Shown here piece by piece: positions 1 through 64,000 of a DNA stretch of 64,000 nucleotides (its first letter is position 1; every line of letters starts with the position of its first letter). The stretch is from NCBI RefSeq assembly GCF_030270585.1, contig NZ_BSYI01000004.1, forward strand, positions 124,001 to 188,000, in the 5' to 3' direction. The translations under genes and the position numbers were made by a program. Source of the DNA: Paralimibaculum aggregatum. GTDB lineage: Bacteria > Pseudomonadota > Alphaproteobacteria > Rhodobacterales > Rhodobacteraceae. The notes beneath the pieces are model-generated. The model was given only the letters and a program-made list of their open reading frames with translations, was not told the DNA's origin and made no database searches.

Positions 1-89
1 TCTTTGCCTGCCTGAAGGACCAGGGCGCGGCGATCTCGGCCGGCTGCACCGCGGTGCTCGACCAGGTGTCGCTCGAACTCGCCGACTGA
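1..89 (+). CDS. C-terminal end of a cysteine-rich repeat protein (5' truncated by window edge)
   Basis: Only the last 28 codons are present, read in the frame that begins at base 3 and ends with TGA at 87-89. The visible peptide has the spacing CLKDQ...ISAGCTAVL. This resembles the GLG1-type cysteine-rich repeat found in small secreted bacterial proteins, where two cysteines sit in each short helical repeat. The fragment is too short for a firm family assignment. It could also be the end of any protein with a similar helix. No terminator with a T-run follows; the next 750 bases are noncoding. Confidence 0.45.
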   Translation, partial: FACLKDQGAAISAGCTAVLDQVSLELAD

Positions 90-334
90 GCCCGGAGGCA
101 TGACACGCGGGGCGCCGCCGGTTGCCGCCGGCGGCGCCCTCTTGCGTTCCGGGCCGCAGCGCGAAGCGCCCCGCCCCGCCGAAGGCCCGCCCCGAGATCC
201 GGAGCACCGGCCCGGCCCGGCCCGGAGGGTCCGGCCGGGGGGCGCGGCGAAGGCCCCGGCGGGACGGCCGGCCCGGATGGCCGGAAGGACAGTCCTCCGC
301 GGACCTTCTGGCGGGATCTTCGCAACGAACCTTC

Positions 335-686
335 GGCCGGAAGTTCCGCGCGGACGGTCCTGCCGGATGCACGAAAGTTCCGTCGGCAGGTTCGGACCGG
401 AGGTTCCGTGCGGACGGACTTGCCGGAAGTACGAATGTTCGGGCGGCGGGTTCGGAACGGAGGTTCCGTGCGGACGTTCTTGCCGGATGTACGAATGTTC
501 GGGCGGCGGGTTCGGACCGGAGGTTCGCAGCGAACGTTCGGGCCGGAGGTTGCATGCGGACGGTCTTGCCGGATGTACGAAAGTTCCGCCAGCGGGTTCG
601 GAACGGAGGTTCCGTGCGGACGGTCCTGCCGGATGTGCGAGAGTTCGGGCGGCGGGTTCTCGGCGGCGGTTCGGGGCGGCCCTGCG
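335..686. repeat. 60-bp GC-rich tandem repeat (minisatellite), about five units
   Basis: Units beginning TGCCGGA start at 361, 421, 481, 567 and 627, with a half unit at 335-360. The period is 60 bp except between the third and fourth units, where 26 extra bases make it 86 bp. Units 2 and 4 contain the perfect inverted repeat CGGAAC-GGAG-GTTCCG. A second short direct repeat of 18 bp follows at 668-685 and 696-713. All frames are open because of the GC content. The 86-bp step is not a multiple of three and shifts the repeated peptide out of frame, so coding is unlikely. The repeat sits in the 750-bp gap between the 5' partial gene and the end of the DeoR gene. Confidence 0.85.
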
Positions 687-839
687 CCTCCCGACGGTTC
701 GGGGCGGCCCTGCACTCCGCGGCGGTTCCGGGCGGACGGTGCTGCCGCCGAAGGCGGGCCGCCCGGCGCCGATGCCATGCCGATCCCACACCGATCCCAC
801 ACCGAAGCCATACCGGAACGAGACGCCCCGAACCGGGCC

Positions 840-1601
840 TCAGCCGGCGATGGCGACCGCGGTGCCGGCCGCGCGCAGCCGCTCGGCGAGATCCTCCGGC
901 GGCGCCCGGTCGCAGACCAGCAGGTCGAAATCGCCGAAGCCGCAGACCCTGACCAGCGCCTTGCGGGCAAACTTGGTGTGGTCGGTGATGATGGCGCGCC
1001 GCTCGCCGCAGCGCAGCACGGTGCGGGCGAACTCGGCCTCCGCCAGGCGATAGTCCATCGGCCCGGTCTCGGCATCCATCGCGCCGATCGAGATGATCGC
1101 GTGGCGGGTCTTGAAATTCTCCACGAAGTCGATGGTGGAGCGCCCGAAGGCCGCGCCGTCGTCGCCGTGCAGCTCGCCCCCCGCCATGAACACCTTGTTG
1201 CCGTTCACCGTCGCCAGCGTGCGCGCCACGTCGGAGGAGTTGGTGACGATGATCAGCCCGCGCTTGCCGAGCAGCTCGCGCGCGAGCACGCTGGTGGTGG
1301 TGCCGGTGTCCATCATCACGCTGTCGCCGTCGGCGATGCTCGCCGCCATGTGCCGGGCGATCGCCCGCTTGGCGCCGGCGTTCTCGCGCATCCGCCGCTC
1401 GAAGGGCGCCTCGCGGGCGTGCTGCGCGGCGAACACCGCGCCATGCGTCTTGGTCAGGTCGCCATGCTCGACAAGCGGGCGGATGTCGCGCCGGATGGTC
1501 TCGAGCGAGACGCCGAGATCCGTTGCCAGCGCGCTGATCCGCGCCGAGCCCAGACGGTTGACGGCTTCGCGGATCGCGCGTTGTCGATCTGTGGCATTCA
1601 T
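840..1601 (-). CDS. DeoR/GlpR-family transcriptional regulator
   Basis: This is a 253-aa protein with an N-terminal DeoR helix-turn-helix (about residues 8-50; the recognition segment contains SLETIRRD, typical of the family). A C-terminal sugar-phosphate-isomerase-like sensor domain follows (MMDTGTTTSVLAREL, then FVENFKTRHAI and a C-terminal ITDHTKFAR segment). DeoR proteins are usually repressors released by a phosphorylated metabolite. ATG at 1601 was chosen because it starts directly before the HTH; an upstream ATG would add 13 residues unlike the family. It is divergent from the betaine-type transporter operon starting at 1796, so it may control that operon. Its effector cannot be read from sequence. 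Confidence 0.9.
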   Translation of the reverse strand: MNATDRQRAIREAVNRLGSARISALATDLGVSLETIRRDIRPLVEHGDLTKTHGAVFAAQHAREAPFERRMRENAGAKRAIARHMAASIADGDSVMMDTGTTTSVLARELLGKRGLIIVTNSSDVARTLATVNGNKVFMAGGELHGDDGAAFGRSTIDFVENFKTRHAIISIGAMDAETGPMDYRLAEAEFARTVLRCGERRAIITDHTKFARKALVRVCGFGDFDLLVCDRAPPEDLAERLRAAGTAVAIAG

Positions 1602-1795
1602 GTGGGTATCATGTTGTCTAGCGGAAAACTGCCAAAACATTAGGCGGATTTCTCAGGATATGCCACAGCATTCTGTGCGATTCCGGCAAGATCGCCACAA
1701 ACGCGATTGACAGCGCCGCGGCGCTGCCCGCAGACTTGGCGATCACCAAGCCGCAGCAAGCGGCGCTGCCGACAGGGCACCACAGGGAGACAGGT
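1602..1795. promoter_or_regulatory. Divergent intergenic region with candidate operator
   Basis: This 194-bp gap separates the DeoR regulator from the ABC transporter operon and is less GC-rich than its surroundings near 1610-1660. It contains an inverted repeat CACAG-N4-CTGTG at 1664-1677 that could be a regulator site. The ribosome binding site for the operon is AGGGAGA at 1784-1790, 5 bases before the ATG at 1796. No confident -35/-10 pair was found. Confidence 0.35.
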
Positions 1796-2767
1796 ATGAC
1801 CAAGATCACCCCACCAACCGGACGGGCGCTGATCGGCGCCGCGCTGGCGCTGGGCGTCGGCATCGCCGCGCTGCCGGCGGCAGCAGAGGTCGAGTCGCGG
1901 GACCCGATCAAGCTCACGCTGCATGACTGGACCGGCCAGCTCATCACCACCCAGATCATGGGCGAGGTGCTGAAGAAGGCGGGCTACAACATCGACTATG
2001 TGCAGGCCGACTACATCGCCCAGTTCGCCGGGCTGAAGACCGGCGACCTGCACGTCGCCATGGAGATGTGGGAGACCACCGGCCGCGACGCGATGGACGA
2101 GGCGACCGCCACCGGCAAGGTCGAGAATCTCGGCGAGACCGGCATGCAGGCCATCGAGGAGTGGTGGTATCCGCTCTACATGAAGGAGAAATGCCCCGGC
2201 CTGCCGGACTGGAAGGCGCTGCTGGAGAAGGACTGCGCCGAGGCCTTCGCCACCGCCGAGACCTCGCCGAACGGGCGTTATCTGGGCGGCCCGGTGACCT
2301 GGGGCGGCTTCGACGACGAGCGCGCCGAGGCGCTGGACCTGCCCTTCGAGGTGGTCCATGCCGGCACCGATGCGGCGCTCTTCGCCGAGCTCGAGAGCGC
2401 CTATCAGCGCGAGGCGCCGATTCTGCTCTGGGTCTATGCGCCGCACTGGGCGCCGGCCAAGTTCGAGGGCGAATGGGTCGAATTCCCGCCCTATACGGCG
2501 GAGTGCTACAACGACCCGTCCTGGGGCTCGAACCCCGACATGGCCTATGACTGCGCCAAGCCGCGCGGGCCGATCTGGAAGGTCGCCTGGGCCGGGCTGA
2601 AGGACAAGTGGCCGGGCGCCCATGCCGCGATCACCGCCTTCACCGTGAACAACGACGAGATGGGCGCGATGATCACCGCGGTCGATCTCGACGGCCGCCC
2701 GATCGACGAGGTGGTCGCCGAGTGGATGGCGGCCAACGAGGATCGCTGGTCCGCCTGGATCCAGTGA
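1796..2767 (+). CDS. Glycine betaine/proline-type ABC transporter substrate-binding protein (ProX/OpuAC family)
   Basis: This is a 323-aa periplasmic binding protein of the QAT (quaternary amine) class. A Sec signal peptide covers about the first 30 residues (hydrophobic stretch ending PAAAEV). The mature part contains the OpuAC-type opening LTLHDWTGQ and many tryptophans and tyrosines (WWYPLY, WGGF, WVYAPHW), the aromatic residues that cage trimethylammonium groups in this family. ATG 1796 is preferred over one 60 bases upstream because it has a good ribosome binding site and begins the signal peptide. The ATPase and permease genes follow on the same strand. Substrate is likely a betaine, choline or related amine. 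Confidence 0.9.
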   Translation: MTKITPPTGRALIGAALALGVGIAALPAAAEVESRDPIKLTLHDWTGQLITTQIMGEVLKKAGYNIDYVQADYIAQFAGLKTGDLHVAMEMWETTGRDAMDEATATGKVENLGETGMQAIEEWWYPLYMKEKCPGLPDWKALLEKDCAEAFATAETSPNGRYLGGPVTWGGFDDERAEALDLPFEVVHAGTDAALFAELESAYQREAPILLWVYAPHWAPAKFEGEWVEFPPYTAECYNDPSWGSNPDMAYDCAKPRGPIWKVAWAGLKDKWPGAHAAITAFTVNNDEMGAMITAVDLDGRPIDEVVAEWMAANEDRWSAWIQ

Positions 2768-2893
2768 CCGCGGCGCGACGATGACGGCCGGGGGCGCCCC
2801 TGCGCGCCCCCGCTTGCCCGCGTTTTGCCCCGTCTGCCCGCGTCTGCCCGCATTCGTGCCTGCCAGACCGTCCCACACGCCAGGATCCGGCCC

Positions 2894-3940
2894 ATGCCCG
2901 ACACTCCCGCCCCCGCGGACACCGCCGTCACGCTCGAATGCCGCAATGTCTGGAAGCTGTTCGGGCCGGAGGCGCAGGGCTTCCTCGCCGGGCAGACGGC
3001 GGCGCCGGGGCTCGAGGCGATCCGCGCCGCCGGCCTCGTCGGCGCGGTGCAGGATGTCTCGCTGGCGGTGCGCGAGGGCGAATGCTTCGTCATCATGGGG
3101 CTCTCGGGCTCCGGCAAGTCGACCCTGGTGCGCTGCATGTCGCGGCTGATCGAGCCGACGGCGGGGGAGATCCTGTTCAACGGCGAGAACCTGCTGGCGG
3201 CGCGGCCCGACCGGATGATCGAGATCCGCCGCCACCGCATGGGGATGGTGTTCCAGCATTTCGCGCTGCTGCCGCATCTGACCGTGCTCGGCAATGTCGC
3301 CTTCCCGCTCGAGGTGCGCGGCGTCGCCCGGGCCGAGCGCGAGGCGCGGGCCCGCGAGGTGGTCGACCTGGTCGGCCTCGCCGGGCGCGAGGGCTTCTTC
3401 CCGCGCGAGCTTTCCGGCGGCCAGCAGCAGCGGGTCGGCATCGCGCGCTCGCTGGCCGGCGACCCCGAGCTCTGGTTCCTCGACGAGCCGTTCTCGGCGC
3501 TCGATCCGCTGATCCGCCGCGAGATGCAGGACGAGTTCCTGCGCCTGCAGGCGATCCTGAAGAAGACCATCGTCTTCATCACCCATGATTTCGACGAGGC
3601 GATCCGGCTCGCCGACCGCATCGCCATCATGAAGGACGGCCGCGTGGTGCAGATCGGCACGCCGGAGGATCTCGTGATGAACCCGGCGAGCGACTACGTG
3701 GCCGAGTTCACCCGCAACGTGGTCCGCGCCAAGGTGCTGAAGGCGCGCTCGCTGATGGCGCCGCTGGATGCCGAGACGCTGCCCGAGGGCACCGCGGATG
3801 TCGCCGCCAGCGCCACCGTGGCCGAGATCGCGCCGCTGCTCTCCGAGGGCGCCGAGCGGCTGCGCGTGCTCGACGGCTCGGGCGCCCCGGTGGGCCTGAT
3901 CCGCCGCGAGGCGGTGGTCGACGTGATGATGCGGGGCTGA
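2894..3940 (+). CDS. Quaternary-amine ABC transporter ATP-binding protein (ProV/OpuAA-like)
   Basis: This is a 348-aa cytoplasmic ATPase. It has Walker A GLSGSGKST (about residues 69-77), Q-loop VFQHFALLPH, signature LSGGQQQRVGIARSL, Walker B WFLDEPFSALD and switch H in FITHDFDEA. The insertion before Walker A is characteristic of the ProV/OpuAA group. After the ATPase core about 80 residues remain, resembling a short CBS-type regulatory tail. ATG 2894 is taken as start; an in-frame ATG at 2825 would add 23 basic low-complexity residues. The 126 bp upstream are C/G-rich with no visible structure. The stop is followed after one base by the permease gene. Confidence 0.93.
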   Translation: MPDTPAPADTAVTLECRNVWKLFGPEAQGFLAGQTAAPGLEAIRAAGLVGAVQDVSLAVREGECFVIMGLSGSGKSTLVRCMSRLIEPTAGEILFNGENLLAARPDRMIEIRRHRMGMVFQHFALLPHLTVLGNVAFPLEVRGVARAEREARAREVVDLVGLAGREGFFPRELSGGQQQRVGIARSLAGDPELWFLDEPFSALDPLIRREMQDEFLRLQAILKKTIVFITHDFDEAIRLADRIAIMKDGRVVQIGTPEDLVMNPASDYVAEFTRNVVRAKVLKARSLMAPLDAETLPEGTADVAASATVAEIAPLLSEGAERLRVLDGSGAPVGLIRREAVVDVMMRG

Positions 3941-3941
3941 G

Positions 3942-5960
3942 ATGGCCGACGCCCTGCCCCGCCCGGCGCCGGAACCCGTCAGCCCGCGGCACAGCCTGCG
4001 CGCCGCCTGGGCGGTGGCGGCGCTCGCCTTCGTGATCCTCTGGCAATGGGGCGAGCCGGTCGCCGACTGGGCCTTCGACTATCCCCGCGGCTGGGAGATC
4101 CCGGTCAAGCGCTGGATCGGCGATTTCATGAAATGGCTGCTCGAGGAGGCGAGCTTCGGCCTGTTCAGCTTCACCGATCTCACCCGCTTCATCGCCGACG
4201 TGATCGACGTGCCCTATCGCATCGCGCTGAGCCTGCTCTCCACCGGCTTCCTGCGCGGACAGGGCTCCGACGCGGTGCAGGTGGTGCCGCCGCTGCCCTG
4301 GCTCGCGGTGATCGGCATCGTCGGGCTGCTCGGCCATGCCGCCGGCGGGCTGCGGCTGGCGATGATCACCGCGGGCTGCTTCCTGTTCCTCGCGGTCTTC
4401 GGGCAGTGGGAGAACGCGATGGTGACCCTCGCCTCGATCCTGATCGCGGTGCCGATCGGGGTGATGGGCGGGCTGCTGCTGGGCATTCTCGGCCATCGCT
4501 GGCGCTGGTTCGAGGCGGCGATCACGCCGCTGCTCGACCTGATGCAGACCATCCCGATCTTCGCCTATCTGGTGCCGATCCTGTTCCTGTTCGGCTTCAG
4601 CCCCACGGCGGCGGTGATCGCCACCATCATCTACGCGCTGCCGCCGATGACCCGGGTCTCGATGCTGGCGCTGCGCTCGGTGCCCTCGGAGGTGCGCGAT
4701 CTCGGCCGGATGATCGGCTGCACCCGGCGGCAGATGACCTGGCGGGTGCTGGTGCCCTCGGCCAAGCCCGACCTGATGGTCGGGGTGAACCAGGTCATCA
4801 TGCTCTCGCTCAACATGGTCATCATCGCCTCGATGATCGGCGCCGGCGGGCTCGGCTACGAGGTGCTGGCGGCGCTCCGGCGGCTCGACATCGGCACCGG
4901 GCTCGAGGCGGGCTTCGCCATCGTCGCGCTGGCCATCGCGCTCGACCGTCTCAGCCAGGCCGCCGCGGCGCGCAAGCCGGTGCATGCCGAGCCCGGCGCC
5001 GCGCGCCAGCCGCTCTGGGCGCGCCACCCCTACAGCGCCGCGAGCCTCGTGCTGATCGCCGTCACCGCGCCGCTGGCGCTGGTCGTCGGCTGGATCGAGA
5101 GCTATCCGGCGGCGCTGCAGATCTCCACCGGCAGCTTCTGGGCCGAGACGATGAAGTGGATCAATGTCAACTTCTTCGACCAGCTCGAGGCGATCAAGAA
5201 CGCGCTGCTGCTGAACGTGCTGATCCCGGTCAAGCGCTTCCTGCTGGGCCTGCCCTGGCCGGGGGTGGTGGGCCTGCTCGGGCTGCTCGGCTACACGCTG
5301 GGCGGGCGGCGGCTGGCGCTGACGGTCGCGGTGCTGGCCTTCCTGATCGCCGCCACCGGGCAGTGGGAGAAGGCGATGATCACCGTCTATCTCTGCGGCA
5401 TATCGGTGATGTTCGCGGCGCTGATCGGCATCCCGCTCGGCATCCTCGCGGCCGAGCGCGAGCGCGCCGGCCGGGTGATCCAGGTGGTGATCGACACGCT
5501 GCAGACGCTGCCCTCCTTCGTCTACCTGATGCCGGCGGTGATGCTGTTCCGGGTCGGCGACTTCACGGCGATGCTGGCGGTGATCGCCTATGCGGTGGCG
5601 CCGGCGGTGCGCTACACCGCGCACGGGCTCGCCCGGGTCGATCCGCAGCTCGTCGAGGCCGGCACGGTGGCCGGCTGCACGCCCTGGCAGCTGCTCACCA
5701 AGATCAAGCTGAAGCTGGCGCTGCCCGAGATCATGCTCGGGCTCAACCAGACCATCATGCTGGCGCTCTCGATGCTGGTGATCACCGCGCTGGTGGGCAC
5801 CCGCGATCTCGGCCAGGAGGTCTATATCGCGCTGACCAAGGCGGATACCGGCCGCGGCATCACCGCCGGGCTGGCGGTCGCCTTCATCGCCATCATCGCC
5901 GACCGGCTGATCTCCGCGGGCGCGGCGCGCACCAGGGCCCGGCTCGGGCTGCAACGATAA
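3942..5960 (+). CDS. Fused double-domain ABC permease (ProW/OpuAB-like, tandem)
   Basis: This is a 672-aa membrane protein, about twice the length of ProW. It holds two homologous permease halves: roughly residues 1-345, with the ATPase-contact loop EVRDLGRMIGCTRRQM, and 345-672, with the matching loop QLVEAGTVAGCTPWQL. Each half has its own N-terminal hydrophobic segments and a BPD_transp_1-type core. The two halves are similar but not identical, so this is an old duplication and fusion giving a single-chain heterodimer. It starts one base after the ATPase stop, so the genes are translationally coupled. It would move the amine captured by the upstream binding protein. Confidence 0.92.
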   Translation: MADALPRPAPEPVSPRHSLRAAWAVAALAFVILWQWGEPVADWAFDYPRGWEIPVKRWIGDFMKWLLEEASFGLFSFTDLTRFIADVIDVPYRIALSLLSTGFLRGQGSDAVQVVPPLPWLAVIGIVGLLGHAAGGLRLAMITAGCFLFLAVFGQWENAMVTLASILIAVPIGVMGGLLLGILGHRWRWFEAAITPLLDLMQTIPIFAYLVPILFLFGFSPTAAVIATIIYALPPMTRVSMLALRSVPSEVRDLGRMIGCTRRQMTWRVLVPSAKPDLMVGVNQVIMLSLNMVIIASMIGAGGLGYEVLAALRRLDIGTGLEAGFAIVALAIALDRLSQAAAARKPVHAEPGAARQPLWARHPYSAASLVLIAVTAPLALVVGWIESYPAALQISTGSFWAETMKWINVNFFDQLEAIKNALLLNVLIPVKRFLLGLPWPGVVGLLGLLGYTLGGRRLALTVAVLAFLIAATGQWEKAMITVYLCGISVMFAALIGIPLGILAAERERAGRVIQVVIDTLQTLPSFVYLMPAVMLFRVGDFTAMLAVIAYAVAPAVRYTAHGLARVDPQLVEAGTVAGCTPWQLLTKIKLKLALPEIMLGLNQTIMLALSMLVITALVGTRDLGQEVYIALTKADTGRGITAGLAVAFIAIIADRLISAGAARTRARLGLQR

Positions 5961-5971
5961 GGGAGGGGCAG

Positions 5972-6856
5972 ATGAGCGACGCGGTAACCCGCATCAGGGC
6001 CTTGCCGATCTGGCGCGGCGCGGTGCAGCCGGAGCCCTTGAAGGGCGGGCTCAGCAACGAGAGCTATACCGTTGAGGACGCGGGGAGAAAATCCGTCGTG
6101 CGGCTCGGGCACGACTACCCCTTCCACCATGTCTTCCGCGCGCGCGAGCTGATGACCGCGCGGGCCGCGGCGGCGGCCGGCTTCGCGCCGGCGGTGCTCC
6201 ATGCCGAGCCGGGGCTGATGGTCAGCGCCTTCGTCGAGGGCGTGACCTATGGCGAGGCCGAGGTGCGGGACAATCTCGAGCGGCTGGCCGGCTTCGTGCG
6301 GCGCTTCCACGAGGCGATGCCGGCGCATGTCACCGGCGCCGGGTTCCTGTTCTGGCCCTTCCACGTGGTGCGCGACTATGCGCGCACGCTCGAGGCCGGG
6401 GGCAGCCGTTTCGGGCCGCGGCTCGGCGAGTTCGTCGCGCTGGCCGAGGCGCTGGAGGGCGAGCAGGTGCCGCTGCCGATCCGCTTCGGCCACAACGATC
6501 TCCTGCCGGCCAACTTCATCGACGACGGCAGCCGCCTCTGGCTGGTGGATTTCGAATATGCCGGCTTCTCCACCGCGATGTTCGACCTCGCCGGCATCGC
6601 CTCCAATGCCGGTTTCGACGCCGGGCAGGATCAGCGCCTGCTCACCGCCTATTTCGGCGCGCCGCCGGGGCCGGAGCTGATCCGGGCGCATTCGGCGATG
6701 AAATGCGCCTCGCTGCTGCGCGAGGCGATGTGGTCGATGGTCTCCGAGCTGCATCTGAGCGCGCCCGGCGTCGATTACGAGGCCTATACCGCGGAGAACC
6801 TCGACCGCCTCGCCGAAGCCCTCGACCACCACCGCACACGCCACGGAAAGGCCTGA
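5972..6856 (+). CDS. Choline/ethanolamine-kinase-like aminoglycoside phosphotransferase family protein
   Basis: This 294-aa kinase-like protein has the opening GGLSNESYTV (ATP-binding loop), the catalytic Brenner motif FGHNDLLPANFI and the metal-binding motif DFEYAGFSTAMFDLA. These are the hallmarks of choline kinase and related small-molecule kinases. A strong site GGGAGGGG precedes ATG 5972. It lies between the amine permease and a methylamine-oxidising flavoprotein, so its substrate may be choline or another amino alcohol brought in by the transporter. The exact substrate is not visible in the sequence. Confidence 0.88.
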   Translation: MSDAVTRIRALPIWRGAVQPEPLKGGLSNESYTVEDAGRKSVVRLGHDYPFHHVFRARELMTARAAAAAGFAPAVLHAEPGLMVSAFVEGVTYGEAEVRDNLERLAGFVRRFHEAMPAHVTGAGFLFWPFHVVRDYARTLEAGGSRFGPRLGEFVALAEALEGEQVPLPIRFGHNDLLPANFIDDGSRLWLVDFEYAGFSTAMFDLAGIASNAGFDAGQDQRLLTAYFGAPPGPELIRAHSAMKCASLLREAMWSMVSELHLSAPGVDYEAYTAENLDRLAEALDHHRTRHGKA

Positions 6857-6860
6857 GTCC

Positions 6861-9299
6861 ATGTCCTTGCCCCAGCAGGCCCAGATCGTCGTCATCGGCG
6901 GCGGCATCATCGGCTGTTCCACCGCCTATCACCTCGCGCGCGACCACAAGGCCGAGGTGCTGCTGCTCGAGCAGGGCAAGCTGACCTCGGGCTCGACCTG
7001 GCACGCGGCGGGGCTGGTCGGGCAGCTCCGCTCCTCGGCCAGCATCACCCAGCTGCTGGCCTATTCGGTGGATCTCTACACCCGGCTCGACCGGGAGACC
7101 GGGCTGGAGACCGGCTGGAAGATGAGCGGCTGCCTGCGCCTCGCCTGCAACGAGGACCGCTGGATCGAGTACAAGCGCCTCGCCACCACCGCGCGCTCCT
7201 TCGGCATGGAGATGCACCTGCTCTCGCCCGCCGAGGTCCGGGAGATCTGGCCGCTGATGGAGACCGGCGATCTCGTCGGCGCCAGCTACCTGCCGACCGA
7301 CGGGCAGGCCAGCCCCTCCGACATCACGCTCTCGCTGGCCAAGGGCGCGCGGATGCACGGGGTGACGATCCGCGAGGGCGTGCGCGTCACCGGCTTCGCG
7401 ATGGACGGCGACCGGATCACCGGGGTGATCACCGACCAAGGCACGGTCGGCTGCGAGAAGGTGGTGGCCTGCGCCGGGCAGTGGACCCGCCAGCTCGGGG
7501 CGATGGCCGGGGTCTCGGTGCCGCTGCAGCCGGTCAGGCACCAGTACATCATCACCGAGGCGATCCCCGGCCTCGCGCCGGACGCGCCCACCGTGCGCGA
7601 CCCGGACCGGCGCACCTATTTCAAGGAGGAGGTCGGCGGGCTCAGCATGGGCGGCTACGAGCCCGACCCGCAATGCTGGACGCTGGACGACGTGCCGGCG
7701 GATTTCCAGTTCCAGCTCTTCCCGGACGACTGGGACCATTTCGAGCAGCATCTCGAGCAGGCGGTGGCGCGCGTGCCGGTGCTCGCCGAGACCGGCGTCA
7801 AGCAGATGATCAACGGGCCGGAGAGCTTCACGCCGGACGGCAACTTCATCCTCGGCCGCGGCCCGGAATGCGCCAACCTCTATGTCGGCGCGGGGTTCAA
7901 CGCCTTCGGCATCGCCTCGGGCGGCGGCGCCGGCTGGGCGCTGGCCGACTGGGTGATGCACGACGAGGCGCCGCTGGATCTCTGGACCGTGGACATCCGG
8001 CGCTTCTCCGATCTGCACCGCGACCGGCAATGGGTCGCCGACCGCACGCTGGAGGCCTATGGCAAGCACTACGCCATCGGCTTCCCCCATGCCGAGGCGG
8101 AGAGCGGCCGCCCGCGCATCGTCTCGCCGCTCTATGCGCGGCTGAAGGCGCGGCGCGCGGTGTTCGGCTCCAAGCTCGGCTGGGAGCGGCCCAACTGGTT
8201 CGCCCCCGAGGGCGTCGAGCCGCGCGACATCCCCTCGATGGGCCGGCAGAACTGGTTCGAGCATGTCGCCGCCGAGCACCATGCGGTGCGCGAGGCGGCC
8301 GGGCTCTTCGACCAGTCCTCCTTCGCCAAGTTCGAGCTCTCCGGGCCGGGCGCGGCGGCGGCGCTCGACCGGATCTGCGCCAACCACGTGACCCGCGCGC
8401 CGGGGCGGCTGACCTATACCCAGATGCTCAACAGCCGCGGCGGCATCGAATGCGACCTCACCGTGGCGCGGCTCGCCGAGGATCTCTTCTACATCGTCAC
8501 CGGCACCGGCTTCCGCACCCATGACGGCGCCTGGATCCGCGACCACATGCCGGAAGGCGCGGCGGTGCTCACGGATGTCACCGAGCGCTTCGGCACGCTC
8601 TCGCTGATGGGGCCGCGGGCGCGCGACATCCTCGCCGCGGTGACGGCGGCGGATGTCTCCAACACCGCCCTGCCCTTCGGCCATGTGAGGGAGGTGGCGA
8701 TCGCCGGGCATCCGGTGCGGGCGCTGCGGGTCTCCTATGTCGGCGAGCTCGGCTGGGAGCTGCACATCCCGCTCGAGGCGACCGGGGAGGTGTTCGACGC
8801 GCTGATCGAGGCCGGCGCGCCGCATGGCCTCCGCCCCTGCGGCTACCGGGCGATCGAGTCGCTGCGGCTCGAGAAGGGCTACCGCGCCTGGGGCGCCGAC
8901 ATCACCCCCAACGACACGCCCTTCGAGGCCGGGCTCGGCTGGGCGGTGAAGCTCGGCCGCGACATCGATTTCATCGGGCGCGCGGCGGCGGAGAAGGCGG
9001 CGAACACGCCGCTGGCGAAGAAGCTCGCCGGCTTCACCGTGGCGGACCCGGATGTCGTGCTGCTCGGCCGCGAGACGGTGCTGCGCGACGGCGAGGCCGT
9101 CGGCTATCTGCGCAGCGCCGGCTTCGGCTACACGGTGAACCGGCCGATCGGCTATGGCTATCTGCGCCGCGACGCGGGCGTCGACGATGCCTGGATCGAG
9201 GCCGGCCGCTACGAGCTGGTGGTGGCGACCGAACGGGTGCCGGCCGAGGTCACCCTCGCGCCGCTCTACGACCCCGCCAGCGCCCGCATGAAGCTCTGA
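6861..9299 (+). CDS. Dimethylglycine/sarcosine dehydrogenase-like flavoprotein with GcvT domain
   Basis: This 812-aa two-part enzyme begins with a DAO-type FAD domain (GGGIIG about residues 13-18). The motif SGSTWHAAGL has His48 at the position that covalently holds FAD in dimethylglycine and sarcosine dehydrogenases. From about residue 430 the sequence is a GcvT/aminomethyltransferase-type tetrahydrofolate domain (LFDQSSFAKFEL, then ESLRLEKGYRAWG). Family members oxidatively demethylate N-methyl amino acids and pass the one-carbon unit to folate. It is the last gene of the quaternary-amine operon, 4 bases after the kinase, and fits a path from betaine to dimethylglycine to sarcosine. Which methylamine is used is uncertain. 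Confidence 0.9.
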   Translation: MSLPQQAQIVVIGGGIIGCSTAYHLARDHKAEVLLLEQGKLTSGSTWHAAGLVGQLRSSASITQLLAYSVDLYTRLDRETGLETGWKMSGCLRLACNEDRWIEYKRLATTARSFGMEMHLLSPAEVREIWPLMETGDLVGASYLPTDGQASPSDITLSLAKGARMHGVTIREGVRVTGFAMDGDRITGVITDQGTVGCEKVVACAGQWTRQLGAMAGVSVPLQPVRHQYIITEAIPGLAPDAPTVRDPDRRTYFKEEVGGLSMGGYEPDPQCWTLDDVPADFQFQLFPDDWDHFEQHLEQAVARVPVLAETGVKQMINGPESFTPDGNFILGRGPECANLYVGAGFNAFGIASGGGAGWALADWVMHDEAPLDLWTVDIRRFSDLHRDRQWVADRTLEAYGKHYAIGFPHAEAESGRPRIVSPLYARLKARRAVFGSKLGWERPNWFAPEGVEPRDIPSMGRQNWFEHVAAEHHAVREAAGLFDQSSFAKFELSGPGAAAALDRICANHVTRAPGRLTYTQMLNSRGGIECDLTVARLAEDLFYIVTGTGFRTHDGAWIRDHMPEGAAVLTDVTERFGTLSLMGPRARDILAAVTAADVSNTALPFGHVREVAIAGHPVRALRVSYVGELGWELHIPLEATGEVFDALIEAGAPHGLRPCGYRAIESLRLEKGYRAWGADITPNDTPFEAGLGWAVKLGRDIDFIGRAAAEKAANTPLAKKLAGFTVADPDVVLLGRETVLRDGEAVGYLRSAGFGYTVNRPIGYGYLRRDAGVDDAWIEAGRYELVVATERVPAEVTLAPLYDPASARMKL

Positions 9300-9305
9300 G
9301 GCGGC

Positions 9306-10223
9306 TCAGCCCGCGGCGGCGAGCCGGGCCAGCTCCGCCCGCAGCCGCGGCACCGCGAAGTCGATGAAGCTGCGGGTCTTGCGCGGCAGCAGCCCCTGGC
9401 CGGCATGCAGCACCGAGACCGGCATCGGCTCGGGCTCGTAGGCCACCAGCACACGCTCGAGGCGCCCGGCCTCGAGATGCGCCGCCGCCTGGTAGGACAG
9501 CACCCGCGTGACGCCGACCCCGGCGAGCGCCGCATCGACCGCCGCCTCCGCGGTGTTGACCGAGAGCCGCGAGCGGATCGCCACCGCCGCCTCGCGCCCG
9601 CCGCCGAGGCCCGGAAACCGCCACTCGCCCGGCGCGCCGAGCACGTCGAAGGTGACGCAGGTGAGCCGCGCGAGATCGGCCGGAACCTGCGGCCGCCCGC
9701 GGGCCGCGAGATAGGCCGGGCTGGCGCAGGCGATGCGGCAGACCTCGCCCACCCGGGTCGCGCGCACCGCGCTGTCCGGCAGCCGCCCGATCCGCACCGC
9801 GACGTCGATATGCTCGTCGGTCAGGTGGCTGTTGCGGTCCGACAGCATCAGCCGGACGTCAATCTCCGGGAACTGCGCGAGGAAGGCGCCGATCACCGGC
9901 AGCACGTGCAGCCGGCCGAAGACCACCGGCGCCGCCACCAGCAGCTCGCCGCGGGGCGTGCTGTATTCGCCCGCCGCCATGCGCTCCGCCTCGCCGACCG
10001 CCTCGAGGATGCGGCGCGCCGCCTCGACATAGGCGGTGCCCGCCTCGGTGAGCGTCAGCCGCCGGGTCGAGCGGATCAGCAGCCGGCTGCCGAGATGCGC
10101 CTCGAGATCCGCCACCCGCCGGCTGACGGTGGCGAGCGGGATGCCGAGCCGGCGCCCCGCGGCCGAGAGGCTGCCGGCCTCCACCGCCGCCAGCAGGACT
10201 TCCATCGCGCCGAGCCGGTCCAT
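9306..10223 (-). CDS. LysR-family transcriptional regulator
   Basis: This 305-aa protein has an N-terminal winged HTH (MEVLLAAVEAGSLSAAGRRL, then IPLATVSRRVADLE) and a C-terminal LysR substrate-binding domain that includes the RIGRLPDSAV and GVGVTRVLSYQ segments seen in the CrgA/AaeR-type subgroup. ATG 10223 begins seven residues before the HTH. It is convergent with the flavoprotein gene (6 bp apart) and divergent from the AhpD-like gene at 10335, which is its most likely target. The inducer is not predictable. Confidence 0.93.
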   Translation of the reverse strand: MDRLGAMEVLLAAVEAGSLSAAGRRLGIPLATVSRRVADLEAHLGSRLLIRSTRRLTLTEAGTAYVEAARRILEAVGEAERMAAGEYSTPRGELLVAAPVVFGRLHVLPVIGAFLAQFPEIDVRLMLSDRNSHLTDEHIDVAVRIGRLPDSAVRATRVGEVCRIACASPAYLAARGRPQVPADLARLTCVTFDVLGAPGEWRFPGLGGGREAAVAIRSRLSVNTAEAAVDAALAGVGVTRVLSYQAAAHLEAGRLERVLVAYEPEPMPVSVLHAGQGLLPRKTRSFIDFAVPRLRAELARLAAAG

Positions 10224-10334
10224 TCCTGTCCTCCCGCTTTCCGGGAGGAAGCTTACCGATATCTCCGGCTTATTCCAGATGGCGGCAGGGCGTATTTCTT
10301 CTGCACCGACCAACCCAAACCGATGGAGACTGCA

Positions 10335-10877
10335 ATGCCCCGCCTCACCACCCCGACCCGCGACGACGCCCCCGCCGCCTCGCAGCCGCTGCTCGACGGC
10401 GTCTTCAAGGCCCTCGGCACGGTGCCGAACCTGTTCCGCGTCGCGGCGCTGAGCCCGAAGGCGCTGGAGGCGCTGCTCGGCCAGTCCGGCACCCTCTCGA
10501 AGACCCTCGACGTCAAGACCCGCGAGCGCATCGCCATCGGCGTCGCCGCCATCAACGGCTGCGACTACTGCGTCTCGGCCCACACCTATCTGGCGGTCAA
10601 CCTCGCCAAGATCTCGCCGGAGGAGGCCGCCCTCGCGCTTTCCGGCGGTGCCAGCGATCCGAAGGCCGCGGCGGCGGTGCGCTTCGCCCGCTCGGTCGCG
10701 GCGCGGCGCGGCCAGGTCTCCGATGCCGAGCTCGCCGCGGTGAAGGCCGCCGGCTTCTCCGAGGCCGAGATCGTGGAGATCGTGGCGCTGGTCGCCGAGA
10801 ACAGCTTCACCAACTACCTCAACAACGTGGCGCAGACCGAGATCGACTTCCCGGTGGTCCGCGCCGACGCGGCCTGA
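10335..10877 (+). CDS. Carboxymuconolactone decarboxylase/AhpD-like protein
   Basis: This is a 180-aa all-alpha protein of the CMD superfamily. It has the AhpD-type redox motif CDYCVSAH (CxxC followed by His) within the helix-rich core, preceded by [18 protein letters not shown]. Family members with this motif act as peroxidase or alkylhydroperoxidase-like redox proteins; others act on lactones. ATG 10335 has GGAG seven bases upstream; an in-frame ATG at 10323 is possible but lacks a clear site. The gene is divergent from the LysR regulator, a common arrangement for regulator and target. Confidence 0.88.
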
Positions 10878-10908
10878 GCCGCCGGGGCCGGCGCGTTCCC
10901 TCTCCGCG

Positions 10909-11003
10909 CCGGCCCCTCTCTGCACCGGCCCCTCTCTGCACCGGCCCCGTGCCGCCCTGTCCCACACCCAGACCAGCCCAGATCAGCCCAGTCCGGCCCA
11001 GCC
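10909..11003. repeat. Short direct repeats in the intergenic spacer
   Basis: The spacer between the AhpD-like and NTF2-like genes holds two exact copies plus half of a third of the 16-mer CCGGCCCCTCTCTGCA (10909-10948). A run of 10-bp units AGCCCAGNNC follows (about 10968-11003). These look like slippage repeats. Any regulatory role is unproven. Confidence 0.7.
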
Positions 11004-11022
11004 GAAGGAAGGAAACGCCCCC

Positions 11023-11511
11023 ATGGATGCCGTCGCCACCGAGACCGAAACCCGCCCGCCGCTGCCGCCCTTCACCGAGGAGGGCGCGGCCCTCAAGGTG
11101 CGCCTCGCCGAGGATGGCTGGAACAGCCGCAACCCGGCCCGCGTCGCGCTCGCCTATACCCCCGACAGCATTTGGCGGAACCGCCACGAGTTCCCCCGCG
11201 GGCGCGCCGAGATCGAGGCCTTCCTCACCCGCAAGTGGCAGCGCGAGCACGATTACCGGCTGATCAAGGGGCTCTGGGCGTTCCGCGGCAACCGCATCGC
11301 GGTGCGCTTCGCCTATGAGTGGCACGATGCCGGCGGCCAGTGGTTCCGCTCCTATGGCAACGAGAACTGGGAGTTCGCGGCGAACGGCCTGATGCGCCGG
11401 CGGCTCGCCAGCATCAACGATCTCGCGATCTCGGAAGGCGAGCGGCGGATGCACTGGACCCTCGGCCGCCGGCCGGACGACTACCCGGGGCTCGAGGAGC
11501 TCGGCCTCTGA
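11023..11511 (+). CDS. DUF1348/NTF2-like (SnoaL-fold) protein
   Basis: This 162-aa soluble protein matches the DUF1348 branch of the NTF2-like fold. It opens with a helix ([19 protein letters not shown]), followed by the typical [28 protein letters not shown] and [14 protein letters not shown] strands. The usual length of the family is about 150-160 aa. A purine-rich site GAAGGAAGGAAA precedes the ATG. Catalytic function is not known for this branch. It may be co-transcribed with the AhpD-like gene, but the 145-bp spacer makes that uncertain. Confidence 0.85.
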
Positions 11512-11601
11512 GCCCTGCCGCCGCCGGCCATGCCCTGCCGCGCCGCCCCGGCGGCGCCGCGCCGCTTTCGCTCCCGCCCTGCCCCGCCCGACAGCCTCCG
11601 A

Positions 11602-11617
11602 ATAACTTCTGATTATA
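11602..11617. promoter_or_regulatory. Candidate LysR-type operator ATAAC-N4-GATTATA
   Basis: An interrupted palindrome with ATAA and TTAT half sites (T-N11-A form) lies 79 bp before the ATP-binding protein gene at 11696, in the only AT-rich stretch of the 184-bp gap (11596-11650). The same 12 fixed bases recur at 19653-19668 next to a LysR gene. This suggests it is a binding site of that regulator and part of the operon promoter region. Confidence 0.5.
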
Positions 11618-11695
11618 GGCTTGGGGCAATCTTTTATTTCAATCATTCGCCCCCATGCCCGACCCTCTGGCGCAGACGCAGAACCGTGAGGGGCA

Positions 11696-12787
11696 ATGTC
11701 CGAGATGCCGATCCAGCCGCTGCTGCATGTGCGCGAGGCCACCAAGCGATACGGGGAGGTGCGCGCGCTCGACGGCGTCTCGCTCGAGATCGGCGACGGG
11801 GAGTTCCTGACCCTGCTCGGCCCCTCCGGCTCGGGCAAGACGACGCTGCTCACCGCGATCGCCGGCTTCACCGAGCTCGATGCCGGCAGCCTCACCCTCG
11901 GCGGCACCGAGATCACCCAGATGCCGCCGGACAAGCGCGACTTCGGCATGGTGTTCCAGGGCTATGCGCTGTTTCCCACCATGACGGTGGCGAAGAACAT
12001 CGCCTTCCCGCTGAAGATCCGCAAATGGAGCCGCGCCGATATCGACCGGCGCGTGAAGGAATGCCTCGCGCTGGTGCAGATGGAGGACTATGCCGAGCGC
12101 ATGCCCTCGCAGCTTTCGGGCGGACAGCAGCAGCGCGTGGCACTGGCGCGGGCGCTCTCGTTCCACCCGAAGGTGCTGCTGCTCGACGAGCCGCTCTCGG
12201 CGCTCGACAAGAAGCTGCGGGCCGATCTGCAATGGGAGCTGAAGGACCTGCACCGCAAGATCGGCGTCACCTTCATCTACGTGACCCATGACCAGGAGGA
12301 GGCGCTGTCGATGTCCGACCGCATCGTGATCCTGGAATCGGGCAGGATCCAGCAGATCGGCGAGCCGGACGAGCTCTATGCCCATCCGCGGACCAGCTTC
12401 GTCGCCGACTTCCTCGGCAAGAGCAACTTCTTCGAGGTGACGGTGCGGGGCGCCGGCGCGGGACAGGTCACCTGCACCGCCGGCGAGGTGGAGATGCAGG
12501 TGCAGCAGCGCAACGGCGCCGCGGCGCCGGCCGCGGGACGCACGGCGCGGGTGGCGCTGCGGCCCGAGCGGGTGCGCCTCGGCCCCTGCGGCAGCGAGCG
12601 CTTCTCCGGCACCATCCGCCAGCACAGCTATCTCGGCGAGCGCAGCCAGGTGATCGTGGAGAACGAGGCGCTCGGCCGCGTCCTGGTCTCCTGCCCGACC
12701 TGGAAATCGCAGGTCGAGCTGCGCCAGGGCCAGCCGATCTCGTTCGGCTGGGACGACGACGCGCCGATCCTGCTCGACGACGCCTGA
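11696..12787 (+). CDS. Polyamine-type ABC transporter ATP-binding protein (PotA-like), importer 1
   Basis: This is a 363-aa ATPase with Walker A GPSGSGKTT, Q-loop VFQGYALFPTMTV, signature LSGGQQQRVALARAL, Walker B LLLDEPLSALDKKLR and switch YVTHDQEEALSMSDRI. A C-terminal TOBE domain (about residues 285-360) is the MOI/CUT2-type extension of spermidine/putrescine-class importers. GAGGGGC just upstream of ATG 11696 is the ribosome binding site. It is the first gene of a seven-gene operon: ATPase, binding protein, two permeases, amidohydrolase, DUF1028 and DMT transporter. The substrate is likely an amine or amide related to the amidohydrolase substrate, not necessarily a polyamine. Confidence 0.93.
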   Translation: MSEMPIQPLLHVREATKRYGEVRALDGVSLEIGDGEFLTLLGPSGSGKTTLLTAIAGFTELDAGSLTLGGTEITQMPPDKRDFGMVFQGYALFPTMTVAKNIAFPLKIRKWSRADIDRRVKECLALVQMEDYAERMPSQLSGGQQQRVALARALSFHPKVLLLDEPLSALDKKLRADLQWELKDLHRKIGVTFIYVTHDQEEALSMSDRIVILESGRIQQIGEPDELYAHPRTSFVADFLGKSNFFEVTVRGAGAGQVTCTAGEVEMQVQQRNGAAAPAAGRTARVALRPERVRLGPCGSERFSGTIRQHSYLGERSQVIVENEALGRVLVSCPTWKSQVELRQGQPISFGWDDDAPILLDDA

Positions 12788-12837
12788 CCACACCCGAAGA
12801 CCCGAACCGGCCGGCAATCAACAGGGAGACAGCAACC

Positions 12838-13998
12838 ATGACCGACAGAAGCAGGTTCACCGGGCCGATGCCCGCGACCGACGACGACGAGTTTCGCCGC
12901 GACCTCGGCGAGATCGCGCTGGAGAAGTTCCGCAGCGGCCGCATCGACCGGCGCGGCTTCCTCACCGCGCTGGCGGCGATCGGCGTCGCCCCGGCGCTCG
13001 GCAACAAGGCCTTCGCCGCGGCCAGCGAGATCATCGTGTGCAACTGGGGCGGCGCCGCGATCGACGCGGTGATGGCCGCCTGGGGCACCGCCTTCGAGGC
13101 CGAGAGCGGCATTCCCGTTGTGGTCGACGGCTCCGGCCCCTCGGCCGGCAAGATCCGCGCCCAGGTCGAGGCCGGCGCGGTGGTCTGGGATGTCTGCGAC
13201 AGCGGCGCCGGCTCCTCGCTGATCCTGCGCGACCAGGGCGTGACGCAGGAGATCGACTATTCCATCGTCGACAAGAGCAAGGTGCTCGAGGGCTTCGCCT
13301 TCAGCCACGGCGTGACCAACTACTACTACAGCTACGTGATGGCCTGGAACCCGATGCTGACCGGCGGCAAGGCGCCGGCCGACTGGGCGGAGTTCTTCGA
13401 CACCGAGAAGTTCCCCGGCAAGCGCACCTTCCGCAAGAGCGTGCGCGGCATGCTGGAGCCCGCGGCGATGGCGATGGGGATCGCGCCGGAGGAGGTCTAT
13501 GCCTTCCTCGGCACCGAGGAGGGGCTGGCGGCGGCGATCGAGAAGTTCCGCTCGATCCGCGACCACGTGATCGTCTGGAGCTCGGGCTCCGCGAGCCAGC
13601 AGCTCTTCCTGCAGGAGGAGGTCTCGATGGGCTGCATCTGGAACACCCGCGGCCAGCTCCTGCTCAACGAGATGCCGGCGGGCAGCTTCGACATGAAGTT
13701 CAACGCGACCCTCGCCCCCGGCGTCTGGGTGGTGCCGAAGAACAACCCGGCCGGCAGCGAGGCGGCGATGAAGTTCATCCGCTTCAGCCAGGAGCCGGCG
13801 GGCCAGGTGGTGCTGCTCGAGATGATGGGCAACGGCCCGGCCAACCCGGAGGCGTCCTCGGCGGTGCCGGAGGGTCTCAGGCCCTACAACCCCTCGAGCC
13901 CGGAGAACCGCGCCACCCAGATCACCTACAGCTGGGACTGGTACGGCGCCAACCAGATCCGCGCCGAAGAGCTCTATGTCGACGCGCTGATCAACTGA
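12838..13998 (+). CDS. TAT-exported ABC substrate-binding protein (PotD-like), importer 1
   Basis: This 386-aa extracellular solute-binding protein has an unusually long N-region and then a twin-arginine motif DRRGFLTAL (Arg38-Arg39) and a hydrophobic segment ending KAFAAAS. The mature part starts EIIVCNWGG, a PotD/family-1 type fold. It contains WDVCDSGAG, NYYYSYVMAWN and the C-terminal MGNGPANPEA segment seen in this class. Export in folded form is therefore predicted. It is clearly paralogous to the binding protein at 27631 (shared WDVCD, GKI, FFDTE and NTR blocks). Its nearest partners are the permeases immediately downstream. Confidence 0.92.
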   Translation: MTDRSRFTGPMPATDDDEFRRDLGEIALEKFRSGRIDRRGFLTALAAIGVAPALGNKAFAAASEIIVCNWGGAAIDAVMAAWGTAFEAESGIPVVVDGSGPSAGKIRAQVEAGAVVWDVCDSGAGSSLILRDQGVTQEIDYSIVDKSKVLEGFAFSHGVTNYYYSYVMAWNPMLTGGKAPADWAEFFDTEKFPGKRTFRKSVRGMLEPAAMAMGIAPEEVYAFLGTEEGLAAAIEKFRSIRDHVIVWSSGSASQQLFLQEEVSMGCIWNTRGQLLLNEMPAGSFDMKFNATLAPGVWVVPKNNPAGSEAAMKFIRFSQEPAGQVVLLEMMGNGPANPEASSAVPEGLRPYNPSSPENRATQITYSWDWYGANQIRAEELYVDALIN

Positions 13999-14008
13999 GC
14001 GGCAGGCC

Positions 14009-14893
14009 ATGACCACCACCACGATCGATCCGCCCGCGGCCGCGGCCGCCCGCCGCGGCCTCTCCGACAGGGGCTGGTACTGGCTGTTCGTCGCCCCGGC
14101 GCTGATCGCCATGGTGGTGTTCTACATCTGGCCCCTGGTGCAGATCTTCGGCATCAGCTTCACCGAGCCCGAATTCGGGCTCGGCAACTATGCGGCGCTG
14201 GTCGAGAGCCGGCCGATCCAGACCAGCCTGGTGATCACCTTCCGGGTGGCGGCGGTGACCACGCTGCTCTGCCTCGTGCTCGGCTACATGGTCTCCTATG
14301 CGATCTACAACGCCCAGCACCGCATGGTCGGGGTGATGCTCGCGCTGGTGCTGCTGCCGTTCTGGATCTCGGTGCTGATCCGCAGCTTCGCCTGGATCGT
14401 GCTGCTCGGGCGCAGCGGCGTGGTCAACGACAGCCTGATCGCGCTCGGCCTGATCGAGAAGCCGATCGCCATGATGCACAACGAGTTCGGCGTGGTGCTG
14501 GCGATGGTGCACGTGATGCTGCCCTTCGCGGTGCTGCCGATGATGGCCAACATGAAGGGCATCAACCGGGCCTATGTCGATGCCGCCCGCGGGCTCGGGG
14601 CCTCGGAGTTCGGCGCGTTCTGGCATGTCTACCTGCCGCAGACCAAGCCGGGCATCCTGTCGGCTGCGCTGCTGGTCTTCGTGCTCAGCCTCGGCTTCTA
14701 CATCACGCCGGCGCTGCTCGGCGGCGGGCGGGTGCTGATGATCTCCGAATACATCACCTACCAGATCCAGGAGCTGCTGCGCTGGGGGGTCGGCTCGATG
14801 CTCTCGGTGACGCTGCTGGTGATGACGGCGGTGGTGATCCTTGCGGCGGCGCGGTTCGTGAACCTGCGCAAGGCCCTCCTGGAACGCGGTTGA
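14009..14893 (+). CDS. ABC permease (PotB-like), importer 1
   Basis: This 294-aa protein has six predicted membrane segments. The first is LFVAPALIAMVVFYIWPLV, and the EAA loop YVDAARGLGASEFGAFWHVY contacts the ATPase. This is the PotB/CysU-type organisation. It starts 10 bp after the binding protein stop and pairs with the downstream PotC-like permease to form the transmembrane heterodimer. Confidence 0.92.
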   Translation: MTTTTIDPPAAAAARRGLSDRGWYWLFVAPALIAMVVFYIWPLVQIFGISFTEPEFGLGNYAALVESRPIQTSLVITFRVAAVTTLLCLVLGYMVSYAIYNAQHRMVGVMLALVLLPFWISVLIRSFAWIVLLGRSGVVNDSLIALGLIEKPIAMMHNEFGVVLAMVHVMLPFAVLPMMANMKGINRAYVDAARGLGASEFGAFWHVYLPQTKPGILSAALLVFVLSLGFYITPALLGGGRVLMISEYITYQIQELLRWGVGSMLSVTLLVMTAVVILAAARFVNLRKALLERG

Positions 14894-14906
14894 GCGAGGC
14901 CACGCG

Positions 14907-15683
14907 ATGAAACGACCCTCCTTCTTCCGCATCTTCATGAACACCGGGGCCTGGCTGGTGCTGGCCTTCCTGATCCTGCCGATGCTGGTGGTGATCCCGG
15001 TCTCGCTGACCGACACGAGCTATCTCGCGATGCCGAAGGAGGCGCTCTCGCTGCGGCACTACGAGAACTACTTCTCCGATGCGCGCTGGCTCGATGCCAC
15101 CTGGCAGAGCTTCTATATCGGCGTGCTGACGGCGCTCTCGGCGACGGTGCTCGGCACGGTGTTCTCGATCGGCTGCTGGTTCCTGTCGAGCCGGGCCTCG
15201 ACCATCGCGCGCTGGGTGCTGATCACGCCGATCCTGGTGCCGCCGGTGGTGCAGTCGCTCGGCTTCTACCGCTTCTGGGTGCAGCTCGGGCTGATCGACA
15301 CCGTGACCGGCGTGGTGCTGGCGCATACCCTGCTGGCGCTGCCCTATGTCTCGATCTCGGTCTTCGCGGCGCTCGCCAATCTCGACCGCAAGATCCCGCA
15401 GGCGGCGCGCAGCCTCGGCGCCTCGGTGCCGCAGACGGTCTGGGCCGTGGTGGTGCCGGCGGCGCGGCCGGGCATCCTCACCGGCGCGGTCTTCGCCTTC
15501 ATCGTCTCCTTCGACGAGATCGTCGGCGTGCTCTTCATCACCGTGCGCAAGGTGCAGACCCTGCCGAAGATGATCTGGCAGGGCATCCAGGACAACATCG
15601 ACCCGACCATCGCCGCGGTGGCGACGCTGCTGGTGCTGGCGACGCTGGTGCTGATGCTTGCCGGCAGCCTGAGAAAGACCTGA
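14907..15683 (+). CDS. ABC permease (PotC-like), importer 1
   Basis: This 258-aa protein has about six membrane segments (first WLVLAFLILPMLVVIPVSL). The EAA loop is KIPQAARSLGASVPQTVW, followed by the VPAARPGILTGAVFAF and SFDEIVG segments typical of PotC. It forms the second half of the channel of importer 1 and ends 3 bp before the amidohydrolase start, so the two are probably coupled in translation. Confidence 0.92.
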   Translation: MKRPSFFRIFMNTGAWLVLAFLILPMLVVIPVSLTDTSYLAMPKEALSLRHYENYFSDARWLDATWQSFYIGVLTALSATVLGTVFSIGCWFLSSRASTIARWVLITPILVPPVVQSLGFYRFWVQLGLIDTVTGVVLAHTLLALPYVSISVFAALANLDRKIPQAARSLGASVPQTVWAVVVPAARPGILTGAVFAFIVSFDEIVGVLFITVRKVQTLPKMIWQGIQDNIDPTIAAVATLLVLATLVLMLAGSLRKT

Positions 15684-15686
15684 GCC

Positions 15687-17072
15687 ATGCCCCTGCCCCG
15701 CCTCCTCCTCGAGAACGCCCGGTTCCTCGAGCACGGGCCCGACGGGCTCGCCGTGCTGCGCCTCGGCGCCATCGCCGTCGAGGGCGAGCGCATCGCCGCG
15801 ATCCTGCCCGAGCCGGCGCCGGCGGGGTTCGACGATTTCGAGCGGATCGACTGCACCGGCCGCGCCGTCTCGCCGGGCCTCATCAACGCCCATACCCACA
15901 CGGTGCTGCTGACGCTGCGCGGCACGGTGGAGGATATCGAGGGCAACCTCGTCTACCAGTACATGGTGCCGGCGAGCTACCTGCTGGAGCCGCACGAGCG
16001 CGCCGCCATCGCCCGGCTCGGCTGTGTCGAGGCGATCCGCAGCGGCAGCACCACCCTCGTCGATCCGCTGCGCCTGGTCGACGACTATGCCGAGGCGATG
16101 GCCGACAGCGGGCTGCGGCTCTGGCTCTGCGAGAGCGCCGCCGATGCGCTGACCCGCGAGGTCGGCGAGGGCGGCGCCGGGCGCTACCGCTACGACCGCG
16201 CCTGGGGCCAGACCTTCCTCGACCGCAGCCGCGCGCTGATCGGGCGCTGGCACGGCGCCCGCGAGGGCCGCGTCGAGGTGCTGGTGGCCGCCCACGGGCC
16301 GGACAACTGCTCGCCCTGGATGCTGGCGGAGCTGAAGAAGCTCGCCGCCGAGACCGGGCTGCGCCGCACCATCCACCTCTCGCAGGTGGTCAGCGAGGTC
16401 GAGCAGGTGCGCGCCGCGCATGGCCAGACCTCCACCGAATATCTCCGCGACAACGACTGGCTGGGCGACGACCTGCTGGCGGTGCACTGGACCTTCTGTA
16501 CCGAGGACGACGTCAGGATCCTCGCCGAGCACGGCGTGCATCTCGCGCATTGCCCGGCCAGCATGTCGGCCAAGGGGCCGCACCGGCTGCCGATGCGCGC
16601 GATCCTGGAGAACGGCGTCAACATCGCCCTCGGCACCGACAACATGACCGAGGACATGTTCCACGCGATGAAGCTCGGCCTCGTGGTGCATCGCGGCGCC
16701 TATGGCCGCAGCACCGTGCCGAGCCCGCAGCAGGTCTTCAACTGCGCCACCACCAACGCGGCCCGCGCCCTCGGGCGCGACGACATCGGCCGCATCGCGG
16801 TCGGCGCCAAGGCGGATCTGACACTGTTCGACCTCGGCGCGCCGGCGCTGGTGCCGCGGATCTCGCTGGTCTCCAACCTGGTGCATTACGGCCATCCGGG
16901 CGTGGTGACCGACGTGATGGTGGGCGGGCGGTTCCTGATGCGCGCGGGCCGGCTCACCACCATCGACGAGGCCGCCGCGATCGCCGAGGCGCAGGCCGCG
17001 ACGGACGCGATGTGGGCGCGTTTTGCCGAGCAGGAGACGACGGTGCCGCTGCCGCTGCGCGACGCGGTGTGA
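15687..17072 (+). CDS. Amidohydrolase superfamily deaminase/hydrolase (TRZ/ATZ, cytosine-deaminase-like)
   Basis: This 461-aa cytoplasmic metal hydrolase has an HxH motif in INAHTHT (His69, His71), a later histidine in TIHLSQ, the metal or catalytic histidine in AVHWTF and the catalytic aspartate in LGTDNM. These are the signatures of the mononuclear-metal deaminase/chlorohydrolase branch, which also holds guanine, cytosine and 8-oxoguanine deaminases and creatinine deaminase-like enzymes. Its operon position directly behind an importer implies it acts on the imported compound. Whether the reaction is deamination or amide hydrolysis cannot be decided from sequence. Confidence 0.87.
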   Translation: MPLPRLLLENARFLEHGPDGLAVLRLGAIAVEGERIAAILPEPAPAGFDDFERIDCTGRAVSPGLINAHTHTVLLTLRGTVEDIEGNLVYQYMVPASYLLEPHERAAIARLGCVEAIRSGSTTLVDPLRLVDDYAEAMADSGLRLWLCESAADALTREVGEGGAGRYRYDRAWGQTFLDRSRALIGRWHGAREGRVEVLVAAHGPDNCSPWMLAELKKLAAETGLRRTIHLSQVVSEVEQVRAAHGQTSTEYLRDNDWLGDDLLAVHWTFCTEDDVRILAEHGVHLAHCPASMSAKGPHRLPMRAILENGVNIALGTDNMTEDMFHAMKLGLVVHRGAYGRSTVPSPQQVFNCATTNAARALGRDDIGRIAVGAKADLTLFDLGAPALVPRISLVSNLVHYGHPGVVTDVMVGGRFLMRAGRLTTIDEAAAIAEAQAATDAMWARFAEQETTVPLPLRDAV

Positions 17073-17094
17073 CGGTGCCGCGGAAGGGAGAGAC

Positions 17095-17853
17095 ATGACC
17101 TATTCGATTATCGGACATTGCCGCGAGACCGGGGCCTTCGGCGCCGCCATCGCCACCTCCAACCTCGCGGTCGGCGGGCGCTGCGTGCGGCTCGCCCATG
17201 GCCAGGGCGCCTTTCTCAGCCAGCACCGCACCGATCCGCGGCTCGGCGATCTCGGCATCGCCGAGCTGGTGCGCGGCGAGAGCGCCTCGGATGCGGTGGC
17301 CGCGGTGGCCGCCGGCACGCCGGACATCGAGTGGCGCCAGCTCGCGGCGCTGGATGCGCGCGGCGGCACCGGCGCCTATCACGGGCGGCGGATCTTCTCG
17401 ATCTATGCCCATGCGGTGGCGCCGGGGGCGATCGCGCTCGGCAACATCCTGGCCAATCCCGCCGTCACCAGCGCCATGGCCGAGGCCTTTGCCGAGGCCC
17501 GGTCGGGCGATCTGGCGGAGCGGCTGATGCTGGCGCTCGAGGCGGGGCGCGATGCCGGCGGCGAGATCGGCGGGCCGGTGCGGTCCTCGGCGCTGCGCGT
17601 GACCGGCGAGCACGGCATCGACCGCTGCGACCTGCGCATCGACATCGCCGATGAGGCGGTGGCGGCGCTGCGCGCGCTCAAGACCGCCTATGGCGACCAG
17701 GAGGAGCTACTGCGCGACGTCGCGCTCCGCCCCGACGCGGTGCCGGTCAACCGCGCCAATTTCGAGCGCTCGGTGGCCCGGATCGCCGAGCTCGGCCTGG
17801 CCGAGCGCTTCCCCACCACACAGCGGGCGCAGAGCTGGACCCTTGCCGACTGA
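17095..17853 (+). CDS. DUF1028 family protein (predicted Ntn-hydrolase fold), copy 1
   Basis: This 252-aa protein has the DUF1028 N-terminus: TYSIIGHCRETGAFG, then IATSNLAVGGRC and the segment FLSQHRTDPRLGDLG. Members are usually 210-300 aa and are predicted Ntn hydrolases of unknown reaction. ATG 17095 has GGGAG upstream; an in-frame ATG 72 bases earlier lies inside the amidohydrolase gene. A paralogue sits at 20714 in the neighbouring hydantoin operon, with the same SQxRTDPRL block. A link to hydrolysis of amide or carbamoyl compounds is an inference from context. Confidence 0.85.
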   Translation: MTYSIIGHCRETGAFGAAIATSNLAVGGRCVRLAHGQGAFLSQHRTDPRLGDLGIAELVRGESASDAVAAVAAGTPDIEWRQLAALDARGGTGAYHGRRIFSIYAHAVAPGAIALGNILANPAVTSAMAEAFAEARSGDLAERLMLALEAGRDAGGEIGGPVRSSALRVTGEHGIDRCDLRIDIADEAVAALRALKTAYGDQEELLRDVALRPDAVPVNRANFERSVARIAELGLAERFPTTQRAQSWTLAD

Positions 17854-18781
17854 CGCGGCGCGGGCCGTCGCCGGGGAGCCGCCGGTCGCCCGCTACGCCC
17901 TGATGCTGACCGCCGCGCAGATGATCTTCTGCGCGCAGGACGGGGTGGTGAAGATCGTCGCCGGCAATCTCGGCGTCGGGCAGTATGCCACCATCCGCTC
18001 GGGCTTCGTGCTGTTCTTCATCGCCCTGGCGGCGCTGGCGGTGCGGGCGCTGCGCCGGCCGGTGAAGCGCACCGGGCCGGTGGTGGCGCGGAGCCTCTTC
18101 CAGGTCGCCTCGATCCTGCTCTACTTCACCTCGATCACCCAGCTGCCGCTCGCGGTGGCGGGGGTGGGCTTCTACACCTTCCCGATCTTCACCACGCTGA
18201 TCAGCGCCGCGGTGATGCGCACCCCGGTCAGCCGCGCGACCTGGGCCGCGACCTTCACGGGCTTTGCCGGCGCCGCGCTGATCATCGGGCCGGGGCTCGC
18301 CGAGCTCGACGTGCTGGTGCTGCTGCCGCTGCTGGCCGCGACCTGCTACGCCGTCTCGGTGGTCATCACGCATTACGGCTGCGGGCAGGAGGACACGCTG
18401 GCGCTGGTGCGGGTGCAGAACCTCTGCTTCCTCGCGGTCGGGCTGGCCGGGCTCGGGCTCGGCGCCGCCGGCATGCTGCCCGGCGGCTGGAGCTGGTCGC
18501 CGGTGACGGGCGGCACCTGGGCCGCGCTGGCGGCGATCTCGGCGCTCAACCTGCTGATGGCCTTCGTGCTGCTCTATGTCTACCAGCGCGCGGCGCCGCC
18601 CCGGCTCGCGCCCTTCAGCTACACCTATCTGGTGTTCGCCGCGGCGATGGACTGGATCGTCTGGGCCAATCCGCCGACGCTGCAGACCCTGGCCGGCGGG
18701 GCGCTCACCGCGCTCGGCGGGATCATGGTGCTGCGCGCCGGGCGCACCCCGCGCCAGCGCTTCAACCAGCCGCTCCGGTGA
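17843..18781 (+). CDS. DMT-superfamily transporter (EamA domains)
   Basis: This protein of about 312 aa has ten predicted membrane helices in two EamA halves (one segment contains VGFYTFPIFTTLISAAVM). Members export metabolites such as amino acids. The start is uncertain: TTG at 17843 overlaps the end of the DUF1028 gene by 11 bases and gives a short soluble N-terminus, while ATG at 17903 would start inside the first helix. The 3' end overlaps the convergent LysR gene by 20 bases. As last gene of the importer 1 operon it may export a breakdown product. Confidence 0.85.
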   Translation: MPTDAARAVAGEPPVARYALMLTAAQMIFCAQDGVVKIVAGNLGVGQYATIRSGFVLFFIALAALAVRALRRPVKRTGPVVARSLFQVASILLYFTSITQLPLAVAGVGFYTFPIFTTLISAAVMRTPVSRATWAATFTGFAGAALIIGPGLAELDVLVLLPLLAATCYAVSVVITHYGCGQEDTLALVRVQNLCFLAVGLAGLGLGAAGMLPGGWSWSPVTGGTWAALAAISALNLLMAFVLLYVYQRAAPPRLAPFSYTYLVFAAAMDWIVWANPPTLQTLAGGALTALGGIMVLRAGRTPRQRFNQPLR

Positions 18782-19652
18782 CCGTGCGGAACCGGTCGAG
18801 GAAGCTTATCGCGAGGCTCGAGGTCGGGAACAGCCGCGGCATCATCGCGTTGATCCGGATCGGCATGCTGGGCTCGACGGCGACCCGCTCGAGGTTGTCG
18901 GCGCGGCGCCCGATCAGCCCGAAGCTGTCGACCAGCGCCACCCCGAGCCCGGCCGCCACCATCTCGAGCGCGGTGGCGGTGTGGCGCACCTCGAAGGCAT
19001 AGCGCCGCTCCAGCCCCTTCTCGGCGAAGACCCGGTCGATCATCTGCCCGAGCGGCGTGGCGGCGCTGTAGGAGATGTGCGGCACCTGGTTGAGATCGGC
19101 CACGCCGATCCGGCGCATCCGCGCGAAGGGGTGCCCCGGCGGGCAGACGCAGACCATCTCGCCCGCCCCCACCGCCTCGTGCGACACCGCGGGGTGGCGC
19201 GGCTGGGTCAGCGCGAAGCCGATATCCGCCTGGCCCGAGGCCAGCATGTCGCAGATCACGTCGATCGAGCCGAGCTCCAGCGAGACCCGGAGCTGCGGCG
19301 CGCCGGTGGCGAACTCGCCGATCACCCTCGGCACCAGGCCGAGGCCGAGGCTCGGCGAGGCGGCGATGGTCAGCGAGCCGCGGCTGCCCTCGCGGATCTC
19401 GCGCACGATGCGCGAGACGCGCTTCTGCTGCATGAAGAGGTGCTGCGCCTCCTGGGCGATCAGCCGCGCCTCCTTGGTCGGCACCAGCCGGCCCTTGGCG
19501 CGCTCGAACAGCGTGATGCCGATCAGGTCCTCGGTGTGGCGGATCATGTTGGAGACCGCCGGCTGCGAGACCCCGAGCAGCTCCGCCGCCCGAAGCGTGG
19601 TGCCGACCTCGATCACGGTGGTGAGCACCTCGAGCTGGCGCGCGTTTATCAT
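18762..19652 (-). CDS. LysR-family transcriptional regulator, probable regulator of the hydantoin operon
   Basis: This 296-aa protein has HTH residues about 3-60 (RQLEVLTTVIEVGTTLRAA, VSQPAVSNMIRHTEDLIG) and a LysR sensor domain (GSLTIAASPSLGLGLVP onward). It is divergent from the N-carbamoyl-D-amino-acid hydrolase gene, with a 120-bp gap that holds a T-N11-A palindrome touching its own start codon. That layout fits autoregulation plus control of the hydantoin genes. A perfect TATAAT read leftward lies only about 10 bases before ATG 19652, so the mRNA may be leaderless or nearly so. Confidence 0.92.
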   Translation of the reverse strand: MINARQLEVLTTVIEVGTTLRAAELLGVSQPAVSNMIRHTEDLIGITLFERAKGRLVPTKEARLIAQEAQHLFMQQKRVSRIVREIREGSRGSLTIAASPSLGLGLVPRVIGEFATGAPQLRVSLELGSIDVICDMLASGQADIGFALTQPRHPAVSHEAVGAGEMVCVCPPGHPFARMRRIGVADLNQVPHISYSAATPLGQMIDRVFAEKGLERRYAFEVRHTATALEMVAAGLGVALVDSFGLIGRRADNLERVAVEPSMPIRINAMMPRLFPTSSLAISFLDRFRTVTGAAG

Positions 19653-19668
19653 ATAACACCCGATTATA
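19653..19668. promoter_or_regulatory. Candidate LysR operator ATAAC-N4-GATTATA between LysR and hydantoin operon
   Basis: The palindrome has TATAA and TTATA half sites separated by 7 bases (19652-19668) and shares 12 of 16 bases with the site at 11602-11617. It overlaps a perfect TATAAT hexamer for leftward transcription and abuts the LysR start codon. It is in the right place for a divergently acting LysR protein. Confidence 0.55.
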
Positions 19669-19772
19669 CGGTTTGGGCGGATCGTAATTTCTGAGTGAAG
19701 GCGAGGGAAGCTATTTCTTGCTTGAGGCTCCGCCCGCGGAGCGAAGCAGCGCCCGAGCGCCAAGGAGGCACC

Positions 19773-20717
19773 ATGTCCAGGAAACACGTCATCGCCGTCG
19801 GCCAGCTCGGCCCGATCATGCTTGCCGAGAGCAAGGCGGAGGCGGTGGACCGCATGATCGCGATGCTGCGCGAGGCCCATGCCCAGGGCGCGGTCTGGAT
19901 CGTGTTCCCCGAGCTGGCGCTGACCACCTTCTTCCCGCGCTACATCTACGAGACCCCGGAGGAATACGACCGCTTCTTCGAGGAGGGGCTGCCCTCCCCA
20001 GCGATGCGGCCGCTCTTCGCCGAGGCGGCGCGGCTCGGGGTTGGCTTCTATCTCGGCTATGCCGAGAAGGTGGCCGAGGGCGGGCGGATGCGCCGCTTCA
20101 ACACCTCGATTCTCGTGGACCGCGACGGCACGGTGGCGGGCAAGTACCGCAAGGTGCATCTGCCCGGCACCAGCGAGCCGGTGCTGAAGGCGGATTTCGA
20201 GCATCTCGAGAAGCGCTATTTCGAGGTCGGCGATCTCGGCTTCAACACCTTCGACACCTCGATCGGGCGCATCGGCATGTGCATCTGCAACGACCGGCGC
20301 TGGCCCGAGACCTTCCGGGTGATGGCGCTGCAGGGGGCGGAGATGTTCATGCTCGGCTACAACACGCCGACGCGGAACATCCACCATCCCGAGCCGGCGC
20401 ATCTGCGCGAGTTCCACCACCGGCTCTCGATCGAGGCCGCGGCCTACCAGAACGGCGCCTGGGTCTTCGCCTCGGCGAAATGCGGCGCGGAGGACGGTTT
20501 CGCGATGATCGGCGGCTCGGCCATCGTGGCGCCCACCGGCGAGAGCGTGGCGCGCACCGCCGGCGAGGCCGACGAGGTGATCTGCCACAACTGCGATCTC
20601 GGCCTCGGCGACTATATCCGCCGGACCGTGTTCGATTTCGGCCGGCACCGGCGGATCGAGCATTACGGCCTGATCACCGCCACCACCGGGGTGATCGAGC
20701 GCGAGGCGGCGAAATGA
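19773..20717 (+). CDS. N-carbamoyl-D-amino-acid hydrolase (D-carbamoylase, nitrilase superfamily)
   Basis: This 314-aa enzyme hydrolyses N-carbamoyl-D-amino acids to D-amino acids, CO2 and ammonia. The nitrilase triad is visible as Glu47 (IVFPELALTTFF), Lys127 (KYRKVHLPG) and Cys172 (CICNDRRWPET). These positions and flanking motifs closely match my recollection of the Agrobacterium D-carbamoylases. The C-terminal HYGLI is also shared. ATG 19773 follows a strong AAGGAGG site. It opens a four-gene operon with DUF1028, hydantoinase and racemase, with ATGA-type overlaps. That set can turn racemic 5-substituted hydantoins fully into D-amino acids. Confidence 0.93.
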   Translation: MSRKHVIAVGQLGPIMLAESKAEAVDRMIAMLREAHAQGAVWIVFPELALTTFFPRYIYETPEEYDRFFEEGLPSPAMRPLFAEAARLGVGFYLGYAEKVAEGGRMRRFNTSILVDRDGTVAGKYRKVHLPGTSEPVLKADFEHLEKRYFEVGDLGFNTFDTSIGRIGMCICNDRRWPETFRVMALQGAEMFMLGYNTPTRNIHHPEPAHLREFHHRLSIEAAAYQNGAWVFASAKCGAEDGFAMIGGSAIVAPTGESVARTAGEADEVICHNCDLGLGDYIRRTVFDFGRHRRIEHYGLITATTGVIEREAAK

Positions 20718-21409
20718 CCTTCTCCGTCGCGGCCGTCTGCCCGGAAAGCGGCGAGATCGGCTTTGCCGTCACCACCTCGAGCGTCTGCGTCGGCGCGCGG
20801 GTGGGCGCGGCGGTGGCCGGTCGCTGCGTGGTGTTCTCGCAGGCGCGGACCGATCCGCGGCTGCACCGGACCGGCCTCGCCGCCTATCTCGCGGCAGGTG
20901 ATGCCGATGCCGCGCTCGCGGCGATGCAGGCGGCGGCCACGGCGCCGCACTGGCGCCAGCTCGGCGTGCTCGGACAGGACGGCACGGCGCGGCATTTCAC
21001 CGGCGCCTCCTGCCTGCCCTCCTGCGGCGGGCTGGCGGGGGATCACGCGCTCGCCCTCGGCAACTATCTCGGCAGCGACGCGGTGCTGCCGGCGATGATC
21101 GCCGCGCTCGCGGAGGCGGCCGGGCGCCCGCTGGCGGCGCGGCTGATCGGCGCGCTGGCGGCAGGACTGGCCGCGGGCGGCGAGCGCGACCCGCTGCAAT
21201 CGGCGGCGGTGAAGGTCTATGGCGCGCATGACTTTCCGCTCACCGATCTCCGCGTCGACCGCAGCGCGGAACCGGTGGCGGAGCTCGCCGCGCTCTGGCA
21301 GGACTGGGAGCCGAAGGCCGCAGCCTATGTGACCCGCGCGCTCGATCCCGATGCCGCGCCGCCGTCGCACGAGGTCGAGCACGGCCAGCCACGGGAGGGC
21401 AGCGCATGA
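20714..21409 (+). CDS. DUF1028 family protein (predicted Ntn-hydrolase fold), copy 2
   Basis: This 231-aa protein begins TFSVAAVCPESGEIGFAVTT and carries VFSQARTDPRLHRTG, matching the DUF1028 copy at 17095. Its start codon overlaps the D-carbamoylase stop (ATGA), and its own stop overlaps the start of the hydantoinase, so it is tightly coupled between two enzymes acting on hydantoin and carbamoyl compounds. The biochemical function of DUF1028 is not established. Here it may hydrolyse a related amide. Confidence 0.83.
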   Translation: MTFSVAAVCPESGEIGFAVTTSSVCVGARVGAAVAGRCVVFSQARTDPRLHRTGLAAYLAAGDADAALAAMQAAATAPHWRQLGVLGQDGTARHFTGASCLPSCGGLAGDHALALGNYLGSDAVLPAMIAALAEAAGRPLAARLIGALAAGLAAGGERDPLQSAAVKVYGAHDFPLTDLRVDRSAEPVAELAALWQDWEPKAAAYVTRALDPDAAPPSHEVEHGQPREGSA

Positions 21410-22866
21410 GCTTCGACACGGTGATCCGCGGCGGCACGCTCGTCACCGCCTCGGAACGGTTCCGTGCCGATATCGGCATCCGCGACGGGCGCATCGCGGC
21501 GCTGGCCGAGAGCCTCGGGCCGGCCGACCGGGTGATCGACGCCGCCGGCAGGCTGGTGATGCCTGGCGGCATCGAAGCGCATTGCCATATCGCGCAGGAA
21601 TCCGCCAACGGGATGATGACGGCGGACGACTACCGCAGCGGCTCGGTCTCCGCCGTGCATGGCGGCAACAGCTGCATCGTGCCCTTCGCCGCGCAGCGCA
21701 AGGGCATGGGGGTGGCCGAGACGCTGGATCTCTACGACAGCCGCGCCGCCGGCCGCTCGGTGATCGACTGGTCCTATCACCTGATCATCTCCGACCCGAC
21801 CGAGGCGGTGCTGGCCGAGCTGCCGACCGCCTTCGCGCGCGGCGTCACCTCGTTCAAGGTCTTCATGACCTATCCTCTGATGAAGCTCGACGACGCGCAG
21901 TTCCTCGAGATCCTCGCGGTGGCGCGGGCGCATGGCGCGCTGACCATGGTCCATGCCGAGAACGACGGCATGATCGCCTTCATGTCCGAGCGGCTGCTGG
22001 CCGGCGGGCACACCGCGCCGCGCTATCACGCGCCGAGCCATCCGGCGCTGGCCGAGGAGGAGGCGGTGCACCGGGCGATCTCGCTGGCCCGGCTGGTGGA
22101 TGCGCCGCTGATGATCGTGCATGTCTCGACGCCGGAGGGCGCGGCGCTGGTGCAGAAGGCGCGGCTCGCCGGCGCCCCGGTCTTCGGCGAGACCTGCCCG
22201 CAATATCTCTTCCTGACCCGCGAGGATCTCGACCGGCCGGGAACCGAGGGCGCGAAATACATCTGCTCGCCGCCGCTGCGCGACGCCGCCACCCAGGATG
22301 CGCTCTGGCGCCACCTGCAGGCCGGCACCTTCACGGTGTTCTCCTCCGACCACGCGCCCTATCGCCACGACGAGACCGGCAAGCTGAAGCACGGGCCGGA
22401 GGCCAGCTTCCGCCAGATCGCCAACGGCATGCCGGGGATCGCGCTGCGCCTGCCGCTGCTGTTCTCCGAGGGGGTGAACGGGGGCCGGATCACGCCGGAG
22501 CAGTTCGTCGCGCTGTCCTCGACCAATGCCGCGCGGCTCTACGGGATGCTGCCGCGCAAGGGCACGCTGGCGATCGGCGCCGATGCCGACATCGCGGTCT
22601 GGGACCCGGCGCTGACCCGCCGCGTCGCCGCCGCCGACCAGCACGACGCGATGGACTATACCCCCTTCGAGGGGCGCGCGCTGACCGGCTGGCCGGTGAC
22701 CGTGCTCTCGCGCGGGGTGCCGGTGCTGGAGGACGGCGCGTTCTGCGCACCCGAGGGCCATGGCCGCTTCGTGGCGCGCGACCGGCTGGACCTCACCGGC
22801 CTCGGCGCCCCGCGCGCGCCGGAGGTCGACCCGGCCAGCAATTTCGGCGCGGAGATCCTGCGATGA
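21406..22866 (+). CDS. D-hydantoinase/dihydropyrimidinase
   Basis: This 486-aa cyclic amidohydrolase has a binuclear metal site: His59 and His61 (GGIEAHCHI), the carbamylated lysine Lys151 (TSFKVFMTY), His183 (VHAEND), His239 (IVHVST) and Asp315 (SSDHAPY). Length and motifs fit bacterial D-hydantoinases, which open 5-substituted hydantoins or dihydropyrimidines to N-carbamoyl amino acids. The first motif differs from the common GGIDPHTH form (Glu-Ala and Cys in place of Asp-Pro and Thr). The start overlaps the DUF1028 stop by 4 bases and the end overlaps the racemase start, showing strong operon coupling. Confidence 0.92.
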   Translation: MSFDTVIRGGTLVTASERFRADIGIRDGRIAALAESLGPADRVIDAAGRLVMPGGIEAHCHIAQESANGMMTADDYRSGSVSAVHGGNSCIVPFAAQRKGMGVAETLDLYDSRAAGRSVIDWSYHLIISDPTEAVLAELPTAFARGVTSFKVFMTYPLMKLDDAQFLEILAVARAHGALTMVHAENDGMIAFMSERLLAGGHTAPRYHAPSHPALAEEEAVHRAISLARLVDAPLMIVHVSTPEGAALVQKARLAGAPVFGETCPQYLFLTREDLDRPGTEGAKYICSPPLRDAATQDALWRHLQAGTFTVFSSDHAPYRHDETGKLKHGPEASFRQIANGMPGIALRLPLLFSEGVNGGRITPEQFVALSSTNAARLYGMLPRKGTLAIGADADIAVWDPALTRRVAAADQHDAMDYTPFEGRALTGWPVTVLSRGVPVLEDGAFCAPEGHGRFVARDRLDLTGLGAPRAPEVDPASNFGAEILR

Positions 22867-23522
22867 GCGGCCCCGGCCCGATCCTCGTGGTGAACCCCAA
22901 CTCGAACCCCGCGGTCACCGCCGGGCTCGATGCCGCGCTCGCGCCGCTGCGCCGCGGCGGCGCCCCGGCGATCGAATGCGTGACCTCCGCGGGCGGCCCC
23001 TTCGGGGTGCAGAGCGACGCCGATGCCGTCGCCGCGGTGCCGCCGATGCTGGAGCTGGTGGCCGGCCGCCCGGATGCCGCCGCGGTGGTGATCGCCTGCT
23101 TCTCCGACCCCGGCATCGGCTTCGTGCGCGAAGCCGCCGGGGTGCCGGTCTTCGGCATCCAGGAGAGCGGCGTGCTGACCGCGCTCTGCCGCGGCCGGCG
23201 GGTCGGCATCATTGCCATCGCCGAGGCCTCGATCCCGCGCCACACCGCCTATCTCGGCACGCTCGGGCTGCTCGACCGCATCGCCGGGGAGCGCGCGCTG
23301 AACATGACCGTGGACGAGAGCGCCCGCGCCGAGGGCGTGCTGGAGCGGATCACCGATATCGGCCGCCAGCTGATCGCCGACGGGGCGGATGCGCTGGTGC
23401 TCGGCTGCGCCGGCATGGCGCGGCACCGGGCGCCGGCGGAGGCGGCGCTCGGCCGCCCGGTGATCGAGCCCGCGCAAGCCGCGGTGGCGATGGCGCTCGG
23501 CACCGTCACCCCCGGGCTCTGA
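22863..23522 (+). CDS. Hydantoin racemase (Asp/Glu/hydantoin racemase family)
   Basis: This 219-aa protein begins ILVVNPNSNPAVTAGL, the family opening. It has two catalytic cysteines, Cys79 (VIACFSDPGIG) and Cys182 (VLGCAGM), which act as the acid/base pair in cofactor-free racemases. It would interconvert D- and L-5-substituted hydantoins so that all substrate can pass through the D-selective hydantoinase and carbamoylase. ATG 22863 overlaps the hydantoinase stop. The end is 24 bp from the convergent amidinotransferase-fold gene. Confidence 0.92.
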   Translation: MSGPGPILVVNPNSNPAVTAGLDAALAPLRRGGAPAIECVTSAGGPFGVQSDADAVAAVPPMLELVAGRPDAAAVVIACFSDPGIGFVREAAGVPVFGIQESGVLTALCRGRRVGIIAIAEASIPRHTAYLGTLGLLDRIAGERALNMTVDESARAEGVLERITDIGRQLIADGADALVLGCAGMARHRAPAEAALGRPVIEPAQAAVAMALGTVTPGL

Positions 23523-23546
23523 GCGGCGCGCCGGGGGCCGCCCGGC

Positions 23547-24551
23547 TCAGGCCGCGTCGCGGATCAGCGGCGCGGTCGAGCAGTGGATGCCGCCGCCGCC
23601 GGAGCAGACCTGGTCGTAGGGCACCGTGATCACCGAGACCCCGTGGCGGTGCAGCGCCTCCATGGTGTGGTCCGACGCGCCCTCGGCCATGATCAGCCGC
23701 CCCGGCGCCACCGCCAGCGAGTTGATGATCCACGGGTTGTCGCTGTGATGCACCTCGATGGCATGGATGCCGCGGGCCTTCAGCTCCTCGAGGAACCAGA
23801 ACGGCACGATGGCCGGGTTGAGCAGCGCGAGATCGGGGGCGACCATCAGGAAGGTGCCGTCGATATGCAGCCGGTAGCCGGTGAGCTCGACCCGGAGCAG
23901 CGAGACCCCCTGCGTGCGCAGCACCTCCTCGATCTGCCGCGCGCCCTCCTCGTTGACCCGCGAGGACATGCCGATCACCGCCGTGCGGTCGTCGATCCAG
24001 GCGAAGCTGCCGCCCTCGGCGATCGCGGTGCCGGTGAGCGTGCGCAGGATCGGGCAGCCCGCGGCGGCGAGCGTGCGGGTGGCCGGCAGTTCCTCGCCGC
24101 GGCGAATGCGCGGCCCCATGCGGGTGACGATCACGCCGCCATCCACCGCGATCGCGACATCGCGGGTGTAGACCGTCTTCATCCGCCCCTCGGCCGGGCG
24201 GTCGATGCAGATCACCTCGACCCCCTCGCCCATCAGCGCGGCCACCAGCGCGTCGTGCTGCGCCTGCATCGCGGCGAGGTCCGGCCCGGTGTTGCCGCGC
24301 CAGTACCAGCCCGCCTCGACATCGCCGAAGGCGCCGATCTCGAGCCGCCTGGCGGTATCGACCACCGCGAGCTCGTTGCCCGGGCGATGCACCAGCACCG
24401 AGCGCAGCCGGCCGGTATCGTTGCGGCAGCCCCATTCGCGGCCCCAGACCGCGCGCTGCTCCGCCGCCGTCTCGAAGGCCGGCTCGGGCGCCGACGGGAA
24501 CAGCTTGATCAGCTGGTTGTAGCGCCATTCGTTCTCGGTCATCGTGGTCAT
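23547..24551 (-). CDS. Amidinotransferase/dimethylarginine-hydrolase fold enzyme
   Basis: This 334-aa guanidino-modifying enzyme is related to arginine deiminase, DDAH and glycine amidinotransferase. The catalytic groups are visible: an acidic pair in EGGSFAWIDD, His in RLHIDGTFL and the nucleophilic Cys (about residue 324) in GGGGIHCST. It likely cleaves or transfers the amidino group of a guanidino compound. The leftward genes that precede it are the TetR and SDR genes (SDR stop 33 bp upstream), so it is probably the last gene of a TetR-SDR-amidinotransferase operon. The exact substrate cannot be assigned. Confidence 0.86.
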   Translation of the reverse strand: MTTMTENEWRYNQLIKLFPSAPEPAFETAAEQRAVWGREWGCRNDTGRLRSVLVHRPGNELAVVDTARRLEIGAFGDVEAGWYWRGNTGPDLAAMQAQHDALVAALMGEGVEVICIDRPAEGRMKTVYTRDVAIAVDGGVIVTRMGPRIRRGEELPATRTLAAAGCPILRTLTGTAIAEGGSFAWIDDRTAVIGMSSRVNEEGARQIEEVLRTQGVSLLRVELTGYRLHIDGTFLMVAPDLALLNPAIVPFWFLEELKARGIHAIEVHHSDNPWIINSLAVAPGRLIMAEGASDHTMEALHRHGVSVITVPYDQVCSGGGGIHCSTAPLIRDAA

Positions 24552-24583
24552 GCTCGGAGCTCCCTGCTGCCGTGTCTGAGGTG

Positions 24584-25324
24584 TCAGATGCCGGTGATTG
24601 GATCGCCGCCGTTCGGGCAGAGCAGCTGCCCGGTCATGAAGTCGCCCGCAGGCCCGCAGAGGGTGAGGATCCAGGCGGCCATCTCCTCGGGGCTCGCGGC
24701 GCGGCCGACGAGATTGAGCGCCGCCTCCTCCGCCACCGCCTCCTCGCCATAGGCCAGCGTCATCGCGGTGCGGGTGACCCCTGGGGCGAGGGCGTTGACG
24801 CGGATGCCGTGCGGCGCGAACTCCCGCGCCCAGGCCTTGGCGACGCCGATCAGCGCCGCCTTCGCCGCGGCATAGTGCGAGGAGCGCTCGAAGCCGACCT
24901 GCCCGCGATTGGAGGCGATGTTGACGATGCGCCCCCAGCGCGCGGCCTTCATGCCGGCGATGCTGGCCCGGGTGGCGGCATAGGCGCCGCGCAGATGGGT
25001 GTCGAGCATCCGGTCATAGGCGGCGCGGTCGATCTCCTCGATCGGCGCGTTGTTGCCCGCGACGCCGGCATTGTTGACGAGGATGCCGACCTGCCGCGCG
25101 CCGATCCCGGCCGCCAGCGCCGCCTCGTCGGCGACGTCGCAGACCAGCGCCTCGGCCGCGCCGCCGGCGGCGCGGATCGCCGCCACCACCGCCGCCGCGC
25201 GGGGGCCGTCGATATCCTGCACGATCACCGCGGCGCCGGCCGCCGCCAGCGCCTCTGCCGTGGCGCGGCCGATGCCGCTGCCGGCGCCGGTGACGAGCGC
25301 CAGCCTGCCTGCCGGATCGGTCAT
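24584..25324 (-). CDS. Short-chain dehydrogenase/reductase (SDR)
   Basis: This is a 246-aa classical SDR. The NAD(P)-binding motif TGAGSGIG is near the N-terminus, NNAG in the middle, and the catalytic tetrad includes Ser (NIASNRG region) and YAAAK. Asp in VIVQDIDG after the second strand suggests preference for NAD(H). The start codon overlaps the stop of the TetR gene (ATGA), so the two are co-translated. The substrate is unknown; an alcohol or ketone in the ureide/guanidino pathway is likely. Confidence 0.92.
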   Translation of the reverse strand: MTDPAGRLALVTGAGSGIGRATAEALAAAGAAVIVQDIDGPRAAAVVAAIRAAGGAAEALVCDVADEAALAAGIGARQVGILVNNAGVAGNNAPIEEIDRAAYDRMLDTHLRGAYAATRASIAGMKAARWGRIVNIASNRGQVGFERSSHYAAAKAALIGVAKAWAREFAPHGIRVNALAPGVTRTAMTLAYGEEAVAEEAALNLVGRAASPEEMAAWILTLCGPAGDFMTGQLLCPNGGDPITGI

Positions 25325-25992
25325 GGGGAGGTCTCCTTGCTGTCGGGGCCGCCCGGGCTCCCGGGGCTGCCGGGGCTGTCGGGATAGGCGCCGCGGAACA
25401 CGATCGCGAGCTGGCTGTTCACCCGGCGCTGCAGCTCGGTGATGGGGATGGTCTCGTCGGCGAGGTATTCCATCCAGTGGAAGGTGCCGATGCCGACGAT
25501 CATGCTCGCCAGATCGCGGATCTCGATATCCGCGCGGATCCTGCCGGCCTCCTGGAAGCGCGAGAGCATCCTGAGATAGTGCCGGAACAGCAGCCGGTTG
25601 AGCCGGAGCGCGGTGCGGTGCGCCTCGCCGCCCGGCTCCTCGTAGAGCGTGCCGAAGATCACCCGCCAGCATTCCTTGGGCATCACCCGGGTGGACTGCG
25701 CGGCCAGCAGGTCCTCATAGGCGCAGACCGCGGCGAGCGGATCACCCGGCGGGTTGCGCAGCAGCGCCCGGCGCTCCGGCAGCGCCATCTTCGCATGGCG
25801 CACGGCGAGGCCGATGATGATGTTCCGCTTGGTGCTGAAGTAGTTGTAGACGGTGGCCGCGGACAGCCCCGCCGCCCTGGCGATCTCGGTGACATGGGTC
25901 TCGTGGTAGCCCTTGGCGCCGAACAGCTCGGCCGCGGCGTCGAGCACCCGCGCCGTCCGTTCCCGCTGCTGCCGGACCCGCAATCCGCTCAT
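25321..25992 (-). CDS. TetR-family transcriptional regulator
   Basis: This 223-aa protein has an N-terminal TetR HTH (RVLDAAAELFGAKGYHETHV, then IARAAGLSAATVYNYFSTKR) and a helical ligand domain. The last 18 residues are a low-complexity SPGSPGG-rich tail that overlaps the SDR start and may be a late extension. It is divergent from the biuret-hydrolase-like gene at 26128, with an AT-rich operator region in between. It probably represses both directions until a ligand binds. Confidence 0.92.
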   Translation of the reverse strand: MSGLRVRQQRERTARVLDAAAELFGAKGYHETHVTEIARAAGLSAATVYNYFSTKRNIIIGLAVRHAKMALPERRALLRNPPGDPLAAVCAYEDLLAAQSTRVMPKECWRVIFGTLYEEPGGEAHRTALRLNRLLFRHYLRMLSRFQEAGRIRADIEIRDLASMIVGIGTFHWMEYLADETIPITELQRRVNSQLAIVFRGAYPDSPGSPGSPGGPDSKETSP

Positions 25993-26043
25993 CGACCCGC
26001 ATCTCTCCCCTGCCGCCGCCTGCGCTGCACTCAAGCCCCTGAA

Positions 26044-26098
26044 AATTTTATAGTCAACTTCAAAATTATACTTGACTACAAAGTTTTTGGTGAAACAC
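26044..26098. promoter_or_regulatory. AT-rich divergent promoter/operator for TetR and cysteine hydrolase operons
   Basis: In this otherwise GC-rich DNA, the segment holds a perfect inverted repeat TAGTCAA (26051-26057) / TTGACTA (26072-26078). A perfect leftward TATAAT (bases 26070 to 26065) has a weak TTCACC 18 bp upstream. A rightward TATACT lies at 26067-26072. The palindrome overlaps both -10 elements, as expected for repression by the adjacent TetR protein. Confidence 0.5.
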
Positions 26099-26127
26099 TC
26101 GGGTGCAATGCAGCAACGGAGCCGCGG

Positions 26128-26820
26128 ATGATCCGGATCGAGGCCAATCCCCACCCCTTTCCGCATGACGGGCTGAGCCGCGCGGCGACCGCGCTGGTGG
26201 TGGTGGACATGCAGCGCGACTTTCTCGAGCCGGAGGGCTATTTCGGCGCGCTCGGCTACGATCCCGCCGGCTGCCGCGCGGCGCTGCCCGGGGTGGCGGC
26301 GCTGCTGGCGGCGGCGCGCGCGGCCGGGCTCTTCGTGGTGCATTCCCGGCAGGGCTACCGGCCGGACCTGATGGATCTGCCCGCCCACAAGGCCTGGCGC
26401 ACCGCGCATAACGGCGCGCCGATCGGCAGCCCGGGGCCGCTCGGCCGGCTCCTCGTGCGCGGCGAGCCGGGCTGGCAGATCGTGCCCGAGCTGGCCCCCG
26501 CCGAGGGCGAGGCGGTGGTGGACAAGAGCGCCAACGGCGCCTTCTTCGACACCGATCTCGACACGGTGCTCAGGGTGCACGGCATCCGCCACCTGATCGT
26601 CTGCGGCATCACCACCGATTGCTGCGTCCACTGCACCGTGCGCGAGGCGAACGACCGGGGCTATCACTGCCTGCTGGTCTCGGATGCCTGCGGCTCGGGC
26701 GATGCCAGGGCGCACGAGGCGGCGGTCTACATGATGACCGTCGAGGGCGGCGTGCTCGGCGCCACCGCCACGGTGGCCGAGGTGCGGGCGGCGCTGGCCG
26801 GCCTCGCGCTGTCGGCATGA
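26128..26820 (+). CDS. Cysteine hydrolase, isochorismatase family (biuret-hydrolase-like)
   Basis: This 230-aa enzyme has the triad Asp27 (VVDMQRDF), Lys133 (VVDKSANGAF) and Cys166 (GITTDCCVHCT). The middle sequence (YRPDLMDLP, IGSPGPLGRLLVRGEPGW, REANDRGYHCLL) matches my recollection of the biuret hydrolase / N-carbamoyl amide hydrolase branch closely. It likely cleaves an amide of a small carbamoyl or ureido compound, releasing ammonia. It starts the rightward operon and overlaps the MBL gene by 4 bases. N-carbamoylsarcosine amidase is in the same family, so that activity is an alternative. Confidence 0.88.
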   Translation: MIRIEANPHPFPHDGLSRAATALVVVDMQRDFLEPEGYFGALGYDPAGCRAALPGVAALLAAARAAGLFVVHSRQGYRPDLMDLPAHKAWRTAHNGAPIGSPGPLGRLLVRGEPGWQIVPELAPAEGEAVVDKSANGAFFDTDLDTVLRVHGIRHLIVCGITTDCCVHCTVREANDRGYHCLLVSDACGSGDARAHEAAVYMMTVEGGVLGATATVAEVRAALAGLALSA

Positions 26821-27581
26821 GCGCGCTGCCCGTCGTCCCGCGCTGGTTCGCGCGCGCGCCGGCGGGCCCGGGGCTCGACCGCTATGCCGAGCCGCATGTG
26901 CATCGCTGGTTTCGCGCCAATATCTGGTATCTGCGGGGCACCGAGCTCGACCTGGTGATCGACCCCGGCATGGGGATCGCGCCGCTCCGCGCGGCGATGG
27001 CGGCGGAGGGCCAGTGGCTCGAGGACCGCCCGGTGCTCGCCATCGCCACCCATGGCCATATCGACCACATGGGCGGCATGCACGAATTCGCCGACCGCGC
27101 GATCCACGCGGCCGACGCGGCGGCGCTGGACGGCGACGAGGCGCAGCACCTCGCGCCCGCCTTCCGCGCCATGGAGGGCGCCGTCACCGCCCTGCCGGCG
27201 CCGGGCTGGCAGCTCTCCGCCTTCACCGCCAAGGCCGCGCCGGCGACCCGCCTGCTGGCCGAGGGCGACCGCATCGAGCTGGGCGACCGCGCGCTCACCG
27301 TGCTGCACCTGCCGGGGCACTCGCCGGGCTCCATCGGGCTCTTCGACGAGGCCGGGGGCACGCTCTTCTCGGGCGATGCGCTCTATGACGGCGAGCTTCT
27401 CGACGACCTGCCGCGTTCCGATCCCGCGATCTATCGCGAGACCATGGACCGGCTCGACCGGCTCGCGGCCCGCACCGTCCATGGCGGGCACGGGGCCAGC
27501 TTCGGGCGCGACCGGATGCGCGCACTCATCCGGGACTACCTCGACGGAAGACGACGGGCGGGATGTCCGGGAGGGCACTGA
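26817..27581 (+). CDS. Metallo-beta-lactamase-fold hydrolase
   Basis: This 254-aa MBL-fold protein has the zinc motif THGHIDHMGG, a later metal His in LPGHSPGS, Asp in FSGDALYDG and a final His in VHGGHGASFG. It resembles glyoxalase II-like and quorum-lactone hydrolase-like family members. ATG 26817 overlaps the stop of the cysteine hydrolase. The substrate is unknown; hydrolysis of a thioester or lactone intermediate of the pathway is possible. Confidence 0.88.
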   Translation: MSALPVVPRWFARAPAGPGLDRYAEPHVHRWFRANIWYLRGTELDLVIDPGMGIAPLRAAMAAEGQWLEDRPVLAIATHGHIDHMGGMHEFADRAIHAADAAALDGDEAQHLAPAFRAMEGAVTALPAPGWQLSAFTAKAAPATRLLAEGDRIELGDRALTVLHLPGHSPGSIGLFDEAGGTLFSGDALYDGELLDDLPRSDPAIYRETMDRLDRLAARTVHGGHGASFGRDRMRALIRDYLDGRRRAGCPGGH

Positions 27582-27630
27582 CCGCGGCCGCAGGCGCTGC
27601 GGCATGGCCGACACAACAGGGAGACTGACA

Positions 27631-28752
27631 ATGGCATCCAGATTCACCGACGACCTGATCGACATCGCCCGGCGCGAGCTTGCGCGCGGGCGGATGGACC
27701 GGCGCGACTTCGTGCGCCTCTGCCTCGGCGCCGGCATCGCCCCCGCCGTGGCCGGCAGCGGCATCCTGACCGCCTCCGAGGCCGCCGCGGCAGCGCAGGA
27801 GATCGTGCTCTGCAACTTCGGCGGCGATGCGGTGCGCGCCATGGGCGAGGCCTGGGGCGAGCCCTTCACCGCCGATACCGGCGTGCCGGTGGTGGTCGAT
27901 GGCGGCGTGCCGCTGGCCGGCAAGATCAAGGCGATGGTCGAGTCGGGCAACGTGGTGTGGGATGTCTGCGACGGCGACGGCTTCCTCTGCGACCAGCTCG
28001 GCAAGCAGGGGCTGCTCGACGAGGTGGACTATGCCATCGTCGACAAGGCCAAGCTGCCGCAGGGCTGGGCCTATGACCACGGCATCGCCAACTACACCTA
28101 CAGCTTCGTGCTCGCCTACGACACCAGCCTGTTCCCGGACAGGGCGCCGACGCTGAAGGACTTCTTCGACACCGAGACCTATCCGGGCTTCCGCACCATG
28201 TGGAAATACCAGATGGGCGCGATGGAGGCCTGCCTGCTCGGCGACGGGGTGCCACCGGAGGAGCTCTACCCCGCCGATATCGACCGGGCCATCGCCAAGG
28301 CGCGCTCGCTCGGCGACAACGTGATCTACTGGGAGAGCGGCGCCTCGAGCCAGGAGATGATGATGTCCGGCGAGGCGGTGATGGGCATCATCTGGAACAC
28401 CCGCGCCAGCGTGCTCGAGCGCGACACCGGCGGGCGCGTGAGCTGGACCTGGGACGAGGGGCTCTACTGCCACTCCTCCTTCGTGATGCCGAAGGGGCAC
28501 AAGGCCGATCCGGCGGCGACCAACCGCTTCCTCGACTCGGTGCTCGACCCGGCCCGCCAGATCCGGCTGCTCGAGCTGCTCGGCAACGGGCCGACCAACC
28601 CGGCCGCCGCCGCGATGCTGCCGGAGGAACTGGTGCGCCTCGACCCCGGCCATCCGAGCAACGTCGCCCGCCAGGTGACGCGCAGCGAGACCTGGTACGA
28701 GGAGCACTACGACGAGGCGGTCGAGCGCTGGCTCGACGGTATCTCCGGCTGA
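27631..28752 (+). CDS. TAT-exported ABC substrate-binding protein (PotD-like), importer 2
   Basis: This 373-aa binding protein has a twin-arginine signal (MDRRDFVRL, Arg24-Arg25) and a hydrophobic stretch ending EAAAAAQ. The mature protein begins EIVLCNFGG and shares the blocks VVVDGG, AGKIKAM, VVWDVCDGDG, FFDTETYPGF and IIWNTRAS with the binding protein of importer 1. The two came from one ancestor but have diverged strongly. The gene follows a 49-bp spacer after the MBL gene. AGGGAG lies upstream of ATG 27631. Confidence 0.92.
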   Translation: MASRFTDDLIDIARRELARGRMDRRDFVRLCLGAGIAPAVAGSGILTASEAAAAAQEIVLCNFGGDAVRAMGEAWGEPFTADTGVPVVVDGGVPLAGKIKAMVESGNVVWDVCDGDGFLCDQLGKQGLLDEVDYAIVDKAKLPQGWAYDHGIANYTYSFVLAYDTSLFPDRAPTLKDFFDTETYPGFRTMWKYQMGAMEACLLGDGVPPEELYPADIDRAIAKARSLGDNVIYWESGASSQEMMMSGEAVMGIIWNTRASVLERDTGGRVSWTWDEGLYCHSSFVMPKGHKADPAATNRFLDSVLDPARQIRLLELLGNGPTNPAAAAMLPEELVRLDPGHPSNVARQVTRSETWYEEHYDEAVERWLDGISG

Positions 28753-28807
28753 ACCCGCGGCCGGCCCCCCGCGGGCCGGCCCTCCCCCACCCCCGGCGGC
28801 GGATGCG

Positions 28808-29635
28808 ATGACCCGACCCTATCTCCTCTTCGTCCTGCCGGCGGTGGCGCTCGTGGGGCTGATGTTCCTGCTGCCGCTCGGCTGGCTGGCGGCGCTTTCC
28901 TTCGGCCTGCCGGAGAGCTTCGGCCTCGAGCACTACGAGGCGATCGTCACCTCGCCCGGCATCCGCTCGATGCTCTGGACGACGCTGCGCCTCGTCACCA
29001 TCACCACCCTGGTCTCGCTGGTGCTCGGCTATCTGGTGGCCTTCGCGATGGCGCATCTCGGCGAGACCCAGCGGCTGATGCTGACGCTCTTCGTGCTGGT
29101 GCCGTTCTGGCTCTCGGTGCTGGCGCGGGCGCTGGCCTGGCTGATCCTGCTGCGCCACAACGGGCTGCTCAACGAGGCGCTGACCGGCGCCGGGCTGGTC
29201 GAGCGCCCGCTGCAGCTGGTGCGCAACGAGCTCGGCGTGATCATCGGCATGGTGCATTTCCTCATTCCCTACGCGGTGTTCCCGCTCTTCGCGGCGATGA
29301 CCACGGTGGACCGGCGCCTGGTGATGGCGGCGCGCAGCGTCGGCGCCCGGCCCTGGCGCGCCTTCACCGATGTCTACGTGCCGGTGACGCTGCCGGCGAT
29401 CTTCGGCGCCGGGGTGCTGGTCTTCATCTTCGGGCTCGGCTTCTACGTGACGCCGGCGATCCTCGGCGGCGGGCGCGTGGTGATGCTCTCGGAATACATC
29501 TCCGTCTCGGTGCTGCAGACGCTGCGCTGGGCGCAGGCCGGGGCGCTCTCCATGGTGCTGCTGCTCTCGGTGATCGCGCTGGTCTGGCTGGTGGCGCGGG
29601 CCATCGGCTTCCGCCGTCTCGCGGGGGTGGGCTGA
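28808..29635 (+). CDS. ABC permease (PotB-like), importer 2
   Basis: This 275-aa protein has about six membrane helices (first LLFVLPAVALVGLMFLLPLG). The coupling loop is MAARSVGARPWRAFTDVY. It pairs with the next gene, whose ATG overlaps its stop (TGATG). It is paralogous to the permease at 14009. Confidence 0.92.
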   Translation: MTRPYLLFVLPAVALVGLMFLLPLGWLAALSFGLPESFGLEHYEAIVTSPGIRSMLWTTLRLVTITTLVSLVLGYLVAFAMAHLGETQRLMLTLFVLVPFWLSVLARALAWLILLRHNGLLNEALTGAGLVERPLQLVRNELGVIIGMVHFLIPYAVFPLFAAMTTVDRRLVMAARSVGARPWRAFTDVYVPVTLPAIFGAGVLVFIFGLGFYVTPAILGGGRVVMLSEYISVSVLQTLRWAQAGALSMVLLLSVIALVWLVARAIGFRRLAGVG

Positions 29636-30435
29636 TGGATCTCTCCGACCGCGCCCGCCGCCGGATCGCTCTCGCCGCCTGGGTGGTGGTGCTGTTCCTG
29701 CTGCTGCCGGGCTTCGTGACGCTGCCCGTCGCGCTCAACGACAGCCGCTTCATGCAGCTGCCGCAGGGCAGCCTCAGCCTGCGCCATTTCGAGGCGCTGC
29801 TGACCGACAGCGGCTGGCACCAGAGCTTTCTCGACAGCTTCACCATCGCGCTCGCGGCGATGGCCATCGCCTGCGCCTTCGGCACCTTCTGCGCGCTCGG
29901 GGTCTGGCGCCTCGGCGGGCGCATCGCCGCGGTGGTGCTGGTGATCGCGATGACGCCGATGATCCTGCCGCCGGTGGTCTCGGCGCTGGCGATGTACCGT
30001 GTCTGGGTGCAGCTCGACCTCTACGACAGCTGGGCCGGCGTGGTGATCGCCCATGCCATCATCGCGCTGCCCTATGTGGTGACCACCGTCAGCACCTCGC
30101 TGGCGCTGCTCGACGCGCGGCTCGAGCAGGCCGCCCGCAGCCTCGGCGCCACCCCCTGGCGGGCGGCGATCGACGTGCTGCTGCCGAACATCCGCGGCGG
30201 CGTGATCTCGGGGGCGGTCTTCGCCTTCATCATCTCCTGGGACGAGATCGTGGTGACGCTCTTCATCTCCACCCGCGCGGTCTACACCCTGCCGCGGCGG
30301 ATGTGGGACGGCATCCGCGAGAACGTCGACCCCACCGTCGCCGCGGTCGCCGTGGTGCTGATGGCGATCACCATCCTCGGCGTCGCCATCGTCATGATCC
30401 ACTCCCGGCTGCGCCGCGCGCGGCCGAAAGGCTGA
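29635..30435 (+). CDS. ABC permease (PotC-like), importer 2
   Basis: This 266-aa protein has about six membrane helices. The coupling loop is LEQAARSLGATPWRAAIDV, followed by ISGAVFAFIISWDEIV. It is paralogous to the permease at 14907. Together with the upstream permease it forms the channel of importer 2, powered by the ATPase at 31362. Confidence 0.92.
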   Translation: MDLSDRARRRIALAAWVVVLFLLLPGFVTLPVALNDSRFMQLPQGSLSLRHFEALLTDSGWHQSFLDSFTIALAAMAIACAFGTFCALGVWRLGGRIAAVVLVIAMTPMILPPVVSALAMYRVWVQLDLYDSWAGVVIAHAIIALPYVVTTVSTSLALLDARLEQAARSLGATPWRAAIDVLLPNIRGGVISGAVFAFIISWDEIVVTLFISTRAVYTLPRRMWDGIRENVDPTVAAVAVVLMAITILGVAIVMIHSRLRRARPKG

Positions 30436-30453
30436 ACCGGAGGTTTTCGCCCG

Positions 30454-31365
30454 ATGTCCCTCGACCTGCTCGACAATCCCCCGCCCTGGCCGGGCGGCGC
30501 GCGCTGCGCGGTGGCGCTCACCTTCGACATGGATGCCGAGAGCCTCGTGCATCTGCGCCACGGGGCGGCGGCGCCGGGGATGATCGGCGCCTCGAGCGCG
30601 CTGCGCTATGGCCCGCGCATCGCGGTGCCGCGGCTGGCGCGCATCGCCCGGGCCTATGACGTGCCGCTCACGGTCTACATCCCCGGCTGGTGCGTCGAGA
30701 CCTATCCCGACACCGTGCGCCTCCTGGCCGGCGAGGGGCACGAGATCGGCCATCACGGCTGGCTGCACGAGCGGCCCAACACGCTCTCCCCGGCGGACGA
30801 GGCCACCGTGCTGCTGCGCGGCATCGAGGCCATAGAGCAGGCCACCGGCGCCCGCCCGCGCGGCTACCGCGCGCCGGCCTATGCGATGTCGGCCGAGACC
30901 GGGCGGCTGCTGGTCGCCGAGGGCTTCGCCTATGACGCCTCGCTGCTCGGCGACGACGTGCCCTACATGCTCGACTGCGCCGGCGGGTCGCTGGTCGAGC
31001 TGCCGTCGGACTACGCGCTCGACGACTGGCCGCAATACGTCCATATGGGCGAGTTCTCCATGGCCATGCCGATCCGCGCGCCGGAGCGGGCGATGGAGGT
31101 GTTCCGCGCCGAGTTCGACGCCGCGCATCGCCATGGCGGGCTCTGGGTCAGCGTCTTCCATCCCTTCGTCTCCGGGCGGCTGGCGCGGGCCGAGGCGCTC
31201 TGCGGGCTGATCGAGCACATGCAGGCGGCCGGCGACGTGTGGTTCGCCACCATGGCCGAGATCGCCGGGCATGTCGCCGGGCTGGTGGAGCGCGGCGAGT
31301 GGACCCCGCGGCGCGAGGCCCTGCCCTTCTGGTCGGCCCCCGTCGAGCCGCTGGTGACGCCGTGA
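30454..31365 (+). CDS. Polysaccharide-deacetylase-fold protein (NodB-like, PuuE-type)
   Basis: This 303-aa protein has the NodB-homology barrel. The first motif is VALTFDMDAES (catalytic Asp region), the second is EIGHHGWLHE (metal histidines), and RGYRAPAYAM follows. There is no signal peptide, so it is cytoplasmic. Cytoplasmic members of this fold near purine or ureide genes include the cofactor-free allantoinase PuuE, so hydrolysis of a cyclic ureide is more likely than deacetylation of a glycan. It sits between importer permease and ATPase genes and overlaps the ATPase start by 4 bases. Confidence 0.85.
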   Translation: MSLDLLDNPPPWPGGARCAVALTFDMDAESLVHLRHGAAAPGMIGASSALRYGPRIAVPRLARIARAYDVPLTVYIPGWCVETYPDTVRLLAGEGHEIGHHGWLHERPNTLSPADEATVLLRGIEAIEQATGARPRGYRAPAYAMSAETGRLLVAEGFAYDASLLGDDVPYMLDCAGGSLVELPSDYALDDWPQYVHMGEFSMAMPIRAPERAMEVFRAEFDAAHRHGGLWVSVFHPFVSGRLARAEALCGLIEHMQAAGDVWFATMAEIAGHVAGLVERGEWTPRREALPFWSAPVEPLVTP

Positions 31366-32462
31366 GCGGGGCGAGCGGCGGCGCGCTCAGCCTGCGCGGC
31401 GTGACCAAGGATTTCGGCCGCACCCGCGCGGTCGAGGACGTGACCCTCGAGATCGCGCAGGGCGAGTTCGTCAGCCTGCTCGGCCCGTCGGGCTCCGGCA
31501 AGTCCACCATCCTGATGGCGATCGCCGGTTTCGTCGCGCCGGAGCGCGGCGAGATCCTGCTCGACGGCCGCCCGATCCTCGGCCTGCCGCCGGAGCAGCG
31601 CGCCTTCGGCGTGGTGTTCCAGGGCTATGCGCTGTTCCCGCACATGACCGTGGCCGGCAATGTCGAATACCCGCTGAAGCTGCGCGGCATCCCGCGGGCC
31701 GAGCGGCGCGAGCGGCTGGCGAAGGCGCTCGACCAGGTGCGCCTCGGGCCGCTGGCCGGGCGCTATCCGCGCCAGCTCTCCGGCGGGCAGCAGCAGCGCG
31801 TGGCGCTGGCGCGGGCGCTGGTCTTCGAGCCGCCGGTGATCCTGCTCGACGAGCCGCTCTCGGCGCTCGACAAGAAGCTGCGGGTCGATCTCCAGATCGA
31901 GCTCAAGGCGCTGCACGAGCGGCTCGGCACCACCTTCGTCAACGTCACCCACGACCAGGAGGAGGCGATGAACATGTCCGACCGCATCGTCATCCTCAAC
32001 GAGGGGCGGATCCTGCAGAGCGGCGCGCCGGAGGCGCTCTACAACGCCCCCGCCTCGCGGTTCGTTGCGGACTTTCTCGGCCGTGCGAACTTTCTCTCCG
32101 GCGAACTTTCCCCCCTCGCGGACGGCCTCGCGCGCCTCACCCGCGGCGGGGCGGCGGTGACCGTGCGCGCCGGCGCCGGCAGCCTGCTGGCGCTCCGGCC
32201 GGAGCGGATCTCGGTCAGGGCCGGCGGCGCGGCGGACCGGCCCGCCGGAGACGGCCCCGCCACCAACCGCCTTGCCGGCCGGGTCGCCTCGGCGGTCTTC
32301 AACGGCGCGCAGGTGCTCTACCGGGTGGAGACGGATTTCGGCGAGATCCTTGCCATCGAGCCCTCCTTCCGCGCCGAGGGACATCTCGCCCGCGGCGATG
32401 CGGCGGAGCTTTCCTGGCCGGTGGAGGCGGGCGTGCTGCTCCCCGAGGAGCCGGCGCCCTGA
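31362..32462 (+). CDS. Polyamine-type ABC transporter ATP-binding protein (PotA-like), importer 2
   Basis: This ATPase of 366 aa has Walker A GPSGSGKST, Q-loop VFQGYALFPHMTV, signature LSGGQQQRVALARAL, Walker B ILLDEPLSALDKKLR and NVTHDQEEAMNMSDRI. A TOBE domain lies in the last 80 residues. GTG 31362 is chosen because it overlaps the previous stop (GTGA) and starts just before the conserved SLRGVTKDFG; an upstream in-frame ATG lies well inside the deacetylase gene. It completes importer 2 as last gene of the operon, followed by a terminator at 32601. Confidence 0.9.
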   Translation: MSGASGGALSLRGVTKDFGRTRAVEDVTLEIAQGEFVSLLGPSGSGKSTILMAIAGFVAPERGEILLDGRPILGLPPEQRAFGVVFQGYALFPHMTVAGNVEYPLKLRGIPRAERRERLAKALDQVRLGPLAGRYPRQLSGGQQQRVALARALVFEPPVILLDEPLSALDKKLRVDLQIELKALHERLGTTFVNVTHDQEEAMNMSDRIVILNEGRILQSGAPEALYNAPASRFVADFLGRANFLSGELSPLADGLARLTRGGAAVTVRAGAGSLLALRPERISVRAGGAADRPAGDGPATNRLAGRVASAVFNGAQVLYRVETDFGEILAIEPSFRAEGHLARGDAAELSWPVEAGVLLPEEPAP

Positions 32463-32545
32463 GCCCGGCGCCGGGCGCGGCAGCCGGAATCACCCGGCCG
32501 CCATGCGCCAGTCGCGCGCCAGTCTCCGATCGACAGACAGGCGAT

Positions 32546-32567
32546 TCATCGGCAGCGATGCCGATGA
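32546..32567. other. Stem-loop without T-run
   Basis: A perfect 9-bp stem (TCATCGGCA / TGCCGATGA) with the loop GCGA lies 84 bp after the importer 2 ATPase stop. It lacks a T-run, so it may help mRNA 3'-end stability rather than terminate alone. Apart from this and the terminator, nothing else is seen in the 197-bp gap 32463-32659. Confidence 0.5.
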
Positions 32568-32600
32568 TCTCGTCATCAGGCACAGATTCGGCACGCGCCA

Positions 32601-32641
32601 AGAGAGAAAACGGCGCCTTTTGAAAGCGCCGTTTTCTCTCT
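32601..32641. terminator. Strong bidirectional rho-independent terminator
   Basis: Arms GAGAGAAAACGGCGC (32602-32616) and GCGCCGTTTTCTCTC (32626-32640) are perfectly complementary, with the A-run/T-run built into the stem and extra TTT/AAA pairing inside. It lies between the end of the rightward importer 2 operon and the 3' end of the leftward tRNA-Lys gene, so it can stop both transcripts. Confidence 0.88.
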
Positions 32642-32659
32642 CGGATCGAGATCGTGAGG

Positions 32660-32735
32660 TGGTGAGCCCGACAGGGTTCGAACCTGTGACCCACTGATTA
32701 AAAGTCAGTTGCTCTACCAGCTGAGCTACGGGCCC
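32660..32735 (-). tRNA. tRNA-Lys (anticodon UUU)
   Basis: This is a 76-nt gene read leftward. The 5' acceptor GGGCCCG pairs with CGGGCTC, the D arm contains AGCTCAGCTGGTAGAGC, and the anticodon stem ACTGA/TCAGT encloses the loop CTTTTAA with anticodon TTT. The T arm is ACAGGTTCGAACCTGT. Discriminator A and CCA are encoded. It stands alone between an ABC operon and an unknown membrane protein. Confidence 0.97.
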
Positions 32736-32851
32736 CACGGAGAGGGGATTTAGATCCTGCGCCGGGGGCCGTCAAGTGGCGATCTCGCCCGGTACCGCTC
32801 GAAGTCGAATTCGGCTAGACCGATAGCCGTGTGGCAGCGAAGGAGAACAGC

Positions 32852-34270
32852 ATGGAAGCGGAGCTCGCCCAGGATCCGTCGCTTCTCGAACATGTCGAGG
32901 GCATCTCCACCACCGTCTGGGTCGCCATGGGGCTGCTCGCCGCGGCGATCCTCTGGCTGCTCAAATGGGCGGTCACGGTGCTCTTCGTGCAGGGCAAGGG
33001 CGTCAGCCTCGTCACCATCCCGTTCAGCCGGGTGGCGGGCAAGATCCTCGAGGACCGCTTCGTCCAGAAGCTGGCCGACACCAAGACCCTGCCGAAGCTG
33101 CACGTGCCGGCGTCGTGGCAGGAGTTCAACCGCTTCAACGGCTATGTCGCGCACCGGATGCAGACCTATCGCGAACTGATTCACCTGGTGCAGACCAAGT
33201 TCAACGGCCCCTCCGCGGTCTGCCTGCGGATCGCCGTGCGCTATTTCGAGCAGGAGTTCGTCGAGACCTTCCGCACCGCCGAACGCGGCTTCCGCGAGCT
33301 CGACCGGCTCGACGACAAGGTTCGCGCCACGCATCGCTCGATCCATGACGAGCTCAAGACCAACACCGACCCGCTGGAGCGCGAGCGCATCGCCGCCGAG
33401 AAGGATCACGAGATGATCCGCATCCGGCGCAAGCACGCGATCGCGGCGCAGCCGGTCTCGCTCTGGCTGCGGCGGCGGCTCGGGCAGTTCCTCGGCTCGC
33501 TGGTGGCGCCGGTGGTCAACCTGGCCTGGTCGAGCCTCGGCGCGCGCGAGCTCAAGCGCGAGAAGCGCAAGCTGCGCGCCCGGCTCTACGAGCTGCGCAC
33601 CGCAATCGCCGAGGAGCACCGCCGGATCTTCTCCGAGCACGAGGCCGAGGTGGCCGGCGTCTGCCTCGAGCTGATCGAGCACGACCGGATGTTCCTCAGC
33701 CATCTCTACCACCGCTTCGGCCTCGAGGTGGAAAGCCTCAAGTTCACCGTCGCCTCCGGCCGGGTGCTGGAGCTGGTCGCCGCCGACAACGAGGCCGGGG
33801 CGCGGGCGCGGCGCGAGCTCGGCCTCGACGGCAGCGGCTGCGGCGAGACGCTGATCTGCGATGCCGAGGCGCTGCGCGAGCAGGTGCGGCTCGACCCCGA
33901 GCTGCAGACCTATGTCGGGCTCGGGCCGGAGGCGGTGCTGGAGGGCACCTTCGAGGCCTATCTGCGCATCAAGCTGCTGCTCGGCACGATCACCCTGCCC
34001 GGCTATTCGCCGCACTGGATCGCGCATCTGCCGCCGCCGGGAGAGTTTGGCCGGGCGCAGCTCGAGTACCAGCACTTCGCGCACCAGCTCGGCTGGCTGA
34101 AGCGGCCGCTGCCCGGCATGGAGGTGCATACCAACGGCCTGGTGAGCCTCGGGGAACTGCCGGAGGGCGAGCCGGCGACGGCCCCGGAGATCGGCCCCGG
34201 AAGCGACCCCGGGACCGGCCCGGAGGCTGGCCCTGAGACCGGCCCTGCGCAGATCGCCCCGGCCGGCTGA
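32852..34270 (+). CDS. Membrane-anchored helical protein of unknown function
   Basis: This 472-aa protein has one N-terminal transmembrane segment (about residues 20-42, VWVAMGLLAAAILWLLKWAV). A long, charged, helix-rich cytoplasmic or periplasmic region follows, with likely coiled coils around ELKREKRKLRARLYELRT. The last 40 residues are a Gly/Pro/Glu/Thr repeat (GPGSDPGTGPEAGPETGP). I do not recognise the family. ATG 32852 is chosen because AAGGAG lies just upstream; a GTG 21 bases earlier overlaps that site. The neighbours are a tRNA and an AI-2E-like membrane protein facing it. It may be a structural envelope protein. Confidence 0.75.
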   Translation: MEAELAQDPSLLEHVEGISTTVWVAMGLLAAAILWLLKWAVTVLFVQGKGVSLVTIPFSRVAGKILEDRFVQKLADTKTLPKLHVPASWQEFNRFNGYVAHRMQTYRELIHLVQTKFNGPSAVCLRIAVRYFEQEFVETFRTAERGFRELDRLDDKVRATHRSIHDELKTNTDPLERERIAAEKDHEMIRIRRKHAIAAQPVSLWLRRRLGQFLGSLVAPVVNLAWSSLGARELKREKRKLRARLYELRTAIAEEHRRIFSEHEAEVAGVCLELIEHDRMFLSHLYHRFGLEVESLKFTVASGRVLELVAADNEAGARARRELGLDGSGCGETLICDAEALREQVRLDPELQTYVGLGPEAVLEGTFEAYLRIKLLLGTITLPGYSPHWIAHLPPPGEFGRAQLEYQHFAHQLGWLKRPLPGMEVHTNGLVSLGELPEGEPATAPEIGPGSDPGTGPEAGPETGPAQIAPAG

Positions 34271-34394
34271 ACCGGGCGCCTGACCCGGCGGCCTCGCCGG
34301 GCTGCTTCACCGGGCCAGGGCGAGCCGCGGCGGGAGCAGCCGCGCAGGCAGCGCGGCACCCCTCCGAACAGCACGGCCCCAATCCGGCGCCGCG
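34271..34394. other. Convergent intergenic gap, no feature seen
   Basis: The 124-bp space between two converging genes is GC-rich with short inverted GC repeats (for example CCCGGCGGCCTCGCCGGG near 34290-34310). These could form a hairpin, but no T-run follows it. No gene or clear terminator is supported. Confidence 0.4.
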
Positions 34395-35690
34395 CTATTC
34401 CGCCGCGCCGGTCTCGCTGGCGGCGGGCTCGGCCTCGCCCCCGGCCAGCCGCCGCTCGGCATCCTCCTCGGCGAGCCGGAGCGCCGCCTGGAAGACGAGC
34501 GAGATCAGGATCCCCCAGATCATCCCGAAGAAGCCCGCGCCGACGGCCCAGATCAGCACCGTGGCGATGATCTGCATCTTCGTCATGCCGAGCTTCTTGC
34601 CGACGATCTCGGGGGTGTAGTTGTAGGCCTCGAGCAGCCCCATGGTCTTGGCCACCGCCATCAGCACCGCGACCCGGATCAGCACGTCGAACCCGGTGCC
34701 GAGGCTGATCACGTCGTAGCCGAACCAGCCGAGGCCGGCCTGGATGTTCGTCGCCATCAGCAGGAAGGCCACCGCCATGCCGCCGAAGCCGCCGATCTTG
34801 GGAATCGCCGTGACGAAGCCCAGCACCACCGCCATGAAGAGGATCGCGCCGAGGCTGAGCCCGAGCGGCAGCACCAGCATGGCCAGCGCGTAGAGCACGG
34901 TGAGCGTCGCCGCCACCTCGAGATAGCCGATCATGAAGAGGCTGACACCGGTCTGGTAGAGCTCGCCGAAGCGCAGCACGTTGGCGCGCAGGCGCGGCGC
35001 GGCCAGCCCGCGGGAGATCACCCCGCGATGCATCTTCACCTCCTTCTCCCAGCCCGCCAGGATGGTGCCGACGATGATCGCCGCGATCACCAGCTTGACC
35101 CAGTCGCCCAGCAGCGTGCCGACCACCTTGAGCACGCTGCCGAAGACCGATTTCAGCACGCCCTTGATGTCCTGCACCGCATCGCCGGCGACCTGGCCCA
35201 GCAGGTTCGAGACCCCGGTCCAGCCCTTGCCGCGGTCGACATCGACCTCGGGCACGTATTCGGGAAGCTGCTCGTGGGCGAAGTCCATCAGCCGGCCGAG
35301 CTCGGCGAGGATCGCCGGCAGCTGGGTCTCGAGCTGCTCGTAGAAGATCTGCCCCTGCGCCTGCAGCACGAAGACCAGCACCGGAAGCACCAGGACGGTG
35401 AGCGCCATCAGCCCCCAGGACAGGATCTTGACCACCCAGGCCTCGGACCTGATCGCCAGCCGGTATTGTCGCTGATAGGTCTTGCCGCGCCACTTGAAGG
35501 CGAAATCCACCGTCCGCCCCTCGACGATGCCGTCGACATGGGGCCGCAGCCCGACCGAGAAGACGACGATCCCGACCACATAGGCCAGGCCCTTGTAGGC
35601 AAGCAGCGCCGGCAGCGCCACGAAGGCGATGGCATAGAGCCAGAGGGCGAAGCCCCCCGGGCTCGGCAACCGGTCGACGAGACGATCCAT
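34395..35690 (-). CDS. AI-2E family-like transporter/membrane protein
   Basis: This 431-aa protein has about seven or eight membrane helices. The C-terminal part has AI-2E (PerM/YdiK) traits: a segment LGFVTAIPKIGGFGG, then TPEIVGKKLGMTKMQI and FGMIWGILISLVFQAAL near the end. The N-terminal half contains two hydrophobic helices, an extended segment with a basic region (KWRGKTYQRQYR) and an amphipathic stretch that differs from typical AI-2E proteins, so this is a distant member. The C-terminus is acidic and alanine-rich. It is divergent from the M15 peptidase gene at 35867. The transported substance is unknown. Confidence 0.65.
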   Translation of the reverse strand: MDRLVDRLPSPGGFALWLYAIAFVALPALLAYKGLAYVVGIVVFSVGLRPHVDGIVEGRTVDFAFKWRGKTYQRQYRLAIRSEAWVVKILSWGLMALTVLVLPVLVFVLQAQGQIFYEQLETQLPAILAELGRLMDFAHEQLPEYVPEVDVDRGKGWTGVSNLLGQVAGDAVQDIKGVLKSVFGSVLKVVGTLLGDWVKLVIAAIIVGTILAGWEKEVKMHRGVISRGLAAPRLRANVLRFGELYQTGVSLFMIGYLEVAATLTVLYALAMLVLPLGLSLGAILFMAVVLGFVTAIPKIGGFGGMAVAFLLMATNIQAGLGWFGYDVISLGTGFDVLIRVAVLMAVAKTMGLLEAYNYTPEIVGKKLGMTKMQIIATVLIWAVGAGFFGMIWGILISLVFQAALRLAEEDAERRLAGGEAEPAASETGAAE

Positions 35691-35866
35691 GGCACTCCCT
35701 CTCGTGTATGGCTGGAGACGTCGGATGCGGTTCCTGCCTCGTGGTGTCGCCGATCAATTGGCGAAAGTCGAGCCCCGAATGCCGCAGGGTCGGCTCGGCA
35801 GGGACGCTGGGATTCCCGTTTCGCTGTGGTATGCTCGGGCGAAGAATTTGACGGAAGGGCGCGTCG

Positions 35867-36709
35867 GTGAAGGTAAATATCGGACTTGTGATACTGGCGC
35901 TGGCAGTACTCGCGGCGCCGGTGGTCTGGCATCTCGCGGAGGCCGAGTTCGGCGGCGACGACCGGGTCGCCGAGCTCGAGGGCCAGATCACGGCGCTCCG
36001 CCAGCAGGTCAACGACAGCACCTTCCGGCTCGACGCGATGGAGGACACGGTGCGCAACCTCGAGGCGCGCTCCGCCGCCGAGGTGCTCTCGCGCGCCTAT
36101 CCCACCGACCAGGCCGGCCCGATCTCCGAGGAGGAGCCGCAGGACGAGGAAGGCGGCTACAAGGAAAACTTCGCGCAGGTGGTGCTGGTCGCCGACCGGC
36201 GCAGCTTCAACCGCCAGCTGACCCATGCGACGCCGAATTTCCTCAAGGAATTCCTCGGCCTGCCGCGGGAGGAGCTCTCCGACAACTGCGAGGAGATGAC
36301 CAACGAGACGCTGAAGGAGATGCTCGAGCTCGCCGATGTCGGCCCGATCAAGGTGCGCATGCTGCGCCCGGCCATCGTCTCGCTGCAGCAGATCTTCAAG
36401 AACGTGCAGGTCTACGAGCCCGAGCTCTATGCCCGGATCAAGTCCTCCGGCTCGCTCTGCGTGCGCCGCATCCGCGGCTCGGAGGACCGCGCCTCGGCCC
36501 ATGCCTACGGGCTCGCGGTGGATCTCAACATCGACGGCCAGCTCGACACGCTGGGCGACGGCAAGACCCAGCTCGGCCTGGTGCTGCTCTCGGAGATCTT
36601 CAACCGCGAGGGCTGGATCTGGGGCGCCGGCTTCGGCCGCGAGGATTCGATGCATTTCGAGGTGAGCCGCGAGCTGCTCGAGCGCTGGCGCCGCCGCGGC
36701 GACATCTGA
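35867..36709 (+). CDS. Membrane-anchored M15-family peptidase (D-Ala-D-Ala carboxypeptidase/endopeptidase-like)
   Basis: This 280-aa protein starts with GTG after GGAAGG. It has one N-terminal hydrophobic anchor (IGLVILALAVLAAPVVW) followed by a coiled coil (about residues 30-68). The C-terminal catalytic domain has the M15 zinc motifs SAHAYGLAVD (His212, Asp219) and EDSMHFE (Asp260, His263). Such enzymes cut peptidoglycan stem peptides in the periplasm. The gene borders the T6SS cluster but is on the opposite strand. It may remodel the cell wall for the secretion machine, but a housekeeping role is equally possible. The fold assignment is firm, the partner is not. Confidence 0.85.
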   Translation: MKVNIGLVILALAVLAAPVVWHLAEAEFGGDDRVAELEGQITALRQQVNDSTFRLDAMEDTVRNLEARSAAEVLSRAYPTDQAGPISEEEPQDEEGGYKENFAQVVLVADRRSFNRQLTHATPNFLKEFLGLPREELSDNCEEMTNETLKEMLELADVGPIKVRMLRPAIVSLQQIFKNVQVYEPELYARIKSSGSLCVRRIRGSEDRASAHAYGLAVDLNIDGQLDTLGDGKTQLGLVLLSEIFNREGWIWGAGFGREDSMHFEVSRELLERWRRRGDI

Positions 36710-36799
36710 GCCTCCCCCTCCCCCGCATGGCGCGGAACCGGCCTAGCAGGTGGCTGCCATCTTCCCGGCGCCCCCGCTCCCGGGGCGCCCACCGGCGGC

Positions 36800-38155
36800 T
36801 CAGCTGCCGGTGCCGAGATGCTTGCGCAGGAAGGCGGTGCGGTGCGCCTGGTCGGGGATCGCATCGGCGAGGATGCGGTAGAAGCTCTCCAGGCTGTCGG
36901 CCTTGGTCGAAGCCTTCTGCACCAGCACCCGCGCCACCGGGCCGAGATGGCTGGCCAGCGAGTTCTGCGTCTGGGTCAGCGTGTCCGGGTCGATCGCCAC
37001 GCGCTGGCCCGAGCTCGAGGTGAGGCTGGTCGAGAGCTGCATCGCGGTGTCGGAGATCGCGGTGTCGGTGGCCGAGCGGCGGAAACGGTCCGCCGCCTTC
37101 GGGTCGCCCAGCTCGTCGGCCAGGATCGTGTAGAGCTGCGAGACCGAGTTTGCCCTGCGCGCCGCCTTCTTCACCATGACCTTTGCGATCGGCCCGACGA
37201 AGCGCGCGAGGCGCCGCTCGGCGGTCTCCAGCACCTTGTCGTCGAAACCGGCGACCGGGCGCGGCGCCACCTGACTCGGCTGCGGCGCGGCCGGGGCGAT
37301 GATCGTCGCCGCCTCGGTATTCCCCGCCCCCATCTGCAGCGCATGGGCGAACTCGGTGGCGCTCGGGAAGCGCTCCTCCGGCGCCTTGGCGAGGCCGCGC
37401 CAGATCGCCCGCTCGATGCCCGCCGGCACCGAGGGGTTGATCGCGGTGATCGGCGGCGGCATCTCGTTGAGCACCCGGTACATGATCTCGGCGCTGTTGT
37501 TGCCCTGGAACGGCCGCTTGCCGGCGAGCATCTCGTAGGCGACGATGGCGGCGCTGAAGAGATCCGAGCGCTGATCGACATTCGAGGCCATGAACTGCTC
37601 GGGGCTCATGTAGGACGGCGTGCCGACCACCGAGCCATGCGCGGTCATGGTCGAGCTCTCGACCCGGGCGATGCCGAAATCGGTGACCTTCACGGTGCCG
37701 GCATCGAGCAGCAGGATGTTGCCCGGCTTGATGTCGCGATGCACGATGCCCTGGGCATGCGCGGCCTCGAGCGCCGCGAGAATCTGGCTGGCGATGTAGA
37801 GTGCCGACTTCACGTCGAAGGGCCGCTGCGAGATCAGGAAATCCGAGAGCGGCCGGCTCGCGCAATACTCCATCGCGATATACGGCACCCCGGCATCCTC
37901 GCCGAAATCGTAGATCGTGACGACGTTCTGGTGGATGCAGCGCGCCGCGGTGCGCACCTCGCGGGCGAAGCGCTCGCGCCAGGACTGGGCGTCCTGGTCC
38001 TCGAGCAGCTCGCGCCGGATGGTCTTGATCGCGACATCGCGCTCGATCGCGGTGTCATGCGCCTTGTAGACGACGCCCATGGCCCCCGTGCCGAGGACCG
38101 CATCGATCCGGTACTTCCCGATGAACGCCGGGATCTGCTGGGGCGATGCGGTCAT
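36800..38155 (-). CDS. ppkA: Serine/threonine protein kinase (PpkA-type, T6SS regulation)
   Basis: This 451-aa kinase has a glycine loop LGTGAMGVVY, Lys44 (DVAIKTI), the HRDIKPGN motif (Asp142), DFG (160-162) and an activation segment with several Ser/Thr before GTPSYMSPEQ. The region after about residue 290 is unique, soluble and helix-rich, without a transmembrane segment or forkhead domain, unlike the membrane-bound Pseudomonas PpkA. It is the last gene in the leftward T6SS cluster. With the FHA protein (48393) and PP2C phosphatase (40247) it forms the threonine-phosphorylation switch that activates T6SS in other bacteria. An input from the adjacent heme protein is possible but unproven. 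Confidence 0.9.
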   Translation of the reverse strand: MTASPQQIPAFIGKYRIDAVLGTGAMGVVYKAHDTAIERDVAIKTIRRELLEDQDAQSWRERFAREVRTAARCIHQNVVTIYDFGEDAGVPYIAMEYCASRPLSDFLISQRPFDVKSALYIASQILAALEAAHAQGIVHRDIKPGNILLLDAGTVKVTDFGIARVESSTMTAHGSVVGTPSYMSPEQFMASNVDQRSDLFSAAIVAYEMLAGKRPFQGNNSAEIMYRVLNEMPPPITAINPSVPAGIERAIWRGLAKAPEERFPSATEFAHALQMGAGNTEAATIIAPAAPQPSQVAPRPVAGFDDKVLETAERRLARFVGPIAKVMVKKAARRANSVSQLYTILADELGDPKAADRFRRSATDTAISDTAMQLSTSLTSSSGQRVAIDPDTLTQTQNSLASHLGPVARVLVQKASTKADSLESFYRILADAIPDQAHRTAFLRKHLGTGS

Positions 38156-38177
38156 ACGCTCGAGGGCCTCCGTTCCC

Positions 38178-39056
38178 TCACTCGATCATGCGAAGCGCGT
38201 TCTCGAGACTACGGCGCATCCGGTTAAAGGATTCCGTCAGCGAGGCGATCTCTCCGCCGCCGCGCGGTTCCATCTCCGGCGCATCCAGGTTGCCGAGGCT
38301 GATCTCGTTCGCCAGGTCCGACAGGCGCGAGATCGGCCGCACGACAACGATGCCGAGAAGCGTATTGATGATCAGTAGCATGACAAAGAAGACCACGGCC
38401 AGAGAGATCATCACGATTCCAAAGGTTTCCTTGGCCCTTTCGAGCGGCACCGACATCGGCACCGAGACCACCTGCGCGCCGATGATCTCGTTCAGTTCCC
38501 AGCCGAAACCGTTTGATTCGCCATATTGCGCGATCATCGAGGCCGGGGCGGCATCCGGTGTCGAGTGGCAGATCAGGCAGGCCTCGTTCTTGATCTGGAT
38601 CGGATGAGCCAGCACCAGCATCTGGCCGGTTGCCGCAGTGCGCTCGACCACCATCTCCTTGCGGCTCGGATCCTCGCGGAAGGCGCGGATGATGTCCTCT
38701 TCCCAGGCATTGGCGCGATCCGACGGGTTGGTCGGGTTGAGCGCCGCCTCCTTGTAGGAATACTCGCGGTACGCCTCGTCGCTGTCACTCACCAGGCGAA
38801 AGTTCTCCTGCGCCGCATAGGACGGCACGGTGTGCGGCAGGAAGCGCTCGGCCGAGACGGTCTGCAGCAGCGGCCGGATCTGGTCGGCGGTGTAGGAGCG
38901 CATCGCCAGCGCGCTCTCGCGCATCACGCGGGCCTTGGCCAGCACCTCGTCGCGGGCATTGTTGGCAAGGAAACTCCAGAGGAAATAGCCGAGCACCGCA
39001 TAGCCCACGCCGAGCGCGAGCAGCAGCACCAGATTAAACTTCAGCCGAAGGCTCAT
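38178..39056 (-). CDS. DUF3365 (Tll0287-like) heme-c membrane sensor with HAMP domain
   Basis: This 292-aa protein has a transmembrane segment at about residues 10-30, a periplasmic domain with the heme-binding motif CLICH (160-164), a second transmembrane segment (213-238) and a HAMP domain to the end. No kinase, cyclase or methyl-accepting output follows. It resembles the sensor part of DUF3365-type receptors that bind covalent heme and sense redox or gas. It ends 22 bp upstream of the PpkA start on the same strand, so it could signal to PpkA through its HAMP domain. Confidence 0.85.
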   Translation of the reverse strand: MSLRLKFNLVLLLALGVGYAVLGYFLWSFLANNARDEVLAKARVMRESALAMRSYTADQIRPLLQTVSAERFLPHTVPSYAAQENFRLVSDSDEAYREYSYKEAALNPTNPSDRANAWEEDIIRAFREDPSRKEMVVERTAATGQMLVLAHPIQIKNEACLICHSTPDAAPASMIAQYGESNGFGWELNEIIGAQVVSVPMSVPLERAKETFGIVMISLAVVFFVMLLIINTLLGIVVVRPISRLSDLANEISLGNLDAPEMEPRGGGEIASLTESFNRMRRSLENALRMIE

Positions 39057-39114
39057 GATCTCTCTCCCGAATCATCCGGTGGACTGCTGTTACCACCCGT
39101 CTTTCACGCGCATC

Positions 39115-40305
39115 TTACAGGCCGGCGATATCGAACAACACCTCTCTCTGCGCGTGATCGAGATAGCCGGTCGCCTCGAAGCCGCGCAGGCGCTGGAAGG
39201 TGCGGATCGCCGCCCGCGAGCCCGGGCCGAAGACGCCGTCGATGCCGTACTGGTAGAGACCGAGGGAGCGGAGCGCGAGCTGGATGCGCTGACGCTCGGA
39301 GAAGCTGAGCTGTGCGTCGAACTCGAGTGCCGAGAGTGCCGCCGTCTCCGGCACCGCGGGAGCCTCGGGCTGGGCCGTCTCCGGGGTCTCGGTGCCGGTC
39401 GGCGCCGGCACGAAGGTGGTGACCGGGCCGGTGGGCTCGGGCGTCTGCGGCTCCGCGGTCTCCGGCGGCTCGGGGGTCTGCGGCGCGGGCGGCTCGGGCG
39501 CCGCGGCGGCGGGGACCACCAGCGGCCGGTTCGCATCGGCGCCGAGGCCGACGAAGATCGTCCGCCCCAGCCGCACATCCGCCGACCGGGCGAAGCGCGC
39601 GGTGAGCAGCCCGAGATCCTCCTGCGGATCGGCCAGTGCCTCGGCAAAGGCCTCGGCGATCGCCTCCGCGCCCTCGCCGTCGCCCAGTATCGTGCCGGCC
39701 CGCGCGCCGAGCAGGATCGCCTCGGTCGGCTTCGGCGCCGGCACCGCGAGGCCGGGGTCGAGATCCGGCAGCCCCTCGAGCATCGGCTCGGGATAGGCGC
39801 CGTCGAGCACCACCAGCTGCAGCCGCCCGCCGGCCTTGGCCAGCGCATTGGTCACGCTGTCGAGGTCGAGCCCCTGGGTCACGAAATCGAAGGGCCGGCG
39901 CGGCCGCGCGTTCTTGGCGAGGATGAAGTTCCGCCCGCGCATCTGGCGCGCATAGCCGGAGAAGTAGAACACCGCCGCGCCGTCCGGGTCCTGCTCCTTG
40001 CCGAGCGCCAGCAGCGCCGCGATCATGCCGCCGGTGGTGGCGTTGCGCATCCGCTCGACCCGGAAGCCCGCGGCCTCCAGCGCGCCGGCGACGATCTCGC
40101 CGCTGCTGCCATGCTCGAGGTCGGTGAGGTCGCGGTAGTCGCTGTTGATGACCACGATGGCGACATTGTCGGCAGCCGCCGTGCCGGGCAGCGCCAGCCC
40201 GGCGGCCAGCGCCAGGGCCGCGCCGGCCAGCACCGCGCGCCAGCGTTCAGAGGCCCGAGACGACGGTGTCCTCCGGCTCCGAACCGTTGTCGGCGGCGAC
40301 GCCAT
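39115..40305 (-). CDS. Caspase-fold (C14-like) pseudoenzyme with peptidoglycan-binding domain
   Basis: This protein of about 396 aa has a signal sequence (VLAGAALALAAGLALPGTAAA), then a caspase-like fold beginning DNVAIVVINSDYRDL. The place of the catalytic His (family form GHG) reads FSGYARQ. The place of the catalytic Cys (LDACR) reads VLDGAYPEP. Both key residues are therefore absent. A Pro/Thr/Glu-rich linker (about residues 255-305) leads to a C-terminal PG_binding_1 domain (QRIQLALRSLGLYQYG, IDGVFGPGSRAAIRTFQ). ATG 40305 (with GAGGTG upstream) overlaps the phosphatase gene by 59 bp; GTG 40233 is an alternative start. It is a periplasmic wall-binding protein rather than a protease. Confidence 0.75.
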   Translation of the reverse strand: MASPPTTVRSRRTPSSRASERWRAVLAGAALALAAGLALPGTAAADNVAIVVINSDYRDLTDLEHGSSGEIVAGALEAAGFRVERMRNATTGGMIAALLALGKEQDPDGAAVFYFSGYARQMRGRNFILAKNARPRRPFDFVTQGLDLDSVTNALAKAGGRLQLVVLDGAYPEPMLEGLPDLDPGLAVPAPKPTEAILLGARAGTILGDGEGAEAIAEAFAEALADPQEDLGLLTARFARSADVRLGRTIFVGLGADANRPLVVPAAAAPEPPAPQTPEPPETAEPQTPEPTGPVTTFVPAPTGTETPETAQPEAPAVPETAALSALEFDAQLSFSERQRIQLALRSLGLYQYGIDGVFGPGSRAAIRTFQRLRGFEATGYLDHAQREVLFDIAGL

Positions 40306-41035
40306 TGGGCGGCACCTCGACCACGATGATGGAGATGTTGTCCGCTCCGCCACCGTCGAGCGCGGCCTGGAGGAGCTTGTCGGAGACGGTCTCGATCGGC
40401 TCCGTGCGAAGCATCTGTCGAAGATAGAGGTCATCGGCATATTTGGTCAGCCCATCGCTGCAGAGCAGGAAACGGTCGCCGGGCAACACGTTGCTGCGAC
40501 GCTTGTCGATCTCGAGCGCCTCGCCGACGCCCACCGCCCGGGTGATCACGTTGGAATGCGGGTGGTTCTCGGCCTCCGCATCGGTCAGCTGGCCGGCATC
40601 CACCATGTCCGCCACCAGCGAATGGTCGCGCGAGACGCGGATCAGCTCGCCCTCGCGCAGCAGATAGAGCCGGCTGTCCCCCGCCCAGAGGCAAACGAAA
40701 TGCCCGCCCGCGATGATCAGCACCACCACGGTCGAGCCCATCGTGGTCCCGCCGTTGCGCACCGACATGTCGTGGATATGCGCATGGGCGGAAAGGATGG
40801 CCTCGCGCGTCGCCTGCATCAGCTCGAGCCCGGCCAGCTCGCAGGACAGCTCGGAGAGCGACTCGGTGATCGTGCTGCTCGCATAGGCGCCGTTCTGGTG
40901 CCCGCCCATACCATCGGCCACCGCCCAGACATGCAGCTCCGGAAGCGCGAGGATGGCATCCTCGTTGGCGCTGCGCACCTTGCCCACATGGGTCCGCATC
41001 GAGTAGCGGACCGGCCCGGTGATATCATAGTTCAT
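40247..41035 (-). CDS. pppA: PP2C-family protein phosphatase (PppA-like, T6SS regulation)
   Basis: This 262-aa phosphatase has the PP2C metal motifs: RSANEDAIL, VADGMGGHQNGAYAS, LWAGDSRLYLLREG, LLCSDGLTKY and ADNISIIVVE. It would dephosphorylate the FHA protein and other PpkA targets and switch T6SS off. ATG 41035 has a strong site GGAAGGGGGG. A TTG at 41125 that overlaps the TssM stop would add 30 acidic residues and is less likely. The gene is transcribed after tssM, as in other TPP-regulated clusters. Confidence 0.9.
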   Translation of the reverse strand: MNYDITGPVRYSMRTHVGKVRSANEDAILALPELHVWAVADGMGGHQNGAYASSTITESLSELSCELAGLELMQATREAILSAHAHIHDMSVRNGGTTMGSTVVVLIIAGGHFVCLWAGDSRLYLLREGELIRVSRDHSLVADMVDAGQLTDAEAENHPHSNVITRAVGVGEALEIDKRRSNVLPGDRFLLCSDGLTKYADDLYLRQMLRTEPIETVSDKLLQAALDGGGADNISIIVVEVPPNGVAADNGSEPEDTVVSGL

Positions 41036-41121
41036 GCCGGCCCCCCCTTCCGGAGGCCCGATCGCGCGCACCTCCACACCGCCCGTCGTCTCGTCGTCGC
41101 CCCCGGCATCCGGCCCGGTCC

Positions 41122-44100
41122 TCAAAGCGACTTCACGCAGCGGAAGCTGCGCATCGCAGGCAGCGAGAACGGGTTCAGCGCCGACCCTGCCCGGAGTTGG
41201 AACACCGCGATCCGCCCGCCGATGTTGAACACCACGCGCGAGCGGTCGGACACGTTGGTCCGGCGCACCTCGGCCGAGTCGAGCAGGCGGAACCAGGCCC
41301 AGGGGCCTTCCTGGCTCATCGAGTTCTCGGCGCTGGGAAGCTGCGGCGTGAAGGCGATGCGGGTGCGCCCGCCGGCCGAGCCCGGCCAGGTCATCGGCGT
41401 CACCTGCGGCACCTCATGGGCGTATTCGAGCTGCTGCCCCTCGACCTCGAGCGTCACCGAGGTGGCCTTGCTGTCGAGCGCGAAGGGCTTGAGATCGAAG
41501 GTCACCTTGGGCAGCCCGGCGCCGAGGAAGAAGCTGTCGCGGATATCGCCGGCATGCTGGAACTGGGTCAGCACCGCCGCCGAGATGCCGAGATCGGCCC
41601 CGCCGACGCGCTTCCAGCGCCAGGGTTTCGAGGTGGTGTCGACATATTCGAGCAGGTTCTTGGTGAAGAAGCTGTCGATCATGCCGCCCGGGCCGAAGAG
41701 CTTGCCGAAGTCCTGCAGCGCCATGTCCGAGCGCGAGGTGCGCGCGAAGGGATAGCGCCCGTTCATCGTCTTCTCGCAGAACGGCAGCACGGTGGCCTGC
41801 CAGCGCTTGTTGAGCGCATCCCGCGTGGTGCCGGCCGCGAAGCCGCCGGTGGCGTTCACCACCTGCATCGCCCAGCGCTTGAGCGGGCCCTGGTCGAACT
41901 CCGGCTCCTGCGCGGTCTCCTTCAGCTCGATCACCGCGCCGCCCTCGGCCGCCGGGGTCAGCCCGGAGCCGCGGCTCATCTGGTTGAGCTCGTTGTTGAC
42001 GTCGCTGATCTTCTGCAGGAGGTCGTCGACCCGCGAGGGCACGCCCGGCCCCGGCGGCGCGGCGAGATCGCGGAGCCAGGCGAACTGCTCCTCGACATAC
42101 TGCCCCGGCGGCGGCGGCGCCTCGGCCGAACCGCTCCCGCCCGGCGAGGACGAGCTGCTGAGCGCGCCGAGGATCGCCGCAGTCTGCGCATCGAAGGAGG
42201 CGAAGAAGTTCTGCTCGACCACGGTGGCGGCGGTGTCGATCGCCTCGCCGCCGCCATCTAGCAGCGAGGGCGAGCCCGGCTTGCGGGTCAGCTCGGTCTG
42301 GCGCGCGGCATCCTCGAGGATGTTCTTGATCGGCGAGTTCGCCCCCGAGAGGATGTTGGTGATGCGTACCGCATCGTTGATCGAGGCCGGCGGGATGATG
42401 TCGATATCCGCCAGCACCTGGTCCCAGCGGTTGACGTAGTCGTCGTAGTAGAGGTTGAGCACGTCGCGGGTGAGCCGGCCGAGGGCGTCCTCGTCGAGCT
42501 CGGCCGCGCCGATCTCGCCCAGCACCCAGGCCTCGCGGCGCATCCGGTCCGCCACCTTGAGCGCCTCGCCGACGAAGACCTCGGTCCAGCCCTTGTAGGT
42601 GTAGATGCCCTCGACCCCCTCGGAGAGCGGATCGCCCGAGGGACGGATCAGCACCCGCGTGGTCTGCGGCCCGCCGGCATCGGTGATCCGCCAGTCCGGC
42701 ACCTGCTTGGCCGCCGGGCTTGAGATGATCGCCTTGTAGATGCGCTCCGCCAGCGGCCGGTCGGCCAGGCGCTGCTGCACCAGCTCGACGAGGTTGCCGT
42801 TGAGCGGCAGCTCCTGCATCGGCTGGTCCATCAGCGCGGTGAGATGCACCATCAGGTCCTCGCGGAGCTGCGCATTGGCCGGCCCCGGGAAGGCGAGCGA
42901 CCAGTCCGCCAGCATCCAGCGCTGGACCATCTCCTTGTCGACGCTCGGCGCGCGCAGGCCGAGCGTGAGATAGACCTTGAGCCCCTCGTAGATCAGATCG
43001 GAGGCATTGATGTTCGACTCCATCTGCTTCTCGAGGCGCAGCAGCAGCCGCGGCAGCAGCAGCTTGTTGAGCCCGGCGCGGTAGCTCTGCGCCGACTCGG
43101 TGCCGATCGCGTCGCCCTGGTAGAGCCCCCAGGTCAGCTCGAGCGGCGGCTCGGGGTCGTTCACCGTCGGGTTGCCGGGCATGTCGCGCAGGATGTTGAG
43201 CGCGGGCACCACGGAGGCGACGTCGATATCCTCCACCGGGTTGATCTGGATGCCGGCAACCGCCTCCTGGTAGCGCTCGATATCCGAGCGCGACATCGCC
43301 AGCAGCTCGTCATTGCCGAGATAGCTCATGGTCCAGAGCGCGCCGAAGACGCCGGCCACCAGGATGCCCGCCGTCACCGCGCCGCGGAAGATCCACTTGT
43401 AGCGCCGCTCCACCTTGTCGTCGGCCGAGACCAGCCCGGCCTCGCCGAAGATCACGTCGGAGAGCAGCGTGGTGAGGAAGTAGCTCTTGCCCTGCCCCTG
43501 CCCGGTGCCGACCGCCTGGCGCCCGATGCCGAAGGCCTGCGCCATGCCGCGCATCAGCCGGTCGATCGGCGTGCCCTCCTGCGTGCCGGAGGTGAAATAG
43601 ACCCCGCGCACCAGCTGGCGATCCTCGAAGGCGCTGTCCTGGAAGACCTCGCCGAGGAACTCCTTGGCGACGCCGCGCAGCGACTCCACCTGCTGCGAGA
43701 AGCCGTAGATCAGCGACCGCCGGCGATGGTCCACCTCCTGCTGCAGGAGCTCGATGGTGCGGTCGTTGAGCCGGGCCAGCAGCGCGTCGAACTCCTGGTC
43801 GAAGGACCTGAGCGGCGTGCCCTCGGCATCCTTCTTCTCGAGCGGCAGGGTGAAGCCCCAGACCTGCTCGCGCTCCTCCTTGCTGAGCCGGTCGTAGAAC
43901 TCGGCGAAGCCGGCCATCAGGTCGGCCTTGGTGAACAGCACATAGACCGGGAAGCGCACCCCCAGCTTCTCGCGCAGCTCGCGCAGGCGGGTGCGGATCG
44001 CCAGCGCGTGGTTGCGCCGGGTCTGCTCGTCCTGCAGCGAGAGGTCGGAGAGCGAGATCGCCACCATGGCGCCGTTGATCGGCTGGCGCTTGCGGTTCTT

Positions 44101-44769
44101 CTTCAGCAGGTCGAGGAAGCCGATCCAGGACTTGCTGTCCTGCGCCTCGTCGCTCTCCTGCGTGGTGTAGCGCCCGGCGGTGTCGATCAGCACCGCCTCG
44201 TTGGTGAACCACCAGTCGCAGTTGCGCGTGCCGCCGACGCCGACCACCGCGGCCTTGCCCATCTTGTCGGCGAGCGGGAACTTGAGCCCGGAATTGACGA
44301 TCGCGGTGGTCTTGCCCGCGCCCGGCGGGCCGATGATGATGTACCAGGGCAGCTGGTAGAGCGCCCGCGCCCCGCCCTTGCCGCCGAGCTTGGACTTGCG
44401 CAGGATCCCGAGCGCCTGCTTCATCCGCCCCTGCAGCTCGGCGATCTCGCCCTTGGCCGCCTCGTCGGAGGGGTCGATCTCCGCCACCGCCTCGGCCGGC
44501 TGCTTGGCGATGTCCTCCTCGAGATTGCGCTCGCGCCGCCGGCGCAGCCAGAACACCACGATCAGCGTGATGATCAGGATCACCACGAAGATGCCGATGG
44601 CGATCAGCCGGCTGAGTTCGGTGTCGAGCGGCCGCCATTCGTCGATGGTCAGCATCGGGCCGAACATCCAGATGACCGCGATCATGGCGCCGCCGAAGAG
44701 CAGCACCAGGCCCACGGTGGACCGCATGAACCGCTCGAAGACGAAGAGGATGTTGCTGAAGATGTTCAT
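41122..44769 (-). CDS. tssM: TssM (IcmF/VasK), T6SS membrane complex subunit
   Basis: This 1215-aa inner-membrane protein has two N-terminal transmembrane segments (about residues 16-38 and 54-75) and a cytoplasmic NTPase domain with Walker A GPPGAGKTT (147-155). A third membrane segment is near residue 475. A large periplasmic part includes a Ser/Gly/Pro-rich loop around residue 880 (ALSSSSSPGGSGS) and a C-terminal beta domain that contacts TssJ. Size and order fit IcmF proteins. It forms the trans-envelope complex with TssL and TssJ. The stop is overlapped by the optional TTG start of the phosphatase. Confidence 0.97.
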   Translation of the reverse strand: MNIFSNILFVFERFMRSTVGLVLLFGGAMIAVIWMFGPMLTIDEWRPLDTELSRLIAIGIFVVILIITLIVVFWLRRRRERNLEEDIAKQPAEAVAEIDPSDEAAKGEIAELQGRMKQALGILRKSKLGGKGGARALYQLPWYIIIGPPGAGKTTAIVNSGLKFPLADKMGKAAVVGVGGTRNCDWWFTNEAVLIDTAGRYTTQESDEAQDSKSWIGFLDLLKKNRKRQPINGAMVAISLSDLSLQDEQTRRNHALAIRTRLRELREKLGVRFPVYVLFTKADLMAGFAEFYDRLSKEEREQVWGFTLPLEKKDAEGTPLRSFDQEFDALLARLNDRTIELLQQEVDHRRRSLIYGFSQQVESLRGVAKEFLGEVFQDSAFEDRQLVRGVYFTSGTQEGTPIDRLMRGMAQAFGIGRQAVGTGQGQGKSYFLTTLLSDVIFGEAGLVSADDKVERRYKWIFRGAVTAGILVAGVFGALWTMSYLGNDELLAMSRSDIERYQEAVAGIQINPVEDIDVASVVPALNILRDMPGNPTVNDPEPPLELTWGLYQGDAIGTESAQSYRAGLNKLLLPRLLLRLEKQMESNINASDLIYEGLKVYLTLGLRAPSVDKEMVQRWMLADWSLAFPGPANAQLREDLMVHLTALMDQPMQELPLNGNLVELVQQRLADRPLAERIYKAIISSPAAKQVPDWRITDAGGPQTTRVLIRPSGDPLSEGVEGIYTYKGWTEVFVGEALKVADRMRREAWVLGEIGAAELDEDALGRLTRDVLNLYYDDYVNRWDQVLADIDIIPPASINDAVRITNILSGANSPIKNILEDAARQTELTRKPGSPSLLDGGGEAIDTAATVVEQNFFASFDAQTAAILGALSSSSSPGGSGSAEAPPPPGQYVEEQFAWLRDLAAPPGPGVPSRVDDLLQKISDVNNELNQMSRGSGLTPAAEGGAVIELKETAQEPEFDQGPLKRWAMQVVNATGGFAAGTTRDALNKRWQATVLPFCEKTMNGRYPFARTSRSDMALQDFGKLFGPGGMIDSFFTKNLLEYVDTTSKPWRWKRVGGADLGISAAVLTQFQHAGDIRDSFFLGAGLPKVTFDLKPFALDSKATSVTLEVEGQQLEYAHEVPQVTPMTWPGSAGGRTRIAFTPQLPSAENSMSQEGPWAWFRLLDSAEVRRTNVSDRSRVVFNIGGRIAVFQLRAGSALNPFSLPAMRSFRCVKSL

Positions 44770-44772
44770 GAC

Positions 44773-46251
44773 TCAGCTCGACTTGATGAGGACAATCTCG
44801 ATGCGTCGGTTGCGCGCCTTGTCCTCGCGCGTCCGTTCGGGAGTGACCAGCGGTTCCTTGTCCGCCCGCCCCTCGGCCCTCAGCCTGCTCGGATCGAGCA
44901 TCACCGCCTGCAGCCGCTGCATCACCGCTTCGGCCCGCTTCAGCGAGAGCGCGGTGTTGTTCGGGAAGCGCGAGGTGCTGATCGGGTCGCCGTCGGAATG
45001 GCCGACGACGAGCACCTGCCCGGGATGCACCGGCACCGGGTCGAGCTCCTCCGGGCTGGTCCTCTGGCGCGGATCCTCCTTGCGCTTGGCAAGCTCCTCG
45101 CCGATCCGCTGCACGAGCTGCTCGTACTCAGGCTGCAGCCGGTCGGAGGCCGAGGCGAACATGCCGGCGCCCTTGATCCGCACCGTCACCGTGTTGCCCT
45201 TCTCGATCACCTCGACGAGGCCGGCCTCGACCTCGGGCTTCAGGAAGCCGCTGATCTGCGCGAACTGGCTGACCTCGACATCCTTGGCGCCCGGCGGCGG
45301 CGGCGGCGGCGGGGGCGGCGGCGGCGGTTCGGGCGCGACGCGCGCGAAGCCGACCGGCGCGCTCGGCACCAGCGAGGCCAGCTCGCCCTGCACCCGCTCG
45401 GTCTGCCCGCCGAGCAGCCAGGTGAAGGTCAGGAACATCAGCACCAGCAGCGCTCCGGTGCCGCCCGAGATCATCCAGATCGGCGCCCAGGCCGAGAGCG
45501 GCCGGTGCGGCACCCCGGCCCCCTGCCAGCGCGGCGAGAGCCCGCGCTCGATATCCCCGCGCTGGCTGCGGATCAGCCGGGCGAGGTTGTCGCGCAGGGT
45601 GTAGTGCTTCTCCGGCCCGCCGGCGTCGATGCCGGAGCGCAGCCGCCCCTCGAAGCCGAGCGAGAGGCAGACATAGAGGAACTCCAGCAGCTCGCGATGC
45701 CGCCCCGGCTCCTTCTCGAGCCGCTCGAGCAGGTCGAACACCCGGTTGCCGCCCACCGCCTCCTTGTGGAAGGTGATCACGAGCGACTGCTTGTTCCAGC
45801 TGCTCTGCCCGCCCCAGGGGGTGTTGAGCACCACATCGTCGATGGTGGCGCAGATCAGGTAGCGCGCGATGCGCAGCTGCTGCACCTCGACACCCTGTTC
45901 CAGCGCGCGCTGCTCGAAGGCGCGGATCTCGCGCACCACGCTCTGGTGCAGCGCCTCGGGGTTGGCGTGCTGCGCCCGGTTGCGGATGCGGCCGACCAGC
46001 GCGAACAGCGGCGCCGCGGCGGCGGTCATCTTGTTGATGCCCGAGAGCGCCGCGTCGATGCCGACGCTGGCCCCCGCGGCGGTCGCCTGCGGCGCCACCA
46101 TGGCCTGCTGCGGCGCGGCGGGCTGCGGCGCGCCGGCCGGGGGATAGTTCGGCGCCGGCTGCTGGGGCGCTGCGGGCCGCTGCGGCTGGATCGGGCGGAT
46201 GACGGTTTTCTCGGTATCGCCTGGTTCGGCAAACGGATCGTCCTGGCTCAT
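44773..46251 (-). CDS. tssL: TssL (DotU) with C-terminal OmpA-like peptidoglycan-binding domain
   Basis: This 492-aa protein starts with a proline-rich cytoplasmic leader (residues 15-60). The DotU/VasF domain (about 65-245) includes YLICATIDDVVLNTPWG. A single transmembrane segment spans 258-281. The periplasmic part starts with 12 consecutive prolines (309-320) and ends with an OmpA-type peptidoglycan-binding domain (VVGHSDGDPI, then NNTALSLKRAEAV). This is the extended TssL type that anchors the membrane complex to the cell wall. The gene is 3 bp upstream of tssM. Confidence 0.96.
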   Translation of the reverse strand: MSQDDPFAEPGDTEKTVIRPIQPQRPAAPQQPAPNYPPAGAPQPAAPQQAMVAPQATAAGASVGIDAALSGINKMTAAAAPLFALVGRIRNRAQHANPEALHQSVVREIRAFEQRALEQGVEVQQLRIARYLICATIDDVVLNTPWGGQSSWNKQSLVITFHKEAVGGNRVFDLLERLEKEPGRHRELLEFLYVCLSLGFEGRLRSGIDAGGPEKHYTLRDNLARLIRSQRGDIERGLSPRWQGAGVPHRPLSAWAPIWMISGGTGALLVLMFLTFTWLLGGQTERVQGELASLVPSAPVGFARVAPEPPPPPPPPPPPPGAKDVEVSQFAQISGFLKPEVEAGLVEVIEKGNTVTVRIKGAGMFASASDRLQPEYEQLVQRIGEELAKRKEDPRQRTSPEELDPVPVHPGQVLVVGHSDGDPISTSRFPNNTALSLKRAEAVMQRLQAVMLDPSRLRAEGRADKEPLVTPERTREDKARNRRIEIVLIKSS

Positions 46252-46274
46252 CTCAAGCCTCCCGGTTCAACGCG

Positions 46275-47612
46275 CTAGTTGCGGATCGCCCATAGCTCCA
46301 GGGTCAAGCCGGGGAAGTCGCCGGCCACGAAGATGGCGAGGCCCCCGGATGTGCTCAGCTGCTTCCACTTAGGACTATCGCTGTCCAACTCGAAATACAC
46401 AACACCTGCATGGAACGGGATCTGCCGCGGCGCGACGGGCATCGGCCGCAGCCCGACACCGCCGAGGGCCGAGTTGACCAGCGTGCGGATCTCCTCGACC
46501 GGCCCGATCGTGGCCTGGTCCGGCATCAGCCGGCGCACCTTCTCGGCCGGGATGTCGGCCCTGGCGGCGAGCACGAAGGTCGCCCCCGTGAGCAGCCGCT
46601 TGTCGGCGATCACGCCCACCCGCACGCCGTATTTGCGCTCCTCGAGCGGGATCGCCACGGCGCGGTCGTCCATGGTGGTGGAGAGATACTGCCGCAGCGC
46701 CCGCATCACCGGCTGGAATACCGTGGTCAGGTCGGCATGGTCATAGGCCGGAAACTCCGGCACCCGCTTGTCCGGCGCCATGAAGGCGGCATACTCGCCC
46801 GCCAGCTCGCAGCAATAGGCATAGACCCGCTCGGGATGCGCGTTTTCGATGCTGCCGAGATGGCGGATCGTCGGCAGCGCCCGGTTGCTGATGATCAGCA
46901 GCAGGAAATCCGCGATATCCGCCGCCCCGCGCGCGCCGGAGGTTGCCGAGAGCCGCTCCGCCAGCGACTTGCCGCGCTGGTTCACCATGCCCTCGAGCTC
47001 GCGCATGAAGCCGGCCAGCGCCGGCGCGGCGCGCATGTCCATCACCGTCGGGATGAAGGCGCGGTCGAGCACCAGCGAGCCGTCCGGGCGCACCTCGATC
47101 ACCCGCGCCACCGGGATCGCCAGCATGTCGGAGAGGTCGTCCATGTCGAGCGCGAGCGCCAGGCGCATCTTGCCGATGGCGATGGTGACCGGCCGGCGAT
47201 CGCGGCCGGCCACGTCGCTGACCTCGATCTCCTCGGCGGAAAAGCGCGCCGCCGTGGGCTCGGATTCGTCGAGCACGATCTCCATCGCCCCCTGCCGGCG
47301 CATCGGGATGGTGAGGTAGACCACGGTGTTCTTGGCCTCCGCCGGCACATCCATCGCCGGCGGGTGCATGTCGGCCTGCGGCACCCGGAACGAGGCCCCG
47401 TCCGGGGTGATCCCGGCACAGGACTTCACCGCGAGCTTGCCGATCTTCAGCACGTCGTCGTCGAGCACGAACTCGGTGAGCCCCCAGGGATAGGGGGTCG
47501 CCGCCCGCGTGACCTGTCCGACAAGCGCCTCGGTATAGCGCGTCTGCTGCTGCAGATGGTGGGGCTGCAGAAACAGCCCCTCATTCCAGATGACCTTGTT
47601 GTCCCAGGACAC
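46275..47612 (-). CDS. tssK: TssK (ImpJ/VasE), T6SS baseplate-membrane connector
   Basis: This 445-aa protein has the TssK N-terminal signature KVIWNEGLFLQPHHLQQQTRY and a C-terminal domain (AIFVAGDFPGLTLELWAI). It links the baseplate (TssEFG) to TssL/TssM. The start codon is GTG (47612). It lies directly upstream of tssL with a 23-bp gap. Confidence 0.96.
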   Translation of the reverse strand: MSWDNKVIWNEGLFLQPHHLQQQTRYTEALVGQVTRAATPYPWGLTEFVLDDDVLKIGKLAVKSCAGITPDGASFRVPQADMHPPAMDVPAEAKNTVVYLTIPMRRQGAMEIVLDESEPTAARFSAEEIEVSDVAGRDRRPVTIAIGKMRLALALDMDDLSDMLAIPVARVIEVRPDGSLVLDRAFIPTVMDMRAAPALAGFMRELEGMVNQRGKSLAERLSATSGARGAADIADFLLLIISNRALPTIRHLGSIENAHPERVYAYCCELAGEYAAFMAPDKRVPEFPAYDHADLTTVFQPVMRALRQYLSTTMDDRAVAIPLEERKYGVRVGVIADKRLLTGATFVLAARADIPAEKVRRLMPDQATIGPVEEIRTLVNSALGGVGLRPMPVAPRQIPFHAGVVYFELDSDSPKWKQLSTSGGLAIFVAGDFPGLTLELWAIRN

Positions 47613-47669
47613 GTTGTCTTCCCCGTCTTCCCCTCAGGCGTCGCCCGGCAGGCGTCGCATCGTCCGTCC

Positions 47670-48338
47670 TCAGCCCCCGAAGGCGGAGGTGATCGACGAG
47701 GCCGCATCGGTCGCGGCCCCGGTGGCCGCCCCCGTCGCCGCCTCGGTGGCCGCGCCGGCGGCCGCCTCCTGCGCCGCGCCGAGCGCCGCATCCGCGCCCC
47801 CGGCCGCCGCGCCGGCACCGGCCTCGACCGCCGCGCCGGCCACGTCGCCGGCCGCCTTGGCCAGAGGATCGGCGCCGCCGCCCCCGCCCGCGCCGAACTT
47901 CGCGCCGCCGCCGTCGATGGTCAGCGCCACCGCGTTCGGCGCCCGCGGCGCGAGATCCCCGGTGGCGCGCCAGCCCGGCTGGTCGATGTTGCGCAGCCCC
48001 ACCACGGCGCCGATATGCGGCACCGCGCGGTCGAAGGTCTTGGTGTCCTCGACGCTCTGCCCCGGTGCCAGCAGATACTCGTCCACCGTCACCAGATCGG
48101 CGCCCAGCGTCGCCGGGCCGTTGTCGTAGAGCGCAAAGAAGTCCTGCGCCTTGAAGTTCGCATCGGCGGTCAGATAGTAGACCTTCACCTTGGCCGGCAC
48201 GCCGCCGTTCATGGCCGGGCCGCCGGTGATCTTCAGCGCCACGGTGGTCGGCTGCGGCGGCGGCGGCGGCTCGGCGCAGCCGGCCAGCGCCAGGACCAGG
48301 CCGAAGCCGATGAGGGAGAGCGGGCGGGCAGAGAGCAT
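47670..48338 (-). CDS. tssJ: TssJ (VasD) outer-membrane lipoprotein with Ala/Gly-rich tail
   Basis: This 222-aa protein has a lipobox LALAGC (Cys21) and a beta-sandwich with the VasD traits VALKITGG, KVYYLTAD and LYDNGPATLGADLV. From about residue 150 the sequence becomes an Ala/Gly/Thr-rich run (AAGAATEAATGAATGAATD), not part of the usual roughly 170-aa TssJ. This may be a flexible extension through the periplasm. It caps TssM at the outer membrane. Confidence 0.9.
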   Translation of the reverse strand: MLSARPLSLIGFGLVLALAGCAEPPPPPQPTTVALKITGGPAMNGGVPAKVKVYYLTADANFKAQDFFALYDNGPATLGADLVTVDEYLLAPGQSVEDTKTFDRAVPHIGAVVGLRNIDQPGWRATGDLAPRAPNAVALTIDGGGAKFGAGGGGGADPLAKAAGDVAGAAVEAGAGAAAGGADAALGAAQEAAAGAATEAATGAATGAATDAASSITSAFGG

Positions 48339-48392
48339 GGGTCGGATCTCCTGTCGCTTGTCGGGCCGCGGCGGACCCGTGGGGCTGGGCGT

Positions 48393-50192
48393 CTAGAGCT
48401 TCTTGAGCTGCTGTTCGTAGGCGCGGGCGAACTCCCGGCCGAAGAGGTTGTGGAAATCGTCCTCCGCCTCGCGCGCGATCTCGCCATAGAGCTCCTCGTA
48501 GAGCTCCCAGTAGCGCGCCTTCTTGTTGCCGAGCAGGCCGCCGACGCCGCTGCTGGAGCGCTCCAGCCGGCCCTCGAGCGCCGCCGGGTCGAGCCGCACC
48601 AGGATCGCCTTGAGCGCCGCCTGGATACCCGACATCATCGCGACCTCATGCGCCTTGATGTCCTGCAGCGCCTGCGCGGCGGAGCGGTCGCTCGGCAGGT
48701 AGCCGGGCACCGCCGGGCGCACCATCGCCTCCATCGCCTGCTCGGGGCTGACCGAGAACTTGAGCGGGTTGTTGCCCTCGGCCTGGATCTGGGTCTGGCT
48801 GACGCGGAGCTCGTCCTTGAGCGATTTTCGCGTCATCAGCACTTCGCGCAGACCCACCACCATGGTGCGGAAGGCGAGCCCGGCGCGCTCCATCGTCGCC
48901 TCGAGCTCGGCATCGGAGATGTTGAGGTTCTCGGTCCCGGCGGCGCGCAGGAAGGCCCGCGCGGCATCGCCGCCGCCCGCCGGCGCGCCGCCGGGAGCGG
49001 GCCGGGCGGCCGGCGCCGGCCGGGGTTGCGGCTGCGGTTGCGGCTGTGGCTGCGGCTGTGGCGGGGCCGCCGCGGGTGGCGGTGCGGGGTCGGGCAGGGG
49101 CGGCAGCTCGGGCGCCGGAGCCGCCGCCGCGGCCGGCGGCGGGACTTCTGCCGCAGGCGCCGCGGGAACCGCGGGCATTGCGGGCGGCGCGGCCTTTGGC
49201 GGCGGCGCGAAGGGCGCCTCCTCCTCGTCCTCGAGCGGCGGCAGGTCGAGCGCATCCTGCGCCGGCGCAGGCGGTGCCAGATCGCCGAGCGGGTCGCCGC
49301 CGATGCCGCCGCCGGGCGGCCCCCCTGCCCCGGCCGCCGGCTTTGCCGAAGGCGGCGCGATCGGGCCGCCGAACTCGTCCTCGAAATCGTCCGGGATCAG
49401 CGCGCCGCCGCGCGCGGGCGCACCGCCGCCGGGCGCGCCGCCATGGGTCTCGGGCGGCTTGAAGTGGTGCTCCATCTCCGGCACGTGGTCGCCCCGCGAG
49501 CCCTGCTTGAACCAGGCCTCCTCGTCGGCCTCGCCGCCGGGCCCGAGGATGTCGTCATCCGGCAGCATGCCGGCGCGCATCGGATCGCCGCGCACCTCCT
49601 TGCCACCGGGCCCGGCGAGCGGGTCGTTGGGGCGGAACGGGTCCTCGTCGTCCGGTATCAGCGAATCCTCCGGCAGGAAGGCGCCGCCGGCACTGCCCCG
49701 CGAACCGCCGCCGCCGGGGCCGTCGAGAATGTCCATCAGGTCGCCGCCGACCGGGTCCTCGATCTCCTCGTTGGCGGCCATCGGGCCGCGCCCGCCGACA
49801 CCCTGGGCGATCGAGGTCGCCTCCACCGGCGGCGGCAGGTCGTCGAGCGGATCATGCTGCGGCCAGGCGCCGAGATCCTGCGCGATCTCCACGCGCAGCT
49901 CGTACTGCCCCATGGTGATGATGTCGCCATCGGTCAGCGGCATCGGATGGTCGCCCACCCGGTCCGCGGCATGGTTGATGAAGGTGCCGTTGGCCGAGGT
50001 GTCGATCAGGAAATAGTCGTTGCCGCGCTGCTCGATCACGCAGTGGCGCTTGGAGACGAAGCGCTCGGGATCGGGCAGCACGATGTCGTTCTCCTCGCTG
50101 CGCCCGATGGTGAGCGCTCCGCCGGTCATCTCGGTCGGGCCGAGATCGCCCGGGATGACCCCCGAGCCGGTGGGCCGAAGCGTGAAGCCCAT
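48393..50192 (-). CDS. tagH: FHA-domain T6SS protein (TagH/Fha1-like)
   Basis: This 599-aa protein has an N-terminal forkhead-associated domain (about residues 5-100: LTIGRSEENDIVLPD, SKRHCVIEQ, SANGTFIN) that binds phospho-threonine. The central 300 residues are Gly/Pro/Ala/Asp-rich and disordered, with a PQ repeat (PQPQPQPQPQPQPRP). The C-terminal 190 residues match the ImpI/VasC domain (ARAFLRAAGTENLNI, ending FNLLFGREFARAYEQQL-like). Phosphorylated by PpkA, such proteins start T6SS assembly. Low-complexity DNA here creates long open shadow frames. Confidence 0.92.
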   Translation of the reverse strand: MGFTLRPTGSGVIPGDLGPTEMTGGALTIGRSEENDIVLPDPERFVSKRHCVIEQRGNDYFLIDTSANGTFINHAADRVGDHPMPLTDGDIITMGQYELRVEIAQDLGAWPQHDPLDDLPPPVEATSIAQGVGGRGPMAANEEIEDPVGGDLMDILDGPGGGGSRGSAGGAFLPEDSLIPDDEDPFRPNDPLAGPGGKEVRGDPMRAGMLPDDDILGPGGEADEEAWFKQGSRGDHVPEMEHHFKPPETHGGAPGGGAPARGGALIPDDFEDEFGGPIAPPSAKPAAGAGGPPGGGIGGDPLGDLAPPAPAQDALDLPPLEDEEEAPFAPPPKAAPPAMPAVPAAPAAEVPPPAAAAAPAPELPPLPDPAPPPAAAPPQPQPQPQPQPQPRPAPAARPAPGGAPAGGGDAARAFLRAAGTENLNISDAELEATMERAGLAFRTMVVGLREVLMTRKSLKDELRVSQTQIQAEGNNPLKFSVSPEQAMEAMVRPAVPGYLPSDRSAAQALQDIKAHEVAMMSGIQAALKAILVRLDPAALEGRLERSSSGVGGLLGNKKARYWELYEELYGEIAREAEDDFHNLFGREFARAYEQQLKKL

Positions 50193-50214
50193 TTACGTCT
50201 CCCCAAATCTTCCG

Positions 50215-50511
50215 TCAGCCACCGAGCGGCACCGTCGGCGCGCCGGGGGCCGCGATCAGTCCGCCATGCGCCGCGCGGCCGCACGGCCATGCCTGCGGCC
50301 GGCAGCCGGCCCGCACCGCGGCCGCGCCCCCGACGATCATCGCCGGAGCGCCGACGCGGATCGCCCGGCCGCCCGGCCGGGACCGGGCCATGAAGGATGC
50401 CGGCGCGGCGGCCGGCCCCTGCGGCTCCTGTGTCACGCCGGCATGCGGCACGGCCCCCGCCACCGCCGGACAGGCGACGACATCGGTGAACCGGGCGGCC
50501 GGCAGCGTCAT
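50215..50511 (-). CDS. PAAR-domain spike tip protein
   Basis: This 98-aa protein begins MTLPAARFTDVVACPA. It has the repeating PAAR features: Ala-Arg-x-x-Asp turns, His and Cys metal-binding candidates (CP..., PHAG, GCRPQ, CGRAAHGG) and Gly-Ala-Pro turns ending APGAPTVPLGG. Such proteins cap the VgrG trimer and sharpen the T6SS tip. A very strong site GAGGAGGAGG is next to ATG 50511; an in-frame upstream ATG at 50610 would add an Arg-rich noise sequence. No toxin domain is attached. Confidence 0.82.
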   Translation of the reverse strand: MTLPAARFTDVVACPAVAGAVPHAGVTQEPQGPAAAPASFMARSRPGGRAIRVGAPAMIVGGAAAVRAGCRPQAWPCGRAAHGGLIAAPGAPTVPLGG

Positions 50512-50617
50512 GGTCGCGTTCCTCCTCCTCGCGGCGGCACGGCAACCGCCCCGACAGTCTGCCCGCAGGACGCCGCGCAGGCAAGCCGCCCGCCTCGCCC
50601 GCCGCCGCATGCCGGCC

Positions 50618-51256
50618 TCATTCCGCGGGTTCGGGCTCCGGCTCCGGAACCGGGATCGCCTTGCCGTTGCCGCCCTTGGCGATGTCGAGCCCGCGCTCGA
50701 TCAGCATCCCCATCCAGACCAGCCCGTCGACATCGCCGGCGACGTCGAGCGAGGCCAGCACCTGTCCGAAGACCACGTTGCCGAAGATGCCGGGCGGCAC
50801 CTCCATGTCCTCGAGATCGTCCGGCCCGTAGGTGCCGGAGGCATAGACCGCGCCCAGCGCCGCGAGGATCGACGGATCGTCCTGCGGCGCCTTCTGCGTC
50901 GCCTCGAAGGCCTTGCGCCGGTTCTCGTCGCTGGGCTTGAAGACCCAGCTCTCGGCGGCGAAGAGCGGCCCCTCGGTCAGGGTCTCGCCGTGGCCCACCA
51001 CGTCGCGCGCCGAGAGGCAGCTCCACCACACCGCCTCGCGCGGCGGCAGGGTGTGGGAGAGCACCTTGAGCATGTCGACCTCGGCCGAGAGCGAGAGCCC
51101 GCGCTGGCCCTCGAGCGCCTGCAGCAGCTCCCCGATGCTGGCCCTCGGGTCCACGGTCAGCCTGGTCTCGAGCTTGGTGTTGGTCGCCTTCATCACCGCC
51201 AGGCCCGGCCGCTCCGGCATCTTCTTGAGGCCCTCGAACATCATGGCGTCGATCAT
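50618..51256 (-). CDS. DUF6931-like protein between vgrG and PAAR
   Basis: This is a 212-aa soluble protein. The middle contains LPPREAVWWSCLSAR and a following segment with several tryptophans and acidic residues. The last residues are a PEPEPEPE tail. It looks like the alphaproteobacterial T6SS-associated family labelled DUF6931, but this name is from memory and not checked. It starts 16 bp after the vgrG stop. An adaptor or loading role for the spike is a guess from position. Confidence 0.6.
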   Translation of the reverse strand: MIDAMMFEGLKKMPERPGLAVMKATNTKLETRLTVDPRASIGELLQALEGQRGLSLSAEVDMLKVLSHTLPPREAVWWSCLSARDVVGHGETLTEGPLFAAESWVFKPSDENRRKAFEATQKAPQDDPSILAALGAVYASGTYGPDDLEDMEVPPGIFGNVVFGQVLASLDVAGDVDGLVWMGMLIERGLDIAKGGNGKAIPVPEPEPEPAE

Positions 51257-51272
51257 CGCATGCCTCCGTGCC

Positions 51273-53498
51273 TCAGTTGATCTTGACCACGGGCGCGCCG
51301 ACCATGACCATCCCGGTGCCGGTCACCTCTGCCTTGCCACCCAGCAGCTTGGCCGAGGCCGACCCGTTGATCTCCACCTGCACCGAGCTGATCGAGATCT
51401 TGCTCGGGGTCATCTCGATGGTGGAGCCGCCGCATTTCAGCGTGATCTTCGAGTTCGCCTTGGTGGTGATCTTCTGCGTCACCGTGGTGGACTGCGACTT
51501 GCTGACGGTGATGTCCTGGTTGCCGGAGATCGTCGAGGTCTGGTCCTTGGCGATGGTCTCGATGTGGTTGGCATTGACCGTTACCGTCCGGTCCTTCTCG
51601 ACCGTGTAGTCCTCCTTGCCCTTCGAGACGGTGAACTTGTGGTCGCCCTCGTTCAGCGTCTCGGTCAGGCTGTTGTGGATGGTGATGGTGACGTCGCCCT
51701 TGTCCTTGTGCTCCAGCCCGTAGGTGTATTCCGCGTTGTTCTTCACGATCGACTTGAAGTCGCGCTCGGACTGGAAGCGGACGAACTCGGCGTTCAGCTT
51801 GTCCTCGAAGACCAGCTCGTGGAAGGTGCCGGCCTTGCCGCCCTTGGTGGAGCGCGTGGTCCAGCCCATCATGGTCTTGTTCGCCGGCAGCGCCGAGGCC
51901 AGCGAGTTGCCGTCCTCGTCCTGGCTGGTCAGCGTCGCCTTGGCCTCGTCCTTGCCGCGGAAGGTCGGATAGGTCTTGGCGTTGTTGAACAGCATGCCGA
52001 CGATCATCGGCCGGTCGGGGTCGCCCTCCTCGAACTGCACGACGACCTCCTGGCCGACCCGCGGGATCCACTGCATGCCCCAGCCGGCGCCGGTCCAGGG
52101 CTCGGCCTTGCGGATCCAGCAGCTGTCGTTCTCGTTGCGCTCGCCGAGGCGGTCCCAGTGGAAGTGCACCTTCACCCGGCCATAGGCATCGGTGTAGATC
52201 TCGTCGTCCTGCGGGCCGACCACCGTCGCGGTCTGCAGCCCGGCGATCACCGGCCGGCGGCAGGGATAGGGCGGGCGGAACTCGTTGCCCACCGTGCCGC
52301 CATGCTTCTGCGCCGCGAACAGCACGCGATAGGGCCGCGGCGCCTGCGGATATTTCCCGTCCTCCTCCTCCGGCCCCTCGGCGCGCATCTTGGAGAACTC
52401 GTGGCGCAGGTTGCGCCCGAGCAGCGTGTCCTTCAGCGCGCCGTCGTCGTAGTCCGACTCGATCTGCATCTGATGCACGGCCTCGACCACGAAATACTCG
52501 ATGTTGAGCGACTCGCGGACATGCTTGGCGAGGGTGAAGCGGTGCCCGGTGGCGAGCCAGCGCACGCTGCACTCGCCGCTGAAGCGCCGGAACTGCGCCG
52601 CATGCGCCTGCTGCCGGGTCTCGGTGATGACCGTCCCGATCGTATCATCGTAATACCGTCCCGGGTAGTCGTAGACCTCGTACTTGTTGTGCAGCGTGTA
52701 TTCCGGCGTCGCCTTGCTGGTGAGCATCAGCTCGGTGTTCGGCTTGCGGAAGTCGAAATCGTTCAGCGTCACCTGGGCGGTATGCACATGGGCATATTCG
52801 CTCCAGTCCCAGACGAAGTCGGGCCGGGTCTGGGCGGCGTCGTCCTCCTTGTGGAACTCGAACTCCTTCGGCTCGTGGTCGGGCAGCTGCGCCGCCGCGC
52901 CGACGAGGTGGACGATGTCCTTCCCGCTCTCGTGCTTGACGTAGTAGGTGATGCCCTCCTCGACCATCAGGCGGTAGACGAAGTCGTAATCCGTCTCGCG
53001 ATACTGCACGCAGAACACCCGCTGGTCCGCGCCGCGCCCCGAGAGGCTCGCCTTGGAGAGGTGGTTGGTGCTCTCGAAGCCGTATTCCGAGAACACCGCG
53101 GTGATGATCTCCTCGGCGCTCATGTTCTGGAAGATCCGGCAGTCCGTGGTCCGGGTCAGGAACCAGAGCCAGTTGCGGCAGCGTGCCGAATACAGCGCCT
53201 CGCCCTCGAGCACGCGCTCGAAGCTCACCTCGATGATATGCGCCGTGAAGTACTTCGTGGTGTCGATGCCGTTGTCGGGGTCCTTGATCTCGAGCTCGAT
53301 CGTGATCAGCTTGCCGACCATCGTGTTGACATCGACATCCTTGCCGGCCGTGCCCTCGATCATGAAATCCATGTCGAGCTCGGTGATCTGCGAGAGCCCC
53401 TCGCGCACCTCGGCACGCACCAGCTTCGCCTTCTCGTGCGGCTCGAACCCGGCGGAGAACTTTATCGAACGCCCTATGCGTTGCACATCCTGGGGCAT
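51273..53498 (-). CDS. vgrG: VgrG (TssI) spike protein
   Basis: This 741-aa protein has gp27-like domains in the first 400 residues (for example FEPHEKAKLVRAEVREGLSQ, CVQYRETDYDFVYRLMVEEG) and the gp5 OB-fold region (DEIYTDAYGRVKVHFHWDR, SCWIRKAEPWTGAGWGMQWIP). A beta-helix of repeated short strands follows (GDHKFTVSKG, KDQTSTISGNQDI). It ends GMVMVGAPVVKIN without a toxin extension. It forms the trimer spike capped by the PAAR protein downstream. Effectors would be carried non-covalently. Confidence 0.97.
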   Translation of the reverse strand: MPQDVQRIGRSIKFSAGFEPHEKAKLVRAEVREGLSQITELDMDFMIEGTAGKDVDVNTMVGKLITIELEIKDPDNGIDTTKYFTAHIIEVSFERVLEGEALYSARCRNWLWFLTRTTDCRIFQNMSAEEIITAVFSEYGFESTNHLSKASLSGRGADQRVFCVQYRETDYDFVYRLMVEEGITYYVKHESGKDIVHLVGAAAQLPDHEPKEFEFHKEDDAAQTRPDFVWDWSEYAHVHTAQVTLNDFDFRKPNTELMLTSKATPEYTLHNKYEVYDYPGRYYDDTIGTVITETRQQAHAAQFRRFSGECSVRWLATGHRFTLAKHVRESLNIEYFVVEAVHQMQIESDYDDGALKDTLLGRNLRHEFSKMRAEGPEEEDGKYPQAPRPYRVLFAAQKHGGTVGNEFRPPYPCRRPVIAGLQTATVVGPQDDEIYTDAYGRVKVHFHWDRLGERNENDSCWIRKAEPWTGAGWGMQWIPRVGQEVVVQFEEGDPDRPMIVGMLFNNAKTYPTFRGKDEAKATLTSQDEDGNSLASALPANKTMMGWTTRSTKGGKAGTFHELVFEDKLNAEFVRFQSERDFKSIVKNNAEYTYGLEHKDKGDVTITIHNSLTETLNEGDHKFTVSKGKEDYTVEKDRTVTVNANHIETIAKDQTSTISGNQDITVSKSQSTTVTQKITTKANSKITLKCGGSTIEMTPSKISISSVQVEINGSASAKLLGGKAEVTGTGMVMVGAPVVKIN

Positions 53499-53538
53499 CG
53501 CGTTGTCCTTTCCTCAGAAAGCGGACCCGAGCCTGACG

Positions 53539-53844
53539 TCAGAGCTCGGGGTAGATGTCCACCACGCGCTCCTCCGAGCGCATGTTCGCCATTGCCATGG
53601 CGTTGATCATCCAGAGATCCCCCAGATCCACGTCGTCCGGCACCACCCGGTTCAGCTTGCGCGGGTCGTCGATCACCACGCAGCCGATCGGCCAGGGCAC
53701 ATCGCTCTCGCCGCGCAGCATCCGCTGCAGATACGCATCCCCCCGCCACAGCCAGAAGCGCTGGTTCATGGAGACGATCACGATCTCGTAGCGGTCCCAG
53801 GGCTTCTCGCTGCCGCCATCGCCTTCGCCGGTGTTCATATCCAT
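53539..53844 (-). CDS. Small unknown protein between TssB-TssC fusion and vgrG
   Basis: This 101-aa soluble protein has central features WDRYEIVIVSMNQRFWLWRGD and CVVIDDPRKLNRV. No signal peptide or membrane segment is seen. The ATG overlaps the TssB-TssC stop (TGATG); a GTG three bases upstream is an alternative. I do not recognise a family. Its position suggests it is a part of the T6SS spike/sheath set, such as a chaperone or small baseplate factor. Confidence 0.7.
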   Translation of the reverse strand: MDMNTGEGDGGSEKPWDRYEIVIVSMNQRFWLWRGDAYLQRMLRGESDVPWPIGCVVIDDPRKLNRVVPDDVDLGDLWMINAMAMANMRSEERVVDIYPEL

Positions 53845-55907
53845 CACAGGTCCTTCAGTAGCGCGTCCAGTTCGTCATCGACCGCGTCGTCGTCCTCAGC
53901 CGGCGCCTCATCCTCGTCGGAGAACGAGGCGAGCAGCGCGTCGAGGTCGTCGTCGCCGCCCTCTTCCTCGGCGCCCGCGTCCTCGGCATCCTCGGCAGGC
54001 GCCTCCTCCTCGGCCGCGGGCTCGTCCAGGCTGGCCAGCATCGCGTCGAGATCGTCGAGATCCGCGACCTCCTCATCCTCTGCCGGCGGGTCGAGCGTGG
54101 CGAGCAGGGCGTCGAGATCGTCGGTGCCCTTCTCCTCCTCCTCGCTCATCGGCTCGGTGTCCTCGGGCGGATCGTCGAGGCTCGCGAGCAGCGCATCGAG
54201 ATCGTCGTCGTCCCCGCCCGGCAGGAGCGGCGGCTCCTCCTCCTCGGGCTCCGCAGCCGCCGCGACCTCGGCCTGTGCGGGCGCCGCCGCCGCCGCAGGT
54301 GCCGCCGCCCCCGCAGCCGCCGCCGTAACGGTCGCCGCGCGGGCCTTCGCCGCCGCCGGCCCGCCGACCGCGTTTTCCGACCAGGGACCGGCCAGTTCGC
54401 CGCCCGCCAGCGAGCGGAAGGAGCCGAGCCGCACCTCGTTGCGCCCCTGGAGCGAGATCACCGGCATGAAGCTCCGCTGCGAGGCCTCCGCCACCGTCTT
54501 CTCGGTCAGCAGCCGCTCGGTGCAGGGCAGCGCGATCTGGTCGCCGTATTCGTCGTTGATGTAGTAGAACGGGATGTCGTCGAGGGTCATCACCTCGCCG
54601 AGCTTGACCTTGCCCGAGCCCTTCACCCAGGCCGCGCCGAGCAGCGCCCCGACCAGCACCGCCGGGTTGGCCCAGAGCATGCCCTTGAGCCCCTCGCGCC
54701 GGGTAAACTCCTCGAAGTCGAAGGGGTCCACCGGATCGGTCCGGCTGCCATAGGGTTGGCGCAGCATGAAGCGCGGCGCGGCGAGCGCGACATAGGCCGC
54801 CTCCGGCAGCGCCCGCAGCTTGGCGAAGGCGTCCTTCACCAGCGGGTGCAGGTCGTCGGTCTTGGTGTCGAAGACCTTCGAGGTGATCGAGGCGACGAAG
54901 GGCGCGTCCATATAGGCCGCGATCTTGGCGATCCGCCCGAGCAGCTCGGCATGCGGCGGCGTCTCCTCGAACTGGTAGAGCCCGATCACCGCCGAGATCC
55001 CGCCCTGCGCGATGTCGAGGCCCGGCTTCTCGGCCAGCATGCCGAACATGCCGCTCTCCGAGAGGTCGCTGGCCACCGCGAGATCGATCGCCAGCTCCTC
55101 GGCGGCGACGTCGTAGACCACGATCTCCAGCCCGCCGCCGGTCTCGATGCGCCGGGCCAGCAGGTCGAGCGAGCGCCAGGCGCTCTCCACCGCCTGGAAG
55201 TCCGGGCTGTGCAGGAGCCCGCGCATCATCGCCGAGAGCGCCTCGTCCACCGCCGCGGTCATCGCCGGGATGTCCGGGTCCGGCGCCTTCACCACATAGG
55301 GTGCCACCATCTGCCTGATGATGTCGTCCGCCGAGCTCACCGCGGGCCTGGCCTCGGCCTCGGCGCCGATCAGCTGGGCAAACTCCGAGAGCTTGAGATC
55401 CGCCGGCACCTGCGCGCCCTTGGCGCGGCGCCGCGGCGGCTGGGTGCGCCCGCCGAGCTCGGCCCCGAGCGCGCGCAGCTCCTCGAGCACGCTGTCGGCC
55501 CGCCCGCGGGTCACCATCATGCGCAGGTTCTGCAGCTCCTGGAACGCCTCGACATTCTCGTAGAGCTCGTCCGGGTGCAGGTCATCGATGCTGCCGAGCT
55601 CGACCTCGACCGCGCCGCCCCCCGGCCCGATCGGCAGCGTCAGCTGCGTGCGGAACCGCGAGATCACCTCGTCGATGGTGTCGACATCCAGCTTCATCGG
55701 CTTGCGCTTGGCCAGCTCCTCGCCGACCTCCAGCATGCCGCGATTGGCGCGCGCCGAGAAATCCCCCAGAACCGCGATGCGGAACTTGGTGCGGGGCTCG
55801 GCAACGCCGGCCGGACTGTCCGGCACCGTCAGGGTGCCGAAATCCAGCTCCCCCTCCGGTCGGTCCGGGTCCTCGGCCCCCTGGGGTTCAATATCCGTCG
55901 CGACCAT
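53844..55907 (-). CDS. TssB-TssC sheath-protein fusion with acidic repeat tail
   Basis: This 687-aa protein combines a TssB-like domain (about 38-130: KFRIAVLGDFSARANRG, VEVELGSIDDLHPDELYENV) and a TssC-like domain (about 200-515: IIRQMVAPYVV, FQAVESAWRSLDLLARRIE, IGLYQFE, FYYINDEYGDQIALPC). These two sheath halves are normally separate. An Ala-rich linker and a 135-residue acidic tail (about 553-687) follow, with five copies of a DLDALLASL-type motif. Canonical TssB and TssC genes are not in this window and probably lie beyond 64 kb. The fusion may then be a special sheath or sheath-end subunit rather than the only sheath protein. Confidence 0.85.
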   Translation of the reverse strand: MVATDIEPQGAEDPDRPEGELDFGTLTVPDSPAGVAEPRTKFRIAVLGDFSARANRGMLEVGEELAKRKPMKLDVDTIDEVISRFRTQLTLPIGPGGGAVEVELGSIDDLHPDELYENVEAFQELQNLRMMVTRGRADSVLEELRALGAELGGRTQPPRRRAKGAQVPADLKLSEFAQLIGAEAEARPAVSSADDIIRQMVAPYVVKAPDPDIPAMTAAVDEALSAMMRGLLHSPDFQAVESAWRSLDLLARRIETGGGLEIVVYDVAAEELAIDLAVASDLSESGMFGMLAEKPGLDIAQGGISAVIGLYQFEETPPHAELLGRIAKIAAYMDAPFVASITSKVFDTKTDDLHPLVKDAFAKLRALPEAAYVALAAPRFMLRQPYGSRTDPVDPFDFEEFTRREGLKGMLWANPAVLVGALLGAAWVKGSGKVKLGEVMTLDDIPFYYINDEYGDQIALPCTERLLTEKTVAEASQRSFMPVISLQGRNEVRLGSFRSLAGGELAGPWSENAVGGPAAAKARAATVTAAAAGAAAPAAAAAPAQAEVAAAAEPEEEEPPLLPGGDDDDLDALLASLDDPPEDTEPMSEEEEKGTDDLDALLATLDPPAEDEEVADLDDLDAMLASLDEPAAEEEAPAEDAEDAGAEEEGGDDDLDALLASFSDEDEAPAEDDDAVDDELDALLKDL

Positions 55908-56066
55908 GCCAGCCTCCGAAAATACCGCCTTTCCGCGCCCAAGTTCCCGCGGGCCCGGCCCCCTCCAAAGTGCCGGCAGACAGGTGCTTGCCCGCAGCCG
56001 GCCTTCCCCAAGGTTGTCGCACCCAAGCAGCTGGTGCGCAAGCTTCTTGCCCCGTTGCGGAGCCGA
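55908..56066. other. Gap between fusion protein and channel genes
   Basis: This 159-bp noncoding segment on the leftward path precedes the TssB-TssC fusion gene. It is moderately less GC-rich around 55920-55950 but shows no clear promoter or terminator. A weak internal promoter remains possible. Confidence 0.35.
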
Positions 56067-57332
56067 TCAGGCGCCGCCGTGTGGCCCCCGATCCTGCGCC
56101 TCGGCAAGCTGGATCGACAGCCGCCGGATATCCTCGTGCATCGCCTCGATCTGCTCCGCCACCGCGGCGTTCTCGGTGCGCACCAGATCGCGCAGCCGCT
56201 CGAGCTCCTCCTCGGTCTCGGCCTCCACCGCCGCCTGCATCGCGTTCACGAGGATACCGATGAAGAGGTTGAGCACCGCGAAGGCCGTCATCGTGATGAA
56301 GGGCACGAAGAAGGCCCAGGCCCAGGGGAAGACCTCCATCACCGGGCGCACGATGCCCATCGACCAGCTCTCCAGCGTCATGATCTGGAATAGCGAGTAT
56401 AGCGACTCGCCGAGCGTGCCGAACCATTGCGGGAAGGCCTCGCCGAACCACAGCGTCGCCATGATGCCGAAGATGTAGTAGATCACGCCCAGCAGCAGGG
56501 TGACCGCGCCCATGCCGGGCAGCGCATCGACCAGCGCCATCACCACCTCCCGCATCTGCGGGATCGCCGACATCACCCGCAGCGCCCGGATCACCCGCAT
56601 GCCGCGCAGCACCGAGAGCGTGTCGGTCTGCGGCAGCAGCGAGACGATCACCACCACGAGGTCGAAGAGGTTCCAGGCGCTGGCGAAGAAGCGCATCCGG
56701 TAGGCGTAGAGCTTGAGCAGCATCTCGACGACGAAGATCAAGATGACGATCTTGTCGATGATCTCGACGATCAGCAGCGACTCCTGCGAAAGCTTCTGGC
56801 TGGTGGTGACGCCGAGCAGGAAGCCGTTGAGCACGATCACCGCGAGGATGAAGTTGCGCGCCTCCGGCCGCTCCAGCACCGCGCGGATCCGCGCCCGCGC
56901 CGAATTGGGGTCGAGCCCCTCGAGCTCCTCGAGCGCCGCATCCTGGCTGTTGAGCGAGCGATAGGCCGAGACCAGCCGCAGCGCCCGCGCCACGCGCACC
57001 AGCCGCAGCATCGACATGTTGCCGATCGCCGGCACCAGAGCCACGATCACGATAACCAGGTCGAAGATGTTCCACGGCGAGCGGAAGAACGAGCCGCGAT
57101 AGGCATAGAGCTTCAGCGCCATCTCGAGCACGAAGACGCCGAGGCTGAACTTGTGGATGCCGACGAAGATGTCGCTGAACTCGCCGGTCAGGGTCTCCGA
57201 CTGGCCGAGGATCAGCGCGACGACATTGAGGATGATGACCGCGAAGATCGCGTTGTTGAAGGGCGCGCTGTCCACCATCTGGCGCACGCGCTCGCGAGGC
57301 CCAATCGGCTCCTCGGCATTCTCGCTGGCCAT
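56067..57332 (-). CDS. Voltage-gated sodium-channel-like protein with an extra voltage-sensor domain
   Basis: This is a 421-aa membrane protein. The first voltage sensor (about 24-127) has S4 arginines at 110, 113, 116 and 119 but no pore. A second full S1-S4 (157-262) has S4 arginines at 243, 246, 249 and 252. A single pore domain (263-368) follows with filter TLESWSMG (319-326), like the BacNav channel NavAb, and a C-terminal coiled coil (369-416). Ordinary BacNav channels are about 270-280 aa with one sensor. ATG 57332 has GGGGGAGGG upstream. It lies in the T6SS cluster between clpV and the TssB-TssC fusion, on the same strand. Confidence 0.93.
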   Translation of the reverse strand: MASENAEEPIGPRERVRQMVDSAPFNNAIFAVIILNVVALILGQSETLTGEFSDIFVGIHKFSLGVFVLEMALKLYAYRGSFFRSPWNIFDLVIVIVALVPAIGNMSMLRLVRVARALRLVSAYRSLNSQDAALEELEGLDPNSARARIRAVLERPEARNFILAVIVLNGFLLGVTTSQKLSQESLLIVEIIDKIVILIFVVEMLLKLYAYRMRFFASAWNLFDLVVVIVSLLPQTDTLSVLRGMRVIRALRVMSAIPQMREVVMALVDALPGMGAVTLLLGVIYYIFGIMATLWFGEAFPQWFGTLGESLYSLFQIMTLESWSMGIVRPVMEVFPWAWAFFVPFITMTAFAVLNLFIGILVNAMQAAVEAETEEELERLRDLVRTENAAVAEQIEAMHEDIRRLSIQLAEAQDRGPHGGA

Positions 57333-57513
57333 CGGCGCCCTCCCCCCGGCATCCGCATGATGCGCCCCCGGAGACATTCCGGGCGCGCAGTGCAGGGTGT
57401 TACGCGAACTTCCTCAACCGGATTGTTCGCAAAATTACGCAGAAAACGCAACCCTTTGACGCGGCGTCGCGGGGTGATGCGACACACCGCGGCACCGGCT
57501 GCGCCCGCCTGTC
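57333..57513. promoter_or_regulatory. AT-richer spacer after clpV with possible promoter for the channel gene
   Basis: The 181-bp gap includes an AT-richer stretch (about 57405-57455) with the inverted repeat GCGAAC-N15-GTTCGC. This is the largest gap in the right half of the T6SS cluster, so the channel gene could have its own promoter here. No strong -35/-10 hexamers were found. Confidence 0.3.
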
Positions 57514-60219
57514 TCAGCCGAACTCGTAGGCGAAATCGCCCTCGGCGATATCGACCGACACCCGCTTGATCTCCTCGCCCTCCATCATCCGGCGCAGGAA
57601 CTCGCCCGAGATCGCCGGCAGCATGGTGTTGGTCAGGATCGCGTCGATCATCCGCCCGCCGCTCTCGAGCTCCTGGCAGCGGTTGACGATGGTCTCCACC
57701 ACCGCGTCGGTATACTCGAACGGCACGCCGTGGCTCTCCTTCACCCGCTTCTGGATGCGGCCGAGCTGCAGCTTGGTGATCTCGGCGATCATGTGCGGGC
57801 TGAGCGGATAGTAGGGGATCGTCACCAGCCGCCCGAGCAGCGCCGCGGGGAAGACCTTGAGCAGCGGCTCGCGCAGCGCCTTGGCGATGCCCTCCGGCTC
57901 CGGCAGCAGGTCCGGGTCGGAGCACATGTCCATGATCAGGTCCGAGCCGACATTCGAGGTCAGCAGGATCAGCGTGTTCTTGAAGTCGATCAGCCGGCCC
58001 TCGCCATCCTCCATCACGCCCTTGTCGAAGACCTGGAAGAAGATCTCGTGCACGTCCGGATGCGCCTTCTCGACCTCGTCGAGCAGCACCACCGAATAGG
58101 GCTTGCGCCGCACCGCCTCGGTGAGGATGCCGCCCTCGCCATAGCCGACATAGCCCGGCGGCGCGCCCTTCAGGGTCGAGACCGTATGTGCCTCCTGGAA
58201 CTCGCTCATGTTGATGGTGACGATGTTGGTCTCGCCGCCATACATCGCCTCGGCCAGGGCGAGCGCGGTTTCGGTCTTGCCGACGCCGCTGGTGCCCGCG
58301 AGCAGGAAGACGCCGATCGGCTTGTTCGGGTTGTCGAGCTGGGCGCGGCTGGTCTGGATGCGCTTGGCGATCATGTGCATCGCGTGGTCCTGCCCGATCA
58401 CGCGCTTGTTCAGCACGTTGGCGATGTTCAGGACATTGGCGATCTCGTCCTTGACCATGCGGCCGACCGGGATGCCGGTCCAGTCCGCGACCACGCCGGC
58501 CACCGCGCCCTCGTCGACGATCGGCAGGATCAGCGGGCTCTCGCCCTGCAGCGTGTGCAGCTCGGCCTGCTTGGCCCGCAGCTCGGCGACCACCTCGGCG
58601 CGCTCGGCCTCCGACATCTCGGAGCCCTCGGGCGGCTCGACCGCCTCGGCGCCCTCGACCGCGCCGCCGCCCTCGCGCAGCTTGGCGCGCAGCTCGAGGA
58701 TGGTCTCGACCAGCGCCTTCTCCGCCGCCCAGCGTTCCTCCAGCGTGTCGAGCCGGCCCTGCTCGTCGGCACGGGCGCCGGAGATCGCCTCGCGCCGGTC
58801 GGTCACGTCGAGCCCGGCGCTCTCGTCGCGCCCGATGATCTCAAGCTCGGTGTCGAAGGCCTGGATGCGGCGGCGGCTGTCATCGACCTCCGCCGGAACC
58901 GCGTGCTGGCTGACCGCGACGCGGGCGCAGGCGGTGTCGAGCAGGCTGACCGACTTGTCCGGCAGCTGCCGCGCCGGGATGTAGCGCGCCGAGAGCTTGA
59001 CCGAGGCGGAGAGCGCCTCGTCCAGCACCTGCACCTTGTGGTGGTTCTCCAGCATCGAGGCGATGCCGCGCATCATCAGGATCGCCTTGTGCTCGTCCGG
59101 CTCGTCGACCTTCACCACCTGGAAGCGGCGGGTGAGGGCCGGGTCCTTCTCGATATGCTTCTTGTACTCGGCCCAGGTCGTCGCGCCGATGGTGCGCAGC
59201 GTGCCGCGGGCGAGCGCCGGTTTCAGCAGGTTGGCCGCATCGCCGGTGCCTGCCGCCCCGCCGGCGCCGACCAGCGTGTGGGTCTCGTCGATGAAGGTGA
59301 TCACCGGGGTCGGGCTCGCCTGCACCTCCTCGATCACCGAGCGCAGGCGCTCCTCGAACTCGCCCTTCATCGAGGCGCCGGCCTGCAGCAGCCCGACATC
59401 GAGCATCAGCAGCCGCGCCTCCTTCAGCGCCGGCGGCACGTCGCCCCGCGCGATGCGGTTGGCGAAGCCCTCCACCACCGCGGTCTTGCCGACGCCCGCC
59501 TCGCCGGTGAGGATCGGGTTGTTCTGGCGCCGCCGCATCAGCACGTCGACGATCTGGCGGATCTCCTCGTCGCGGCCGACGATCTCGTCGATCTCGCCCT
59601 TGCGCGCCTTCTCGGTGAGATCGACGCAGAACTGCTTGAGCGCCTCCTCCTTGCCCATCTGCGCCGGCGCCATCGCGCCGCTGGCCTCGCCCGGCACCGC
59701 GCCGCCGCCGACCTGGGTGCCGTCCTTCGGGTTCAGGTGGTCCTCCGGCGAGCCCTCGACGATCCTGTCGAAGCTCTCGTCGAGCTCGTCCGCCTTGACC
59801 TTCTTGAACTGCCCGGAGATCGCGTTCAGCACGTTCATCAGGTCCGGCGTCTTGGCCATGCCGAGGATCAGGTGGCCGGTGCGCACCACCGGGGACTTGT
59901 GCCCGAGCGAGGCATAGACCCAGGCCCGCTCCACCGTCGCCTCGAGATGGTGCGAGAGATCCGAGATCGAGGAGGCCCCGCGCGGCAGGTTGTCGAGCGC
60001 CGCGGTCAGATCGCGCGCCAGCCCCGCCGCATCGAGCTCGAAATGCTTGGCGATGCGGTGGATGTCGCTGTCCTGGTGCTGCAGGATCTGATGGACCCAG
60101 TGCACCATCTCCACATACGGATTGCCTCGCATCTTGCAGAACACCGTGGCGCTCTCGATGGCCCGGTAGCCGAGCGAGTTAAGCTTACCGAACAAGGCAA
60201 CGCGGCTGATCCCTGCCAT
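57514..60219 (-). CDS. tssH: TssH (ClpV) sheath-disassembly ATPase
   Basis: This 901-aa AAA+ protein has an N-terminal Clp-N domain that binds the contracted sheath (residues 1-160), AAA1 with Walker A GEAGVGKTAVVEG (about residue 240), a middle domain with coiled coil, and AAA2 with Walker A GTSGVGKTETALAL (about residue 643) and Walker B VVLLDEVEKAHPDV. It recycles the TssB/TssC sheath after firing. It is 4 bp downstream of tssG. Confidence 0.97.
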   Translation of the reverse strand: MAGISRVALFGKLNSLGYRAIESATVFCKMRGNPYVEMVHWVHQILQHQDSDIHRIAKHFELDAAGLARDLTAALDNLPRGASSISDLSHHLEATVERAWVYASLGHKSPVVRTGHLILGMAKTPDLMNVLNAISGQFKKVKADELDESFDRIVEGSPEDHLNPKDGTQVGGGAVPGEASGAMAPAQMGKEEALKQFCVDLTEKARKGEIDEIVGRDEEIRQIVDVLMRRRQNNPILTGEAGVGKTAVVEGFANRIARGDVPPALKEARLLMLDVGLLQAGASMKGEFEERLRSVIEEVQASPTPVITFIDETHTLVGAGGAAGTGDAANLLKPALARGTLRTIGATTWAEYKKHIEKDPALTRRFQVVKVDEPDEHKAILMMRGIASMLENHHKVQVLDEALSASVKLSARYIPARQLPDKSVSLLDTACARVAVSQHAVPAEVDDSRRRIQAFDTELEIIGRDESAGLDVTDRREAISGARADEQGRLDTLEERWAAEKALVETILELRAKLREGGGAVEGAEAVEPPEGSEMSEAERAEVVAELRAKQAELHTLQGESPLILPIVDEGAVAGVVADWTGIPVGRMVKDEIANVLNIANVLNKRVIGQDHAMHMIAKRIQTSRAQLDNPNKPIGVFLLAGTSGVGKTETALALAEAMYGGETNIVTINMSEFQEAHTVSTLKGAPPGYVGYGEGGILTEAVRRKPYSVVLLDEVEKAHPDVHEIFFQVFDKGVMEDGEGRLIDFKNTLILLTSNVGSDLIMDMCSDPDLLPEPEGIAKALREPLLKVFPAALLGRLVTIPYYPLSPHMIAEITKLQLGRIQKRVKESHGVPFEYTDAVVETIVNRCQELESGGRMIDAILTNTMLPAISGEFLRRMMEGEEIKRVSVDIAEGDFAYEFG

Positions 60220-60223
60220 GACC

Positions 60224-61291
60224 TCAAGTCCCCTCTGGTGATTGTGATTGCTGGACGTCCCTGTCGAAATAGAGCTGTGGCGCGAGCATCATGTCCTCGG
60301 CATCGGTGTCCGATTTCCGCTCGCCGAGCCACGTGGTCCATCCGAGCTCGCCCTGCTGCCCGAGGATGGCCCTTGGCACCTCGTCGGCCTTGAGCACCAG
60401 CGACACCTCCCAGTCGAGCTGGTCGCCGTGGTAGTTCCGCACGATCGAGACCAGCCGGCGCAGGCTCTCGCCGCCCGGCAGCAGCCGGCGGTAGCCGCGC
60501 AGCGACAGCGGCCCGATGCGCACGCGGAACTTCGCCTGGCGCGACCAGACCCGCTCGCCGACGGTGATCGAGCGCCCGAGCCGGCCCTTCGGCCGGCGCC
60601 CGCCCATGGCGAACAGGTCCACCTTGTCGAGATAGAGATAGGAGCCGACGAAGCTCTCGATGCTCACCTTCGCGCCGAAGAAATGCGAGATGATGGCGAG
60701 CAGCCCCTCCTCGTTGCGCGGCCCGTGCGAGAACCGGCCGGAGAAGTTGTACTTCGCGACATCCGGCAGCGCGTCGCGGTCGGCAAGGGCGGCGCCCTTG
60801 ATGCCGGCCACCGCGGCGACCTTCGCGGCAAAGGGATCGTCGTCGTGCCGGTCGAAGTTGGGCGCCGGTTCGGCCGAGGCCCAGGCCCGGTAGAACAGGC
60901 TGATCATCCGGTGGTGGAACATGTTGGCGAAGGCCACCAGGGTATGATCGCGGTGGTTGTACTTGCGGTTGTGGGCGTATTCCGTGAGATGCAGCGGCAG
61001 CGGGCCATGCGGCCCCCAGAGCCCGAGGACATGGGCGATCAGCCGGTCCGGCGCACCGTCCTTGCCGCGGACGAAGCTGCGCACGGTGGAGGGCGGGAAG
61101 GCCAGTTCGGGATCCTGGCCGAGACGCACCGGGTCCTGCTCCGGACGCCGCGAGCGGCCCAGCCGGGGCTTGTCCAGATGGGCTGCCTCGATCAGGCGGA
61201 TCGCCTGAAAGAAGTGGTAGACCTCGGGCTCCTTCGCCAGCGCGTCGAGACGCGTCAGATCAAGAGGCGCCCGCCGCTCCTCGCTTGCCAT
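60224..61291 (-). CDS. tssG: TssG (ImpH/VasB) baseplate protein
   Basis: This 355-aa protein has the family opening EVYHFFQAIRLIEAAH and then FPPSTVRSF, LGLWGPHGPLPLHLTEYA and a C-terminal RRLVSIVRNYHGDQLDWEVSL segment. It forms the baseplate wedge with TssF, TssE and TssK. ATG 61291 is chosen because it begins the conserved domain; it overlaps the end of tssF by 37 bases. Confidence 0.95.
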   Translation of the reverse strand: MASEERRAPLDLTRLDALAKEPEVYHFFQAIRLIEAAHLDKPRLGRSRRPEQDPVRLGQDPELAFPPSTVRSFVRGKDGAPDRLIAHVLGLWGPHGPLPLHLTEYAHNRKYNHRDHTLVAFANMFHHRMISLFYRAWASAEPAPNFDRHDDDPFAAKVAAVAGIKGAALADRDALPDVAKYNFSGRFSHGPRNEEGLLAIISHFFGAKVSIESFVGSYLYLDKVDLFAMGGRRPKGRLGRSITVGERVWSRQAKFRVRIGPLSLRGYRRLLPGGESLRRLVSIVRNYHGDQLDWEVSLVLKADEVPRAILGQQGELGWTTWLGERKSDTDAEDMMLAPQLYFDRDVQQSQSPEGT

Positions 61292-63138
61292 CGGGCGATC
61301 TCCCCTCGATCCTGGCTTCGGATAACCGTTTCGGTGAAGCTGTTGAGCGCGACGTATTTCGCGAAGAAGCGCTCCAGCACCGCGCCCAGCAGATAGCAGC
61401 TCGAGCCCTCGAAGGCGCTCTCGTCGAACTCCACCGTCACCTCGATGCCGCGCACCGCGGTCGAGAGCACGGTGTCGCGCATCCGCCGCACGATGGGTTT
61501 CGAGCCGACCCCGACGACCCCCTCGAGCTGCTTGTTGATCGCGCGGTCGCCGAGCGGCGAATAGATCGCCAGCATCTCGCGCAGCGCCTGCCCGCCGCCG
61601 CCCCGGTCGGTATCGGCGATGGAGAGGTAGTTGAGGCTGAGATGGCTGATGATCCGCCAGGCGCTGTCGCCCTGCGCCAGCGACTGCCGCGGCCGCGTCG
61701 GCGAGACCACCGCCCGCACCTCCGAGACCGGCCCGCCATCGGGCATGTAGAAATCGGTCTTGCCGCCGCCGATCGAGAGGATCAGCGGCAGGTCGCGGTT
61801 CGTGCACACCGCCGTCACCGCGAGCTGGTCGATCCCCTTCGGATAGGGGGCGTTGTTGGGGTCGACCAGGCTGAGGAAGATCTCCGAGCCGAGATAGGAG
61901 GTCCGCGCCCCCTTCAGCCGCTGCTTCTCCGAGCGCTGGCGCATCCGCCGCTTGGCCGCGTAATAGGCCTCGTGGCTGTCGCCGGCGGCGGTGATGTCGT
62001 CGGTGCTGTAGAAGGGCCGGAACTCCAGATCCTCCTCGCCCTGGTCGGAGACGCCAATCACCTTCTTGAGGTGATGGATCTCGAAATCCAGCGGCGAGGT
62101 CCGGTCCGGCACCACATGGCACTCGTTGTCGCGCTCGCGCAGATGCACCCGGTCGCAGCGCTTGTCGAAGAGATTGATCGCCGGCGTCGCGAACAGCTCG
62201 AAATTCGAGGGCTGCACCGCATCGCGCAGCTCCGACATGGTGTCGGAGAGCAGGACATAGAGATCCATCTCCGGCGCATCGGCCCGCGCCACCCCGGCAC
62301 GCAGCTCGGAGAGCCGCATGAAGAAGAAGCGCTGCGGCATGGCGAAGTATTCCTGCAGCAGCCGGTAGCCGTCGAAGCTCTGCCCCGGATAGGGCAGCAG
62401 CGCCTCCTCCGGCTCGAAGCCGATCGGGGTCACCGGACGATCGCCCAGCCGCTGCACCCAGTCGTTCCGCCGCACGGTCGAGCGCGCATAGAGCCCCACC
62501 GTGTCGCGCGACATGGTCTCGTAGAGCCGCCAGGGCTCCGGGCCGCTGCCGGAGAGGAACAGCGTCAGCCGGTCGAGCTCGAGCGACGAGATCGGCTCGC
62601 CATCGGTGTGCTGCAGCCGCAGCCGGATCGCCGCGCGCGCATCCTCCTCCTCGCCGAGCCCGGCCGCCACCAGCGCGCCGCGCCCGTCGATATACTCCGC
62701 CTCGGAAATCCGGATCGGCCAGAGTGTGACGTCATGCGCGGTGCGGAAGACGCAGGGCGTGGTCACCTCGCCGTCGCGCAGCGGCGAGCGCAGCCGCGAC
62801 CCGGCGGGAACCCTGAAGCCGGCCTCGAGCCCGCCCTGGGCCTGGTCGGGGATCAGCTTGACCACCATCATCGATGGCGTCGGCGCGGTATAGTGCGGAT
62901 AGACGATCTCCAGCAGGTGCTGCGTGAAGGTCGGATACTGCAGCGAGAGCTCGAGCTGCACGCGGGCGGCGAGGAAGGCGAAGCCCTCGAGCATCCGCTC
63001 GACATAGGGGTCGAAGACCTCGAGCCCCTCCATGCCGAGCCGCGAGGCGATCTTGGGATAGGAGGCCGCGAACTCGGCGCCCATCTCGCGGATGAAGGCC
63101 AGCTCGTCCTCGTAGTGCTTCAGTAGGCGGGTATCCAT
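61255..63138 (-). CDS. tssF: TssF (ImpG/VasA) baseplate protein
   Basis: This 627-aa protein begins LLKHYEDELAFIREMGAEFA and continues YPKIASRLG, AFLAARVQLEL and TQHLLEIVYPHY, the TssF signature. The later parts have the expected FPE-type and RAVVSPT segments. It forms the baseplate core with TssG. It starts 10 bp after tssE and overlaps the next gene, tssG. Confidence 0.97.
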   Translation of the reverse strand: MDTRLLKHYEDELAFIREMGAEFAASYPKIASRLGMEGLEVFDPYVERMLEGFAFLAARVQLELSLQYPTFTQHLLEIVYPHYTAPTPSMMVVKLIPDQAQGGLEAGFRVPAGSRLRSPLRDGEVTTPCVFRTAHDVTLWPIRISEAEYIDGRGALVAAGLGEEEDARAAIRLRLQHTDGEPISSLELDRLTLFLSGSGPEPWRLYETMSRDTVGLYARSTVRRNDWVQRLGDRPVTPIGFEPEEALLPYPGQSFDGYRLLQEYFAMPQRFFFMRLSELRAGVARADAPEMDLYVLLSDTMSELRDAVQPSNFELFATPAINLFDKRCDRVHLRERDNECHVVPDRTSPLDFEIHHLKKVIGVSDQGEEDLEFRPFYSTDDITAAGDSHEAYYAAKRRMRQRSEKQRLKGARTSYLGSEIFLSLVDPNNAPYPKGIDQLAVTAVCTNRDLPLILSIGGGKTDFYMPDGGPVSEVRAVVSPTRPRQSLAQGDSAWRIISHLSLNYLSIADTDRGGGGQALREMLAIYSPLGDRAINKQLEGVVGVGSKPIVRRMRDTVLSTAVRGIEVTVEFDESAFEGSSCYLLGAVLERFFAKYVALNSFTETVIRSQDRGEIARWQARSGGRLLI

Positions 63139-63148
63139 GCCGGCGGTC

Positions 63149-63646
63149 TCAGTAGTGGTTGCGGACGGAAAGATCGCCGCTGGTGATGTCGAGCTCCGTC
63201 CGCATGTAGAGATCGATCGGCAGCGGCTGCGCCCAGAGTTCGCCGCGGATGTCGAGCGCGACGACGGTGCGGCGCAGGTTGTTCGGGTCGACCACCTCGA
63301 TCTCGAAGCTCCCCGGCAGGATCCTCGGCTCGAAGAAGCGCACGCGTTCCGCCATGTGGTCCTTCAGCTCCATCGCGCGCTGCTGGCTCGAGGCGACGCC
63401 GGCGATGTCCGGGATGCCGAAATTCACCGTCGAGCGGCGCACATGGGGATAGTCGGTGAGATCCTCCACGCTTTCGAGCGAGGTGGTGTTGAACAGCCAG
63501 GTGAGGTCTCGCAACACGATCTCGCGCAGCCGGCGCAGGTCGATGACACGCTTCTCGCGGGTCTCGCCCTTGTCCTCCGGCGCGTCGTCGGTCAGTCGGT
63601 CCAGCAGCGACGGCTGCAGCCGTTCGGCGATGCCCTTGTCAGCCAT
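63149..63646 (-). CDS. tssE: TssE (gp25-like) baseplate protein
   Basis: This 165-aa protein has the gp25-like core: LREIVLRDLTWLFNTT, YPHVRRSTVNFGIPD, ERVRFFEPRILPGSFEIEV-like and a closing IRGELWAQPLPIDLYMRTELD. It helps start sheath polymerisation on the baseplate. It overlaps the tagJ-like gene by 8 bases. Confidence 0.95.
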   Translation of the reverse strand: MADKGIAERLQPSLLDRLTDDAPEDKGETREKRVIDLRRLREIVLRDLTWLFNTTSLESVEDLTDYPHVRRSTVNFGIPDIAGVASSQQRAMELKDHMAERVRFFEPRILPGSFEIEVVDPNNLRRTVVALDIRGELWAQPLPIDLYMRTELDITSGDLSVRNHY

Positions 63647-64000
63647 CCCCCTTCTCCGCAGCCGGCACCTCGGCGACGTCGGGCTCGGCCGCCGCGTCGC
63701 CCGGTTCCGTCACCTCCTCGACATCCAGGACGATCTTGCGGATGTCCATCAGTCCGTACTCCTCGGCATCGGTGGCGATCACCCGCTGGCCGAGGCCGAC
63801 GAACAGCCCCTCGCCCGCCTCCTCCCAGCGCGTCTCGCGGGCCAGCCGCATCACATCCTCGGGCAGCTCCGCCGTGCCCGGATAGCGCGTCGGGATCAGC
63901 GCCGGCGTCTCGCCGCCGGCGGCCCAGGTGATCATCGCGGGGGTCCAGACCCGGTCGCGCAGATCGGTCGGCGGGTCGATGTCGATCTGCATGATCGAGT
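63639..64000 (-). CDS. tagJ: TagJ/ImpE (SciE-type) T6SS accessory protein, 5' end beyond window
   Basis: About 120 C-terminal residues are present; the start lies past base 64000. The segment DLRDRVWTPAMITWAAGGE, PALIPTRYPGTAEL and GLGQRVIATDAEEYGLMDIRKIV matches the ImpE family C-terminus, which in T6SS connects sheath protein TssB with ClpV. The last residues are an Ala/Glu/Pro-rich tail. It is the most upstream gene seen in the leftward T6SS cluster. Confidence 0.85.
   Translation of the reverse strand, partial: SIMQIDIDPPTDLRDRVWTPAMITWAAGGETPALIPTRYPGTAELPEDVMRLARETRWEEAGEGLFVGLGQRVIATDAEEYGLMDIRKIVLDVEEVTEPGDAAAEPDVAEVPAAEKGDG

Follow-up and report, generated by a model that had tools for sequence, protein, structure and literature searches.

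Bacterial voltage-gated sodium channels (BacNavs), of which NavMs and NavAb are the closest described representatives here, carry one voltage-sensor domain (VSD, S1–S4) per subunit. In the four-domain Nav and Cav channels and in the two-pore channels (TPCs), a separate pore half-domain comes after every VSD. To our knowledge, the purpose of bacterial sodium channels is little known beyond alkaliphilic Bacillus. The other described system that matters for the present locus is the type VI secretion system (T6SS) of roseobacters, whose TssCL protein fuses a pair of VipA domains with a single VipB domain according to the accessible part of a 2022 report (PMC9515649), the main text of which does not contain the words 'channel', 'transporter' or 'sodium'. 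Within the open-access literature, we found no paper tying a voltage-gated sodium channel, or an ion transporter of Rhodobacteraceae, to T6SS, and none on tandem voltage sensors in bacterial sodium channels, the tandem-VSD titles dealing with hERG, a tarantula peptide and two-pore channels. Likewise, among the papers listed there for channel terms, 'type VI secretion' was absent.

Here, we analysed a 64,000-nucleotide stretch of the Paralimibaculum aggregatum genome (the window), in which a gene of a T6SS locus encodes a BacNav-type channel subunit with two VSDs and one pore (Table 1). The first-pass annotation had proposed two S1–S4 units with four S4 arginines each in front of a single NavAb-like pore, and both the sensors and the filter were recovered at the residues it gave. 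The open frame (56067–57377, minus strand) is a 436-aa ORF, from which the ATG at 57332, preceded by the purine-rich GGGGGAGGG, yields the 421-aa product. Pfam Ion_trans matched two stretches of the protein (186 bits in total) and scored on the genome 132 bits for the C-terminal and 64.3 bits for the N-terminal match (cut-off 25). Profiles of the VSD and of the pore, derived from 81 BacNav sequences (the VSD2 and pore of the window being included and its VSD1 excluded), give the domain order VSD (E 1.2e-33), VSD (E 3.1e-39) and a single pore. Since GC3 stays between 0.89 and 0.99 throughout VSD1, linker, VSD2 and pore, the entire ORF appears to be coding. The protein displays the Ion_trans fold, an S5-P-S6 pore with a LESWS-type filter and, in both VSDs, the S4 arginines and the charge-transfer centre of BacNavs. 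It departs from the plan of one S1–S4 per subunit (six transmembrane segments) by its two VSDs, and from the two-pore or four-domain plan, with a pore half-domain per VSD, by its single pore. From what is known of the family, the window channel is expected to assemble as a homotetramer, to select Na+ and to open upon depolarisation.

Table 1. Features of the channel gene and of the surrounding T6SS locus (window positions)
Feature	Position	Strand	Details
Two-VSD, one-pore BacNav-like channel gene	56067..57332	(-)	421 aa, ATG start at 57332
VSD1 (S1-S4)	56955..57299	(-)	aa 12-126; Ion_trans 64.3 bits, VSD profile 114.8 bits
S4 of VSD1	56976..57005	(-)	R110-R113-R116-R119
VSD1-VSD2 linker	56901..56954	(-)	aa 127-144; without S5, pore or S6
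VSD2	56553..56900	(-)	aa 145-260; pore-preceding sensor as in ordinary BacNavs; 132.7 bits
S4 of VSD2	56577..56606	(-)	R243-R246-R249-R252, invariant across 55 rows
Pore domain S5-P-S6	56220..56552	(-)	aa 261-371, ends approximate; pore profile 205 bits
Selectivity filter TLESWSM	56358..56378	(-)	aa 319-325
C-terminal helix	56070..56219	(-)	helix 336-414 in the AlphaFold model; neck/coiled-coil-like by analogy with NavAb/NavMs
tssH/clpV	57514..60219	(-)	TIGR03345, 1255 bits; upstream of channel
TssCL-like TssB-TssC fusion	53844..55907	(-)	687 aa, acidic DDLDALL repeats, net charge -86; downstream of channel
T6SS FHA protein	48393..50192	(-)	domain scan
PP2C phosphatase, PppA-like	40247..41125	(-)	domain scan
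Ser/Thr kinase, PpkA-like	36800..38155	(-)	domain scan

The nature of the additional N-terminal unit is supported by conservation and by structure prediction. VSD1 and VSD2 are identical at 53 of 119 aligned positions. VSD1 retains F67, E70, W87, D91, R110 and R113, which are residues present in 46/46 other VSD rows, and R116 and R119 are retained as well. It deviates at position 44, with a glutamine where the 46 other rows all have a threonine (T44Q), and at position 60, with a histidine where at least 90% of the rows have an aspartate (D60H). The AlphaFold2 model of isolated VSD1 reached a pLDDT of 85, and all 50 Foldseek matches listed for it are NavAb, CavAb or NavMs entries, as anticipated if the first unit is a genuine VSD. 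The full-length model is confident for the VSD2-pore part, which fits NavAb (3rvy_A) with a TM-score of 0.90 (target-normalised) at 2.1 Å; at the sequence level, this part matches NavMs at 9e-76 (phmmer, residues 147–376 of 421). In the same model, the S4 of VSD1 has a pLDDT <50 over most of its length, possibly because few aligned rows cover VSD1: single-sensor rows should align on VSD2 and the pore, and we therefore read the low value as a shortage of data for VSD1.

Concerning the origin of this unit, the best reading is that a VSD copy was added at the N-terminus in the lineage of the window. In a VSD-only tree of 116 columns (far relatives L071–L073, L081, L086, L095, L100, L112 and L113 omitted), VSD1 and the T6SS-linked channels form a starred split (99). 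An arrangement of VSD1 and VSD2 as sisters has a higher likelihood and is not rejected (p-AU 0.67), nor does the test reject a placement of VSD1 outside the T6SS-linked clade (p-AU 0.50). The branch leading to VSD1 is long (2.29 in the VSD tree), and the channel closest to it by raw identity (50%) is an unlinked one from Erythrobacter.

The same genome holds a second, single-sensor BacNav on another contig (G000:C2:185676-186455), which is ~50% identical and is placed among the T6SS-unlinked channels in the tree. A fusion with this gene as the source of VSD1 was considered and is not favoured, VSD1 grouping with the T6SS-linked side and not with the paralog. Elsewhere, head-to-tail BacNav pairs, 104–158 nt apart by match ends, were met in three genomes of one genus (G385:C71:46970-48675, G479:C53:7185-8908 and G556:C29:30439-32153), and one Spirochaetia locus (L085) has two channel ORFs. 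Such tandem BacNav genes are a possible route to fused sensors.

The double sensor seems to be very rare. With the full protein as query, five overlapping genome draws (198 family, 5 genus, 385 class, 390 order and 398 phylum genomes, i.e. 1,376 overlapping genome searches) gave no second gene spanning both sensors and the pore among the matches listed; these reach down to E 1e-86 (order), 1e-60 (class) and 1e-75 (phylum) and leave aside weak matches in the family, so that a distant double-VSD gene could have escaped. Among the matches listed, those reaching the pore start at a query residue of at least 94, and a short match at G124:C6 (residues 23–123, E 5e-8) covers a VSD only. Wider tblastn query spans in relatives, such as 1–403, arise from a single VSD that also matches VSD1. 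At the level of loci, in sets that include some genes fetched twice, one VSD per channel ORF was found in 80/80 loci of the GTDB collection (89 relatives, 80 kept), in 16/16 T6SS regions, in 29/29 class loci, in 25/25 order loci and in 4/4 plasmid loci examined, out of 39 plasmid records with a match (best 30 listed). Among the 30 family-search loci L004–L033, the window itself is the only exception. The first-pass annotation had stated that known bacterial sodium channels have a single sensor per subunit; each of the 133 other two-domain ORF rows (some genes being entered twice) contains one VSD. The channel that the nearest relative of the same genus (G198) has at this T6SS slot is a single-sensor one. 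Within the data searched, the double-sensor architecture is so far private to the P. aggregatum genome and, since this form is one sequence, selection on VSD1 is beyond measurement.

This singularity is one of the points that speak for VSD1 being an immobile remnant of an internal duplication in a protein that works as an ordinary one-sensor BacNav, a view compatible with any role of the channel. The long branch, the T44Q and D60H substitutions and the lack of an S5 behind VSD1 go in the same direction. However, the four S4 arginines as well as F67, E70, W87 and D91 are intact despite the limited identity to VSD2, and neither GC3 nor the reading frame is disturbed. We consider a relic to be possible but rather unlikely.

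A link with T6SS is found well beyond the window. BacNav matches occur in 137 of the 198 family genomes, and the closest relatives of the pore half are single-VSD channels adjoining clpV rather than ordinary BacNavs. TssH scores above the TIGR03345 cut-off in 45 of these 198 genomes, and in 17 of the 45 a BacNav follows clpV on the same strand at a distance of <2.3 kb. A tree of 81 channels has all 21 T6SS-linked ones on one side of a branch with an SH-aLRT of 86, a support below 95 in a tree made by a quick method and containing several long branches. The linkage trait requires 1 change on this tree versus a shuffled mean of 18.9, with NavMs entered as 'not linked' by assumption (genome context unchecked) and the unlinked rows L021–L033 judged only from flanks of 1.5 kb, in genomes that are all below the TssH cut-off. 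Four loci on short or doubtful contigs (L066, L068, L074 and L099) were omitted from the trees. The window channel groups with the BacNavs adjoining clpV/tssCL, the slot being clpV, channel and tssCL on the same strand. When the search was extended to the order at E <1e-86, 34 genomes matched including the window, of which 4 were already in the set, 4 gave no locus and 25 were new. All 25 new strong Rhodobacterales loci have clpV, the TssB-like beginning of a TssCL or the two together in their 1.5-kb flanks, against 0/29 new class-wide loci (same flank length, five queries), a comparison that pits strong against weaker matches by design. Outside Rhodobacterales, T6SS genes were absent around L037–L113 (tblastn with the window T6SS proteins, flanks ≤10 kb), with the exception of one ClpV-like match of 36% only at L081. 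The gene order is the same in plasmid records from Leisingera aquaemixtae, Ruegeria conchae and Qingshengfaniella alkalisoli, where the channel is annotated merely as 'ion transporter', and a Peteryoungia plasmid bears a BacNav without T6SS genes beside it. The T6SS link is a property of a single-sensor BacNav clade of Rhodobacterales. The initial suggestion that the double-sensor architecture is tied to T6SS must be amended in this sense: the association is real, but it belongs to the one-sensor clade, the double sensor being private to one genome.

The distribution of the channel along the clpV tree gives some insight into its history. Of the 29 T6SSs in a starred clade, 21 have the channel and 8 lack it. 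Six small lineages are unresolved at its base, five of them with the channel (the window included) and one (L139) without. Channel presence changes 6 times overall, which fits an early arrival of the channel in this T6SS followed by several losses, although the tree leaves the direction unproven. A channel bound to every T6SS is ruled out, as 28 of the 45 TssH-positive genomes have no linked channel (two of them, G124 and G087, with a contig end nearby). In 19 of these 28 genomes, 20 T6SS loci (8 of the same type and 12 of other types) were found without a channel. The eight same-type loci indicate that the channel is dispensable to the machine and not part of the T6SS core. Among eight single-sensor channels, dN/dS ranges from 0.19 to 0.43 over 28 pairs, a crude estimate that suggests purifying selection on these relatives.

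In the window, the two neighbours of the channel gene are clpV and the TssB-TssC fusion, both on the same strand as had been noted. They are separated from it by 181 nt and 159 nt, respectively, gaps in which a separate promoter is possible; a sigma-70-type scan around the channel gene detected neither promoter nor terminator. A TssCL-type gene comes next downstream in 15/16 channel loci (L122 being the exception) versus 3/8 same-type loci without channel (Fisher p 0.007), a count that leaves out L036, L124 and L130 (contig ends) and the plasmid loci L152 and L153. Channel and tssCL frames overlap by 4–14 nt in 10/17 loci and are 51–159 nt apart in 3/17, including the window, a mechanical start giving a longer overlap in the other 4/17. 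The 17 TssCL proteins adjoining channels have acidic repeats and net charges from -39 to -374. Two TssCL proteins that were scanned show the published composition, with VipA twice and VipB once, and that of the window has one of each. At L153:8851-12999 and L126:9144-14147, TssCL runs from a TssB domain through acidic DDLDLDDLL-like repeats, which extend over hundreds of residues, to another TssB-like part and the N-domain of TssC; compared with these versions, the N-terminal TssB domain is missing from the window's TssCL. A protein of 300–411 aa often stands between clpV and the channel in relatives, e.g. at L153:6702-7937 (lysine-rich), L152:12669-13904, L120:7560-8654 and L034:8993-9940, and is absent from the window. 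Five such proteins from four loci gave no Pfam family above cut-off. Further along the locus lie the genes for the kinase, the PP2C phosphatase and the FHA protein of Table 1, the usual set for control of T6SS by threonine phosphorylation. A gene for a caspase-like peptidase with a C-terminal peptidoglycan-binding domain (39115–40440, minus strand) adjoins the phosphatase gene, and one for a Tll0287-like domain with HAMP (38178–39056, minus strand) lies between the kinase and caspase-like genes.

These gene neighbourhoods bear on whether the channel is a mere passenger, i.e. a BacNav that entered an ancestral, often plasmid-borne, T6SS island of Rhodobacterales and has been inherited without functional coupling. 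The eight same-type loci that do without it are in line with this view, as are the close BacNav copies on Leisingera, Ruegeria, Phaeobacter and Qingshengfaniella plasmids, with T6SS context in the three examined. Yet the same slot has been retained across the T6SS clade, most of the deepest lineages included, and the purifying selection suggested by the crude dN/dS together with the frame overlap with tssCL are at odds with uncoupled inheritance, which we regard as quite unlikely.

Our preferred reading, to which we give a probability of about 0.4, is that the gene encodes the subunit of a homotetrameric Na+ channel of the BacNav kind, from a clade dedicated to Rhodobacterales T6SS, to which a VSD copy has been added and which signals depolarisation to the T6SS. 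The existence of a T6SS-linked clade, its long co-inheritance with clpV, the adjoining TssCL and the intact charge-transfer residues argue for a dedicated channel, and the one-sensor relatives in the same slot of many related bacteria suggest a T6SS with its own electrical sensor. In such a tetramer, eight sensors would surround one pore. At rest, the S4 helices would keep the gate closed. Depolarisation of the cell's own inner membrane, through the pore-forming attack of a neighbour or a local puncture, would then move the S4 helices and open the pore, resulting in an influx of Na+ beside the T6SS apparatus. This signal might be read by the acidic TssCL encoded directly downstream or by the kinase-phosphatase-FHA pathway, and its reading would promote or gate T6SS assembly or firing. 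A depolarisation-opened channel passing Na+ that is read by TssCL or the kinase is the simplest scheme using all parts of the locus. Since VSD1 has no S5 of its own, it would occupy a peripheral position, from which it may contribute further gating charge or move the voltage range. The added sensor could act via VSD2 or the outer face of the pore, or have no effect. Both the coupling between channel and T6SS and the role of VSD1 are only what we infer. A more specific version, which is conceivable but doubtful in our opinion, makes the channel a dedicated electrical trigger of the T6SS: a BacNav opened by attack depolarisation, with local Na+ acting on TssCL or on the kinase-FHA pathway to launch assembly or firing, and a second sensor that would sharpen the response in an eight-sensor, one-pore arrangement unlike the natural Nav channels found here or known to us.

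T6SS effectors that depolarise their target do exist (Tse4, Tse5 and Ssp6, from the accessible parts of the reports on them), and they are relevant not only to such a trigger. They also lend some weight to a channel that serves self-protection, i.e. the ion balance of the attacker (Na+/pH homeostasis or re-setting of the potential) during T6SS activity or counter-attack, without controlling the machine. The shared location with T6SS genes is in line with it, and NaVBP, a BacNav with studied physiology, is cited in the accessible part of PMC7041947 in connection with motility, chemotaxis and pH homeostasis. A Na+ channel opened by depolarisation would nevertheless be expected to worsen the depolarisation instead of repairing it. 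In addition, the gene is packed tightly against that of TssCL, a sheath-type protein, and the second BacNav of the genome could cover housekeeping. Self-protection is therefore unlikely in our view. Much less probable still is a channel delivered by the T6SS into neighbours in order to depolarise them. Ion-selective pore-forming T6SS effectors are known, such as Ssp6 (PMC6889166) and Tse4 (PMC12169545), as far as the accessible parts of these papers go. However, the protein is a conventional multi-pass BacNav with a conserved voltage-dependent gate, and PAAR, MIX and Rhs parts were absent in Pfam and NCBIfam scans; nor was an immunity-like partner noticed in passing.

To conclude, a BacNav clade that has remained with a single type of T6SS in many genera of Rhodobacterales offers a concrete, testable setting for the purpose of these channels, namely whether voltage controls a secretion weapon. 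Besides, the double-sensor subunit, if conducting, would be a natural experiment on the number of sensors per pore and a new part for channel engineering. Compared with described systems, the nearest counterparts are the T6SS-linked single-VSD BacNavs of Leisingera aquaemixtae, Ruegeria conchae, Qingshengfaniella alkalisoli, Limibaculum sediminis and others, which belong to the same clade and occupy the same slot, behind clpV and in most cases ahead of tssCL. They differ from the window by their single VSD, by the extra 300–411 aa protein in many of them and by a mostly much longer TssCL. The neighbour gene in the window and in these relatives is of the same type as the TssCL of the roseobacter T6SS, judging from the accessible part of its description (PMC9515649). 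With the four-domain Nav and Cav channels and the TPCs, the window channel shares several VSDs per chain, and T-type Cav channels were also matched in the PDB search; unlike theirs, VSD1 has no pore half-domain. Finally, VSD2 and the pore resemble NavMs and NavAb in sequence, in the TLESWSM filter and in the predicted fold (TM about 0.9 over the NavAb target), but the window channel has two VSDs per subunit where NavMs and NavAb have one.
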